Origin: Hyalella azteca
Taxonomy: Eukaryota > Arthropoda > Malacostraca > Amphipoda > Hyalellidae
Assembly (NCBI RefSeq): GCF_000764305.2
Contig: NW_025943958.1
Coordinates: forward strand, 291,359-355,358
Direction: 5' to 3'
Length of the DNA stretch: 64,000 nt
Shown: positions 1-64,000 of the stretch, piece after piece
How positions within the stretch are numbered: the stretch's first letter is position 1
Layout of the letters: every line of letters begins with the position of its first letter
Position numbers and translations under genes: made by a program
Notes under the pieces: model-generated
Seen by the model: only the letters and a program-made list of their open reading frames with translations
Database searches by the model: none
Told to the model about the DNA's origin: nothing

Positions 1-2227
1 GCCAGAGCAATGCTCAGCTGTTAGCGCTAATTGCGTCCGGGTAACCATTACAAAGAAATGATTAGCGTGTACAAGAAGCTGCGTACTTAGAAATGATGCA
101 GATAATGAGCATGGCAACAATAGGGGTGGGCTCAAAAATAGAGAAAGGTCATAAACATCATGAAAAAAATCAGTAGTTGGAGTCAGAGAAATATTTTTAA
201 TTTTTACTGAATCATCCAAATGATGACTGGAAATGTAGGTGCAAATAGAACGGCATGGAAGCTAGCAACCAAGAAAAAGCTAGCTAAACGATTCTAGCAA
301 TAGTTTACGCAACGAAAAATAAAAAAATTATGGAAAAAGTTTTCCGGCAAAGAAAAATGTTGTACTTTTAATAATAAAAACTAATCATTTTTATATTCAT
401 AATTGAACATTTTCTTCTTCACTTACTATTAAGAGGTTTGCAAGAGATCGGCTAACTCGCCATAAAGCAATAAAGCAATAAAGCATAAATACGGAAACTA
501 ATGAAAAATTACATTAATCCTCTTACATTTGAGATGTCATATATCAATAAATAAAAACCGGACGTAAAATGATGAGGCTCCTGATATTCGAACCTGATAA
601 TGCCCGATATGGACACGACACCGATCATTACAGTGGCTACGAAATCTTAAAATGTGGCATTTTTTCTCTGCAGTCGAAACCCGTCGAGAAACACTCCTGT
701 GCAAGCCAGGAATTAATGAGAAGATCGACGGTAAATATGAATGCCAGAGCGAAGCTGATCACACCTACAGTCGACGTAAGTCAGGATGAAAAGCTACAAA
801 GAAGCTCAAGCGTTCTGGCGAGTCACGCTTGCGTCATTGCAGGTAAACTTTCAGGAGATTTGTGCCAGCGAATATGCCACAGCGTTCGGGAATTTGGGCG
901 CTAATTATTCGGTATAAGAAGGTAACGGTATAGCTTGTATGCTGAAAAACATATAACTGGTGAGCTGTCATATTGGCTGCGATGCAGCAACGGGAACGTT
1001 TTCCAGAGTTCGTTTTCGACGCGCTTGAGTTAACACTTGCCGAATTTGTGTCATTGGATTCAATGAAAATTTTAACCGAGACAGATTCCATCTCAAGAGA
1101 CTAACGGCGATATTTTTTTTATATTCCAGACGCGTCATCCTTGCTTGAATGTTTGCCATGAGTCGGCGAACGGATATGGCAAGAGTGGCAACATGGCATG
1201 AAAAGCAAACTTAATACACATCAACATGAAAATACATCCTTAAACTTAGTCCAATATACATAAGGTAATTACTTCAATTAGAGTTCGTTTGGAAAATGGT
1301 TACCGAACATTTCTAAATAAAATTGAAATATGAATTAAATTAAAAAAATTAAATTTCTAAATAAAAACTGGAAACGTAAAGTGTATAGGGGATAAAGTGG
1401 ACAATAAATAACTTCTTGACGACTTGAAAATCCACCCTGCACTGTCAATGGTGATCCATGTAATCCCTTGAGAAGACCATTCCAGGCCTGTAGCTGCCGA
1501 ATCAAATCTTAGTCAACGATTCCTAAAAGTCGTTTTAATGTTTCGACTGTCAACTCTGAGAACCATTTATTAACATTCTTCGGTCAAGGCAACTGAGAAA
1601 CGCGTTATAATGACGCGTAAACCGTAAACCTGTGTTGCATGTGGCCGTTATATGCAAACGGTTAGTAGGGTCCTTCAAGAGAACCACCGGTTACGTCACT
1701 CTCATTCTCGAAATAAATTCGAATTCTTATCAGAATCATCATCCAATTATTTATCGCTGTGCCCCGAAAGATGATCATGTGTTTGAAAAACATTTATTCT
1801 TGCTGCAATTTTTTACTTTGAGTGCGAAGAGTTCTTCGATCGCGTGTTAACTCTTGAGCAAAAAATATATATATGTGGTCTTCACGAGGTTCATTTTGTC
1901 TATTTTCCAACATCTACAAATTAACAAAAAACATAAGAAAATTAGGCCCGTTTGAGAACATCGAAATGAAGGAATTCGGGTCTTTTTTTTTTCGTGGTAA
2001 CAATGGTTCATTAAGTGCTTGATTATTTACCTTTTCACTAGTTCAAATCTCAGTTTAAGAATTCGGAAAAGAAGAAATTGACGAGTTTTGATACAAGGTT
2101 AATGGGAGAATAAAATTTCAGCATAACTTGAAGCATAACGCTAATACGTTAGATCACACCAGTTACTTTGAAGCAGAAATAATTATCCAGTAAATAAATG
2201 TACATGAGAAATAAATGTGTCCTTATA
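1..2227. other. Non-coding stretch
   Basis: AT-rich. A 111-codon ATG frame at 569-904 (plus) and shorter frames exist, but show no domain or coding texture. Nothing else recognised. Confidence 0.4.
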
Positions 2228-2436
2228 AATAATGCCAGTAACTGTAAAAAACAGTTTAGATTGTCTATCAAGTTGACCGATCATACCAAACACTACTCAT
2301 TCTAAATGTTTATTTTTGAGAACTGCCAGGTAAAAATAATGCCTGTAACTGTAAAAAACAGTTTAGATTGTCGATTAAATTGAACGATCATACCAAACAC
2401 TACTCATTTTCACTGTTTATTTTTGAGAACTGCCAG
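2228..2436. repeat. Tandem duplication, 107-bp unit
   Basis: Two copies beginning AATAATGCC and ending GAGAACTGCCAG. Confidence 0.85.
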
Positions 2437-2611
2437 CAGGCACGACTGCGAACAAAGCAATCAGTTGCACTTATGCTCAGAATACCGACGAATTTTACCA
2501 ATCAATGAAATTCCGGGAACTGCTACCGATGTGCCAGCAGGATACGAGCGGCGTGAGACGGCAGCGATCGATAAACACCTGCTAGCAGCTGTGATCACGA
2601 CAAGTCCCTTG

Positions 2612-2943
2612 TAAATTATTATTATTGTTATTATTTTTAATATTATTATTGAATTAAATTAATAAAATGAATTAAATTTAAATTACTTTTTAATAATTTT
2701 GGAAGAATTGATTTCATTATAGAAAACCTAAATCAAACAATTCATTTACATGCTTAATCCATGTTTACACTCGGCGATAAATTATTATTATTGTTATTAT
2801 TTTTAATATTATTATGTAATTAATATATAAAAATTACTTTAATTAAAATTACTTTTTAAGAATTTTGGAAGAATTTATTTCATTATAGAAAACAGAAATC
2901 AAACAATTCATTTACATGCTTAATCCATGTTTACACTCGGCGA
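2612..2943. repeat. Tandem duplication, 166-bp unit
   Basis: Two copies starting TAAATTATTATTATTGTTAT and ending TTTACACTCGGCGA; AT-rich. Confidence 0.85.
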
Positions 2944-3527
2944 GTGGTATAGTGTTATATGGGAAGGTACTAGTTCGGTACTAAAATAGTTATCCTGTGC
3001 CAGTGGTAATTATTAATGTCTCTGGTAATTATTGAGGACTTGGGTGATTATTTATGACCCACGTAATTATCTGGAACGCTGGTAACACTTTCACAACACA
3101 ATCTATTCTAAAATATACGTGAAAATATTTGAATTGTTTCAATAAGGAAATGTTCAAGCGAAAGAAGGACAACTCGTTGCACTGCAAACTGAGATGATAA
3201 AAATATCAACAAGAAACTCAAAACATTCAATTAAATATCAATTACATTGGGGAGGGTTTGTATCTCAAAATTTAAATAGGAAATCAAAAGGAAATGATCA
3301 CGAGTGATTAACATCATTATGATCGAGTGCCTATGTTTGCAAATTTTCTCAGACGTCATCGGTGAATATGTTTTACCATTAAAGTAATTGTATTGAACAA
3401 GTGACCCATATGAGGCTTGTAACCTTAATGAATTCTTCAAGCGTCTTTCAAGATAAAGAAATAAATTCTCATTAGATATGAAAATGATATCGGCATTGTA
3501 ATTATAAAGAAAATTTCAATATTAAAC

Positions 3528-3821
3528 GGTACTTAGCACAGACACAACAGGAGTTAACAGACACCGTGCATTGCTAGGCACGGTACTGAGCACAGACACA
3601 ACAGGAGTTAACAGACACCGTGCATTGCTAGGCACGGTACTGAGCACAGACACAACAGGAGTTAACAGACACCGTGCATTGCTAGGCACGGTACTGAGCA
3701 CAGACACAACAGGAGTTAACAGACACCGTGCATTGCTAGGCACGGTACTGAGCACAGACACAACAGGAGTTAACAGACACCGTGCATTGCTAGGCACGGT
3801 ACTGAGCACAGACACAACAGG
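3528..3821. repeat. 54-bp minisatellite, 5.4 copies
   Basis: Near-identical units containing GAGCACAGACACAACAGG and GTGCATTGCTAGGCA. The length is a multiple of three, so both strands stay open by chance; I do not call it coding. It ends at the single N at 3822. Confidence 0.95.
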
Positions 3822-3822
3822 N
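3822..3822. other. Single-N assembly join
   Basis: One N separates a 54-bp array from an unrelated 27-bp array; the real gap size is unknown. Confidence 0.9.
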
Positions 3823-3996
3823 CATCATCGTATCATGTAGGTGTTGGGTCATCATCGTGTCATGTAGGTGTTGGGTCATCATCGTATCATGTAGGTGTTG
3901 GGTCATCATCGTGTCATGTGGGTGTTGGGTCATCATCGTATCATGTAGGTGTTGGGCCATCATTGTATCATGTAGGTGTTGGGTCATCTTCATCAT
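3823..3996. repeat. 27-bp minisatellite, about 6.4 copies
   Basis: Units CATCATCGTATCATGTAGG plus TGTTGGGT. Follows the N directly; the N therefore joins two unrelated arrays and array lengths are not reliable. Confidence 0.95.
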
Positions 3997-4994
3997 AGAT
4001 GTTGGGATCCTCAAAAACTTCTACACGCGATACTCGGTAACTTTGTTCGGGATATAATCATTGCATAATTTTTGATACGATCATAATCCTCGTAGCCTGA
4101 TTATAATTTTACTTCATTATATTATGATTATTACTTTATAATGATTGTTATTATTATTTACCTCATTTATTGGTTCTATTTATTTAAAAATGTGCGGGAA
4201 CGAGTAGATTTTTCACAAATACTAGAGTACAAAAATCAATTGAGACAGCGCTAGCCGTTCATTGAGGTAGCCATGCTTCGGTAGGCGTATAAATGAACGA
4301 GCAATTCTTTAAATATTAACGATACGAAGATAGATGAATGATTGCCAAGTATCATATCATCAATTATTGCAAAATACCATATGTTAGCAATAATTGTCAA
4401 GTATCTTATTACCAATATTATATTTGCAAAGTATCATCGGCATTCACGGTTCTAGACGCCAACAGATATTTAAATCATCATTATAACCAAAAAAATACAT
4501 TTTTCCGCTCAGAACCCAATTTTTGAAAATAATTCGTAGCCGAAATTTAGAGCAATGTTAAAAAAACAACTTAATGATGGATTACAAAGATATTTATTAG
4601 GAAAAAACAATATTTGCTATAAAGAGAGGCTTCATCAATAAATAACAACAACAACAACACTCAATAAATCAACTTATCACAGGAATCTTGTAAACAAATC
4701 ATATTAACATATCAACATTGAACTGCAACAACACTAAACATTAAAAGAAAACAATTTGTAAAGCCATGATATGAATAATGCTCGTTTGGTCGGTGGTCAC
4801 TATGCCGTAAGGTAATTATCTGCATATGCTATATGCATATTATAAATATTATTTAGTCATATAATATGCGCATGATATGCACTGTATAACTTATTCAATG
4901 TATTATGCACTTTATTAACTAGTCTTTAGCCACAGGCAACTACCATGAGAACCTTAGACTTTAATGTAAACCTAAGCCAACCTCACCTAACCAT

Positions 4995-5137
4995 GGGCCA
5001 TACTTTCAAAACTCGCTAAGTGAACGTAAGTACTTACGCTCTATTTTCTTGTCTATGATGGTGGATTTTGTTTGAAAGACCGTCAATGATTGGCTGATGA
5101 ACTTACGATCTCTTAACTTTTTCGAAAGTATAAGCCC
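4995..5137. mobile_element. MITE, GGGCCATACTTTC family, copy 1
   Basis: 143-bp element with terminal inverted repeats GGGCCATACTTTC and GAAAGTATAAGCCC. Interior includes GTAAGTACTTACG and ATTGGCTGATGAACTTACGA. No coding capacity. Confidence 0.75.
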
Positions 5138-8005
5138 ATGTGTGTAGTGGTAATCTAGGCAGGATTCGCATATATTAGCTGTAATTATTAAACATCAAAT
5201 TGAGTACCAAAAAATTGAAAAAAGCTCGTTTATGCAGATGATTTTCTCACCATAATATACAGATAGATAAAAATTTCAATTTGCGGCGAATGTAAGATTT
5301 TTTCTAAGTACAAAATTTGTTTATTATTGGAAAAATTATTTTTGTTGGCTAAATATTTACCAATGTTTTAGCGCTGATCGACAAGACATTAATATTTTCC
5401 TGAATGTTGAAAAATATAAGAAACTTTCTTTGAACAAAAGCAAAATGAAATAACACACAATCAGATGGTAAATCAAAGGAACTCTGTGTGCTAGCAAGGC
5501 ATAAAAATGAATAAATAGCGGGATTAACAAATAAGTTATTCATTTGCGTGATATTAAATGTGTGCCTTTTAAAAAGACATAAAACATATAAAACAATAAG
5601 ACATCAATACACAAACGACACAAAAAATATATTAAAGACAAATTTCCGCTACAGATAACGCACGTGATATGAATTAGAGTACTGATAATAAATAACTATG
5701 GTATAATTTACACATGAACGTAAATTAAATGTAGAATTAAGATATGTTGCTGAGTTTACACACACACAAAATAATAGGCAGCCAAAGCTAAACCAAATGA
5801 GTATACATAGAACAATAAAAAAGAGACGAGTACGTAACGTGCAGAAACATGAAAATAAATTATATCCGTAACACCGCATATGTATTTTAATGTTACATCC
5901 ATAACATTAAAATACACATGCGGTAGTATGCACGCAGAAAACGTCCATTCAAAAAAACTGAAGCTGCAACAGATCGCCGTTTAACTGGCAGGATTAACTT
6001 AACGATGTCTGATATAAATAATTATCCAGATAAGAGATCTTATTAGCTACTAATCAAAAATTACGAAGCAGGAGTTTCATGCGATAACTAGAGATAACGA
6101 GTTTTCAATACACGCTACTGACTTGATAATGCCTCCATATTTCCATGCCTTTTGCAAGATTTTTTGCCACTTTGAACAATCCGAGATTTGTCTTTCTTTA
6201 CAAACGCTGTCTTTTTTACGCGGACATTTCTCGCGTAATATTCCGTGACAATATTGGAACATAAAACAACAAAGACAATATTGGAACAAAGGCAAGAAGG
6301 AAAATTAAACTGTAAACGATCAGGAAATGGCCGACTACTAAGGCAATCCAACAATGAATGGCCATAACTAACACTGTCATACTACACATAACACACAAAC
6401 AAATACTTAAAAATACATCCGACACATATAGAATAGACACGTTACAAACACACATATTAACACACATATTAATACAAACACACATATTAAGTGACCAAAC
6501 TTAAGCAGATCACAGGAATAAATAAGACGCAGTTGCACATTACAAACAGAAAAATAACACAAAATAAGCAAACAATAACAAAATAACAGTAAACTTTAGT
6601 GAACACAAATAAGTATAACGCATGTGCATAAAGGATGCAGCAAAGACTTGGCGACGAAAGGGAGCTATTCTAACATGAACATATTACTACTGGCGTTTAA
6701 ATTGAACATTTTTTACCATATGTGGTGATGATATTTACCTAGCCAGGCACAATTACAAGAAAATACGGTGATGAAATTTTCAAGTGACATGCACCAAAAT
6801 ATTGAAAATAAAGTTATATTTATTAATTAATGTATCATTTATTGATGTATCACCAACGCAAAATACGAACTCGAAAGTTGGATTTTTCTTGTCAGGTTGA
6901 AACTGAAAGTGAATTTATTTTGATAAGTCTGGACGTCAATTTCAATTTTCCAACATAATTTTATGAATAAAATATCGATAAACAATTTCGGAGTTGAAAG
7001 CCCTGTTATGGAGGACTTGAAATATAGACCCAAAGCAAAACTAATGAATTTATTAAGTCACCAGAAACAAGAAGTTGCAACATATGATGGAAGGATCCAA
7101 ATTAGCAAGAGAGGAAAAATTCTACAAAATATTTGTTGGCAGCCACGTTTCCGAATATTTAAAACAATATTTAGCGTTGTAAACTCGATACTAAGATCAA
7201 AATTCGTAAATAATTTCGTAATAATAATAGTATGTTTTCGCAAAGCGAAAACTATGCTTCTCTCCCAATCTCACATCTCATTCTAATTAGACTTATCCAG
7301 AACATAAATATATAATCTTACGTTTGTATAATGAATTTATTCAATGGAATAATCTAATATCCTAATCAAACATAAGATTCATAATAATTGGCTGATACAT
7401 AACGATGAACTTCCCAGTTAGTTGACAATGATGGAAGGTAGAATTGAGATGATGAATAAATAGTGAGTAAAGATCCGTTATTAGATCCAAGAAGTGAATT
7501 GCAATTTAGATTTTTGTAGACACACATATGCTATAACTCACCCACATTAGTTTCAAATGTAATAAATCAAAAGTACTTCACTAAATTTAATGTCGGCTGA
7601 AGAGATTCAGTCGATTTTTTTTCACAAAGAAGATCTTTAATGACGAAACCCAATGGGACACGTAAAGTTATGTTTATGCTAATGAACAAACTTTCAGTTT
7701 TATATACGAATATGTTTTAGGTTGAACCTATATAATTATGGCGTATGGTGGAAAGGTATATGTTGGACTAAAACATCAGCTAGCAAAGACAATATTAAAA
7801 TGATAGTTCTTGGATTATTTATATTGTAAAATTATACATCTGAAATTTTTGATATGATACAATGTAAGTGGTCTGGCAACATTAGCATTCTTCTAAAAAG
7901 TGTTATACAACAAGGTGCCAATTAAAATAACCGTAAGTGTTGAAATATGTGCAAGTTAACACTGAACACGCATGAAAGCCCAGGGTCAAATTAAAAACAG
8001 TGATA
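5138..8005. other. Non-coding stretch downstream of the 518-aa bHLH gene
   Basis: AT-rich; contains short CACACATATTAA repeats at about 6450-6490 and the hairpin at 5874. No gene seen. Confidence 0.5.
5874..5923. other. Hairpin, 22-bp arms
   Basis: CCGCATATGTATTTTAATG pairs with CATTAAAATACACATGCGG across a short loop, one mismatch. AT-rich; no evidence that it is a miRNA. Confidence 0.5.
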
Positions 8006-8011
8006 TTTATT
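8006..8011 (-). promoter_or_regulatory. Candidate polyadenylation signal of the 518-aa bHLH gene
   Basis: AATAAA on the minus strand, about 55 bases after the stop codon at 8066. This would make a very short 3' UTR. The cleavage site is not determined. Confidence 0.4.
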
Positions 8012-8065
8012 TTTGCTACCAAATTTGGAGGAGAATTAGCAGCAATCGTACGGACTGCAGACAAA

Positions 8066-9622
8066 TCACTTGAGTTCATTAACCCCAGCATTTTTGAGCA
8101 ACTGATTAAGTGCTGTGATGTACGTCTGTGCCATACGCAAGGTCTCAAATTTGGACAATTTTCGGTCGCTGCCAAGCGTAGGTACGACGCCTCTAAGTCT
8201 CTCAAATGCATCATTTAGGCCATTCATGCGCCGTCGCTCGCGTCTATTGGCAGCGTCTCGGCGTTTCCTTTTAACTTCACGGGTCACCACTCGCTGTGGC
8301 TTCAAGCTTATTCTCATGACTGACGAGGGGCTTCTGAGCACACAAGGATCTCCTGGAGACACGATGCCTCTCGAAGTCAGCAGAATTTCTGAAGGCGTTT
8401 CACTCCTGCAACGAACGGTCGATGCTTTGTTTTCGGCGGATGCAGCCGAAGATCGACAGGCGTTCACTTTTCGACCTGTTGCCCCGCTATTGCTAACTGC
8501 ACATTTCTTGCCTTGGCTCATTTGATTGGGGACATCGCTGCTTGAGGATTCATAATTGTCATCCGGGAATGATTTTCCAAATTCCAGGTTCAAAGATTCC
8601 CCACCAGTTTGCCTATTACGGTAGCTGATATTATCTTTAATGATAGTTGTGGGTTCCCTGGCTAGAAGAGCGGCTAAGCTTAATTTCTTCTTCTTCTTCT
8701 CAGGCAATCGAGCTTCATCATCGTCTCTCATTAGCGGCAAAGAAGAAATCGGCGGTAACACCGACGATGTTAGGCTGTTCGGTAACGTGCAGTTAGACTC
8801 ACTGCTTAATAGGCCATGGCTTGATTCGAAGGAATTAATACAATCCGAAGTAATATTTTGACCAGGCCAGTCATCTTCTTTCGGGGCATTTCCATCTAAC
8901 AAATGGTCAGGGAAAAAATCGTCGTAACTTACAGGTTTGTAGGCTTCACTTTTAGGTTCTTCTATTGGTTCCGATTGAACGATTGGACTTCTTACATTTA
9001 CAGAGTCTGTAATTAGCGTTGGGGGATTGACAGATATTTGTTCTCCAGGAGTAAAATATTCATAATTCGGACTGCATATTTCAGTGGGTAGAGAACGTTC
9101 TGGTTCGGTTGAAAATTTTGATGGTTTAATTACAATTTCTGAATTTACCGTCGATGGTGGCGTATCATTTGAAAAATTGTGATGGTTAGAGGTAAAATCA
9201 TTAAATTCGTATCCAGAATAAAATAGCTGAGTATCATCTGTAGTCACAGCGTTCTTTGCATAATCCCTCTGCCCAGCGGCAGTGAGGTTTTCAAAAGTCA
9301 GTGGTTGGAGTTCAACAAAATCCGGAGACACTGGAGTATATCCCTCCATGGGAGACGAAGGAGCTTCATGTCTTCGTGATTGGTGAAGTTTGGACGGAAA
9401 ATTTTGGTGAGGAGTTTCCGAAATAGCAGGACTTACACTGGAAGGCGACACACACCCATCACTGAGACCTTCAAAACAGTCATTTGAAAATGCAACGTTT
9501 GTGTTATAATCACACGAGCCCGCATCACCACTTCCAAAAAATCCACTCACATCGCCAATGTTTGTATCGACTCCACACTCCAATGGATCAAGCCAACGAA
9601 ATACACTAGCATCCAAAGCCAT
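8066..9622 (-). CDS. Atonal-family bHLH transcription factor, intronless, 518 aa
   Basis: This is a sequence-specific transcription factor of the proneural Atonal group. Such proteins bind E-boxes as heterodimers with a Daughterless/E-protein and specify sense-organ and photoreceptor precursors; that role comes from the family. A basic helix-loop-helix fills residues about 450-510, at the extreme C-terminus as in Atonal. The basic stretch [16 protein letters not shown] is followed by helix 1 ([10 protein letters not shown]), a loop with LGSDRKLSK and helix 2 ending [11 protein letters not shown], which is the Atonal signature. The N-terminal 440 residues are Ser/Pro-rich and unstructured-looking, with a lysine run at about 309-313 (possible NLS). 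The frame stays open 24 bases further upstream but begins with TTG; the first ATG is at 9622 with a G at -3 and +4, so I start there. Odd: the usual [10 protein letters not shown] is [10 protein letters not shown] here. Single exon, like fly ato. Which paralogue (ato, amos or cato) cannot be fixed by eye. Confidence 0.93.
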
Positions 9623-9801
9623 GACGATAAATCGAGGAGTTGGCAACTTTCAAGTGCACCTCTGATGGATAAACTTGCAGAGCCGAAAAGTCATCAGTTC
9701 ATCAAAGACAATTAGAAAGCTTCAACAAACCGCAGCACCAGGAGAAAGTCAGAAGCAGAAGCTTGTTTACACTTTTCTTTCTATGCATGGAGCTACTCTA
9801 C

Positions 9802-9829
9802 GAATGAGAAATCTCGCGCACCCATATAT
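9802..9829 (-). promoter_or_regulatory. Possible core promoter of the 518-aa bHLH gene
   Basis: On the minus strand a TATATA-like stretch (9824-9829) is followed by TCATTC (9807-9802), a match to the arthropod initiator TCAKTY. The A of the initiator would be +1 at 9805, giving a 5' UTR of about 180 bases. The TATA-to-initiator distance (about 24) is shorter than the usual 30, so this is weak support. Confidence 0.27.
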
Positions 9830-10959
9830 CGTCAAACAATAATTTCATCGGCTCAATGTTAGACAAGAGAAAAAGTATTACTTCTTTGCTGTGCCACTCC
9901 GATATTAACGATATAATACACGTGGCCACGGAGAACAAGGGCACTCAGAAGTCGGTGGTTGGAGGCCAGCAAGAACAACCTTCCTTCCACCGCCTCTCCC
10001 AGCTGAATGACTCTCCTGCGTGAACTGTGCTCGAGTCATGGAAAGATGATCCTGCGAATGAACCCAACTCGATCAACCCTTTCCGTACCAGTGTTGTTCA
10101 CATGCAATTCTTTTTGTGATCTTAACGGTACGCACTTCGCATCTTATCTCACATAAACCTTTATTTCTTCAACAGATGAAAAGTCTTATCAAGTTATATC
10201 ATGAATGATAACAAACTTATAGTGAAGAAGCTCCTGGAAGCGTATGGCAGTGAGCAGATGACCCTAGAGGGGGCGGAGCATACAAGCTGCAACAGGAACA
10301 ACCGCCAGCCGATGGCCAATACCAAGCCAGGGTCATGGCGTACTCGGCATCGCCAGCCCGTGACGACACAAGTGCCTTCGCATAACTGCGGTTTCCAAAC
10401 AAACAAGCTCGTCTATAAAATGACCAGAAACTCTTCGACGACTTGTAACGACGTAAGCGACCAAAATTTAGCGTTTAAAGAGTTGAGTAGTGTTCCAGAG
10501 TAGCATTACCGTCAACTTACGCGAGCACAGTAGTGTTTTTCAAACGCTTAAGAAACCATTTTAGCAAGTACGTAATTCTTTCGAAGTTCCTCATGAGAAA
10601 TTGTTAACAACGAGTGCATCGCGCTGGAAATATGAAAACCTCTCAATATTAACGGTGCTACATAGAGCCGCTTTTCATAGCAACAACAATTATATTACAT
10701 AGTGGAGCAAGATTCATGGAATAAACAATCAAACAACCGTCACGATAAATCTATAATAATTCCCACGAACAAAATCTTCCGATGCTTTTTTTTGCATGTT
10801 GAATGATCTTCAACTACAGCAAGCTATGTTTTACTCAATCATGCTATATATCTTCTACACCAGCATGGTGTCTCTTACTAAATGTGACATCTTTTACTCC
10901 ATATGCCATATTTTTCTCTACTAAACAATCTCTTATTCCGCGACCGGAAGCTCCAACAC

Positions 10960-11153
10960 GGAAGTGAATGCAGCAGTTAGAAGCATCAACACGACAGTAA
11001 ATGCAGCGCTTGGAAGCATCAACACGACAGTAAATGCAGCGCTTGGAAGCATCAACACGACTGTAAATGCAGCGTTTGGAAGCATCAACACGACTGTAAA
11101 TGCAGCGTTTGGAAGCATCAACACGACTGTAAATGCAGCGTTTGGAAACATCA
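10960..11153. repeat. 33-bp minisatellite, about 6 copies
   Basis: Units GAAGCATCAACACGACAG plus TAAATGCAGCGCTTG. Three-fold length keeps frames open (repeats of GSINTTVNAAL), but the plus frame has no ATG. Confidence 0.9.
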
Positions 11154-11714
11154 AAAGGACAATAAGTTTACTCGAGGAGCCGGCATTATAGGCATTGAAC
11201 AAAACCGGATCCAGAAACTTCCAACCACGATTATATAGACTGATAACGAGGAAAACATTTGAGGGCTACATCGAACATTCTGGTTATTATCAGTTAATTA
11301 AAGAAATACATTTTATGACATTTTGGGCTCAGCTGTATTTATTTGAATTTTATGGACTCTTCAAGGTGATGGTTAACGGTATAAGTCAAATGCGTTGTCT
11401 ACATATGATCAGAGTATTGTTCTCGTTATTTATGTATGCATATTATTAGAAAAGATAAAATGTGATACTGATATGATACTGAGCGTCTTAAATGAATTAA
11501 ATATAAAAGAATGCGATAGCTACGATTAATATGGAAAAGAGCGACAGTATCAAATTTTTGGCTGATCGTCAGGAGATGAAATAGAAAAATTTAGAAAAAA
11601 TCCGGTAGCTCGTTAGCAAAAAAATTAATATTCTTCGTAATTTTTAGGGTAACCATAAATATTTCACTTGAAATTTGACAAATAAATGATAATGCTATAA
11701 TCAATCACCTCCTG

Positions 11715-11775
11715 CAGATAGTGCTGAAAAGGCACTATCTGTGTGTGCAGATAGGCTGTGAAAAGGCACTATATC
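11715..11775. other. Small stem-loop, duplicated
   Basis: CAGATAGTGC and GCACTATCTG flank TGAAAAG; a second, imperfect copy (CAGATAGGCTGTGAAAAGGC) follows at once. Confidence 0.4.
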
Positions 11776-12414
11776 AATGACCAGGGGATATACGTATTTA
11801 TTCTACGGCCGATTGACCTTTCAATGCGATTTCAATATGCAATTCAATGTGGATGGTAGTTGACAATATTATTTAACAATTTGTGAATTTCAAGTAAAAT
11901 ATTCTTGGGTATGAACCCCACATCAACTCAGTCGTTATTGGCAATGATGACTACAATCGAAATAGGAAGAGCGCAATACAGAGACTTGTTCACATCTCTA
12001 AAGAAAATTTACAAGGGCTATGATCGATGGTTGACTCAAATAGATCTTGCACGATCTCCACCTAAAGGCTGAAACTAAATTAACATTAACAAGATACAAG
12101 CAGCTATTCGTCGATATAGCGAATCTGAGTGCATAAGAATCACTGTTAAATTATAATAAGAGGAAATTCGAGATTAAAATCTTCTCGATACAAAAAAAAA
12201 ATGTAAAGCTTAAGTTTGAATTATCCTCACGAGGTTTCAGGTAAACAGGGCAACCTAATTAAAATCTTGATAAAATTTCTAGTGGAATTTAAGTTTATCA
12301 CCAATTAATAAATTGAATACCTATACAACAATAATTTGCGATAAGTTAAAAAATTAATTCAGAAAATTTCACAATTATGCTGCATTTCAACCATTCCGTC
12401 AGATAGATCGCAAT

Positions 12415-13440
12415 CACTGCAGTACAGAATTAGTGATTAGAAAGTAGTAATCCAAGACCATTGTAAGTCTTAGAGATACTGCAATTAACGCGCAGTAAGT
12501 AGTGATCCTAGGTTATCGCTATAGCAGCTTTATGGAGAGACTGCAACGCGCAGTAAGCATTCTAGGTTATCGCTATAGCAGTTTTATGGAGAGACTGCAA
12601 CGCGCTGTAAGTAGTGATCCTAGGTTATCGCTATAGCAGCTTTATGGAGACTGCAACGCGCAGTAAGTATTCTAGGTTATCGCTAAATTACGCTAAAGCA
12701 GTTTTATGGAGAGACTGCAACGCGCAGTAAGCATTCTAGGTTATCGCTATAGCAGTTTTATTGAGAGACTGCAACGCGCAGTAAGTAGTGATCCAAAGTT
12801 ATCGCTATAGTAGTTTCAAGGAAAGACTGCGCATGCACACTGCAAGTATCGCTCCATTACCATGGCAAGCATTTTTATACTGGAAGTGCAACGCAAAGTA
12901 AGTAGGAATCCAATGTTATAACGGGCTATTTTTATAGGGAAATTGCATGAGCAACGAGTAGTATTCAAAGCTATTTCGAACAGTTATATGGAGAGACAGC
13001 AAAATGCAGTAAATTGAGCTACAAGGTAACTATTGACATTAGGCCATGATTCCAGGCTGTTGCTAGCCCATGCTTATATGTATGGGAAACTGCAACAAAC
13101 AAGTAATAATCTATTGTGGTTGATAGCAGCAATGCACGGAAACTGCAACTAATCAAAAGTACTTTGAGTAGTTACCGTATCTATTAAGTACATGGGGGGA
13201 CATTGCAACGCTAATCAATCAGTGTTCTATTTCTATCACCAGCAGATTATTATTGGAAAGATTACGGCGTGCTAAGGCCCCGTGCCATGGCTAAAGATGC
13301 CAGTTGAATTTGAGATTACAGCACATAATATGTAATGGTCAATAGTTATACCAGTATATATTACTTAGGTATCTGCAATACATGGTAGATGTGATCCTCT
13401 GACTATAGCTGGTTGTTATACAAGGAGACTGTAAAGTGTA
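12415..13440. repeat. Decaying satellite of about 54-60 bp units
   Basis: Well-preserved core at 12480-12830 (GAGACTGCAACGCGCAGTAA, TAGGTTATCGCTATAGCAG); units become progressively more diverged toward 13440, leaving only GGAAACTGCAAC-like remnants. Confidence 0.8.
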
Positions 13441-13845
13441 AAAAATATCGATCCATTGCTACATCTGGCAGTAATTTAAAACTCCTACAAAACATATGGT
13501 TCATAATGTCACATTCATGTTGCTGTCAATTCTATAGGGAACAGCAAATCATATTAGTAAGGATACTAGAGCAATTGCTAACAAAAGAAAAGTTCAAATA
13601 TAGTCTATGAAAAACATTGATGCGCGGTTGTTACTAGCAATTTGCTAGCCTTTCTTTTGTCTATGAACATCCAATTAATTGATTCGCATCGCAACAGAAG
13701 CAGACGCATTTGCTTTTTTTTTTCAGCAAATAATTTTCAAAATGTTGATCTTGTTAAAATACCAAGAAAATAATTATTATAAAGAATTCTCTGGTCTTCA
13801 ATCTAGCTTCCTCACACTTTTAAGTGCATGTATTCCTACAGCTCA

Positions 13846-14093
13846 GGGTCTATACCTTCAAAAAAAAGTTAAGAGATCGTAAGTTCATCAGCCAATCATT
13901 GAAGGCCTTTCAAGCAAAATCCACCAATCATATACATCTACACCAATCATCATCTACTTCCAAAAAAAGTTAAGAGATCGTAAGTTCATCAGCCAATCAT
14001 TGAAGGCCTTTCAAGCAAAATCCACCAATCATAGACAAGAAAATAGAGCGTAAATACTTACGTTCACTTAGCGAGTTTTGAAAGTATGGCCCC
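13846..14093. mobile_element. MITE of the GGGCCATACTTTC family, copy 2, inverted and internally duplicated
   Basis: Same family in opposite orientation, ending GAAAGTATGGCCCC. About 100 bases (from AAGTTAAGAGATCGTAAG) are tandemly duplicated inside, at about 13868 and 13970. Confidence 0.75.
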
Positions 14094-15639
14094 TGATCAC
14101 CACCAAATGCCTGTCTAAAGCGACGTCTGCATGGGCGCGCAATCAGAGCGCGTGCTATGGAGATAAACGCGACAGCTTTTTTGCCGAAGAGTCCATTACG
14201 GTAGCAGAAGTTATCAGCGCTATAAACACCACGGCACCTGAATTATGGACATTTTCCATTTATTTATGAAGTCCTTCTGTAGAGCTTAATCGGTCTCGTC
14301 TCTTGTATCCATACATGAACGACGTGAACGGTGGTCTTTAGAGGTGCATGCAGTGATGGTTAAGAGAAGTGTCACTTAATATTATTTGCCATTTAGAGTT
14401 TGAAGATGTTTACCATTGCATAACTGACTTTAATGGCGATTAGTTATGATCTATACTTCACGAATACATAAATTATATCTTCATGGAAAAAATTATGCAT
14501 AAAATCCAGGGTACATACAATTTGTGGCATGAAGTATCGAGAGAAAACCAGTTGCTGCAAATATAATGAAAATCCGTTCATGTCGACAGCAGAATATAGT
14601 TAACATCGCACAGTGAAGAAACGTGTTTTATCAAACCTGATCATAATAACTCAAACGTGTTACCAATTTTTTCTAAGCCATTGTCGGCGTGTATGAGCAG
14701 AGCAAAAAAAAAAAAACACTAGGGAAGGGTAAACCTAAAATTACAATTTTTAAGGGCAATGTATATTCATATTTTGGCTATGTACATTTTAATAAGTAGT
14801 TTCCTTTAAATTCATTGAAAAAGTTATCAATCTTGTCCATGACAAACTCGCTGAACTACCAGTAGCGCACTCGCTAAGTAAAGCGAAAATGGCCACCGAT
14901 ATAAACCCTGAGAAATATTGACGGGCTTCTTTTGTTCGGTGCCCACCCGCACACGTGTTTAATTAATGAAGTGGTTTTTGCGCTCGATTTGACCGGCGGT
15001 GCGCATCTGAACAAAGCGCATCTAAAAGCTCCCCGATTGCTAAACTTCCCTTGAAGATAAAAATCCCACTGCAGATGTTCTGTTGTGAAGATTATCAAGA
15101 GTGAGCAGCGGCCTGAGCAAAGCCACAATGCATTGAGAATTTTTGCGCCTTTTGTGAATAAAAGTAATGTCGGCGGCGCCTGTACGAGGCAGACGGTGGG
15201 ACAAAAAATCCATGCGAACTAAAGTAGTTTTGTAAAACGCCCAAAAAGCAGACGGCAAGACACAGAAAATTCATACGGATTGAAGTCGTACCCTATATAT
15301 TAAGCACACATATATGAGACCTTAGGACAAGACAGGACAACTTCATGTAGATAGAAGTAGTATAGAGTATGGCACTTCAAGAAGACAAGCGGCAAGACAT
15401 ACAAAATTTCAGTCTACCTTCTATATGCAAGAAATACGAGCTGGTTAAAAAAAATTCCGTCGAATTTTTCGACATTCGTGAGTTCTAAGCAGCACGACCA
15501 TTTTACGTCAGTGGAATGTCCTTCGATGATAATGAGTCTCATGCTATGATTCCATGTTCTGCGATAATTACACGACATGCAAATATCGAAGGTGCAGAGT
15601 AACTGCACAGTGATGCTTACAAGTTACATAGATTTATGA

Positions 15640-15870
15640 TTATAGCGAGTTCTACGATTGCCATCTCTAAGCACAACGATGAATGCAGATTCTACGATTA
15701 ATCTAAGCTTAATGACGATTGAAAGTTCTACGGCGATCGCAAGTTCATTGCTGATCTCTCGTTCTTGAATGATAATAAGCACCACGATGATCCCAAGTTC
15801 TACGGTGATTAAAAGTTCAACGATGATTCCAAGTTCTAGGACGATTGCAAGCCCTATGAAAATCTGAACT
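15640..15870. repeat. Degenerate repeat of about 24 bp
   Basis: Variants of AAGTTCTACGATGATTGC recur about nine times. Confidence 0.6.
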
Positions 15871-16809
15871 TATACGATTGTCACGATTTTCACAATAGTC
15901 TTATAACTCATATGTAGAATTCAAGACATCTGCTCGCGGTTATAGCTGGATCGGGTTTGAGGAGTGCGGTTGACTTGAGGATGCGTAGCATTATAATGTT
16001 CGCAATACAATTCAAGAAAAAACTCGCAGTAGAAATTCTCGAATGTCACGAATTAGCAGTCGATGGCAAAATCGGCTTTACATAATTATCTTTAGAAAAT
16101 TCACACTCTAACCAACATAATTTTTTTCTGTACAGTTTTCAGGAATTACTCTGCCGACTGACTATGTATGATAAATTGTCGAACAAGTTTGAGCGCGGGA
16201 ATTTAATTCATTGCATAAATATTACATACTTTATTAATATCAGCCAGCATACAACATAAACTATAAGCAACATAAACTAACTTCAAAAAATAAATTCAAT
16301 CCATAAAATCAATCTAGTAAAGTGTAACAGAAACCTTAAGTTTTTCCACTGAACGCATTACAAGAACATTTCGAATCGATGCTCAATTCCATATTTAAAT
16401 GAGTACCCGAGGGCAATCCAAAAATATGGTCAAGCCATTTCCTGCGCCGTCAATGGAAGAACTTCATTAAATAAATTTACTTCATTAAATAAATTTACGT
16501 GGATGTCGCTTAACGCGCTGATAAGCAGGCGGAAGTTGGACGTCAGAGGAGACAAAAATTCACCCGATTTTACGCGCAAAAGATTCAAAATGAAGCCATT
16601 ATTGTCAACGCAGAAGTCTTGATACAAAGCGATCAGGAAAATTTTATTTTTATGAATGTATTCAGCATGTTTAAATAGTTAACACAAGCACTATTCGATG
16701 TGTAAATTGGTACCATAATAGGGATGAGAACACTTAGCAAGCAACTAAATTGTATTAGTTTTCATTTTACAACACTTCTCTTAACTTCATTTCTTGTCTG
16801 TTTGTCTGT

Positions 16810-17150
16810 CTGCTACAAATCTTGTAATCGAAATTTAATACACTTCTACTTAACCTATCGATCTGACATTTTGCACACTTGCGTAAAGTTGGAGACAATG
16901 CATGAATCAAATGTCAAAATAAATGATTTTAAAAATTAAGAAACAATTCTTTTTCAATATTAAAAAATTGAGAAATAATTTTGTCAGCAACAAATCTTAT
17001 AACTGATATTTGACACACTTTTACCTGTCTAATTGATCTGAAATTTTGCCTACTTGTGTGAAGTCAGAGGCAATGCATGATTCAATTAACAGAATAAATA
17101 ATTCTGAAAAAAAATTTATATGTTAAAAAAAGTGAAAATTATTTTTTTAA
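16810..17150. repeat. Diverged tandem duplication, about 170 bp
   Basis: Two copies sharing CTACAAATCTTGTAA, GATCTGACATTTTGC and GACAATGCATGA. Confidence 0.6.
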
Positions 17151-18152
17151 TATTTGAAAATTAAATGAGAAATTCATTGTACATTTGTAAGATTGGAGAC
17201 AGTAGATTCTTTGGAAGTGTTGTCTTTAAAAAGTAATTTTTAAACGTATATTATTTAAAACAAAAAGCGTTCAATTAACTGGATTCTGAATAATGAGATA
17301 ATTTTATGATGAATTAACTGGATTCTGAATAATGATTTTTTGAATCGGTAGTTTCTATTAAATTCATTGAAAAAACGAAACTCAATGAAACACAGAATGA
17401 CCGTGTCAATAATGGCATGTCTTAATAATAATGGCATGTCCAATAAAAATACGCCGATGCGATGTTGGCACGTTTCATAAAATCACATATACATTGCCAT
17501 ATAATCAACAAGCGGCTATTCTACCACAATATTTTCCATGCACTAATGAGAATCATTATTACGCCATCTTTTTTCTTGCTATTTTGCTTTGTAATTCGAC
17601 GTCGGTTGCAAGAACGTCATGCTTGTCGCCCTTCATTCACGTATGAGAACAGAATGATAATTTAGACGCCTCATGGAGACGTGTTGTGCGCGTATCCAGT
17701 CACTCATTAGCTTGTAATGATCAACATTATTGACCGCGACAGCCAATAATCATGTCATGAACAATCAATCGTCATTCATCATGTCGTACAGTCAGCTGAT
17801 CAGTCAGTGAAATCGAGTACAAAAATGATCGTGTTTTCAAGACATAAAAATGGGCGGTTTATTTGAGAGCATAATATTATTAGAGGATATGACAAGAGAA
17901 ATATTATTAGTTTTGTATATAACTATAATTTTAAAATTCTAATGCTATGTTAAACGAATAAAATCTATTATTTGTTTCCCCTTAACTATAATTGAGCAGT
18001 AGCTCGACAGCGGAACTCTGCTAGAGATAATTTTGACTGATTTGTTAAAACAATTTAATATTTTAATGGAGTTTATCGACACGAAAACGATGCCAGGTCA
18101 CAAAAATTAACAAATCTATATTTTTCTTTTACATACAAACCACAAATATTCT

Positions 18153-18267
18153 CTAAAAATTTAAAAGCAAAGAATAGTCCACAAAAATTCATATCTTTAT
18201 AGAAAACGAAACGTTTTCTATAAAGATATGAATTTTTGTGGACTATTCTTTGCTTTTAAATTTTTAG
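18153..18267. mobile_element. Perfect palindrome (56-bp arms) from a Penelope-like end
   Basis: Arms 18153-18208 and 18212-18267 are perfect reverse complements with a three-base loop. The centre reads CGAAACG. The right arm and the bases after it (ACTTGCGATTTAAGCAAATA) align with the hammerhead-bearing repeat at 62936-63025, so this is two head-to-head copies of that terminus. Confidence 0.8.
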
Positions 18268-19424
18268 TCAACTTGCGATTTAAGCAAATAAGTGACATTA
18301 ATACAAATATTCTCGAAATACGTTCAGCCACACAGAGAAAGTCAGTTTTGCAAAAGACTCCTGCAAGCGACAGTACCTACAACGAAGGATAAGCTCACAA
18401 ACGCAATTAGCATTCCAATACAGAATGGCAATCAGAAGTTCAGCAGCACCTTCCTGGCATGGCTTTCTCGTACAGTCGGTCTTTCAGACGCTAATTTCAG
18501 CCTCCACGTTGAATTTCCAGCATCACATGTATAAAACACAACAATTCTGTAATAAAAAATCGTACTTACTATACGCGTATTACACAATTTTTTCTAAAAC
18601 CCACTGAAAAAACGCACATAAAAATCCGAAAACAGGTATAGTGATTGGCTTTGGGATTTTGGGACGTAGTTGTACAGTGAACGCAGAACCTGTCAATCAC
18701 TGGAACGCTCGACTAACGAGGCGTTTTGTGGTCATGAGGCTCACAGTAGCGAAAATATTCAACGAGCTTATTTTTAGTTGTTTGCCATCTACAGGTTATA
18801 GCCTCTAGAATCTAGCGGATTATGTCAGCTGCCTTAGAGGTGTTCGAAGTTTTCTTATTTGGAAGCAAGATAACAAACATGCCGAATAACATTATACGGC
18901 ATATTTTTACTCCGTGGAAATGATCACTATTCAGAAAGCGTGATCTTGTATAAAATGGTATTTAGCTCTGGATTTTATTCATCATTTTAGACGAAAAAAA
19001 TACGAGCAATGGAAAACGAAAAGAATCCAGAGTATTACTTAATAATGAAATACCTATGTAAATAATATCTATTTCTGTATCAACGCTTAACTCTGCAATC
19101 CGGAGCAATGAAGTGCAGGTTATAAGTAAATATAAATAAACACACGAATAATAAATAGATAATACAGTATTGGCAACCGACCGTCGTTGAGTGATTACTT
19201 TATGAATTCAAACAATAATGCAAGATATTCAATCAAAAATTCAAAAAATTAAATCAATAAGACGAAATATTCAATCAAAAATTAAAAAAAAAATATTCAA
19301 TCAAAAATGAAAAATATTCACTCGAATATTCAAAATATAAAAAAATTCAATATTTTCAACACATTCAATCAGGAATTAAATTTTAAACAACCTATTAACG
19401 AAGGTTTCTATTAACGAAGGTTTT

Positions 19425-19457
19425 CGTTGATAACCAATCAATGATTGGTTATCAACG
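19425..19457. other. 33-base perfect palindrome
   Basis: CGTTGATAACCAATCA and its complement flank a single A. Confidence 0.7.
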
Positions 19458-20060
19458 GCCGCTCGTCAGCAATGCATTGGCCACTTATAAACCGGTCAAG
19501 ATTTTAAGGCAGGCGATCAAATGATCAGACCAGGCCGTTAGAACATTAAGATCGTTAAAGCGAACACCCAATCAATTATTGTAATGGCTTTGGTATGGCA
19601 TCTTTTGACGGCCAGGATGGTGGTCCGTGACTGTACGTAGCTACAACCGATAGTCTTAATCATAATTGTACAGTCACTGGGTTAAGTAAGTTCTTCACCT
19701 ATTTTTGAAGAATATTTTCGAAGCAACTATTGTCAAATTGGGACACACGAGTCACCATCCACTTCAATTGGCCGCCCTCAAATAGACGTGATATTTCTAT
19801 TATTGAAATTTGAGGTGAACTTGATACAACTAATATATAACGACGATTTTAGTGCTCAAATTCAACATGGGAATTTCTGACCAGTAAAGTGTGGTTTATT
19901 AATGAGCGGTGGCTTAAACGCAATGGCAACTCAAATAACATCAACGGAGGGTTAACAGTTTGAGTTTAATTCAATAAATATCATTACCTACATAAAAAAC
20001 AACAATACAAATTTTACTAAATTTTTATGCCAAAAAAAAATCAATTTTAATTCAATACGT

Positions 20061-20780
20061 TGTTGGGGCTCTTTGAACCGCCAACTAGCCTACATGATCG
20101 TATCGGTTTATTCATTAATGCACGATAATCGAAACACTTTATTACACCACTTTCAAATAAACAAATAAATAATAAATAAATAATGACACGAGCAAGTTCA
20201 CTTCATAGCTTGATCTTGGTGCTTAGCACTTAAGGCTAAATTTCTCTCCGAGTCTAATTTTCCATTTTGAGTGTAACTCTCCACTATAAGACTAAATTTC
20301 CATTTTGAGGATTTCCTATAAAAGAACCAAATAAAATAGATAACTGATAGTAAACAAACATTAAAATACATATAAACTCTAAATATTCACAAATCTATTC
20401 CGCATCAAATTTATTCACAAATATATTTACATATTGACATCCTAACGCAGCACATACCTCCGCTCCGGCTTTCCACGACAGAATAATCTTATAAACTCCT
20501 CCTTCCGCACTTAGCCTTCCGTAAACTCTAAACTAAAATGACAATTTAAAATTCCTGACTATAAACAAATTATACAATCAATACTACGATATATAAATAG
20601 CAATCATTTCTATCCCTTACAACGTTCCTTCTTACTGAGAAGCCACATGAAATTACTAATTCTTTCCAATTTTTCCAAAAAAAGTAAGTAAAGATAACTT
20701 TTCATTTTTCTGAAAAATAGTCTGTCCGTAACACCAGTAAAGACTGACCAGACCACACATCCTGGCGCCCACGACCAGAT
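20061..20780 (+). mobile_element. Possible solo LTR plus primer-binding site
   Basis: A TGTTGGGGCTC start (20061) and a CCACACA end (20759) bracket about 700 bases, followed three bases later by TGGCGCCCACGACCAGAT, which resembles a tRNA primer-binding site of an LTR retrotransposon. AATAAA hexamers and a TATATAAAT lie inside. No second LTR or gag/pol was seen and no target duplication was found, so this is tentative. Confidence 0.3.
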
Positions 20781-20964
20781 TCTCCCAAGACACCAACCAA
20801 ATTAACTCGCACACTCAGAATAATTAAGGTGAAGTGAAGCTATCCTTGAGGTTTCCAGTACGGCACGATCCTTATGAAACTAATTCAACCATTCACTGCC
20901 CATGCCGATGAATTTATTTTTAATTTATCTTGATTTTCCTTCTTTAACGGTAAAATTAGTCGTT

Positions 20965-21090
20965 TCATTAAAATTTGTATTTGTGTGATGTTCCAAAGCT
21001 GGCCAAGAACCAATCTAAAGCCGCACAGAACCTTTCGTCACGGTTTTTGTATATCTCGTACAGGTTGATCTTGCTGTAGGACACACACAC
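20965..21090 (-). other. Possible terminal exon, unassigned
   Basis: On the minus strand a good acceptor (GTGTGTGTCCTACAG) precedes an open frame reading SKINLYEIYKNRDERF, then CAALDWFLASFGTSHKYKF and a stop. The residue composition looks coding-like, but no upstream exon or known domain could be matched. It could equally be transposon-derived or chance. Confidence 0.2.
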
Positions 21091-22662
21091 TGTAGCTTCC
21101 TATAGGCTGGAGAAAAGTACAACAGCCAGTCGGCCGCCCAATGCCCACCGATAACTCGGCTGTCACTTTAAAAATATATTTGAGTATTGAATTCACATTT
21201 TCTAAACGCAAATTATATCTAAATGAAACACCGAACCATTCTGTTTTTTAAATAAAAATCACGTTCGAGAACTTAAAAAACACACAAGTCGATGAATTTC
21301 GACAAGGGAGGTTTGACAGTAACGCACAAAGTTATTGTATTGGGAATTATTTTGACGAATACACGACTGCAAGATTCAAACAAATGTTCAAAACTTTAAT
21401 AATGACTAAACTCGGTGAAACGTTTCAGTATATAAGAAACATTGCAAATTGTCCAAATCCCAGTTGGTAAAATCCATGTTAGCACACCAGTATTAATTGC
21501 CTTTCCTATTGTATTGCTATTGTACATGTCACGCCTTGCTACCGGAGCACTCACTTGACAGTTGAAAATTTAATTTAACTTTAATAATTAAAGATTTTGT
21601 TATCTTTAATATAGAATACGTTGCGAACCTCACAGAAGATTTACCACATCTATTTTATGTGCATGTAAAGCTGTAAGCTTTTAACCACCGACATACTATA
21701 TAATCTGCAGCCATCGATTTGTTTGTAATCTTATAATAAATATAAATACAAGCAGATAAATTACCAGGTAATTAAATTAACCTCAATATCCACTAATTCA
21801 ATAAATATATATCAATTAATTCAACTTACGATATTTAATTGACCAGTGTTACTCGGAATTTTTGAGTGCGAAAAATAAAAATGATTCCCTGGGAAAGCAG
21901 TTTAGCCCACAGTTGATTGCGGATGATATATACTGGATAGTAAACAAATAAATGTGGCTAGGGTGATTGAATAAGAAACCCAACACGCAAAAAAACGCAC
22001 CAGTCGATGATCTGGTGGAATACGACGTAGTTGATATACATATACGATAGGGCAAACAAAAAAAATACTCTTCAAACGAACATACGCTCAAAAGATGTAA
22101 TACATGAATATATGAAAGAAAAAAAACAGTGAAAATCCATATATAGTGACAAAATTATTATAGAGGATGCCAAATTATTATATATGATTTCTCGTCGATG
22201 CAAATTAAATTTCAAGCGAGTCGGATTCAGGCGTTCAATTAGATTGATCACACTTCACGTGCAATCGCACAGAGTTTCACATAGCGGCCACTGAGGAAGA
22301 GCATGCCGTGCGATATCGTAACGTTACCTAATCCATTATTTCAGGTCAAAATCCAATCTCCATCATAATTAATAATCCCATTTCCTCTAAATTAATTGAG
22401 TCGTAATCCATTATGAGGCTGCCTCGGGTGATTCCTCGAATAAGTAAATTTTGAAGAAAATTTTCGCTGCAAAAAGGCGATGCGGACGGATCATTTTCAT
22501 GGACAATTAAAATAGAATTAATTACAATGTGGGTGCGTTAAAAATTCTCGAACAATTAAAGTCTGTTGAATAATATTCCTCGGGGAAGAAAATTTCCATG
22601 CGTTAAACGTTTCGGTCAGGAGTTAATTCTTAAGCACTGTTCACGATCGCACACAATCGTTA

Positions 22663-23034
22663 GGTGAAATGGAAGGCAATAATGCCATTATACACGTAAA
22701 AGTACCTATGCCTCATGTTAAGTTTGACGTTGCGAAGCGAACGCAAAATACGTTCACGATTTCAGACCGAATCAATTAATAAAGCTGATTGCGAGGCAAA
22801 TATAAATAATCTCTGAAGACGATGAGCGGCAACCAAAATTCACAGATGGTTATAGTGAGATGGAAGGCAATAATCCCATTATACGCGTAAAAGTATGCCT
22901 CATGTTAAGTTTGACGTTGCGAAGCGAATGCAAAATACGTTCACGATTTCAGACCGATTCAATTAATAAAGATGATTGCGATGCAAATATATATAATCTC
23001 TGAAGACGATCAGCGGCGACCCAAAATCACAGAA
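22663..23034. repeat. Tandem duplication, 191-bp unit
   Basis: Two copies containing GGAAGGCAATAAT, GTTAAGTTTGACGTTGCG and CTCTGAAGACGAT. Confidence 0.8.
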
Positions 23035-26000
23035 TATATTTTGTAGCAAGTAGCAAAGCGATCGAGCCGCGTTCGAGGTGCCCAACACCACGACGATGCA
23101 TTTGCATGTTGAAGAAAAAGCGGCGTAACTGGAAGTGTTCATTAGAGTGGCAATGAATCTCATGGCCCGCAGTCAGATGCAGGCATCAAGTTGCTCTAAA
23201 CTTCAGCCATGAAGGAGATTTTCAAGCACGAGTGGATCTCGATGTCCGAAGTGGTCGTCAATCGATGTTCAAAGTGACCATCGTAGCATCGGACATTGGA
23301 GATTGCTTTTTATACCGCGTCTATAAAAAGTAAAAGTCTCATCCGGCAGGGATAAAAAAGTACACTGCTTTGCAACAAAACCTCTTGTGGAGAGAAAATA
23401 ATAGCATTATGCTTTGAGAATGTATAATCAAGATGGAACTATAAGAACAATTACAAGCATGATAGTCTTTCAGCATCAAGCACCCGCCATGATGAGAAAT
23501 CAGTCGTAAATATGGCGATGTATCACTTGAAGTTGAGCGCCGCCGTGTCATTAGAAATGGCTTCTTGTCCAGGCATGGCATGCCGTAAATTAGATTAGGT
23601 TACATAAATTGTGAAAACAATATCATCAACATTAAAGCGAGTGATTTAAGAACCATAATGCACGTCAAATAAAAGTTCAGATCAGCATTTGAAATCTGTA
23701 ATGATCAGTTTAAAATTTACGCCGCAAAATTGAAATGATTGAAGCAGTCTTTTCTTAGCCTATACTTCAAAACCGGCAGACGTTTATGTAATAAAACTTC
23801 ATAAATGAATCATCAACAAAATAACAGTATCGATCAATAATAATATTTTACTGAAGAGTATATATATATGAATTTTTTCCATTACTAACGCTCAACAAAT
23901 CGGTGAGCTGATGTCAAGGCATTTGCGTATAAAACATTTAACCGAAAAGCGTTCGTTACGTGAATTGATTCTCAGTAACTGTTAATAGATTCAATTAAGA
24001 AGTAATGTTTATATGGCTAACGATTCGGAAGTTGGTGACTTCATATCCGAATATTATCAAATCTTCAGAAATACTTATCTAAAAAAAATTATTGTTACAG
24101 TGAAGTTATTTTTATTAAAGATAAGTTTATGCATCAGTCGAAGCTGAAAAAAGCATAAGCGTTGGAGCGAGCGATTCGGAAGCGATTCGGAAGCTGGTGA
24201 CTTCATAACCGAATATTAAGAAATTTTCAGAAGATACTTATCTAAAATAAAAATTATTGTTACCATGAAGTTGTTTTTATTAAAGGAAAGTTTATGCATC
24301 AGTCGAAGCTGAATAAAGGCATAAGCGTTGGAGTGAGTTATGTTTCAAGTTAACGGCAGTTAAAGTCGCGGCGCACAAGTCGGCCACCCAATGGTGGGCG
24401 GGGCCAAGCAATAACCGTCAGAGGAGGCGGGGCAGCGCGTGACTGACATGTCAGAACACGATTATTACATGATCCATATCATAACATCTGTATTCATACT
24501 AAATTATGTAGATTCCGAAGAATGCGGTTAAATCTAAAGGCAGCGAGGAAGATAAGATTGGAGGCAAGTAAGATTGCAGATTATTATAGGAGAAAACGTG
24601 GAAACACAATTCAGCGATATTCGAAGACGTAAGTTGTTTAATGTATATGATGAATTCATCCATCATAGTATAAAATTCTTTTCACAGTATAGCTTTCACA
24701 GACATTTCTCTAAGATAAGAAAATAATCTTTATCGTTAAAAAAAGAGATAAAATAATCAAATTCACAACGAATCAAACGACGATTCTCGATTCAAAAACG
24801 ACACAATCGATCGTCTATGAGAAAACTGGAGCATCACCAAGGTCTAACAGCAAACCGGCGGCACGAACTGGCCAACACTAAAATAAATTAATCTCTATTC
24901 TTTAAGCGGTGCACACCGAGCCCAACTGAGGTCGTTTTGTTGCAACGGCCTCATAATTAAATCGCTCGGAAATTGTTAACAACGATTCTTTCGAAGCGCG
25001 AAGCACGGTCGAATGACTTAGAAAAATCATTATCGGCAATTTTAAAGAAGAAATAAATTGTATGACCCGATCTATAACAGCGAATATTTGTTTGCATGCG
25101 CAATATTTACGTGTGTAATAGTCACCGTATGAATTATTGAACTTTAGTATTAGACAACGAAAAGTCCAATTAAACTAGTAAAACTTGTTTGTTCAGGTAT
25201 AGAAACTAATTTTTTCCCGCCATATTTATAACTAAATCGCGCTGTGGGGAATAATTGTACAATTATCATTGACACAGGAAACCCAATCCTAATCTACTAC
25301 GCATATTATGCAAAGTTAGCAGAAATTAGACCAAGTTTCACCTCGAAAGTGTCGCCATAATTCAAGCATGAGACCCGGAAACTCTCCGTCCGAAGAAGAG
25401 AGCGGTCATTATAACGTCAAGGTAATAGAGACGCACACTGTATTTTAAGGTCGCTATTTTGTTACGACTGCCCATTGACGATGTTTGCATTGTTATATAT
25501 CAGACTACAAAGTGGGTCATGGGGGCAGATGGGGCATATATGTACGTGCAAAAAGGTAAAACACAAATGACCTTGCGAGCGAAAATGGTGGAAAATTTCT
25601 TGCAAGCTACACGGAGAGATTAGTACTAGCTGTGAGCACAGAGTAAATTATCTCATTAAAATCAAATGTTTTAAACCATACAATAGTTGAGTTTAGAAGA
25701 TACGAAGATACATGAATTCAACGGAAACGCGAAATTTTCATCAATTAGTTGATCAAATGAAATCAACGACATTCATGCATTGCATCACTGTGCTCATCAA
25801 ATATATTTACTCCATGAAACATATTTTTAGAAAAAACGCTTAGAGTACAATCTTTCTGAATTAAATAATAAAAAATATATAATCAATACTCACAATATAC
25901 ATTTCATGTAGACTCTTCAGTTGTCTTATTGAAGATTATTGAAGAATGAGAAGATCTTGTTTTCTTCTACTTGTTATGCTGAAATTTATCGATGAAAACG

Positions 26001-28529
26001 TTCTTCTGCACACCACCAATTTCTAGGTATTTCTACTATTTGCCTTCAATTTCAATCATTTTTATCAACAGATTTTTTCTAGATATGGTTCGACCTTCCA
26101 AGCGAGTGGCATGTCGTTCACTCAAAGCACTTCATGGCGGCCATGACAAGGAAGATTGTTCCAGGAATTTGATTGTTACTCCTCACTATTTGATCACACC
26201 CAACCGCGCGTGGATTCATTAAAAATTAATACAAAACAACTAAAGAACAAATTTTCTGCCTCCTGAATTAATTTAATAAAAGATATTCAGAACACGAAGT
26301 AAGATAACTCAGTCTATTATTCAGCAGAATATTATCGTGGCTTTTTATTACCAACTATTAATATATATGAATGTTCAAACAATCTTGACAATGTATAGAT
26401 TTCTCTGAAAAATACTTTGCTACGTTCATCTCAACTTTTCCACGTATTTCATGGGTCTGTCACCTATACGTTAACGTAATTCATGTCCTAATTGAACAGT
26501 ACGAAATTAAGAACAACGTTCAAAAACGAACATCCTTTCCGTGAAACTTCGTACTTTATCCTTTGCACTTTCGTCCTAAAAAATAAAACCGCATGTGTTA
26601 TACGCACAATTAAGTATCATACAAAATTGTATTCGGAAGCTCCCATACATCAAGCACGCGGTCAATGGTGAATCTGTGACGTAAAATTCAGGGCAAACTA
26701 GGGGAATCTACTTTATTGCACGTATTTCTAGTGGGAGCCTTTTTTAACCAATCACTTAACCATGGAATGAATGTGACGAACTAGAAACGAAAATACTATG
26801 CATACTAGATACCAGTCAACAGAAATAAGAGTGAGAACAATGTCGAATATGCATTGTGCGTGTGATGAAATTATAAAACGCTTTGCAGAAATAGTTAAGG
26901 GGTGAAATTTTTATTCAAACATTTGAGAGAATTCGAGACATTGGATAACTTTCACATTTTCTTATCACAGAATTCACACTGATTGATGAGCAATAATTAT
27001 TAAGTTGTCAGACATGGGACATATCAGATAGTTTATATAAGCAGAATGACAGTTCCATAATTACGAGACAATTGCGCACAACGTTTGAAGTAACCACTAA
27101 TTAAGCGGCAATGGTAATATATGAAAGCTCCACCATTGATTAATTCACAGACACTTTGGAATAAAGCTACTTCTGTTTTTATCTTTTATCAAGTTTTAAG
27201 AAAAGCGGCGGTTTGAAAATAGAACGAACGCAATGCGTTCCAATCGGAGCCTATACACTTTTGAACGATCGCTATCGAAATGGATAACAAAAAAGTTATC
27301 TTAACAGATTAAAAACAATTAATGAAGATATTTGAGCAGAAAGCATGCTATATATTTAAGAAGATACTTAAAATAAACAAAAAAACACGATATCCATTGA
27401 AATATCTAAGCATAAAACAAGCTTTAACTAGGAAGATGTCTAAACACAAAACAGAATAGATATCCGTAGAAAAGAGGAAGAGATATACATGGAGATGTCA
27501 GCAAACAGAAGATTACTTCGAAAAAATTTTCACGTCAAATAAACGAAGGCATTAAAAGCTTCAAAGCTCGGCAGGAAGACCAGTGGGTACCAGGAAATGA
27601 ATGCAAACCTTCATGAATTGTTGCTACATCCATACACTATTAAGTACAGGTATAATTTATTCATGATTCCATTAGCGAGAAGGAAACGCTAACTTTTTTC
27701 GCAGAAAGGAAAACAAAGTTTTTTGTTAGGAGTGTTAGGGTTGTCGATTCGTTTTTTATGTAGGCCTACACCGGAGAATTTAAGTTCTGTCAAGCAGAAC
27801 TGAGAAAAAAAAATCGTTTAAACTCAAGATCATCTTTGTGCGAAAAACGTAAAGCCGAGAAAAACCTGCGTAGCAGGTAACCATTTAATACTGATTTTTA
27901 TTTAAATGAAGTCATCATTTTGAGGAGTATGGAAATAAATTTTAAGTTTGTACTTGTCATTTTATAGTGAAAAATCGTCACACATGCTGTAAATTAAAAG
28001 CAATATTTTCGATAAATGGAATTGTAAGCATTATTACTCAAAAATTACTCAAAATATATTTTTCTAGAAATTATGACGCAAAATAATAAAGAACACAAGT
28101 TTGATAGAAACCATATGAACTTATTAAAAATGTTGAATTCTTCCGTTAAGTTACCAAGTAAACTAGGATTAAAGTATCAAATTTCGGACATATATAATTG
28201 GAATCAATACGAGATTTCAAATCTTGTTGAATGTTGAAATTTATTTTTTTAGTTTTTGATTGTCGAGGTTAGGTCAAAAAACTGGCTTATGTTGTAGGCC
28301 ACTAGAAAAATGGGCATCAACATTGGTATTATTCTGCAAGGCAAGACATTTTTGCATCCATTTAATTCTAAATTAAATTATTTAGTTGAATTCACTACAA
28401 AAAAAAATGTCATTGATAGCAATTGATTTTAACCCTATAACTTCACTATAGAAGCCTCGTTTCATTCACTAATAACTAATTAATTTACTACTAATTGCTA
28501 ACTAATTTAGAATCATTTTTTATACACAT
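23035..28529. other. Intergenic region, mostly featureless
   Basis: Apart from the 162-bp duplication, nothing coding is visible. A short GC-rich patch at 24360-24450 (GGTGGGCGGGGCC) stands out. A 76-codon frame at 25992-26222 is not supported. Confidence 0.35.
24021..24340. repeat. Tandem duplication, 162-bp unit
   Basis: Two copies containing CGATTCGGAAG, GGTGACTTCATA and ATGCATCAGTCGAAGCTGA; the junction has an extra short CGATTCGGAAG copy. Confidence 0.8.
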
Positions 28530-28815
28530 TCAGTATGTGACAAGACAATGTGACAATACAATGTGACAAGTCAATGTGACATGACAATGCGACAAGACAA
28601 TGTGACAAGTCAATGCGACAACTGACAAGACAATGTCATTCTGACAAGACACTGTGACAACCAAATGTGACAAGACAATGTGACAATTCAATGTGATAAG
28701 ACAATATGACAAGACAGTGTGACAAGACAATGTGACAAGTCAATGTGACAAGTTAATGTAACAAGAAAATGTGACAGGTAAATGTGACAAATCAATGTGA
28801 CAAGACAATGACAAG
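28530..28815. repeat. 13-bp minisatellite, about 20 copies
   Basis: Units TGTGACAAGACAA and TGTGACAAGTCAA with single-base variants. Confidence 0.9.
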
Positions 28816-29059
28816 AGAGACAATTGCGCTATAGTTTTACGAACTTTTTTCATGGAAGCAACAGATGAAAACCATTAATCAAATTAAATTTTAACTTATC
28901 CGTGGACATTACATATACTATATTTTAAATACTGGACGGTGGTGCATTCACCGTCAGCACGAGTTTTGTTGCACGGAACAAACTTTGCTGTAAGAAAAAA
29001 TAACCATTTGCCACGTTAACTACGAAGAAAGTACAGTCAGAAAACTTGATGAGTTAATT

Positions 29060-29225
29060 TGTTGAAATAGTAACAAACCTTCTTAGCAACAGCATGAGCA
29101 GAGATCGGACGTAGCACTAATACAACATTCAGCCGGGCCCAACAAGGAGAAGATGACCCACACAACGGCAAAAATTGCATCGCTATTTGGACCAAGTTTC
29201 GCTCATTTCTCTGCGTGTAAGACAA
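29060..29225 (+). repeat. Interspersed repeat family with a GTAGCACTGATACG core, copy 1
   Basis: Shares AAATAGTAACA, CTTAGCAACAGCATGAGCAG, CGTAGCACTAATAC, GCCGGGCCCAACA and GATGACCCACACA with copies at 30520, 60560 and 63490. All four are in the same orientation. No ORF or termini recognised. Confidence 0.55.
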
Positions 29226-29689
29226 GCAGCTAAGAGCAAGTCACTGTAAGCGAATACATCACACCAAAAGGACAGCTATACTTCAGTCCTTCGATTACGG
29301 TTGTTGCAGGAGCAGCATTGGTCTCGATAGCAAGAGTTCGAGGCACGGCCATAAGTCAGGTCAATAATTTAGCCCAGTAGCGATTAAAGGCTTGCACGAT
29401 GAATTGACCAGCTATTAACGTCATCATATCGATGCTGGACCCCAAGATATGTTAATGAATCGACGCCGTATGTGATTTAGCTTTGCAGACACGGCTTACT
29501 GCAGTGACAATATAGCATTTCATGCAGTTTTTATACGGTCAAAAAAGTGCAATAAACAGTTGAATCATTGATTCGTTTTAATGACTTATTATTCATATTA
29601 TATTGTTATTTTTAAAATTGAATGAAATTCTAAACGAATATTCCATACATTTACAATATCATATACCATCTCCAATAGAGATCAGATAA

Positions 29690-30272
29690 ATTCAGTCAAC
29701 TTCAACCAATGAAAATCTCTGTATCTTTTCTTCGCTCTATCTAAAACTAAACAATCACCAAAATAATTAAAATATTCCTTGAATTTCCTTGCCCAAATTA
29801 TAGTGATGGTATAAAAGCCAGCATCGGCGGACGCACACATTCGAACAAAACGTCCTCGGTCCATCATGCGCCAGAATGCGTCCACTTGGTCACCGTTATC
29901 ATTGTATCATCTTTGTATAACTAAAGAATAATCCAAATACATGAAAATATTCGTTGAATTTCCTTGCCCCACTGATAATGGTCTAGAAAAGGCAGTCAAT
30001 GATAATGGTTCTCGATGATAAAGGTCTTCGAACAAAACGTCTTCAGTTCATCAAGCCTGTGAAAGCGTCAATTCAGACACCGTTATCATTGTATCATTTT
30101 TATATAACTAAAGAATAATCCAAATACATGAAAATATTCGTTGAATTTCCTTGCCCCACTGATAATGGTCTAGAAAAGGCAGTCAATGATAATGGTTCTC
30201 GATGATAAAGGTCTTCGAACAAAACGTCTTCAGTTCATCAAGCCTGTGAAAGCGTCAACTCGGACACCGTTA
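29690..30272. repeat. Tandem repeat of about 187 bp, two close copies plus one diverged
   Basis: Copies from 29890 and 30077 share CTGATAATGGTCTAGAAAAG and CTTCAGTTCATCAAGCCTG; a third, older copy lies at 29690-29889. Confidence 0.75.
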
Positions 30273-30519
30273 TAAGCAATTAAGAAATACCTCTCCTGTA
30301 TTCTCTGCCACCCACGTCGATCGTATCAGGGATACAATCTTGTGTTAAATCACCTAATCGCCCGCCGACAGTAGCGCTCTCCACAGGTCAACTTCATCGG
30401 TTCCACAATCGCGTTAATTATCGCTACACTCAAAAAAATATAGATCATAATATTGTCCGAATAATATTGTCATAATAATAGTCAGTCATAAAAATAGTCA
30501 ATAATAATACTGTCATAAT

Positions 30520-30665
30520 AATATTCAGTCGCTTTCTTACACACAGCGTGAACAGACGTAGCACTGATACGCCCTTTTTTCCGGGCCAAACTGGGTTGGA
30601 ATGACATACACAAGCGCAAAAGTGCAACATTATTTAGACAATATTTCACTGAGTGTAGTCGCATA
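30520..30665 (+). repeat. Interspersed repeat family with a GTAGCACTGATACG core, copy 2
   Basis: CTTACACACAGCGTGAACAG, CGTAGCACTGATACGCCC and CCGGGCCAAACTGGGTTGGA align with the other copies. Confidence 0.55.
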
Positions 30666-31849
30666 GTTATTATAAGGAACGCGAGGGTTGAATCTGTGGA
30701 TCGAGATACTTGAATAGCTTTAATAGATAAGTAAGTAAGAGAACATCACTTGTAGGTGTTCGCTAATTGGACGATACCAAAATGTTACAAACATGGAGAA
30801 CATTATGCAACATCTGGGAAAATGCAATTCTATACGCAATATATTATTAATACACAGTAAGACAATGTTAAAAAAAGTGCAATATCTAAAATTTTTCCTT
30901 GCCGTAAAAGAAATAGAAATACCTATTTTTATTTTAGCACACCTCGTATTAGAGAATTAACACTTCTGCAAATTAAAAAATTAACAGGATACTTCATCAC
31001 GGTCATTCAATGTACCAACAGTACACTAAAATTTAACCCTTATTTATAAATAATTCAAGTGCACTGATAGACTTCATTAATCCATTTTACCAGTTAAATA
31101 TTCTCAACTTTAGTACGCGCCTCTGTCCGTAGAGGTCAAACTTCAGCATCCTTATCAGGTGTAGAGCAATTAGGTTGGTGGAATTAGATCTCTTATCTGT
31201 AGACTTGCCACTGAAGAGAAGGCTGCGACTGTGATGGGTAAACCTACCTAATTTAGGTGCTAGATATCTCGCTAAAATGTAATCGCTCGACGCAACAACA
31301 AATATAGGAACCTCTGGGTGGATAGTTTTTCATTCCAGTTAGCCCTTTTTATCACAGTTACTTATTTGGGCTTGAAACACGAAACTCAAACATAATCGAG
31401 CAAAAGAATTTACAATTATTCTGCTGAAAATATTTCCATGAAATGAGGCTTGTTTTCGATCAAAAAAAAAAATTGTACGCAAATTTTAAATTAACTTATT
31501 TCCCATTGTACTTGTACTGCATTTACAAATCATTCAACCAAATGAATGAAGTACTAATGAACCTGCAAACCACATGAGAAACATTTTGCACCACAAACTC
31601 AAAAATGCGGGAAACCACATTTTTTACCACATTTTGCAGTAAAACTCAAAAATGCGGGAAAAAACGTGGGTGGCGAGTGGAGTATTGTTAAAGCCGAAGT
31701 AAAAGGAGCAAAATTAAACAAGCACTAGCCCGTGTATAAAGGGAAACATTATATACTTGGATGAGCAGAATTTAGGACTCTTGAGTGGGTTCAGCGTGAA
31801 CTGTGCGCACGAGTTTAATGTATTTATTGATAGATACACTTGTTACCAG

Positions 31850-32530
31850 AAAGTTCAGATATGATCAAACAGTCCTGAAAAGATCTTTCAGTAGAAGGGG
31901 CAGTTCTAAGATGGGTTCACAAAGTCCAGATATGAACAGACAGTCCTGAAATGGATATACAGAAAGAAGGACAGTTCTGAAAAGGGTTAAAGCAGTTCAG
32001 ACATATACCGACAGTCCTGAAATGGCCATACAGAATATGACTCCTAAAATGGGAGCACACAGTCCAGAGATGAGTAGACAGTCCTGAAATGGACATAAAG
32101 AGTGTGACTCCTAAAATAGGAGCGCACAGTCCAGAGATGAGTAGACAGTCCTGAAATGGACATAACGAGTGTGACTCCTAAAATGGGAGCGCACAGTCCA
32201 TAGATGAGTAGACAGTCTTGAAATGACCATAAAGAGTGCGACTCCTAAAATGGGAGCACACAGGAGCAGACAGTCATGAAATGGCCATAAAGAGTGAGAC
32301 TCCTAAAATGGGAGCACACAGTCCAGAGATGAGTACAGTCCAGGGGCCATACTTTCAAAACTCGCTAAGTGAACGTAAGTACTTACGCTCTATATTCTTG
32401 TCTATGATTGGTGGATTTTACTTGAAAGGCCGTCAATGATTGGCTGATGAACTTACGATCTCTTAAATTTTTCTGAAAGTATAGGCCCTGGAATGACCAT
32501 ACAGAAAGAAGGACAGTTCAAAGACGGACA
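31850..32530. repeat. 67-bp minisatellite interrupted by a MITE
   Basis: Units contain AGTAGACAGTCCTGAAATGG and GACTCCTAAAATGGGAGC. About eight units; the MITE at 32344-32488 splits the last ones. Confidence 0.85.
32344..32488. mobile_element. MITE of the GGGCCATACTTTC family, copy 3, inserted in a minisatellite
   Basis: Closest match to copy 1. Its ends (CAGGGGCCATACTTTC and GAAAGTATAGGCCCTG) lie inside the 67-bp array at 31850-32530. No clear target duplication. Confidence 0.8.
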
Positions 32531-34368
32531 GACAGGCAGCGCGACGGCCCATGATAGACACATCATCCTTGGGACGGCCGGAGTCCCAGTGTAATAGCAA
32601 ACAAATGACCAGTAATGACCGCGAGTGTCCCATAAAGAGGGCAGCCATGCAGAGGTACTCTGTAATTAACCATTAACACTGCTTCTTATAACAAATCACT
32701 TCGATCTTAAAGGGGTCATTTCTACGCTGTCTCAATGCTACCAAATTCTCATATCTTCATAAGTGCTTTGCAAGATTCTTCCTTGATGATTTATAGCAAT
32801 ATTTCTTGTGTCCGATGCGCTCGATTGATCGCATGACTGGGCATTCGATTATTTTTTGGGAGGGCAAAGCATTGGCCGTGCTACCGGCAGGCTGTTTCCA
32901 GGCCAATTCTTATTACTGAACACACAATGTACGTACCTACAGATGTGGAACACGATTAAGTTTATTATAATGCTAGCGTTATCGGTGTAAGAGAAAAATA
33001 TCAAAAGACTAATATCTTTTTAATTACATTAAAAGACTAATGTCTTTTAATATAATAACTAATGAGACAAATTGATTAATAATTGGGTTACTAAGGCTTA
33101 CGATTTATTACTTGCTAAACTAAGAAATTCAAACTCTATTGCGATTCTTCACTCCTCAGTGCTATTCGTTGGCGTGCAAACTAAAGTTCTTTAACTTCTT
33201 TAAGTCGATTCTAACGTCGTCATATATAGACTTAAAGTTAAGTAGGCGCATGTCGAAGATTTCATCAGAGTTATGGAATTAAGAATGGTTGCCCTGCCTT
33301 ATTCTCTTATTTAACTTTTTACATTACGGACTCATTGTGCATGTGAATAGCAGACAAGCGATGTGCATCGTTCGCATTTCTACAAAAAAAAATATTTTCG
33401 GCAGTTGCACAAAGAGAATTTGTATTCACCATCAATGCCATTCGTGAGTTCTACGAACCAATGTATTGCATAGCAAGCAATAGGCTAACCAATGATAGCT
33501 GTGGACACGCGAACATTGTAACTGGAACCAGATGCATTCTAAGCGATATATTCCATCGTTGATTAAATTAGCACCGAATCGACACTTCAGCGAACTCGCC
33601 TGCGAGCTCGAAACTCTGGCACTCATAAATCCTTCAATAATGAACGGATTTTATTCAAATTTGAAATATAAGTAGATAATATCAGTAATTTGCGGACGGA
33701 ATTTTTTCTGATTTTTACATCAATAACTTTTTTGTTAATACGGAAAACCTAACTTCATTTTCAACTCTGGCACTTATAAATCCGTCAATAATGAATGCTA
33801 AGTTTTAGCTCCCTTAGCACGCCTAACTAAGTGTTTAGGGTGCGGCGTGAAATCGAAGAGGACCGAAAAAATACTCTGACTACACTCGACGGAACGAAGT
33901 ATGAATAATTAGCTTCTTTATTAATTAAGTCAAGATCGGTTACGAATTGAACAACTTATACGTGTTGAAACTTAGCGTTTATCGTGCCAATTAAATAAGA
34001 AGCGGATGAAAAATCTGACAACGCTTGCAGGACTCAGGAGCGTAATGTCAATAAATATCTTTGTTTTAAATAAGGTTGATATCGGTTTGGATTAAACATA
34101 ATTATGCGGGAAAACCATCCTGAAGCTTAGCGTTTATTGGGCTGCTTTAATTAAATCGAGGCGGACATGAAAAATTTGAAAACGTTCGCAGGAGCGTTTA
34201 GTGAATAATCAGAATAATTAGCTTCGTTCTTGATTCGATCAAATTCGGATTAGATTTGACAAAGTTATGCGTGGAACACCTGCTGTGAAAAGTCGTGCCT
34301 AAAGTATCCGATCGGTCTCAAATGATACGAACTCTTACCGCCACCGGCAATGTGGAATTCAGGAGGGG

Positions 34369-34369
34369 T

Positions 34370-34400
<31 letters not shown>

Positions 34401-34697
34401 GCAGTTTCAGCGTTATTAGGCCGTAGGCCTGTCGCCGATTCTTAACATCGCAGAACATTCACAGCATTTTGCGGTCTCGAACTCGCAACTCACTGCGACA
34501 ATTCTGCTGTGCAGAAACTAAAATTTGGCAATAAACTAACTTACTTTATTTTCACTCGAAACTCTAGTTTCGCTTAACCGCCCGGCCTCCGTGCCGATTC
34601 TGACCAGAAACTGGCGCACAGAGCTGGGATCGAACCCTCGCCTCTCTAGTGCGTCAATCTAGGTACTCTGAACTGTAACCACTGGGCCACCCTGCCT
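34369..34697 (-). mobile_element. Dimeric tRNA-derived SINE
   Basis: On the minus strand the 5' part reads GGCAGGGTGGCCCAGTGGTT (A box at about 34679-34689), then GGGTTCGATCCC (B box, 34626-34637), the spacing of a tRNA gene. A second tRNA-like unit follows with GGGCGGTTAAGCG and a B-box-like GCGAGTTCGAGACCGC. The 3' end carries a pure ATT/TTA tail at 34370-34400. RNA polymerase III would drive it. Not a tRNA gene: no acceptor stem pairing, and a long tail. Confidence 0.75.
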
Positions 34698-34811
34698 CAA
34701 AAATGTCAAATGAATGAAGAAGTTTAAATATCAAATTCTATTAAAAAATGTGAATATACCTTTGCCTATTATATTTAGCTTATATGTTGGAGCTATTAAT
34801 TTGCCACTCAA

Positions 34812-34876
34812 TAGGCGCGGGATCGAACTTGAATACCTCAATACCTGAACCGCCCTTCGTAAAATACCACCCTGAA
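34812..34876 (-). mobile_element. SINE fragment (first monomer, decayed)
   Basis: Minus strand AGGGTGG, then GGGCGGTTCAGG, and AAGTTCGATCCCGCGCC resemble the first tRNA-like monomer of the SINE just downstream. Strongly diverged. Confidence 0.4.
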
Positions 34877-35525
34877 TTTATTTTATTGCTTGTATTTACT
34901 CTTCGTGAAGAATCATGTAATACCACGCGATTGTTACGCTAAGATGACCAAGCAGAATTATATTAACCGCTTGTAGAAATTTCAAGAAAACATTTGATAG
35001 AATTACTTCCTCATAATTTTGGGAGTTGCTCGTCTTCAAACTAGTACAGTACTTTTTTTTAATTTAAACATGAGGTGACGATGAGCTACTGGAATGGAAA
35101 ATTCGTGTCCAATTTCTGGTCAAACTTCCACCAAGATAGAACATTGTGGTTATTAGAATTTTCGCCATATAAAATTAATACATAATTTTTTTTCATTTGT
35201 TCTCCTCTGGTAACTATGAAATTTTTCATTACAATTGAAATCACGAATTTACGAATTGCTACACATGCCGACTAACGTGTTTTTCGTTGATCGATAGCAA
35301 ACTACATACGACTAACTGAAACTCTTGAATCAACTATCAAGCTTGAATATAATTGCAGCATAGAAATGTGAACGAATAGTCAGCACAATAAGTTTACGCT
35401 TCGATTACAATCCTTTACTTACATCTACTTTAGTAAGACACTATTTCAGTCGGTAGCGGCTACACCAGTCCGATTGACTTCGTTTCCATTTCGTCAAGCC
35501 ACTACATTCGAACTATACACCCTCA

Positions 35526-36637
35526 CTCTAGAAAGTATTATTATTATTATTATTATTCGGTGGGTTGACGGAATGCTACGCTTTATACGATTCACTCCGT
35601 GAACTGCTCTTGTTCAAAATTATTGGCCAAAGCGATGTGTTGCGCTGATGAACTGCTCAACTGCTCGGCAGGTCTGAGGCCAGGCAAGTGAACTGGCAGT
35701 GCCTCCTCCCAATAGTGTGTACAGACTGAGGACCTGAACTCCGTGCAATTGTAACTGGCGACGCAGCTGCGATCGTGCTTCGTTGTACTCTTTGCATGCA
35801 ATGAGGTAGTGGTGGGTTGTTTCGGCGACTTGACACGAGGTGCAGAGTGGTGACGGAGCTTGACGAATCTGGTAGAGGGCTTTAGGAAGGGTAAGCTGGG
35901 CGCAGAGCTCCTCTGGGGCGCAGGCAAGAAGGGATTTGTCCTCCATGTCAGTTAAGTCAAAGACTACTTCACCAAGATGGAGAGATGGGGCTTTGGGAAT
36001 GCGAATGACATACTGAATGTCATTGTACTTATACGAGAGATTTGCGTCTGAGAAGCGTTCGATGTCCGTCTGGGCCACTTCACCGGTAATTACTGTGCCT
36101 TTGGCATTCCGAAAGAGACTGTCTGGTTTAACCAGCTTTAGCGCTTCCCAGTTAGGGGCTATTTGTGAGTAGACATTAAAGGGCAAGGCTTTTTTGTCTT
36201 CTCGTAGAAGGAGGCAGGTCAAAGAGGATTTTTGTACAGGTTGCTCGCTGTTCGTTAGTCTGCTAGATGTCATAGAACTAGATTCAGCTGAAAGGGTGGG
36301 GTTAGCATGTAGTCGAGGTTTCTTTGTTATCACAGTACGGCCAAGGACAGGGGAGGGCGAAGGAAAGTCGTCGGTTCCCGAGAGGTCCGCCATTGTTGAG
36401 CTGTGGTCTTCTAAGCTTGTTGTGTGGCCGGATGAAGAGGCAGACATGGCCGTCTTCTTAGCACTTGGAAACACTGAGTTTTACTATAAACTAGTCACAG
36501 GAGTTGATCAATAATCAAAATTGATGTTCAAAACGCGGGACTAAGCACTTTGGACAGATTTAGGTTCGAACTTAGAGCGATAGTAAGGTAGCACCTCTCA
36601 CAATGAACATTCAAACAAGACTCCCTCTAGAAAGTAT
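35526..36637 (-). mobile_element. Short non-LTR retroelement insertion with 13-bp target duplication
   Basis: CTCTAGAAAGTAT is present directly repeated at 35526-35538 and 36625-36637. Between them lies an element of about 1.09 kb in minus orientation whose 3' end is a run of AAT/ATT units (35537-35558), the simple-repeat tail seen on several LINE clades. It encloses one long ORF. Too short for a full LINE (no reverse transcriptase), so it is best read as an internally deleted, non-autonomous derivative. Matching target duplications and an intact frame imply a fairly recent insertion. Confidence 0.75.
35620..36447 (-). CDS. Non-LTR retroelement ORF, 275 aa, with C-terminal CCHC motif
   Basis: The only ORF of the short retroelement around it. 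Residues 1-75 are Ser/Thr-rich and low in complexity, like ORF1-type linkers. Residues about 90-190 form a compact-looking segment (FNVYSQIAPNWEALKLVKP, then YNDIQYVIRIP) that I do not recognise. Residues 196-235 contain APSPLCTSCQVAETTHHYL and end IACKEYNEAR: C202, C205, H212/H213 and C218 match the zinc-binding C-x2-C-x6-H-x4/5-C that closes many LINE ORF2 proteins. So the ORF appears to fuse an ORF1-like or novel front to the ORF2 tail with no polymerase between. An upstream GTG-initiated extension (to 36474) is ignored; the ATG at 36447 is the first usable start. No stop or frameshift is seen. Confidence 0.7.
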   Translation of the reverse strand: MSASSSGHTTSLEDHSSTMADLSGTDDFPSPSPVLGRTVITKKPRLHANPTLSAESSSMTSSRLTNSEQPVQKSSLTCLLLREDKKALPFNVYSQIAPNWEALKLVKPDSLFRNAKGTVITGEVAQTDIERFSDANLSYKYNDIQYVIRIPKAPSLHLGEVVFDLTDMEDKSLLACAPEELCAQLTLPKALYQIRQAPSPLCTSCQVAETTHHYLIACKEYNEARSQLRRQLQLHGVQVLSLYTLLGGGTASSLAWPQTCRAVEQFISATHRFGQ

Positions 36638-37174
36638 CTCGCGCACTAACAACAAACCAGCCAATGCCGGAAATCTTGACTAAGACCATCGCTGAAATCC
36701 GCAACAGAAGATACAATTTAGTTCAATAATCAACAATAATAAATCTTCAGTTCAATAATTTCGTGTTATCTTCAACAAATGCCCAAAACAGGACTTTTAA
36801 ATAAATGGAGAATTCATTTGATAATATATTTCATCAACAATAAACTTACTATTATGGGCGAGGAAAGAGTTTAATGGCGACTTACCAGTTGGTATTAAAT
36901 TACCTAATGAATAAATACTTAATATTTTACCCAACGCAACGATGCATTTTTACATAACACTGTATTTTTAGAGGTTTCTGAATGACGGAATTAGCAACTT
37001 AGTTTTGTAAATTAATATACATTCAGAAGCAAAATTTAAATCAATTTAATTTAATCAATTTACATTTGGAACATTATATTTTGATGCAAAATTTAAATTA
37101 ATTTAATTTAATTGATTTAAATTTGATTTGTAATAAGGTTGTAGACTTTTTTGGACTACATTGGCGTAACTTCA

Positions 37175-37468
37175 ATGACATTGAGCAACCTTTTTATCCT
37201 GTCACATGAGACAAGCTCTCAACCAGACCAGGTCTCAAACCATTACTTCATCTCAAGATCCGCAATGAATTCAACATTTTCCGTAACACTCACCCTTGAA
37301 AACAACGTCAAACTCAACGAGACCTTTACTCCCACTGTGCTGGAGGAACCCACCAGCATCATCTTGCAGTGGCCCGACATCATCGGACCGATGATAGCTG
37401 AAGCCCTCATCTCTATGGATTGGACTCCAGCTAGCCATCTCATTACTACCGGATTTTCTGAACCTTGA
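37175..37468 (+). CDS. Unrecognised ORF, 97 aa, low confidence
   Basis: Begins with ATG (MTLSNLFILSHETSSQPDQV) and ends FSEP before a TGA. Its base composition is richer in GC than the AT-rich flanks and the residues look protein-like, but I recognise no domain. No intron signals or promoter are evident. It sits between a retroelement insertion and a foldback repeat, so it may derive from a mobile element. Confidence 0.25.
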   Translation: MTLSNLFILSHETSSQPDQVSNHYFISRSAMNSTFSVTLTLENNVKLNETFTPTVLEEPTSIILQWPDIIGPMIAEALISMDWTPASHLITTGFSEP

Positions 37469-37507
37469 TAGATTATTTCGGAATTATTTTAACGGTTCCA
37501 AATTTTC

Positions 37508-37625
37508 TAAGAATTTAAAAGCAAAGAAAAGTAGACAAAAATTCATATCTTTATAGAAGGACTTTGTGGACTTTTCTTTGCTTTTAAATTCTTAGTTAAT
37601 TTGCGATTTAAGCAAACAAGTGATA
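37508..37625. mobile_element. Second, diverged palindrome of the same repeat family
   Basis: CTAAGAATTTAAAAGCAAAG and the following AAAAGT pair with the complementary right arm ending CTTAG at about 37593; the segment then continues with TTTGCGATTTAAGCAAACAA as at 18153-18290. The centre is partly deleted. Confidence 0.65.
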
Positions 37626-38195
37626 TAAATTCCAAATTTTTGTGTTGTATCATATTTACGTATAACATGTACTTGTTTCCGCCAAAATGTCAGTATTCAA
37701 AGCTTCTTAGAATTTGAAAATTACTATTGTTACTTTTAAAACTTCGTAAATAAATTAACGCCATCTGCAGAATAGTGTGCGACACTGAAAATTGAAATCA
37801 ATGAATTCCCTGGTCATTAATCACCAGTTAATGAGTGATATATTTCTTATATCACACGGTAATGCTCGTTGAAAACAGGTATTCTTGCATGCGAACGCAT
37901 ACTATTTAAATTCGTTATTATGTACGTTATATTACACTATTATGAGCTTATCAAAATAAACAGTACTTAATCATAGGAAATAGTGAACATTAAAATTATT
38001 TTCTGAATGAAGTTAATTTTTAATCCCTTCTCTCATTAAGCGAACCCTATGTCAGGTCTATTTTAAACTAATTCATCGTAGAATCAATCGCTGCCTTTGA
38101 TACTCCTCTATAATTTGTAGTTCAACACAGCGCCATCAAAATGTGTTAGTCAAAATATGTTGCTTTCGTCAGACTGCTGAAGCTGAAAGTAGCCT

Positions 38196-38405
38196 TCAAC
38201 TGCTGATAATGAAGCTGAGAGTAGCCTTTAAGTGATGATACTGAAGCTGAGAGTAGCCTATGCTGAAGCTGAGAGTAGCCTTTAAGTGATGATACTGAAG
38301 CTGGGAGTAGCATTTAGGTGCTAATGCTGAAGCTGAAAGTAGCCTTTAAGTGCTGATGCTGAAGTTGGAAGTAGCCTTCAGGTGATGATGCTGAAGTCGG
38401 AAGCA
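38196..38405. repeat. 32-bp minisatellite, about 6.5 copies
   Basis: Units GAAGCTGAGAGTAGCCTTTA plus AGTGATGATACT; one unit is shortened to 22 bp. Confidence 0.85.
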
Positions 38406-38839
38406 TTCAGCATTAGCGCCGTGCTGCGTTTCTGCAACGATCAACATTTTTCATTACAAATCATTCCAAAAAGGCCGGTGTCAATTATATTTATAATTAA
38501 TAAAGTCAGTTGGTGAAATTTCAAGTTTTAATTTTAGTTCAGCGGACTTACAACATTCGGAAATAATTGCTCGTGACGATAAAAAAAAAACAACTTATCA
38601 TCGAGGCCATTCGTAAATTGTGAATAATATCATATGGTGAGCCCACAACAATTTGCGATAACGCAAACACATGAAAATATAGAGATAGTACTTTCAGAGA
38701 GAGTTTACTAATTTAAATCCCAATAATGGCGCAGCCTCAGCAATGTAAGGCAATCCAAAAACTTCCATAAAAAAAGTGACATTTTATCAATAGTTGAATC
38801 ACTATGAGGCTTCTTTTGAAGCAATGGAAATAAGTAATT

Positions 38840-38845
38840 TTTATT
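38840..38845 (-). promoter_or_regulatory. Candidate polyadenylation signal of the 167-aa bHLH gene
   Basis: First clear AATAAA on the minus strand after the stop codon, about 310 bases downstream. The intervening AT-rich stretch would be the 3' UTR. Confidence 0.35.
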
Positions 38846-39152
38846 TTAATGTAAACTTTGGACTTTATCGTTACTGAGTTTGTTGGTGAAGTACACGATA
38901 TAAAACCATTTATAGATACACAAAACGAGTTTCTACCGATGTTAATAGAATTTGAAATTTTCGCTTACAATTCAAATCAAGTAACACCCGAGAAGTCGGG
39001 TGCAATGAGGAAAAATTGATTGCTTTAGTACGAATAAGACCTAAGAAGCTAAATAAAAATTCTGAAAAGTTTAAAGCAATAAATTTTGTCACTGCTTCAA
39101 CGTACCTGAAATGACTAGATCGATTAGGTTCTGTAAACAATGGCATCTCCAG

Positions 39153-39656
39153 CTACTCTAGCAGTTCTTTGAGTGCATTGATGTAAGTCTGAGCCATTTG
39201 AAGAGTTTCATATTTAGACAACTTCTGGTCTCCGGACAAGCAGGGAACCACAGTGCGGAGTCTGTCGAAGGCTTCGTTGAGGCCGGTCATTCGCCGACGT
39301 TCCCGCGCGTTGGCGGCCAAACGTCTTCGCCGTACGACATCCTTTGTTAAAATTTTTGTGCGTTTCGCCTTGCGGTAAAGAAATGAATCATAGTTACAGT
39401 TGCTTGAAATCGTATTTTTAAATGAGACAGAGTGCTGTATGCTTGGTTCAGGACGGGTTCTCTGATGAGTAGAACTATAATTGTCGGAGCAATCGGTTCT
39501 GAATGGAGAACCTTCGCGACTCTTGTTAGAATTGCAGTAGTCTTTTGCCTTTTCACTGTAGCAATTATTCCAGATGCTGAGATCTTCACAAGGGACCGAA
39601 TAACCTTCCCAGGCCACGTGCGAGTAACTCAGCGGCGAGAGCCACGTAACCGCCAT
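39153..39656 (-). CDS. Atonal-family bHLH transcription factor, intronless, 167 aa (cato/amos/ato-like)
   Basis: A short proneural-type bHLH protein expected to bind E-boxes with Daughterless and act in sensory neuron specification (from the family). The bHLH occupies residues about 107-166 at the C-terminus. The basic region [15 protein letters not shown] is canonical for Atonal; helix 1 is [10 protein letters not shown], the loop has [10 protein letters not shown], and helix 2 is [18 protein letters not shown]. The N-terminal 105 residues are Ser/Asn-rich with no recognised domain. An open frame extends to 39749 but begins with GTG, so it is not a start; the ATG at 39656 has a good context (A at -3, G at +4) and lies 29 bases after a matching initiator. 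The small size and the SGDQKLSK loop recall cato, but amos or ato cannot be excluded. It lies in the same orientation as the other bHLH gene, 30 kb away. Confidence 0.94.
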
Positions 39657-39680
39657 CCTGCCTCTATGAGTCACCGCAAC

Positions 39681-39720
39681 CAACTGCCGACAACCGCAAC
39701 GGACCACGCCTTTTAAAGCC
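39681..39720 (-). promoter_or_regulatory. TATA plus initiator core promoter of the 167-aa bHLH gene
   Basis: On the minus strand GCTTTAAAAGG (TATA-like, 39709-39720) is followed by CAGTTG (39686-39681), an initiator-like sequence whose A at 39685 lies about 32 bases from the start of the TATA box. This predicts a 5' UTR of only about 29 bases before the ATG at 39656. The same CAGTTG is also an E-box, so autoregulation at the start site is conceivable but unproven. Confidence 0.55.
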
Positions 39721-42700
39721 GTAAATACGCTCTTGACGGAAACTAACACGTTCCAAAAAAAGAATTCAGCTGGTAAATTTTTTGATGAACCGTAATTGAG
39801 AACTATTTCTACTTAACTCGTACGGATAAGTTTCTTTAGAGGTAATAATAAGCATAATGTTCTCACGTTAATTACTAAAAACAACAAAGTGAAGTCAAAT
39901 TGTATATCACTTACAAGTTCGACCTGTAATGAGGTACTTTCTGTTCATCTCTAGAAGATAGAAAAGGCAGGGGAATGACATTTGGTTGAGCTATGACAGT
40001 GTACGAATAAACATGTTCTTCGCATGCGTCCGTTCAAATAAAACTCATCAGTTCATGAATCAGTTTAAGGATTACAAAGTATATTGGAGCATTAGATTCC
40101 ACACACAGCGCTTTCCGAAGTTGGCAATGTGAACTAAAGACCTGAAATTGAAGTTGAGAAAACCTTCATAAATGAAGGAAAATTAAAACCTGTTCATCGT
40201 CGTATCGTTGTACGGTTTTAACACAAATTTGCAAATCCCATCGACATTTAAATTCATCACAATCTGGAACGTACAATTAGAATGAAAAAAAAAACTTGCT
40301 TTTCTTTACCAAATGCAATTACTTTCCAAAGACGAAGAACATCATTTGCATTGCAAACCGTATCGGACACCTGAGGTCATAGAAAAAAAACTCATTTATT
40401 TAAAGAATATTATTAAAGAATAAACTGTACACAAAACAATATTCACTGCAAATGCTAAGCTTGGAAGCATCGGCGACGGTGACAGAGAAGCAAGAATGTT
40501 GTATTTTCTGATGGAAAGTACACACGAGAAAAAATGTCACAAACGAGGCAGAAACTATACCCTTTCTTCTATAAAATTATAAAAAACAAAGGGAGAAATT
40601 TCATATTAAAATGACTTATCGTAAAGGAAATAGTTCTTTATTTTCATGATTGATCCCAACGCTGCTAAAGCCTCTGCCACAAATCAAGTAGTACGTATAC
40701 CACAAAGTACGTAAAAAATAATAAATTGATAGTGCGTGTAATACTGATTGTGCGACATAAGAATTACAGTTGAGTAATAAAGTGGAATTTACTCATCTGG
40801 CACGTGGACATGACACCGTGGATAAACTAACCTATGTTTTGACAATACAAATAAATTTCTAAGACCACTCGAAAATTCGTGTAACGCACCGGCGTCGCAC
40901 CGGAATTGATCGTTTCTACCTTCTGCACAAACCCAGACAGGTTTTCCTCATATTTTCATATTTAAATCAACTTGACGCACATGACGAAATCAAATCATAA
41001 AGTTCGGGAGTACAGCAAATATGGCCAGCAACTTTAGTTTCAAGAAAATCATTTTTGATTAACCTGAATCATGCATGAAAAAAAACACATAATTACATAT
41101 GCAAAGAATGCGATTGACCCGCCTGATTTGCATACACGATTCTCAACAGAAAATTTGTCACAGCGTCGCCTGATGATAGAAAATACGATATGAATAACCA
41201 TGGAATAATTCATAAAGTTTATAGATCTAAATGAGCAGCAGAAGGAAATCAATCAGAAGGTCAGCGTGGAGCGGCAAGCAATCATCGGTGTTATCAAACG
41301 CCCAATGATACCATTATAGAAGCAATAATGTTAGAATAATACAATTTATTGGCTGCATTCTACAATTTAGAATATGTCATGACCTCATTCGCATTAGTAC
41401 AATCAGAATTTTAAAAAATCCAAAGAAGAAAATGCAGGTAAAAAAATTCTTACCTATGTTTAGGTGACACAGAAGGCTAGTCTATAAAAAACGTTACGAT
41501 GCTAGTGAACATTGGAAAGGTTCACACTCAATGAATTGCGAATGAAATACAACACTGACATGATTATATTGGACAAAATTGCATTGGCGCACTAAATTTA
41601 TTGCAAGAATTAATCAGGAATATTTAATGACACGAAAAATTAAAAGGAATTCTGAGGTAATTAATCTCACGTAATACCGGCATTGCGGTAATAAAACGAC
41701 ACGACAATAACGAATGATAAAATTAAACTTTTCAACCAGCTAAGTAGATTGATGGGAAGTAAAACCCTAATGATATTAAATTACATCCATTTTCATTGCT
41801 CAAACATGTATACAAATTGCATGAAAATACATCTTATCGCAATATCCACAAGCTACTCTTCTCGTGCTCTCATGTTTCAGCGGTTGTGTCACAACCCCGT
41901 AGTAAAAAGTTACATAGATAAAAAAACTTACGATAGATAATAATGCGAAAGTAGATAACTCAAAAAACACGAATGCGACGAAGATACCTTAGCGTTCAAA
42001 CCACTGGTTTTTAAGCTATTGCTGCGTTATCTTTCGGAGCTGTATATTAAAGTTTATAAAGTATCATTTATCCACACGTTTCAATTGCAATAACATGAAA
42101 CTGGTTACAAGCTTCTTTCGGAATTTTAAATGAGGGTGACAAGGAATTAAAAGCTACAGGTTGAAACGCAAAAGTGAAACAGAAGAGCTTCAAGCTTGCA
42201 CGGAAGCTACACGTATCGTCTGTAAAAGGGACAAATAGCAGAAATGTAAATTGCGGCATGAAAAGTTTTTACAACTTTTTAATTTTGATGTTGGCATAGG
42301 AGATTTGACCCAGTCAGGCATGCCACCGATTCTGGAAACAGAATTTTAGCACCTAGCTGGAGCTCGAACCCGCAACTCGCTGCTCTAATGGCCATAGAGC
42401 TCTCAATTAATAGTAACGTAGAAGATGTGCGTTTTTTATCATTTTACGTTACTGAGCCTGACATTTAAAACAAAATTTAGCATAGAATAAACATTACAAA
42501 TAAATTGTTGGCAAAAATGTGTTTGGCTGAGCTGGTTAACCAAGTCACAATTTACCACTTATTTTTCAGCAAAAAAGGAACAGACTTCGTTTTCCATTAT
42601 CTCGGTACACACGAAGCTGCTTTTTTTCAACAGAGCAAATTATTATTAGCAAAATTATTGTACTGAAAACATCGACATGTGGAATGATAAAACAAAACTG

Positions 42701-44306
42701 ACTTCGCATACAATGCAAAAATAACATCGCATCATAGCCTCAGCCCAAAAACAATTTGATCGCTAAAAATACCACTAAACTTTAGAGAATATAAGACAAG
42801 CATATAAAAGACCCTACACAAGGAACAAACTCCTCGAAAACATGGAATTTAAAACAGAAATGAGTTGCACATATTCGAGATCTAGGGAAATATGCATGAG
42901 CATAACGGATAATCATTCGCTAAAACTAATAATAATCACTGATCGTATATTCGCCCTTCCTTCACCAACACCGCATGGAATGAACACAAGAAATTACGAA
43001 GAAAGTAGCATTTGTCACACATGTTTTGACGTAATAACAAATGATATATGCAAAACCATTTAATAAAAGCTCATAATAAGCCAAGAATATTTGCAACGGC
43101 TTAAAAATGTTTAGGATAGAATTAAATGTTCCAATTTGTGAATTTTTATAGCGATTGGGAACAAGATCAGAATTAAAAGGCAGAAACAAGTAGTAACATT
43201 TCTGCGAGGGGTAACCTGCTTATTATTTAATCATATTATCAACTTGGATAACGCGTATACTGGAGATGCTTGTCCTATGGTTCGATTCTCAGTTACTTTT
43301 ACGACAGGCGAAATCTGCAGAATTTTGGAGTGGTAATAGACATCAAATTGTCAATAGTAGTATAAATGCTACAAGGAAGCGCTGGAAGAAAATGATCCTA
43401 AAAACGTAACTTTACTGGAATATTTTCTCGTGAAAAGATCAAGAAGAGATCCTAAATATTAAGGCAAGCAAGGCTAATAACAAGCTGACCAATGCCACCA
43501 CTTAAAAGTCAACGAGAAATATAATACACAAAAGAGAAAGCAAGCAAGAGCTGAATTAAGTAATAGAGCTCAACAAGCAGTGAAATTTCTCCACTAACAT
43601 TACACTTCCCCCATAAACTATCAACTCGTCAATTTATTTTCGGCTCTTAAATAAATTTTTGCGTCATTTACATTCTTCAAATGACGAGACAAAAGGTTTT
43701 TGGTTCATTTAAATTTGTCGTCTCAAAATGAAATTTGAGCCAATAAGAGCTTTGAATAAATTTAATCTTGACAAGATTCGGAACTTGAATTATTAATTAA
43801 CCAGATTCTTTGCTATATGTTTTTTATGATATAATATGTAGCTTGGTTTTTCTTCATCCATGCAATTCTTTGCAAAGTTTTAAATCATAGAAGGCAGCAA
43901 CGAAGCGTGACTCCAATGACCGTGATACAAACGTCATTGAATTAATAAGTTATTGGTGTATAGAAGAACACAAACAACGCAGCGCTTGGAAACGTAACGC
44001 AATTAAACTAAAGAAAGAACTTAAATTATCTGAATTGTTCGTATTTACCCTAATACTACGACATATAAGTCATGTAAACAACCTACAGAAACACATCTCA
44101 ATCGATAATAACTGTAGAAAGAGCATCACTAAGACATAGACATGGATTGAACACACGCGAATATAGGATATAATACAAAAAACTGATTCCTAACTGTGAT
44201 ACTGGGAAGATGAGCATGTAGGGTTAAAGTGAAATTGAACCATCAGATGTTAGTTGGATACGGGCAATTAATTCAGCGGCTAATTCATTTTCATTTCATA
44301 GCATCA
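39721..44306. other. Upstream region of the 167-aa bHLH gene
   Basis: About 4.6 kb of AT-rich DNA with one SINE fragment (42300) and no gene. It is the likely place for upstream enhancers of the bHLH gene (inference). GGTTCGATTCTC at 43270 is an isolated B-box-like string. Confidence 0.35.
42300..42420 (-). mobile_element. SINE fragment (second monomer)
   Basis: Minus strand GCGAGTTGCGGGTTCGAGCT, then CAGAATCGGTGGCATGCC, match the second monomer of the SINE at 34369-34697 (GCGAGTTCGAG then AGAATCGGCGACAGGCC). Confidence 0.5.
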
Positions 44307-44611
44307 AGGACTACTACACACAGGACATGCATAGCCTATGTCCAGCCTCTGCTAGCAGAGGCGATCGCCTACACTATGAAAATGCTGGTGTTTTAGTGGC
44401 ATCAACAAATGATATGCCCATAATTGTTTCATACAATAGTATTACAATGACCAAGGACTACTACACACATTGTAATACTATTGTATGAAACAATTATGGG
44501 CATATCATTTGTTGATGCCACTAAAACAACAGCATTTTCATAGTGTAGGCGATCGCCTCTGCTAGCAGAGGCTGGACATAGGCTATGCATGTCCTGTGTG
44601 TAGTAGTCCTT
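44307..44611. repeat. Near-perfect inverted repeat, arms about 143 bp, 18-bp spacer
   Basis: Left arm 44307-44449 and right arm 44468-44611 are reverse complements with a single substitution noted. The 18-bp spacer repeats the outermost bases of the left arm (AAGGACTACTACACAC). Smaller palindromes sit inside the arms: CCTCTGCTAGCAGAGG and GGCGATCGCC. No coding content recognised. Confidence 0.85.
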
Positions 44612-45506
44612 GCATAGCATCAATATTTGTTCTGGTATCCAATTTTTCGCTTGTGGTCACCAAATGCCACGTGAACAAGCCAATAACAAACTATAACAAA
44701 ATCACACAATTACAACTTCTCCAATCCCAGTCTCAAATCGCACTGAAAAAAAAAAATAATTCTTGACATCGCTGAAGTAATATCGACGCAAAAAGTTTCC
44801 TTTCCTCTGCATCCAGCAGAGCTTTATTGTGCCTACTTCCGGACCAACGAAGCTTAAATGTGAAGCTTACTTAGGAAATGATGTGCTCGTAAGATAAAGT
44901 AAGTTTAATTTCTATCCTGGAGTTATTTATGAAGAATAAAATTGTTTTTGTGCGGACATAGTAGCACAGATGAGACACTGAGAGCGACTACAAAGTGGTA
45001 CTAGAAAAACTACTAAAAATGGCTTGGGGACCTGCAAGGTAATATGGCCAAGAGTATATAAATAAACTTCCAAGGCACCGTACAGATTGTGTCGTTCTTC
45101 ATTAGAATTTGCGCTTTGTTATGTGCTTGCAACCCACCGTGGATGCACTCAACTCGGCCAGCTTATAGCACTATTTTGAAGGAATAAAGGCACATGGAAT
45201 ATTGTGCTAATGGCACAACACGAGGGACATTGAAAGGTCACTTTGGCACTAGAAATTGGCAACCAAAGAGGTAACAAACCAATGCATCTCAAGCCAATAG
45301 GTCATACACATGAAACGTACGAGTGGCCGAATCAAGAAAGCCCTTATTACTATTGTGGTGCCAAATTATAGACGAACAATAGGTCATCAATAGGCTGTAG
45401 GCTTGCTAACTCGAATAAACTAATTTCAAAGGTAAATATTTATACACAACCCATCGCTGTAAGATGAAGCTTAGAAAATATTGCCACAGCAAACTTTCAG
45501 TCGTTA

Positions 45507-45512
45507 TTTATT
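45507..45512 (-). promoter_or_regulatory. Candidate polyadenylation signal of G-alpha-i
   Basis: AATAAA on the minus strand about 405 bases after the stop codon. It is the nearest clear hexamer I noticed; transcript evidence is lacking. Confidence 0.35.
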
Positions 45513-45916
45513 ACTTATAAATCTGCAGAGAAGTTGAAGCCTTCATGACAATTAAGGGCTGAGTACTACAACGAGGTGATGGTGCGAAGCAGAGACACTA
45601 GATTAAAACAGGATGAGGGTTCCAATTTCTTTCTTTAAATTGACCATTCCAAACGTCCCGAATCAAGTTTTCAAATAGAAAAACAATAAGTTTGGAGAAT
45701 ATGCTGCAGTGAAACTTTTTCAAGCTATTTTTACGAAACCTAGTGAAACAGCGCGAATTAGAAAATATTAATTCAACATCACATCTCTACATGAAATGAG
45801 ACAAATCATGAATGAACAACCAATCAGAGCATGAGCAAAATCAACATGTTTAAGACTCCCGACTCGTGGCAGAAGAGATGCAAGGCCACGTCAAGGCGAA
45901 GAGAATTGATAAGTTG

Positions 45917-48900
45917 TTAGTAGAGGCCGCAGTCCTTCAAGCTGTTCTTCATGATCACGTCAGTCACAGCGTCGAATACGAACTGCAAAAGGATGAAGGT
46001 TCAGTTAATAATGTAAAGGAATAAAAGGAAGAACAGTCACAGCGTCGAATACGAACTGCAAAAGGATGAAGGTTCAGTTAATAAAGTAAAGGAATATAAG
46101 GAAGAACAGTCACAGCGTCGAATACAAACTGCAAAAGGATGAAGGTTGAAGTTAATGAAGTAAAGGAATATAAGGAAGAACAGTCACAGCGTCGAATAAG
46201 AACTGCAAAAGGATGAAGGTTCAGTTAATAAAGTAAAGGAATATAAGGAACAAATGCATAGAAACAGTAGGCAGTTGTAATAAATTTATCTGAAATGACA
46301 CCTGTATGGTCCTTGCTGTTTAGTTTCATATCAAGTTTGAATAAAACATTACCTATCCACTGATAGCATCGCAGAACAGAAATACGACGTCAAGTTTTTC
46401 ATGTCATTTAAATTATAACTCTAGTTGCTGATAAACTATTCTGCTGCTATTACCAGAAAAATATAATTTTCATCACATAAAATTCACTGGCTACTTTGCT
46501 AGACTCTATGACCGATATAAAATGGGAGTTCAGATGCCATAGAAATATGAAGACTTCTCAGTAGGTATATATTTGGGACTGAAGAAGAGGAATATACTCA
46601 GTATATATTGCAGCATATGTTTGGGACTGCACAGCACGAGAGAAATATTTTTTGGCACTGCACTGCACGCATATTTTTTGGCACAGGGAAATAATTTACC
46701 TGGATGTTGTTAGTGTCAGTGGCGCAGGTGAAGTGAGTGTAGATGTCTTTAAGTCCTCTCCTCTTGTTAAGATGCTCGAACTTGTCTTTGATGTAAGTCG
46801 ACGCCTCAACATAGTTGTTGTTGCCTGTTAAGAGAAAATGTATCATTTGGTGCCTTGGAAAGATATAATCATTGTTCATTACACAGCCTTAGCTACTCCA
46901 CTACGAGTATTTTTCTAGGCAGTTAAACTCATAGCACACCCGAGCGGTTTATTTGCAAAATCAAGCCCTTAGTCAGACGACTGAAAAACGACGTGAAGCG
47001 TTAGGAAAATCTAACAGAATGTTTTTCTAAATCTGCTTATTAGCTAGGCAGACTAAATCTGCTAACTAGCTAGGCAAACTAAATCTGCAAACTAGCTAGG
47101 CAGACTAAATCTGCTAACTGGCTAGGCAGACAAAATCTGCTAACTAGCTAGGCAGACTAGATAAGAAATACTTGTTGATACCAAACGTAGAGTGCAAGAC
47201 TCACCAAGATAATCACCACAATACTCACCCTGAACCTCACCAAGTGACGAGTGCAAACTCGCCACAATATGCACTTTAATACCCACCAGGAGACTCGTCA
47301 GAATACTCATCATGATTCCAGAATACTTACCAGAACGCTCGCCAGAATACTTACCAAATTTCGAGAGCATAACTCACCAGGGTACTCAGGGAAGCAGATG
47401 GTGAGAGGAGAGCGAGAGATCTTCTCCTCGAAGAGATCTTTCTTGTTGAGGAAGAGGATGATGGAAGTGTCCACAAACCATTTGTTGTTGCAGATCGAGT
47501 CAAAAAGCTTCATGGACTCGATCATGCGGTTCATTTCTTCATCCTCTGCTAATACAAGATCGTAGCCTGGAATACAGCAAACAATTATCCACCATTCATA
47601 AAGGTTGTAATACAATGCAAGCACTAATCGAATTTGAAATAATAGAAACCATCATCAATTCATTAAGTAAGAGCTATTAATTTCCTACTTAGGCATATTA
47701 TTTATATGTCTAAGTAGGAAATGATCGAGGAGAATATGATCATTGCCTTCACAACAATTATTTACTTACGGTTACACAAGAACAGTCATTCATCTAGACC
47801 AAAACAATCAGCAATCAAAAAATTATTTCTCATAATAATCTCTTACAATATAATTACCGCACACAATATGACAATCCAACTTCAATATCGACACATAAAC
47901 CTATTAGATTAACGAGTCGGCCATCAAAACTCGCTTATGGACTGATAATCGATAAGATTAATAATTGAAATAAGTTCTCAAGACCGTGCCAGCGGTCTCA
48001 CCTGACATGGCCACCACAAATATGATGGCCGTGACCCCCTCGAAGCAGTGAATCCATTTTTTCCGCTCAGACCGCTGCCCTCCAACATCAAAAAGTCTGA
48101 AATTTGCAAAATATCACATAGAAGCATCAAAGAATCAATGTAAACTGGCATTAAAAATCAATTAAAAAACACAGTTAAATGATGTCTAGAAAGGATAGTA
48201 TATAATTATAAAACATCCGATACAAAAATGGTTGATTGATGTCTAGAAATGTCGTGTATTTGTATTTAAAGATCTAATACAGGGTGTTTCAGAATTAAGT
48301 AACCCTTTTAATTTGTTAATAAATAAAAAACTAAGAACGTTATGAAGTTGAAACTTGTTTTATTTAAAAGAAACAATATTACCATGAAAATGTTCTTCTT
48401 TTAAATAAAACAAGTTTCAACTTCATAACATTCTTAGTTTTTTATTTATTAACAAATTAAAAGGGTTACTTAATTCTGAAACACCCTGTACAAACATAGT
48501 TGAATAACTCCTGGAAAAGTTATATGTATTAATGATCAAAAATAAACACAGTTAAATGATGCATAGAAAGGCTTGTATTTTTTGTATTAAATGATTCAAT
48601 ACAAACAGAGCATATGAACTCTCTCTTGTAACATACTTGAAATTGAGCTCCCTGATCCAATACAAAGAGGTCCCAATACCCCAATATAACCAGACTGACT
48701 ATGTAACAAAGAGATAATATGAAGGGAGACCCAAAAATAAACGGACCGACAGTATGGTGAGCGAAGTTTTAGTAGTACGGCATTCTCCTAGTATGTGCAT
48801 ATGTTACTGACATCCCTCAGCGTGCCACCCTTCACGGCTCTAGATGCCCATGTTCCACTACCGCAAATATTTTTGTGGCCCTTCTTTTGGGCGCTTCTCG

Positions 48901-51900
48901 TTTTTTGATGGCTGATTTTCGTGAGTAACGTGCTGCCATCTAATTTTGCTTTCTTTTGTGAAAAACTGGCAAGGAAAAGCTACAGACAACAAACCAGGGG
49001 TTATGCTATGGGGAGAACTTAAGTTTTGCATTTTCAAAAAAAAGGGAAAATGCCATTTGATGATCAACCTCGCTCAGGTCGTCCTTCCACTTATCGTACT
49101 GAAGGAAATGTTGAAGAAATTATGGACCTAACACCTGAATATCGACTTAGAAGTATAGATGAGCAGGCGGAACTGTCCCAAGTGACTTTGAGTTCACTCC
49201 AGAAAATTCTGACAGAATATTTTTCCTCAATAAATAAACCTTTAAAAAATTAGTCCTTTTTTGGGGGATCCCCCCACATATGCAGGCAGTTCTCCCATAG
49301 GTGACATACTTGAAGTTGAGCTTCCTGAAGGAGAAGTTGGTCTCAACAATGCCGGTAGTTTTGACACGGGTGCGCAGGACGTCCTGTTGCGTAGGCACGT
49401 AGTTGCTGCGCGAGATGCGGTCCAGGGCGTTCAGGTAATACGAGGCGCTGTCGTTCAGCTGGTACTCTCGTGACCGTCTGCCAAGAGATGAACAGTATTA
49501 GATATCGATGATAATAATAATAATATTAATAATATCAGGTAATACGAGGCGCTGTCGTTCAGCTGGTACTCTCGTGACCGTCTGCCAAGAGATGAACAGT
49601 ATTAAATATCGATGATAATAATAATAATATTAATAATATCAGGTAATACGAGGCGCTGTCGTTCAGCTGGTACTCTCGCGACCGTCTGCCAAATGATTAA
49701 CACTATTAAATATCAATAATAATAATAATATTAATAATATCAGGTAATACGAGGCGCTGTCGTTCAGCTGGTACTCTCGTGACCGCCTGCCAAGAGATGA
49801 ACAGTATTAGATGTATTAAATATTGATGATAATAACAATAATATTAATAATAGAGATAAGGTAAACGTAGAGATGAAATGTATTAAATATTGATGATAAT
49901 AATAATAACAATGATAATAATAAGAGAGATAAGGTAGACGATAATAGGATTGAATATTTGAATATTGATTGCGCCCAGTATTTGGAATGGAGTAAATAGA
50001 ATTGAATATCAATAATAAAAGTGTGGAAAAGGTAAAAGGAATTGAATATTAAGAAATTTAGAAATAACCCTGGCACTTGAAAGAAAGTTAACAGGATTGA
50101 ATATTTAGAAATAACTCTGGCACTTGAAGGAAAGTTGACAGGATTGAATATTTACGAATTATATTTACAGGATGCATAAAAATCGGTAAATCATTAAAAT
50201 TAAAAATGAAAGTGATGACATTTAATTTTATACATAATAAGAATTTAAAATTGACCTTTGAGATTAGTAAGTGGATTTAAATTAATAAATGATTGACATC
50301 TAAAGCAAGATAAATGACTCAAAATAGATACAATAAAAATGAATAAAAAACACATGCGTCATTCAATCTTTTGAATGTTGGGTACAATCTGTTAGTACTG
50401 TATTCTTCCAATTATTAATCAAGTTAATGAAACAACTGATAGACGTGACACCGCCATTAAGCCTGCGGATGACGGAAATCACCTACATTTGAAATCACAG
50501 AAAGAGAAATAGTTAACTAAGATTAAATGGCTGCAGGGTGTCCAAAAAAAATGACACAGGTCAAATTTAAATTGCTTGTCAGCAACAAACGTGATCAAGA
50601 ATCCTTGCAAAGTCAATTTGCAACAAGCGGTACAGACACAGGTCCTTCATACTCCTACCAACGCTAGATTGAACAAAATTCATAATTGCATCTTGAACAA
50701 GATAGGAGCACACAGTAATTGCATTACTGTATTTAAATGGCATATATTTGAAAAACTAAAAATTGCATACTAAAATAATTATTTATGTTTCACATATTTA
50801 ACTACCAAACCTTGCCAATTTTAGGTTGCAACAATACCGACTGGAAGCAATGCAGAATACCAGCATCATGCCACAGTTTAGTACCATAAATCACATGGTA
50901 CTAATGAGATTAGATATTTAACCACTGCACATATTTACATGGCCACACTAAATATTGCACATAGTATTTAACCATACTAAACAAGACCCACTGGAAGCAA
51001 TGCTGCACACCAGCGCTGTGCCACAGTCTGATACTATGAATCACATACTAATGAGCTTAGTTATTTAACCACTGCACATATTTCAGCATACTAAACAATA
51101 CATAGCCAAACTAAATAACTAAACCATACTAAGGCACGGGAAACAAGACGCACTGGAAACAATGCTGCACACCAGCGTCGTGCCACAGTCTGTTCATGAT
51201 GTGTGCCAAGTCTAGCGTCATCTCCCCCTCCTCTGTGGCACTCGCCATAGTGAAGAACTGCCGTGCATCGTCCTGTCAGAACAAAAAAACGCCTAATAGT
51301 GATACGGATACAGGATTATAGTATCATCCTAGTTATAGTTATTCTCATTAGTATGATAATAAATAACTAATTAATTTAATTAATAAATTATTAAAGCCTA
51401 AATATTATTATGAACTACATTACAATATGTCATTGGGTTGTTTTCATAAAGTAATTACAAAACGTAATGCAATATATGACACAACTAAGGTATTTTTTAA
51501 ATACAGTTGTTGCTAGCAGGCTATGGTGAATATTGTGATAAAATCCATGGTTATTTTATTATTCATTGTTCTGCACAATCTTCTAATTAACAAAACTACC
51601 ACCATTCCACCAGAATTTAATTTTAACAAGTTTTTTTTTATGGAAGAATAATGAACCAAACACAACAATATGGTTTATCACAAGTACCTACACCATATTC
51701 TTTTGAGGAACTGCACAATTGGTTTAAATTGTACTATCATTTTATCCCATTCATATTTGCTAGTTCCTTAAAATGCTTCAATTGCATTAATTCCATTTTT
51801 CATTTATTGAGCTTACACCTATGGTCCAGTAATGTTCTTTGAATTTATTTTAATATAGGTTTGAATTTATTTTAAAAATAGACATTTTTCTAATTGACAG

Positions 51901-52729
51901 AAGTTAATATTTTGTTTAAAATTTACAACATTAAAAACTATAATTTATAATTAATAAAAATATATATATATATAGGTATAATTTCAAAGCTTACAGTTCT
52001 TGAGGGATCACCAAACTCAATCTTGAGTTGCCCCATAGCCCGTATGATGGCCATGAGGCTCTGAATGGTGTTGCTGTAGACGACTCGTCTGTATTGTTCA
52101 CACTCGTCTTGTGAGTATCCAGTTTCATGGATGATCTTCATCTGTTTCACTATTGTGCTCTTGCCACTCTCACCAGCCCCTGAAAAACATATTGATCAGT
52201 AGCTGCTCACACATTTATAGGCATTAATTTACAAATCAATAATTTTTTTATTGTCTAGTTTATTGCAAATTTGAAAGTAGTTAAAAAATTGAAAGATGAA
52301 AAAAGTTATCACCAGCTTTAAGACAGATTTTTTATACATTTTTTTGCATGTTTAATCCAGCAAAACCATCCATGCAAAAGAGGTTGAGCAATGATACAAT
52401 AAAATTTGATGACAAAAATGTATATTTCTGAGTCATTATCCAATTTAAATAATAACTTATGAGAAAGTGATATGGTACAGTTGCCTCAAGAAAATTTTGT
52501 GATAAAAACTTTGTTCTACATACATTGCCTTGGGAAGTGGAAATACCTATGAGTATATAAATCAAACAAACTAAGAAATCAATACCACAAAATTCCCGAG
52601 ATACTTACCTAACAGTAGTAGCTTGACCTCCCTTTGAGCCTTTTCTCCTTCCATCCTTAGGTCTTTGTCAATTTTTTTGCTCCTTTCCAGAGCTTCTCTG
52701 TCAGCAGTTGTACTTACAGCGCAACCCAT
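45917..52729 (-). CDS. Galphai: G protein alpha subunit, Gi class, eight exons, 355 aa
   Basis: Alpha subunit of a heterotrimeric GTPase that couples seven-helix receptors to inhibition of adenylyl cyclase; in arthropods it also orients asymmetric division with Pins/LGN (family knowledge). Coding exons, all GT-AG: 52609-52729, 51995-52179, 51154-51272, 49310-49477, 48002-48096, 47378-47566, 46700-46824, 45917-45982; they sum to 1068 bases with matching phases. Visible motifs: MGC start (myristoyl G2, palmitoyl C3), P-loop GAGESGKST (41-49), switch I RVKTTGI (R179, T182), DVGGQ (Q205), NKKD (270-273), TCAT (325-328). Identity as Gi rather than Go rests on [28 protein letters not shown] and the LKDCGLY tail. 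C352 at -4 is the pertussis-toxin-type cysteine, absent in fly G-alpha-i. Odd: last residue Y (usually F in Gi), FVVAMS where FCVALS is usual, and introns carrying duplicated splice junctions (see separate entries). Confidence 0.97.
45961..46252 (-). repeat. Four tandem copies of the exon 8 acceptor junction in G-alpha-i intron 7
   Basis: Units of 73, 73 and 74 bases start at 45961 (real), 46034, 46107 and 46181. Each includes the polypyrimidine tract and acceptor CCTTTTGCAG followed by 22 bases of exon 8 (FVFDAVT codons). All acceptors keep the AG. Copies differ by a few substitutions (TTTGTA, TTCTTA). Confidence 0.9.
47035..47160. repeat. 26-bp minisatellite in G-alpha-i intron 6
   Basis: About five units of ctaactagctaggcagacta-type sequence, next to the donor-like array. 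No coding content. Confidence 0.8.
47195..47378 (-). repeat. Array of 5' splice-site-like repeats just inside G-alpha-i intron 6
   Basis: After the real donor CCCTG|GTGAGT at 47378 the intron holds a degenerate tandem repeat of about 20-24 bases, each resembling an exon end plus donor: GTAAGT twice, then GTGGGT, GTGAGG, GTGAGT and GTGAGT, interleaved with CTGGCGAG-type variants. At least six near-consensus donors lie within 190 bases. Confidence 0.75.
47681..47721. other. Short hairpin in G-alpha-i intron 5
   Basis: TTTCCTACTTAG pairs exactly with CTAAGTAGGAAA, extended by CATA/TATG, with a 7-base loop. The stem (about 17 bp, one mismatch) is shorter than a typical miRNA precursor. Confidence 0.5.
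48278..48490. mobile_element. Palindromic mariner-type MITE in G-alpha-i intron 4
   Basis: Long near-perfect terminal inverted repeats of about 100 bases begin CAGGGTGTTTCAGAATTAAG and end with its complement, flanked on both sides by TA, the Tc1/mariner target duplication. No coding capacity. It interrupts a diverged tandem duplication (the cacagttaaatgatg units at about 48172 and 48547). Confidence 0.75.
48722..49276 (+). pseudogene. Decayed mariner transposon, transposase N-terminal relic, G-alpha-i intron 4
   Basis: Plus-strand translation around 49026-49253 gives [20 protein letters not shown] followed by [20 protein letters not shown], the mariner DNA-binding HTH region (family motif EPRSGRPS). 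Just upstream, in another frame, [13 protein letters not shown] matches the preceding mariner segment, so at least one frameshift is present, and the DDD catalytic part is missing. Ends resemble mariner termini (GGGAGACCCAAAAATAA on the left; TTTTTTGGGGGATCC on the right). It is antisense to G-alpha-i and ends about 33 bases from the exon 4 donor. Confidence 0.7.
49432..49850 (-). repeat. Four tandem copies of the exon 4 acceptor junction in G-alpha-i intron 3
   Basis: A unit of 104, 104 and 101 bases starts at 49432 (real exon), 49536, 49640 and 49741. Each contains the acceptor TTGGCAG, the first 46 exon bases (encoding [15 protein letters not shown]) and then an ATT-rich filler. All four keep the AG. 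The period is not a multiple of three, so retaining an upstream copy reaches a TGA in the next one. Confidence 0.9.
49850..50820. other. G-alpha-i intron 3 middle: diverged repeats, no exon
   Basis: 49850-50170 holds degenerate units around TTGAATATT and CTGGCACTTGAA, each repeated two to four times. 50171-50820 is AT-rich with no exon visible; 50533 onward carries GGGTGTCCAAAAAAAATGAC, a possible transposon terminus. Confidence 0.4.
50842..51192 (-). repeat. Tandem copies of the exon 3 donor junction in G-alpha-i intron 3
   Basis: The last 39 bases of exon 3 plus donor (51154-51192) recur at 50992-51030 and 50842-50880, spaced 162 and 150 bases. Each copy continues into related intron sequence. 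Donors read GTGCGT (real), GTGGGT and GTCGGT. The copies still translate as [12 protein letters not shown] and [12 protein letters not shown] in the exon frame, with synonymous changes at HD in the farthest copy. Confidence 0.85.
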
Positions 52730-53949
52730 TGTGCTCAATCAACTAGTCTAAACAATTAAAAGCAATGAAAATATTTAACTCAGTGATAACTTCTTATAAA
52801 AGCCCTGATCAATCAATAGGTTATGTCTATTTCTTTTTAATCATCTATACAGAAAACAAACATGAAATGTAGAAAATTATTAGCTCCGGAACTGTTGCCT
52901 CCAGCAACCAGATCTGCATACTAACATGTTGAGGAATGCCAACAGGTTATAAAAATTATGCAGGCTAAAATGGACCTAATTTCAATGTCACTCTTATGTT
53001 CTCAACTACCTTTATTCAATAGACAGAACAAAAATGCCCCTGCTTGTGGAAAATTTCATCATGCTTATCCTTATGGCTCTTGCCTAATCTTTTTAAGACA
53101 ATTCAGAAAAAGTGGCACAATTTTGCCTGCTATTTTCAAACATCAGCCATTGTTTTTTCTCCATGATTTTTCAGAAATTCTGCACAATATTCCAGATTGG
53201 ATGTTAGGAATGGTGCTTCATATATTGAAGATCAATCCAGCACAGTATTAACTAAGATGCAGAAAGTGAATAAATATCTAAAGGTCTTTGGTAACACATC
53301 AGAGTCAAGTTCTATGTCTTGGGAAGATCCTACAGGTTTAGGTACTTCTGGAATTTGTCAACAAAGCCTTAAGGGGAGCATCTGGCCAAAATGTTTGGAT
53401 TTTGACATTTACGGTTTTTAGTCTCATCTTTAAGCTGACATTCTGACCTATCCAACGGTACCAAAATCATCTCTGTACGTTGATTTATGCATTCACGACA
53501 GATACTGAAAGGGTGGGGGGGGGTGTAGTTCTTCAACATTTAAGATAGGCAGAAATTCCCGGCAGCATGCATAAATAGCTAGTCAAAGCAGGATGTGTTT
53601 CAGTTATCCACTTGCAGTTGTACGGGAAGATTTGAGCTCCGTTGTTCACACCATCCTTGACAGAGAATGAGCTACAGTATCTTCTAGTCTTGCAACCTTG
53701 CACCCTTGAATGCCGATTTCAAGGCGCCCAGGACTTGGTCGGGCTCTACTGAACAATCACACTTATTGTCACTGGAAAACTATCTCCTCCTACAGTTTTC
53801 AAGCTACAGCAATGAGAGATATATATATATACATACCATTCAATTTTCAAATAAAAGATCTAGAGATTGGTCATTCACTTTTTGGAATTGCATTATAGTT
53901 TTTATTCTATTTAGTAAAATAGAACACACATACAGTCAGAAAATTAGTA
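52730..53949. other. Region 5' of the G-alpha-i start codon
   Basis: Contains no coding sequence I recognise. It would be a 5' UTR intron if the CpG-rich patch at 54.5 kb is the first exon. ATG frames at 52958-53251 and 53706-53999 have no domain. Confidence 0.35.
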
Positions 53950-54090
53950 GAGTTTGGAGTCAAAAGAAGAAAAATGTAACTCAGTACTCACTGCAGTGAG
54001 TGACAGAGTGCGCATTTTCTTGTCAACAAAAATGTGAAGTCAGCCTGACTTCACGTTAGTCAGGGACAGACAGATAGACAGATGGACATT
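53950..54090. repeat. Palindrome-rich repeat with a GACAGACAGATAGACAGATG tract
   Basis: Contains ACTCACTGCAGTGAGT and GTGAAGTCAGCCTGACTTCAC-type palindromes (19-21 bases), then a short GACAGA microsatellite. Looks like an interspersed repeat end; family unknown. Confidence 0.45.
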
Positions 54091-54493
54091 GCGAGCACAA
54101 TAGTGCATTTTTTCCATAAATGAGAATATGTGCTAAAAAACAACAGAAGTTAAAACCTAAATTTACAGGCAAAGGACAGAATTATAAAGAAATATCTATT
54201 CACAATTTCTAATGGATAAGAACTGTAGGAAACATTTAAAACATTCTTCTCTTTTAAAATATACAATGATGCCAAGATGCGCAGATCAGAAGCACCAGAA
54301 CTATAAGCTAAAACCTTAAAGTCAGTGTTGGACACCGGAACGTGGCACTGTTTGGCGTGAGTGCGCACAGCAGAATGAGGAGATCGCAATAGTAACTGCC
54401 CAGTCCTATTACTTTTCCTTTTATGGCAATTTATGCTCAGCGACCCTAGGGCCACTCAGGAAGATGTATATAAACGGGGAAATTTCTCACGTA

Positions 54494-54650
54494 AATCAAT
54501 CTAATTATATTTTTTTGTGCAGGCGTTCGTGCAAATCACGGTCATCGATTCCGCGCCGCGCAGCACTCGGCGTGGGCCGCGGAGCCGTCCGACACAGTTT
54601 TCATCTGAATGGAATGGCAACATCGTCTGTTGATGATTTCAAGTAACGCT
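54494..54650 (-). other. CpG-rich patch, possible 5' UTR exon of G-alpha-i
   Basis: A strikingly GC- and CpG-rich patch (core about 54530-54600) in otherwise AT-rich DNA, upstream of G-alpha-i. On the minus strand a GTGAGA donor follows at 54493, and a pyrimidine-rich TTGTTTAG lies just before the G-alpha-i start codon, so a spliced non-coding first exon is possible. On the plus strand the same place has TATATAAA at about 54468 and a 60-codon ORF with no recognisable content, so it could instead be an unrelated promoter or repeat. Confidence 0.22.
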
Positions 54651-56221
54651 GAACCAGCATTGCCAGATGGTACATTTCTATACCAGATTTCATAAATCTG
54701 GTATTTTCAGAAGGTGTCTGGTATGAATATTTTAGATCTGGTATATATGCCTAAATCTGGAATTTTTCTGGTATTTTCTGACTTACTGCAAATTACTGCA
54801 TTAAGTTCCACCTCTGAAGTTTGAAATTCCTCCAGCATAGGCGTGGATTATATAGATTGCCTTCAGAGCGGCGCGATTAGAGCTTTCCCGCCATTTTTGG
54901 AACCACAAGTTTACCGCAAGTTTTCATGTCAACCGGAACTCGAACACCACAGCAGAGAGTATTTTATGCAGCTAATGAATTTCGCAAACTTTGCTGGAAG
55001 TGAGATTATTGAATTTTAGAAAAAACGCGGGATAGTTCAATGAAGGTTGGTGGAAGAGCTGCAATCTTGATACTCTATTGTGATTCGTGCTATGATAACC
55101 TACGTAACAATTTTCATATGATAGTTAAAATTTTTGCACATTCAAAGTACACATGACATAACATAACGCACCCAGATTTGGAAACCATTATTGCTCAAAT
55201 GAAGCAAAAATAAACGACAGACCATTGACTTATCTTGCAAATATACATATTCATATTATGTATCACATAGCATAATTACGCTCTGTAATTATGCCATATT
55301 GACCTAATTTGTATAGTCCATTTACGCGCATTGTTATTAGGTATTGATCGTGTCGATTTTGCCGGCCGGGAGGATGTCGGTAATGTAGTCCCAACATTGG
55401 CATGCAGGATCGTACTGTTGACATACAGGTTCATGCCCTACTTGCTGCAACCAGTCCAGTCATTCATTAGAAGGCACCGATGGCACATCAACAAAAGCCA
55501 TGTTGCCTTCTTTAGTTCTGTAATTCATGTCCGATTGAATTGTGATCTATGAATGAATATTCATTACTGTGCTGACTCTTAGAACCTGACCAGGTCTCAT
55601 AGTGTGGCACGAGAGTCGTTGTAAAATTTATCTCAAGGTCATCTGGTCGTTGAACAACCGCATGCCAGTCGATAGTCGATAGGATTTATGCAGTCGATAG
55701 TCGATAGGTTTCTTCAGTAGTTCGATAACTTAACAATGAAAACACTAGTCGTAAATAATGAGATAACCTTAAGTCTATGTACATAATATTCTTTATATAC
55801 AACAAACACCTAACAGATAACGCATTAATGGTTTAATTTTTTCAAACCAGCGGTGCCTTCTTAGCCTCTTAGGTTTCTTTACTAACGAATTCACCGCTTC
55901 ACCTCACCATAAATATTGTGCGTAAACAAATGCAAGCTTTCCCTAAAATACGGAGGTCACACCTTACTCTTATCCAGAACTGCTAACTCGGTTTTAAATA
56001 CTCAATCACCAGAATTATCAAACCTCAACTCTATTTAATATATGGCTACTTGCATTTGTTCGACAAATGCGAGCCACTCACAAATGGGATTCGCGAATTT
56101 CATATTCTCTCAGGCATATCCAAGAATACCAGTTAGTTACAATGGGAAGAAATTAAAACTACGGATGTGCACCTCTGTTGTTCACGTGCGTACTGCAAAT
56201 TTAAGCATAACACATTCCTAT

Positions 56222-56259
56222 CTGTCTCTTATACACATCTAGATGTGTATAAGAGACAG
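56222..56259. other. Nextera mate-pair junction adapter (artefact)
   Basis: CTGTCTCTTATACACATCT, the 19-bp Tn5 mosaic end, is followed directly by its reverse complement, forming the exact 38-base junction adapter used in Nextera mate-pair libraries. The mosaic end is an engineered hybrid, so this is not a natural insertion. Sequence on the two sides may not be contiguous in the genome. Confidence 0.97.
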
Positions 56260-56420
56260 GTTCAGTAGTTTGAAAGAAATTTCTTGGTCACTGCAAATTT
56301 TGGCTCAAATTTCTGTATAACTCAGGAATGAAGGTGAAATGGAAAAAATTTTACAAGCTGAACATCACCGTTAGGTCTTATGAAGTTTCATCAAGATCGC
56401 ATTTCATTGCTTACAAACTT

Positions 56421-56710
56421 TCAGATGTACGTATTGTTAAAGTGCACGAGTATCATGAATACAGGCATCGTAATATATTACATGCAAGCTTTCAGATGTA
56501 TACGTAGTGTTGAAGCGCATGCGTAACATGAATACAGGCCCTATGATATATATCATATACAGACTTTCAGATGTGCGTATTAAGTTTAAGTGCGTGAATT
56601 TCATGCACACAAACATCGTAATATTTTGCATACAAATTTTCAGATGTACGTAATTGGTTAAAATGCATGAGTATCATGCATAAAAACACCGCAATATATT
56701 GCACACCTAC
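56421..56710. repeat. Tandem repeat of about 73 bp inside the hAT-like element
   Basis: CAGATGTACGTATT-type units recur at 56422, 56493, 56568 and 56641 with moderate divergence, each with CATGAATACAGGCATCG or a variant. Confidence 0.75.
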
Positions 56711-57829
56711 ATGCTCTTACACGTCAAGGTTAAAATAAAAATATAACATGCAAAAAATTTCCTAAAGAAAGTTTGATTCTAGCTTCTAAGTGGAAAAAAA
56801 CACTGGCGTAATCTGTCCGATTATTTTTGCAAGTTTCAATACATATGATGGTTGCGTTGTCCCGGGGCTGAACATTTTACATCCGCCGCTCGTAATGCGC
56901 TGTTGGGGTCCGGGTTTTAGTCAGTACCGCAGTCGTATCTTGTCGGGTCTCGCTAAGACGCTTGTTGGCAGTCGTCATATGTTTATTGTGGAAGAGTCCC
57001 ATTAGTTGGCAGTCGTTGAAAAAAATAAAGGACCAATTATTTTAGCTCGAAAGTCGTTGTAAAGTAAAAAAATTGGTCGATAACTTTAGCAAAAGTCGTT
57101 GAAATTCCAACGACTATTGCCACTGTATGAGACCTGGGAACCTGAGTCCTGAGTTGACGCGTTAGCAATCTAGTTAACTCGTATCCAACCACAACACAAT
57201 GCGGATACACGTTTGTACACGTTGGTCAGTGTGAATACCTAATTTGCATTGCCGCGCGTCCATATTTAACCTATTTTAGCTTTCTAAAAGTTCGGCGCTG
57301 TCGGCGCACGGCGCATTTTTTTACCGGCATAGTACGGCGCACCGCGCAGGTCGTTAAAATGACAATATAAATTCCCGCACACCTGGCACATCTTCCTGAC
57401 CATGGCCCTAGGGTAAAGGTTGCGTGCCGTCATCCCAACGTATGCAGATGCACATCATGGCCGTGCACTGTTATGCACAACTAAATTTATAAACTAGGGA
57501 CGATTGCATGTGAGAAGGGAGGATATATTTGTACCTAAAAAACTAACCTATTTTGAAATTATTCACCAGTAAGAGACAAAGATTAATGTCCGGAAAGCAT
57601 AGTGACAAAGCAGAGAATATTTTAGACTCTCCCTCAAGTTCATTTTTGAGTCCTATAAGTAGACCAGTAAAGTATCATGCATAGTGGCAAAGCAGAGAGT
57701 TTTTTAGACTCTCCCTCAAGTTCATTTTTGAGTCCTATAAGTAGACCAGTAAAGTATCATGGATACCAGCATTATCATACTTAAGAAATTGGTTTAAATC
57801 TTGAGTAAATGAGGAAATTAAAAATGAAC

Positions 57830-57830
57830 N
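57830..57830. other. Single-N assembly join
   Basis: One N separates a repeat copy ending AAAATGAAC from the duplicated 61.5-kb segment. The natural continuation of that repeat (AAAATGAACTGATTC) appears at about 58866. Confidence 0.9.
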
Positions 57831-58094
57831 GAGGCCGCTACGTGTACTTAGGCCACGAAATGAACTAATGCCGCTATCGTGTACTTAGAACGCTAAATGA
57901 ACTGAGGCCGCTACGTTCACTTAGACCGCTAAATGAACTGAAGCCGCTAACCTTAACTCGTTTTGATAATCTGACCCCAGGAGACACTGTAATCATGTGT
58001 AGAATACTGCGAGTACAAATGCACGGCTTCCGGGCTCTGACGGCAGCGAGGAACAGTGGTCTCTTTATACCGGCAGACCTGGGGAGCTACGCCC
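57831..58094. repeat. Exact 264-bp duplicate of 61539-61802, probable misassembly
   Basis: Begins directly after the single N at 57830 and ends directly at the adapter at 58096. It is base-for-base identical to the end of the 36-bp array and its unique flank near 61.6-61.8 kb. The identity and the artefact boundaries argue against a biological duplication. Confidence 0.85.
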
Positions 58095-58095
58095 C

Positions 58096-58131
58096 CTGTC
58101 TCTTATACACATCTAGATGTGTATAAGAGAC
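58096..58131. other. Nextera mate-pair junction adapter, second copy (artefact)
   Basis: Same adapter as at 56222, lacking the last two bases. Its left flank, 57831-58094, is an exact copy of 61539-61802, as expected if a mate-pair read was assembled through the junction. Confidence 0.97.
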
Positions 58132-59098
58132 CTGAGCCGGACCGGTCGATGCTCTTGCAAACGCATAAGTACTCACAATAATTCCCTGCCACCATGCTTA
58201 GACATGAATTTCTTAATCTGGGTAAACACAATGCCAGAAGGAAATCCATTAAGCTAGAAGACATTGCACAAAAATTCAAATTCAGAATGCCTGTCATGGA
58301 AAGTTGAGCTTGTCAGCTTGAGCATATACAAAAGCCACGGTGTAATAGTGTTTGAAGCCCGTTTAACTTGAATCTAAAAGAACAAAAACTAAAAAGCTGG
58401 TGCTTAGGCTGGTGAAAGTTGATTTTCTGAAAAGAGATGTTTGAAAACAGCCATTATATTTAGTAATATTGCAGTCTAGAAAGTACAAACTATTGTTCGA
58501 TTCAAGTTCCAATACATGGTGAATTTAATAGAATTATGTTGCAAGTTTAGGTCATAGTGGCAAAGCAGAGAGTTTTTTAGATTCTCCCTTGACTTTGAGT
58601 TCATTTTTGAGTCTTATAAGTAGACCACCTAAGTATCCTGGATACCAGCATTATCATACATAAGAAAGTGGTTTTAAATTTAGGTAATTGAAGAAAAGTT
58701 TTAGGTACATGAGACTGCATAGTGACAAAGCAGAGAGTTTTTTAGACTCTCCCTCAAGTTCATTTTTGAGTCCTATAAGTAGACCAATAAAGTATCCTGG
58801 TTACCACTTACCAGCATTATCATACATAAGAAATTGGTTTAATTCTTAAGTAAATGAGGAAATTAAAAATGAACTGATTCTAAAAGCGCTCTGGTTTGTC
58901 ACGATGCACGAGAGGGATGCTTGAAAATAAGGAAGGTGTCATCGACATGGGTATCTGACATTATCTGTTATAAAAAAATTGGTTTAAAATCAGGAGGACA
59001 ATTGGTCAGCCATGAAACCTCGTGAAAACACATAAAAATACCTATTCGCCCACGGCCCAGTATTCGGTAAGGTTGGGCCGAGGGCAAAAGTAAGACCC

Positions 59099-59362
59099 AT
59101 GCCCAAACCGTCTAGCTATCTGTCTGTAAAATTTACCAGGCTATACCAGGCTTTACCAGCAGATATGAAAATTGAATTTAGCCGATCTTATGCCGATGAG
59201 GCGATGTTCTGTTTCTTGTATTTCCATGAGGAAGGCAGCCGAGCCAAAAATAATGGTCATGATGATATTGATTATGAGAATATCCATTTCATCATGAAGA
59301 GATTTGACTTTGAGACTATTCCCAAATATGCAGGACATATGAACGTTATGACGAATCGTTGA
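59099..59362 (+). CDS. Unrecognised ORF, 87 aa, low confidence
   Basis: ATG-initiated frame (MPKPSSYLSVKFTRLYQALP to MNVMTNR) with no recognisable domain. Acidic middle part (NNGHDDIDYENIHF). It could be part of an exon or chance; nothing around it supports a gene. Confidence 0.17.
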   Translation: MPKPSSYLSVKFTRLYQALPADMKIEFSRSYADEAMFCFLYFHEEGSRAKNNGHDDIDYENIHFIMKRFDFETIPKYAGHMNVMTNR

Positions 59363-60559
59363 GACCGAAATAACTTGAAATCCTATAGGCTATAATGTAT
59401 CGTTAGCTATCAAGCAATTAAAATAACACTCTTATCAAGTTCTTAATCTAGATTTCAGAGAAAGCGTTAGCTTGATTACGGTGAAAAATTTGATTGAAGT
59501 GAAGCGTTATAGAGCTAACGCGGACGGTGCACGTACTTGTTTAGAATACCAAATTCAAAACACAAATGACATTCACGACACTAGCGCCACCATACGCTAG
59601 GCAACTCGCTTGTTAAAAAAGTTTCATCTATATGAAGAATTTCAAGTGTTGCACTGTTTAGCAGTATTTAAATTCTATCATTGCACATAGTTAGGTTCTG
59701 CTGAATACAATTTCTTCAGAAAGGACTTCAAAATGTAATTGAGAGATCACTGTGATGGCTACGTATACTGGGTGCAATAAATGCCTACTGAAGAAAAATA
59801 GATTGTACAAAACGCAAAAACAGGATAGTAGTAAAATGAATAAACTGTGAGTTCCACGAACAGATCAAAAATTTGTCGCTATTTTATATAATTATTACAT
59901 AGTACGTTTCTGTATTGTTACATCAAAATTCTAGTAAAAAATCAAAATTCCAGTTACATGCAGCAAACAAGTCCAGAGGTACCCGACATCGGATGGAACA
60001 GCGTTCTATCATATATTTTGGATTATTTGTTTCTTAACGTGATATTCTTTATATACAAAGCCTCCCTTAGGTAATAAAACATTTTTTACGTATTTATCTT
60101 CTTAGATGATGAACTTACATCGTCGAAATTCATGTTCTGGTTGAGCATTATCAATGCATCGAAGCATTATCAATGCATGGCCTTCGAGTCAGGACTTTCC
60201 TTATGAACCAACTTCATACTCGCTGGCGGGTACGGAGAAGTGTCGACTCAGTGCTACCGCAGTTAACCATGTCACTACCTGCTGACCTGCTGCGCCAGTT
60301 AAAATGTCACGTCTGGTTAACATTCTACGTAAGCCGAAAATGCCAGGCACGTAAACCAAAAATATTCAGACTTAATAAATGAGTATTCACGAGTTATAAA
60401 CCGTGACAAGATAACCGTATATAAAAGCTCGCGTCTTTAGAACTTTTGTTTAAAAATGTATTAAAAGAAAAGGAGATATTTTTTCAAAAATTTCTAAGAT
60501 GCTTCAAAGCGGTACAGTAGTGCCTTGTTCACCTGGAAAATTAATGGATTATTTTGTCC

Positions 60560-60705
60560 AAATAGTAACACTTTCTTACCAACAGCTCCAGCAGAAAACG
60601 GCCGTAACACTGACACGTCCATTTGCTGGGCCAAACAGGGTCAGGATGACCCACAAATTGACTAAAAGTTCATCGCTATTAAGACAAGTCTCCCCACATT
60701 GTAGG
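60560..60705 (+). repeat. Interspersed repeat family with a GTAGCACTGATACG core, copy 3
   Basis: AAATAGTAACACTTTCTTACC, GTAACACTGACACGTCC and GCTGGGCCAAACAGGGTCAG align with the other copies. Confidence 0.5.
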
Positions 60706-60875
60706 TGACATTTATATAATATCCACAAAACGAAATCAAATTCATGGACTCTTGAACACCCTAGCCATGCATGCCCTGCGAGGAGACCATCGTAATTTTC
60801 ATAGATGTACTCAAAAACTATGAGCGCTAATCTCATGTATTTTTTTCACTTAACAGGCACAAGCATTGCAACGCA

Positions 60876-60970
60876 AGGCCCGTACTATCAAAATAAATCC
60901 GAATTTGTAACTTCATCAGCCAATCACGGACGGCTTTTTAAGCTAACCCAAATATCACCTACGAGCAATC
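60876..60970. mobile_element. MITE of the GGGCCATACTTTC family, diverged fragment
   Basis: GGCCCGTACTATCAAAAT, then AACTTCATCAGCCAATCACG, matches one half of the family with many substitutions. Confidence 0.45.
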
Positions 60971-61009
60971 AGCTGCTACGCATATATAGGCAGGTCGTTA
61001 GGACGTTAT

Positions 61010-61660
61010 ATGTACATGAACCGCTACGTGTACTTAAACCGCTAGTTGTACTTAGGCTGCTACGTGTAATTAGGCCGCTACGTGCACTTAGACCACAAAA
61101 TGAACTGAGGCCGCTTCGTGTACTTAGGCCACGAAATTAACTGAGGCCGCTACATGTACTTAGAACGCTAAATGAACTGAGACCCCTACGTTTACTTAGA
61201 CCGCTAAATGAACTGAGGCCGCTACGTGTACTTAGGCCACGAAATGGACTGAGGCCGCTACGTGTACTTAGGCCACGAAATGAACTAAGGCCGCTACGTG
61301 TACTTAGAACGCTAAATGAACTGAGGCCGCTACGTGTACTTAGACCGCTAAATGAACTGAGGCCGCTACATGTACTTAGATCGCTAAATGAACTGAGGCC
61401 GCTACGTGTACTTAGGCCACGAAATGAACTAAGGCCGCTACGTGTACTTAGAACGCTAAATGAACTGAGGCCGCTACGTGTACTTAGACCGCTAAATGAA
61501 CTGAGGCCGCTACATGTACTTAGATCGCTAAATGAACTGAGGCCGCTACGTGTACTTAGGCCACGAAATGAACTAATGCCGCTATCGTGTACTTAGAACG
61601 CTAAATGAACTGAGGCCGCTACGTTCACTTAGACCGCTAAATGAACTGAAGCCGCTAACC
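61010..61660. repeat. 36-bp minisatellite, about 18 copies
   Basis: Units of the form GAGGCCGCTACGTGTACTTA followed by GACCGCTAAATGAACT or the variant GGCCACGAAATGAACT. Two unit types alternate in a higher-order pattern. Unrelated to CRISPR: no constant spacers, and the units abut. Confidence 0.9.
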
Positions 61661-62917
61661 TTAACTCGTTTTGATAATCTGACCCCAGGAGACACTGTAA
61701 TCATGTGTAGAATACTGCGAGTACAAATGCACGGCTTCCGGGCTCTGACGGCAGCGAGGAACAGTGGTCTCTTTATACCGGCAGACCTGGGGAGCTACGC
61801 CCCCACTCCACACCCCCCGAGACGCCTCAATCTCAGGATTTTGTGACGACATTGACAAAGCAATGTTGGTCCAATCATATATGAAGATTTAAATTAAGAT
61901 TAATTTTGTAAGAAAATTAAAGTGTTTCCATGGGCTATGAAAAATGGCGTTGATATATAAATGGTATTGAACGGCTCATAATTCGCTGTTGTGAGCTATG
62001 ATTTTCTCATATCGACGCATTACAAATTCAACATCTGCAACGGAACAACCTAACGAATAAAATGATTAAACATTTTTACGTAAATATTATACTATATCGT
62101 TCGAATCCTATTTGATTTCTTCAGTCGATCTGCTGAGCGGGAGAGTGTATGACCGAATTTGTACATTTCTATGGGCCGGGATTCTGAATTTCGTCTCATA
62201 AACTCATCAGGGATACAAAGCTATTAATTTTCTGATTATGTTCGTAAACATAAATAATGTTGGCTGAAGTTTATGTGAACATCAATATCTTGGATATATA
62301 TTGGATATATAAATGTTTATATATATAACATATAACAGAAAAAAATCATCTGCAACTCAAAGGTCGGCTAACTGACATCAACGGAAGCTGTGGAAAAAAT
62401 TACTCATATTTCATTAATATAAAATTAATTTAATCATCACGAGCATCATCAGAGATTTTTTATGAATTATAGAAATTAATAAAAAGGTTATGGAACTTGA
62501 ACTTTATCATAAATGGATTAATGAGATCCATGAAATAAACAATGACGATCAAATGGTAGAATAATGAACATGGAATGTTAGGTAAATAAATTTGCTTTTT
62601 GACCTTGACATGTCTAAGAAATGTCAAAATAAAATAAATTGATTTGATTATAAATAACCGAAAATATAGTGCAGATTTATATTCTCAGCTTTTTCATGTT
62701 AAATCAAGCTTTTCTTAATCAGTCCTGTCTCGGCACTACCCCACGGATTTTCGATAGCAGCACCACAGCGTACACATACATTTCAATTATTTCTTCAATC
62801 CTCATGCTGATAGAGTCCTGTTTTTTTTCTATATAATGTTAGGTCTTGTTTAGGTTTTATGTCTGTCTTAGAATTTTGATATAATAATATGATTTTATTC
62901 ATTTTTAGTATTTCGAA

Positions 62918-63030
62918 CTGATGATGGAGCTGGACTCCGAAACGTTTTCAATATCGATATGGTGAATTTGCTTGGTGTTTTCTTTGCTTTTAAATTCCTT
63001 GGGAACTTGCGGTATAAGCAGACTGATAAT
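62918..63030 (+). mobile_element. Penelope-like element terminal fragment with hammerhead-like core
   Basis: CTGATGATGGAGCTGGACTC followed by CGAAACG has the layout of a hammerhead ribozyme core: CUGAUGA, a GGAG/CUCC stem II, then GAAAC. There is one extra U before stem II, so it may be inactive. Hammerhead motifs of this kind are known in Penelope-like retroelements. The following bases (TTTTCAATATCGATATGG, then TTTCTTTGCTTTTAAATTCC and AACTTGCGGTATAAGCA) match the right arms of the palindromes at 18153 and 37510. Confidence 0.5.
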
Positions 63031-63489
63031 TTATGTACACACTTCCCCCTTCGAGGTCTCGATCACAACTGAACATCACCACATTAACTTACCCTCAAGC
63101 CTCAACCGAGCGCATGACGTCATGCGCCGCCATTCATCTTCTTATTGAATGGTTGTCGAGAATTCAAGGCATGATTTTTTGTCATTGAGTTTATGACTTG
63201 TGCATGGTGTCGAAAGCTTCATGACATTACAAGGCCAATAGCGCAGGATTTATGACAGGCTTATGTATTATATAGTTTAGTAATGATTAAAGATCATCAG
63301 TTTCCATGATAGAACAGATTGAATGAATTTGATTTTAATTACTTCATAAAATTTCACGTTTATCTTATTTAATCGTGATGTACAGAAAACTTGGTGAATT
63401 ATGTGAAGGTCTCGGTCAACGAAGCTTGACTTATAATGTTGATATTCCTGTTCTATGACCTTAGTTGCACTCAGATAAATCAATGGGTG

Positions 63490-63690
63490 TTTGTCCAAAT
63501 AAATGCCCAGTTTCTTACCCACTGAACTAACAGAGAGTCGGCGACGCATACACTGATCCGCCCTTTTGATGGGTTAAAGTTCGTCGGAAACACTCTGCAC
63601 TTATAGAGCCATAAAGTGTATCGTTTGTTGGACTAAATCTCACTCATTTATGAAGCGTATCGTGATTTGGACAACGTCTCGCTCATTTCG
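63490..63690 (+). repeat. Interspersed repeat family with a GTAGCACTGATACG core, copy 4
   Basis: TTTCTTACCCACTGAACTAA, CACTGATCCGCCCTTTTGAT and GGACTAAATCTCACTCATTT align with the other copies. The last part is partly duplicated (GGACAACGTCTCGCTCATTT). Confidence 0.45.
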
Positions 63691-63897
63691 CTGAGTATGT
63701 CACGTTGATTCAACCTTCCACCTTGAGCTGATGTGTTATTTCAGAGATAAAACCTATAAAGAAGCAAACTCTTCCCTTCTTCCTAGTCAATGAAGCAAGT
63801 GTCGGATAGTGTCAAGTTATCAGAACATTAGAATTTTGAGGTTTTAAAGTGATATATAAATATACTCGTAATATAGTAGCGTAAGCACTGGAGATTA

Positions 63898-64000
63898 TGT
63901 AATGTAATAGAATAGAATAGAATAGAATAGAAGTGTCGGCGTTGAAGAAATAGGCCCATGGCCTGTTGCCGATTCTTGAACTTTTCGTGACTTGATTCAC
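63898..64000 (-). mobile_element. 3' end of a SINE of the same family, cut by the window edge
   Basis: AAGAATCGGCAACAGGCC on the minus strand matches the 3' part of the 34369-34697 SINE, and is followed by a pentanucleotide tail of TTCTA units (63903-63932). The 5' part lies outside the window. Confidence 0.6.

Follow-up and report, generated by a model that had tools for sequence, protein, structure and literature searches.

Splice junctions of an intact G-alpha-i gene (Gai) of the freshwater amphipod Hyalella azteca lie in tandem arrays whose units span the exon-intron boundary, and further genes of this genome have such arrays at their junctions about as often as arrays occur in the neighbouring sequence. 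Boundary-spanning arrays have been called "mirages" in amphioxus (PMC3087553, PMC3902484, in the available text of both reports), and the Gai arrays are very probably mirages too, near-neutral by-products of frequent minisatellite birth that are tolerated.

In the window (the whole stretch of DNA that was analysed, 64,000 nucleotides), Gai was found on the minus strand with eight exons that splice into a 355-aa reading frame. PDB G(i) alpha-1 chains aligned with its product across residues 1-355, spliced alignment of a Panulirus protein recovered the same exon edges, and the product was placed beside decapods in a protein tree of G-alpha-i. The features of the gene model were as follows.

45917..52729, minus strand: Gai gene, coding part (spliced ORF of 355 aa; PDB GNAI1 match; spliced alignment)
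52609-52729, minus strand: Gai exon 1
51995-52179, minus strand: Gai exon 2
51154-51272, minus strand: Gai exon 3
49310-49477, minus strand: Gai exon 4
48002-48096, minus strand: Gai exon 5
47378-47566, minus strand: Gai exon 6
46700-46824, minus strand: Gai exon 7
45917-45982, minus strand: Gai exon 8, stop codon included

Probes of ±60 nt around each Gai junction were matched against the whole window. Clear tandem copies with the exon edge were detected at three junctions (exon 3 donor, exon 4 acceptor, and exon 8 acceptor), with both 5' and 3' boundaries carrying copies and the authentic exons intact. These arrays, and two weaker or shorter ones, are listed here.

45961..46253, minus strand: exon 8 acceptor array (TRF, probe matches, unit comparison)
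45982, minus strand: native exon 8 acceptor; decoys at 46055, 46128, and 46202
49431..49855, minus strand: exon 4 acceptor array (TRF, probe matches, unit comparison)
49477, minus strand: native exon 4 acceptor; decoys at 49581, 49685, and 49786
49869-49919, minus strand: intron-only remnant copy of the exon 4 acceptor
50793..51213, minus strand: exon 3 donor array, older copies (probe matches, unit comparison)
51153, minus strand: native exon 3 donor; decoys at 50991 (GTGGGT) and 50841 (GTCGGT)
47190..47380, minus strand: degenerate 12-bp minisatellite at the exon 6 donor (TRF row 47318-47356, site counts, weak straddle)
47377, minus strand: native exon 6 donor; donor-like sites (at least 7/9 matches) at 47354, 47330, 47286, 47228, and 47204
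48628-48655, minus strand: isolated 28-nt copy of the exon 4 donor (junction probe: 89%, E 3e-4)

At the exon 8 acceptor, a unit of about 73 bp (51 nt of intron and 22 nt of exon) was present in 4 copies; the junction probe matched 3 further copies (93 to 98%, E 1e-22 to 3e-28), which were 93 to 97% alike to the native unit when whole units were compared. The unit at the exon 4 acceptor (about 104 bp, 57 nt of intron and 47 nt of exon) was also present in 4 copies, and here the probe matched 3 further full copies (89 to 99%) and 1 intron-only copy. Donors in the exon 3 array were spaced 162 and 150 bp apart, with 2 further copies matched by the probe (77%, E 8e-16, and 69%, E 4e-8); in copy d2, third codon positions accounted for 5 of the 8 exonic changes, a weak hint of past constraint. 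Copies of different ages coexist within Gai: at the two acceptors they diverge by 1 to 10% from their native units, and at the exon 3 donor by 23 to 31%, measured over the probe. The earlier note had listed four such junctions, and the three above were borne out; the fourth, the exon 6 donor, was weak at the edge itself, with a single straddling match (37 nt, 76%, E 0.006) to a minisatellite whose unit is approximately CTG/GTGAGTATT. Over 221 bp at this donor, 6 donor-like sites including the native one (at least 7/9 consensus matches) were counted, versus 0.51 expected from shuffles. The lone exon 4 donor copy, absent from the earlier list, carries a decoy at 48636 (CAA/GTATGT), 673 bp downstream of the native donor, with what we take to be mariner-like DNA between the two.

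The units had been described as keeping GT or AG, which was true of 9/9 decoys when exon 6 was left out, whereas GT was absent from some of the 12-bp units at exon 6. Retention in all nine has P = 0.23 without selection, and selection for AG or GT in the decoys is not needed to account for it. Donor arrays ran downstream and acceptor arrays upstream of an intact exon, again as described earlier. Simulated donor duplications gave 0/10,000 exceptions to decoys lying inside introns, and acceptors mirror donors; the decoys are solely intronic because the geometry of tandem duplication forces the orientation of the copies, and this is not a selected pattern.

Arrays were abundant throughout the window, in which TRF listed 61 array rows (overlapping rows counted). 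In five random windows matched for dinucleotide composition, 0.01% of positions were straddled, so the arrays are not a product of chance; outside Gai, however, a local duplicate straddled 12.5% of the window's positions, which lowers the weight of the earlier observation. At E ≤ 1e-2, 1e-3, and 1e-5, matches were obtained for 5/14, 4/14, and 3/14 Gai junctions, respectively, against 1.75, 1.74, and 1.63 expected from the rate outside Gai (binomial P = 0.023, 0.086, and 0.218; rigid rotation P = 0.042, 0.127, and 0.275) and 3.5, 3.2, and 3.05 expected at Gai's own rate (P = 0.26, 0.40, and 0.62).

The same structure was found in 7/20 other sampled loci of the genome (chaperonin and MCM genes), i.e., in 8/21 loci with Gai included, on different contigs. 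In CCT4, 3/18 junctions carried mirages in a reference-guided model in which intron 2444/2896 (L024, gene direction) was mis-called, leaving 2/18 junctions unsure; the other loci with straddled edges were CCT5 (one donor), three further chaperonin loci, and two MCM loci. A second CCT5 donor that had been flagged was not straddled at the exact site and was left out of the count. When every exon-match edge was taken, 7/114 edges were straddled in the chaperonin loci. This count, with the reference-guided model used for CCT4, replaced a first control restricted to confidently called junctions (1/56), in which exons whose profile match entered an array had been skipped. Four of the 61 chaperonin rows were dropped before counting (C310:27699-27884, a second identical copy of an exon region; C4411; and two of C4049). 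In the MCM set, which was fetched last and of which 24/24 rows were used, 3/48 edges were straddled, one of the two in C3220 at an uncertain edge. The other G-alpha loci sampled, three in number (Gq on C4188, Gs on C3677, and a partial locus on C104), had 0/30 junctions straddled; their junctions were hand-picked from two alignments each, so that some may be off. These three were the loci besides Gai used for junctions from 25 G-alpha rows; C3925, C2937, C4306, and C4489 were left out, and C1152 and C1492 (without a spliced alignment above threshold) and C3612 served as background. Array cover amounted to 5.8% in six other regions, 8.2% in 13 gene regions including Gai, and 9.2% in eight MCM regions.

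Over the 21 loci, 14/208 exon edges were straddled, whereas local array cover predicts 15.4. The straddled fraction tracked that cover (Spearman 0.83), a comparison that is partly circular since the cover includes the junction arrays themselves. Mirages were present at about 5 to 7% of sampled exon edges in this arthropod. Of the three readings offered in the earlier note, the one that these counts uphold is a by-product of a minisatellite-prone genome. The note had named straddling of exon edges at no more than chance frequency as an outcome that would refute it, and this outcome was obtained here, at the scale of a 21-locus sample rather than genome-wide. Ordinary tandem duplication, by slippage or unequal exchange, would generate junction arrays in a genome this rich in arrays whenever a unit happened to span an exon-intron boundary, the authentic full-length edge staying in place and the extra junctions entering the intron. 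With the authentic edge intact and the extra junctions intronic, such a duplication could drift; because the spliceosome would normally pick the authentic junction, most copies would be nearly neutral and would erode as they grow older, and the arrays would be tolerated since the authentic exon is left whole.

A functional role of the decoys, as competing sites that tune Gai output, appears quite unlikely. From their sequence, exon 8 decoys would yield a Gai of 350 aa that keeps native residues 1-335 or 1-341 and ends in a different tail from the usual C terminus; exon 4 decoys would yield fragments of 182 to 183 aa, and exon 3 decoys fragments of 149 aa. The exon 8 decoy 3' splice sites are nearly the same as the native site (pyrimidine fraction, 0.71 to 0.76 versus 0.71), the five exon 6 decoy donors match 7 or 8 of 9 consensus positions (native, 8/9), and each of the three exon 8 decoys brings a stop codon within the last exon, which by the general rule should escape nonsense-mediated decay; all of this would suit such a role. 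However, the CCT4 protein record of H. azteca appears to follow native splicing across its three mirage junctions, AG and GT were retained as expected without selection, and similar arrays were present in unrelated housekeeping genes. In amphioxus, the RT-PCR data for Adh3 and globins given in the available part of PMC3087553 also suggest that splicing proceeds undisturbed by mirages. The Gai decoys may yet buffer splice-site mutation or take part in regulated competition.

It is very unlikely that junctions, or Gai itself, attract duplication above background, e.g., by breakage linked to transcription or splicing. The density in Gai (4/14 versus 10/194 edges elsewhere, Fisher P = 0.009, for a gene chosen for being striking and with one locus of at least 4 straddled edges arising in 10% of random deals), the three CCT4 junctions, and the excess over 1.75 at the loosest threshold speak for attraction. 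Against it, the overall count gave no sign of targeting, since edges fared like their surroundings, and within Gai the junction rate (29%) was close to the intron cover (25%); the other G-alpha loci had no straddled junction. Nor did cover by distance peak at the exon edge in the 13 gene regions, where it was 6.8% at 0 to 9 nt into the intron, 9 to 10% at 60 to 149 nt, and 5.3% at 300 to 400 nt and fell to 1.6% at 31 to 60 nt inside the exon. Straddled edges were somewhat clustered, with at most 8 loci affected in 9.7% of random deals. A junction preference is unsupported on the 21 loci.

That a short-read mate-pair assembly invented the copies or laid haplotypes end to end is extremely unlikely: two inverted-pair adapter sequences in the window (56222-56259 and 58096-58131, presumably Nextera mate-pair junction adapters) and a difference at only 1/104 positions between the native and first decoy units of the exon 4 acceptor would fit such an error, but private substitutions and indels separate the Gai copies, the exon 3 donor copies are far diverged, and the structure recurs on different contigs. 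One mirage was apparently misassembled in the amphioxus draft genome (PMC3087553, available text), which also favors an artefact.

The claim that no such case had been described does not hold, since amphioxus mirages have the same structure; the accessible text of two reports (PMC3087553, PMC3902484) describes them in Adh3, the globins BflGb6 and BflGb9, troponin C, and PGBD5, with mirages at two exons of one lancelet gene. Hyalella differs in being an arthropod and not a cephalochordate, in having 4 to 5 affected junctions in one gene, and in that its mirages, known here from one assembly, were measured against the array background, unlike those of amphioxus. Length instability between haplotypes or somatic cells also counts among the marks of mirages. 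Intron gain by tandem genomic duplication, or internal gene duplication, likewise adds splice signals within a gene (PMC3443670, as far as its available text goes); there, the duplicated signals are used and a new intron arises from exon, flanked by the duplicated AGGT-bearing exon segment, whereas the Hyalella copies lie in existing introns. The available portion of a paper on G-alpha evolution covers deuterostome genes (PMC5896119). Ordinary intronic and intergenic minisatellites in the window are arrays of the same kind, unlike which the junction units take in an exon edge and, with it, complete splice signals.

Mirages now extend beyond cephalochordates to a crustacean, in which they occur at a measurable rate, and gene models in array-rich genomes can err at mirage edges. 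We consider it unlikely that the share of decoy-bearing edges seen in the sample applies to all splice junctions of this arthropod with some of the decoys used, e.g., at exon 8 of Gai; if it did, the exon 8 decoys would change the C-terminal tail of the resulting G-alpha, and the genome would constitute a large-scale natural experiment on how the spliceosome chooses between an authentic site and near-identical neighbours. By extrapolation from 21 loci, the H. azteca genome may harbour many natural cases of near-identical splice sites in competition, and such cases would allow direct tests of splice-site choice, of the cost of cryptic sites, and of the duplication route to new introns.

The G-alpha-i gene (Gai; minus strand, window 45917..52729) has 8 coding exons, which join in an intact spliced reading frame of 355 aa. 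Alignment with G(i) alpha-1 PDB chains spanned the full length of the protein, and the same exon edges were recovered by spliced alignment with the Panulirus protein. Among the best 120 of 7842 matches in the protein search, unnamed sequences ranked highest, reaching 90%; crab and lobster sequences (Petrolisthes, Panulirus) stood at 84 to 85%. Probes of 60 nt on each side of all 14 Gai junctions were compared with the window, and repeated copies were found at the following junctions.

Junction copies in Gai (minus strand)
Exon 8 acceptor: 73-bp unit, 3 further copies, 93 to 97% identity with the native unit
Exon 4 acceptor: 104-bp unit, 3 further copies, 90 to 99% identity with the native unit, plus an intron-only remnant
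Exon 3 donor: 2 older copies, 77% and 69%
Exon 6 donor: degenerate 12-bp minisatellite, donor motif repeated
Exon 4 donor: one short copy, 673 bp downstream of the native donor

The repeated junctions are real. An earlier note had claimed arrays at four junctions, and those at the exon 3 donor, exon 4 acceptor and exon 8 acceptor are beyond doubt; the exon 6 donor stands with less force, because similarity at the exon edge proper was weak (E 0.006) and GT is gone from some units. The exon 6 minisatellite contains 6 sites, including the native one, with at least 7/9 consensus matches (0.51 expected). The short exon 4 donor copy is a fifth case, absent from the earlier list, and is separated from its native donor by a transposase remnant (window about 48700-49290) that we take to be mariner-like; the ends of this remnant did not align in an end-repeat comparison. 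Intron 4 also harbors a long inverted repeat (window 48280-48488) with almost identical arms of about 90 to 100 bp and a small spacer.

When a donor is tandemly duplicated, the first junction remains the complete exon edge and the copies fall downstream of it; for an acceptor the picture is mirrored. All 10,000 donor duplications in a simulation followed this rule, so the emphasis previously placed on the intron-only placement of decoys (extra junction copies inside introns) was uninformative. The same holds for the emphasis on kept splice dinucleotides: AG or GT was retained in 9/9 decoys of four junctions (exon 6 donor excluded), which has a P of 0.23 when the divergence of each copy sets the drift rate of its bases. 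Splicing at an exon 8 decoy would preserve residues 1-335 or 1-341 and add a new tail ending at 350 aa. Use of exon 4 decoys would bring a stop at 182-183 aa, and use of exon 3 decoys a stop at 149 aa.

Outside Gai, 12.5% of window positions were straddled by a local duplicate. At E ≤ 1e-2, 1e-3 and 1e-5, respectively, 5, 4 and 3 of the 14 Gai junctions were straddled, against 1.75, 1.74 and 1.63 predicted from the rate outside the gene (binomial P = 0.023, 0.086 and 0.218) and 3.5, 3.2 and 3.05 from the rate within Gai itself. When the junction set was shifted along the window, the observed counts were reached at 4.2%, 12.7% and 27.5% of places. Gai is array-rich, and its junctions and introns were matched at similar rates (29% versus 25% at E ≤ 1e-3). 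Other observations in the window were as follows.

56222-56259 and 58096-58131: inverted pairs of 19-base adapter-like sequence left in the assembly, the second pair shortened; presumably Nextera mate-pair junction adapters
8069-9649 and 39156-39812 (minus strand): two open frames of the bHLH class, atonal-like in our estimation, with Pfam HLH matches at E 1e-18 and 4e-20

Family searches of the genome yielded other G-alpha loci, nine chaperonin (Cpn60_TCP1) loci and eight MCM loci for comparison, the whole sample being 21 loci of three conserved families. Protein search named two chaperonins, CCT4 and CCT5; we take the one on contig C1035 to be mitochondrial Hsp60-like. At E ≤ 1e-3, straddled edges numbered 4/14 in Gai, 0/30 in three other G-alpha loci, 7/116 in the chaperonins and 3/48 in MCM (14/208 edges at 8/21 loci in total). 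At eight of the chaperonin loci and at the MCM loci, some of these edges are profile-match ends rather than exact sites.

Straddled edges at chaperonin and MCM loci
CCT4 acceptor: 45-bp unit, about five copies
CCT4 donor of the same exon: unit of about 42 bp
CCT4 later donor: unit of about 90 bp, three copies
CCT5 donor: unit of about 21 bp, judged by eye
Three further chaperonin loci: one straddled edge apiece
Two MCM loci: one and two straddled edges, one of the three at an uncertain edge

Repeated junctions are more widespread in this genome than the earlier note thought. CCT4 had arrays at 3/18 junctions, and its top match in the protein search, the database record of the Hyalella azteca T-complex protein delta, reads as natively spliced at all three. 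Three further observations concern these families. One chaperonin exon region occurs twice on C310 (26001-35500), 2877 bp apart and identical across 120 tested bases, reflecting either a recent duplication or an assembly error. A Gq-type gene (regions L009 and L010, C4188:312001-330000) has two alternative-looking late-exon versions, 'KQDDVAAREFILQIY...' and 'GPVKDAIAAREFILRIF...'. A G-alpha match at C3612:353716-354720 spans 335 codons in a single open frame, which suggests an intronless gene or a retrocopy.

If every edge were matched at the array cover (share of straddled positions) of its own region, a cover that counts the junction arrays themselves, 15.4 straddled edges would be expected. 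Across loci, the straddled fraction tracked local array cover (Spearman 0.83), and cover showed no peak at the edge and fell within exons. Gai, which was picked for its striking look, was the densest of the larger loci (4/14 versus 10/194 elsewhere; Fisher P = 0.009); in random deals, 10% gave one locus with at least four straddled edges. Matching at the local rate, the missing edge peak and the drop within exons together support one cause for all loci. That cause would be a genome prone to tandem array formation, with exon interiors presumably kept array-free through selection.

The arrays are mirages, the amphioxus name for minisatellite-like arrays whose unit spans an exon-intron boundary, and thus of an already known kind, now in an arthropod. 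The PGBD5 paper places repeats at two exons of one lancelet gene and cites a troponin C case (PMC3902484). Among titles and abstract openings in the open-licence literature searched, none described arthropod mirages. Intron gain by way of tandem genomic duplication is treated in a review (PMC3443670), and in the genome of the amphipod Trinorchestia longiramus tandem repeats are the largest repeat class (6.18%; PMC7062882). In Hyalella azteca, the mirages are most likely neutral by-products.
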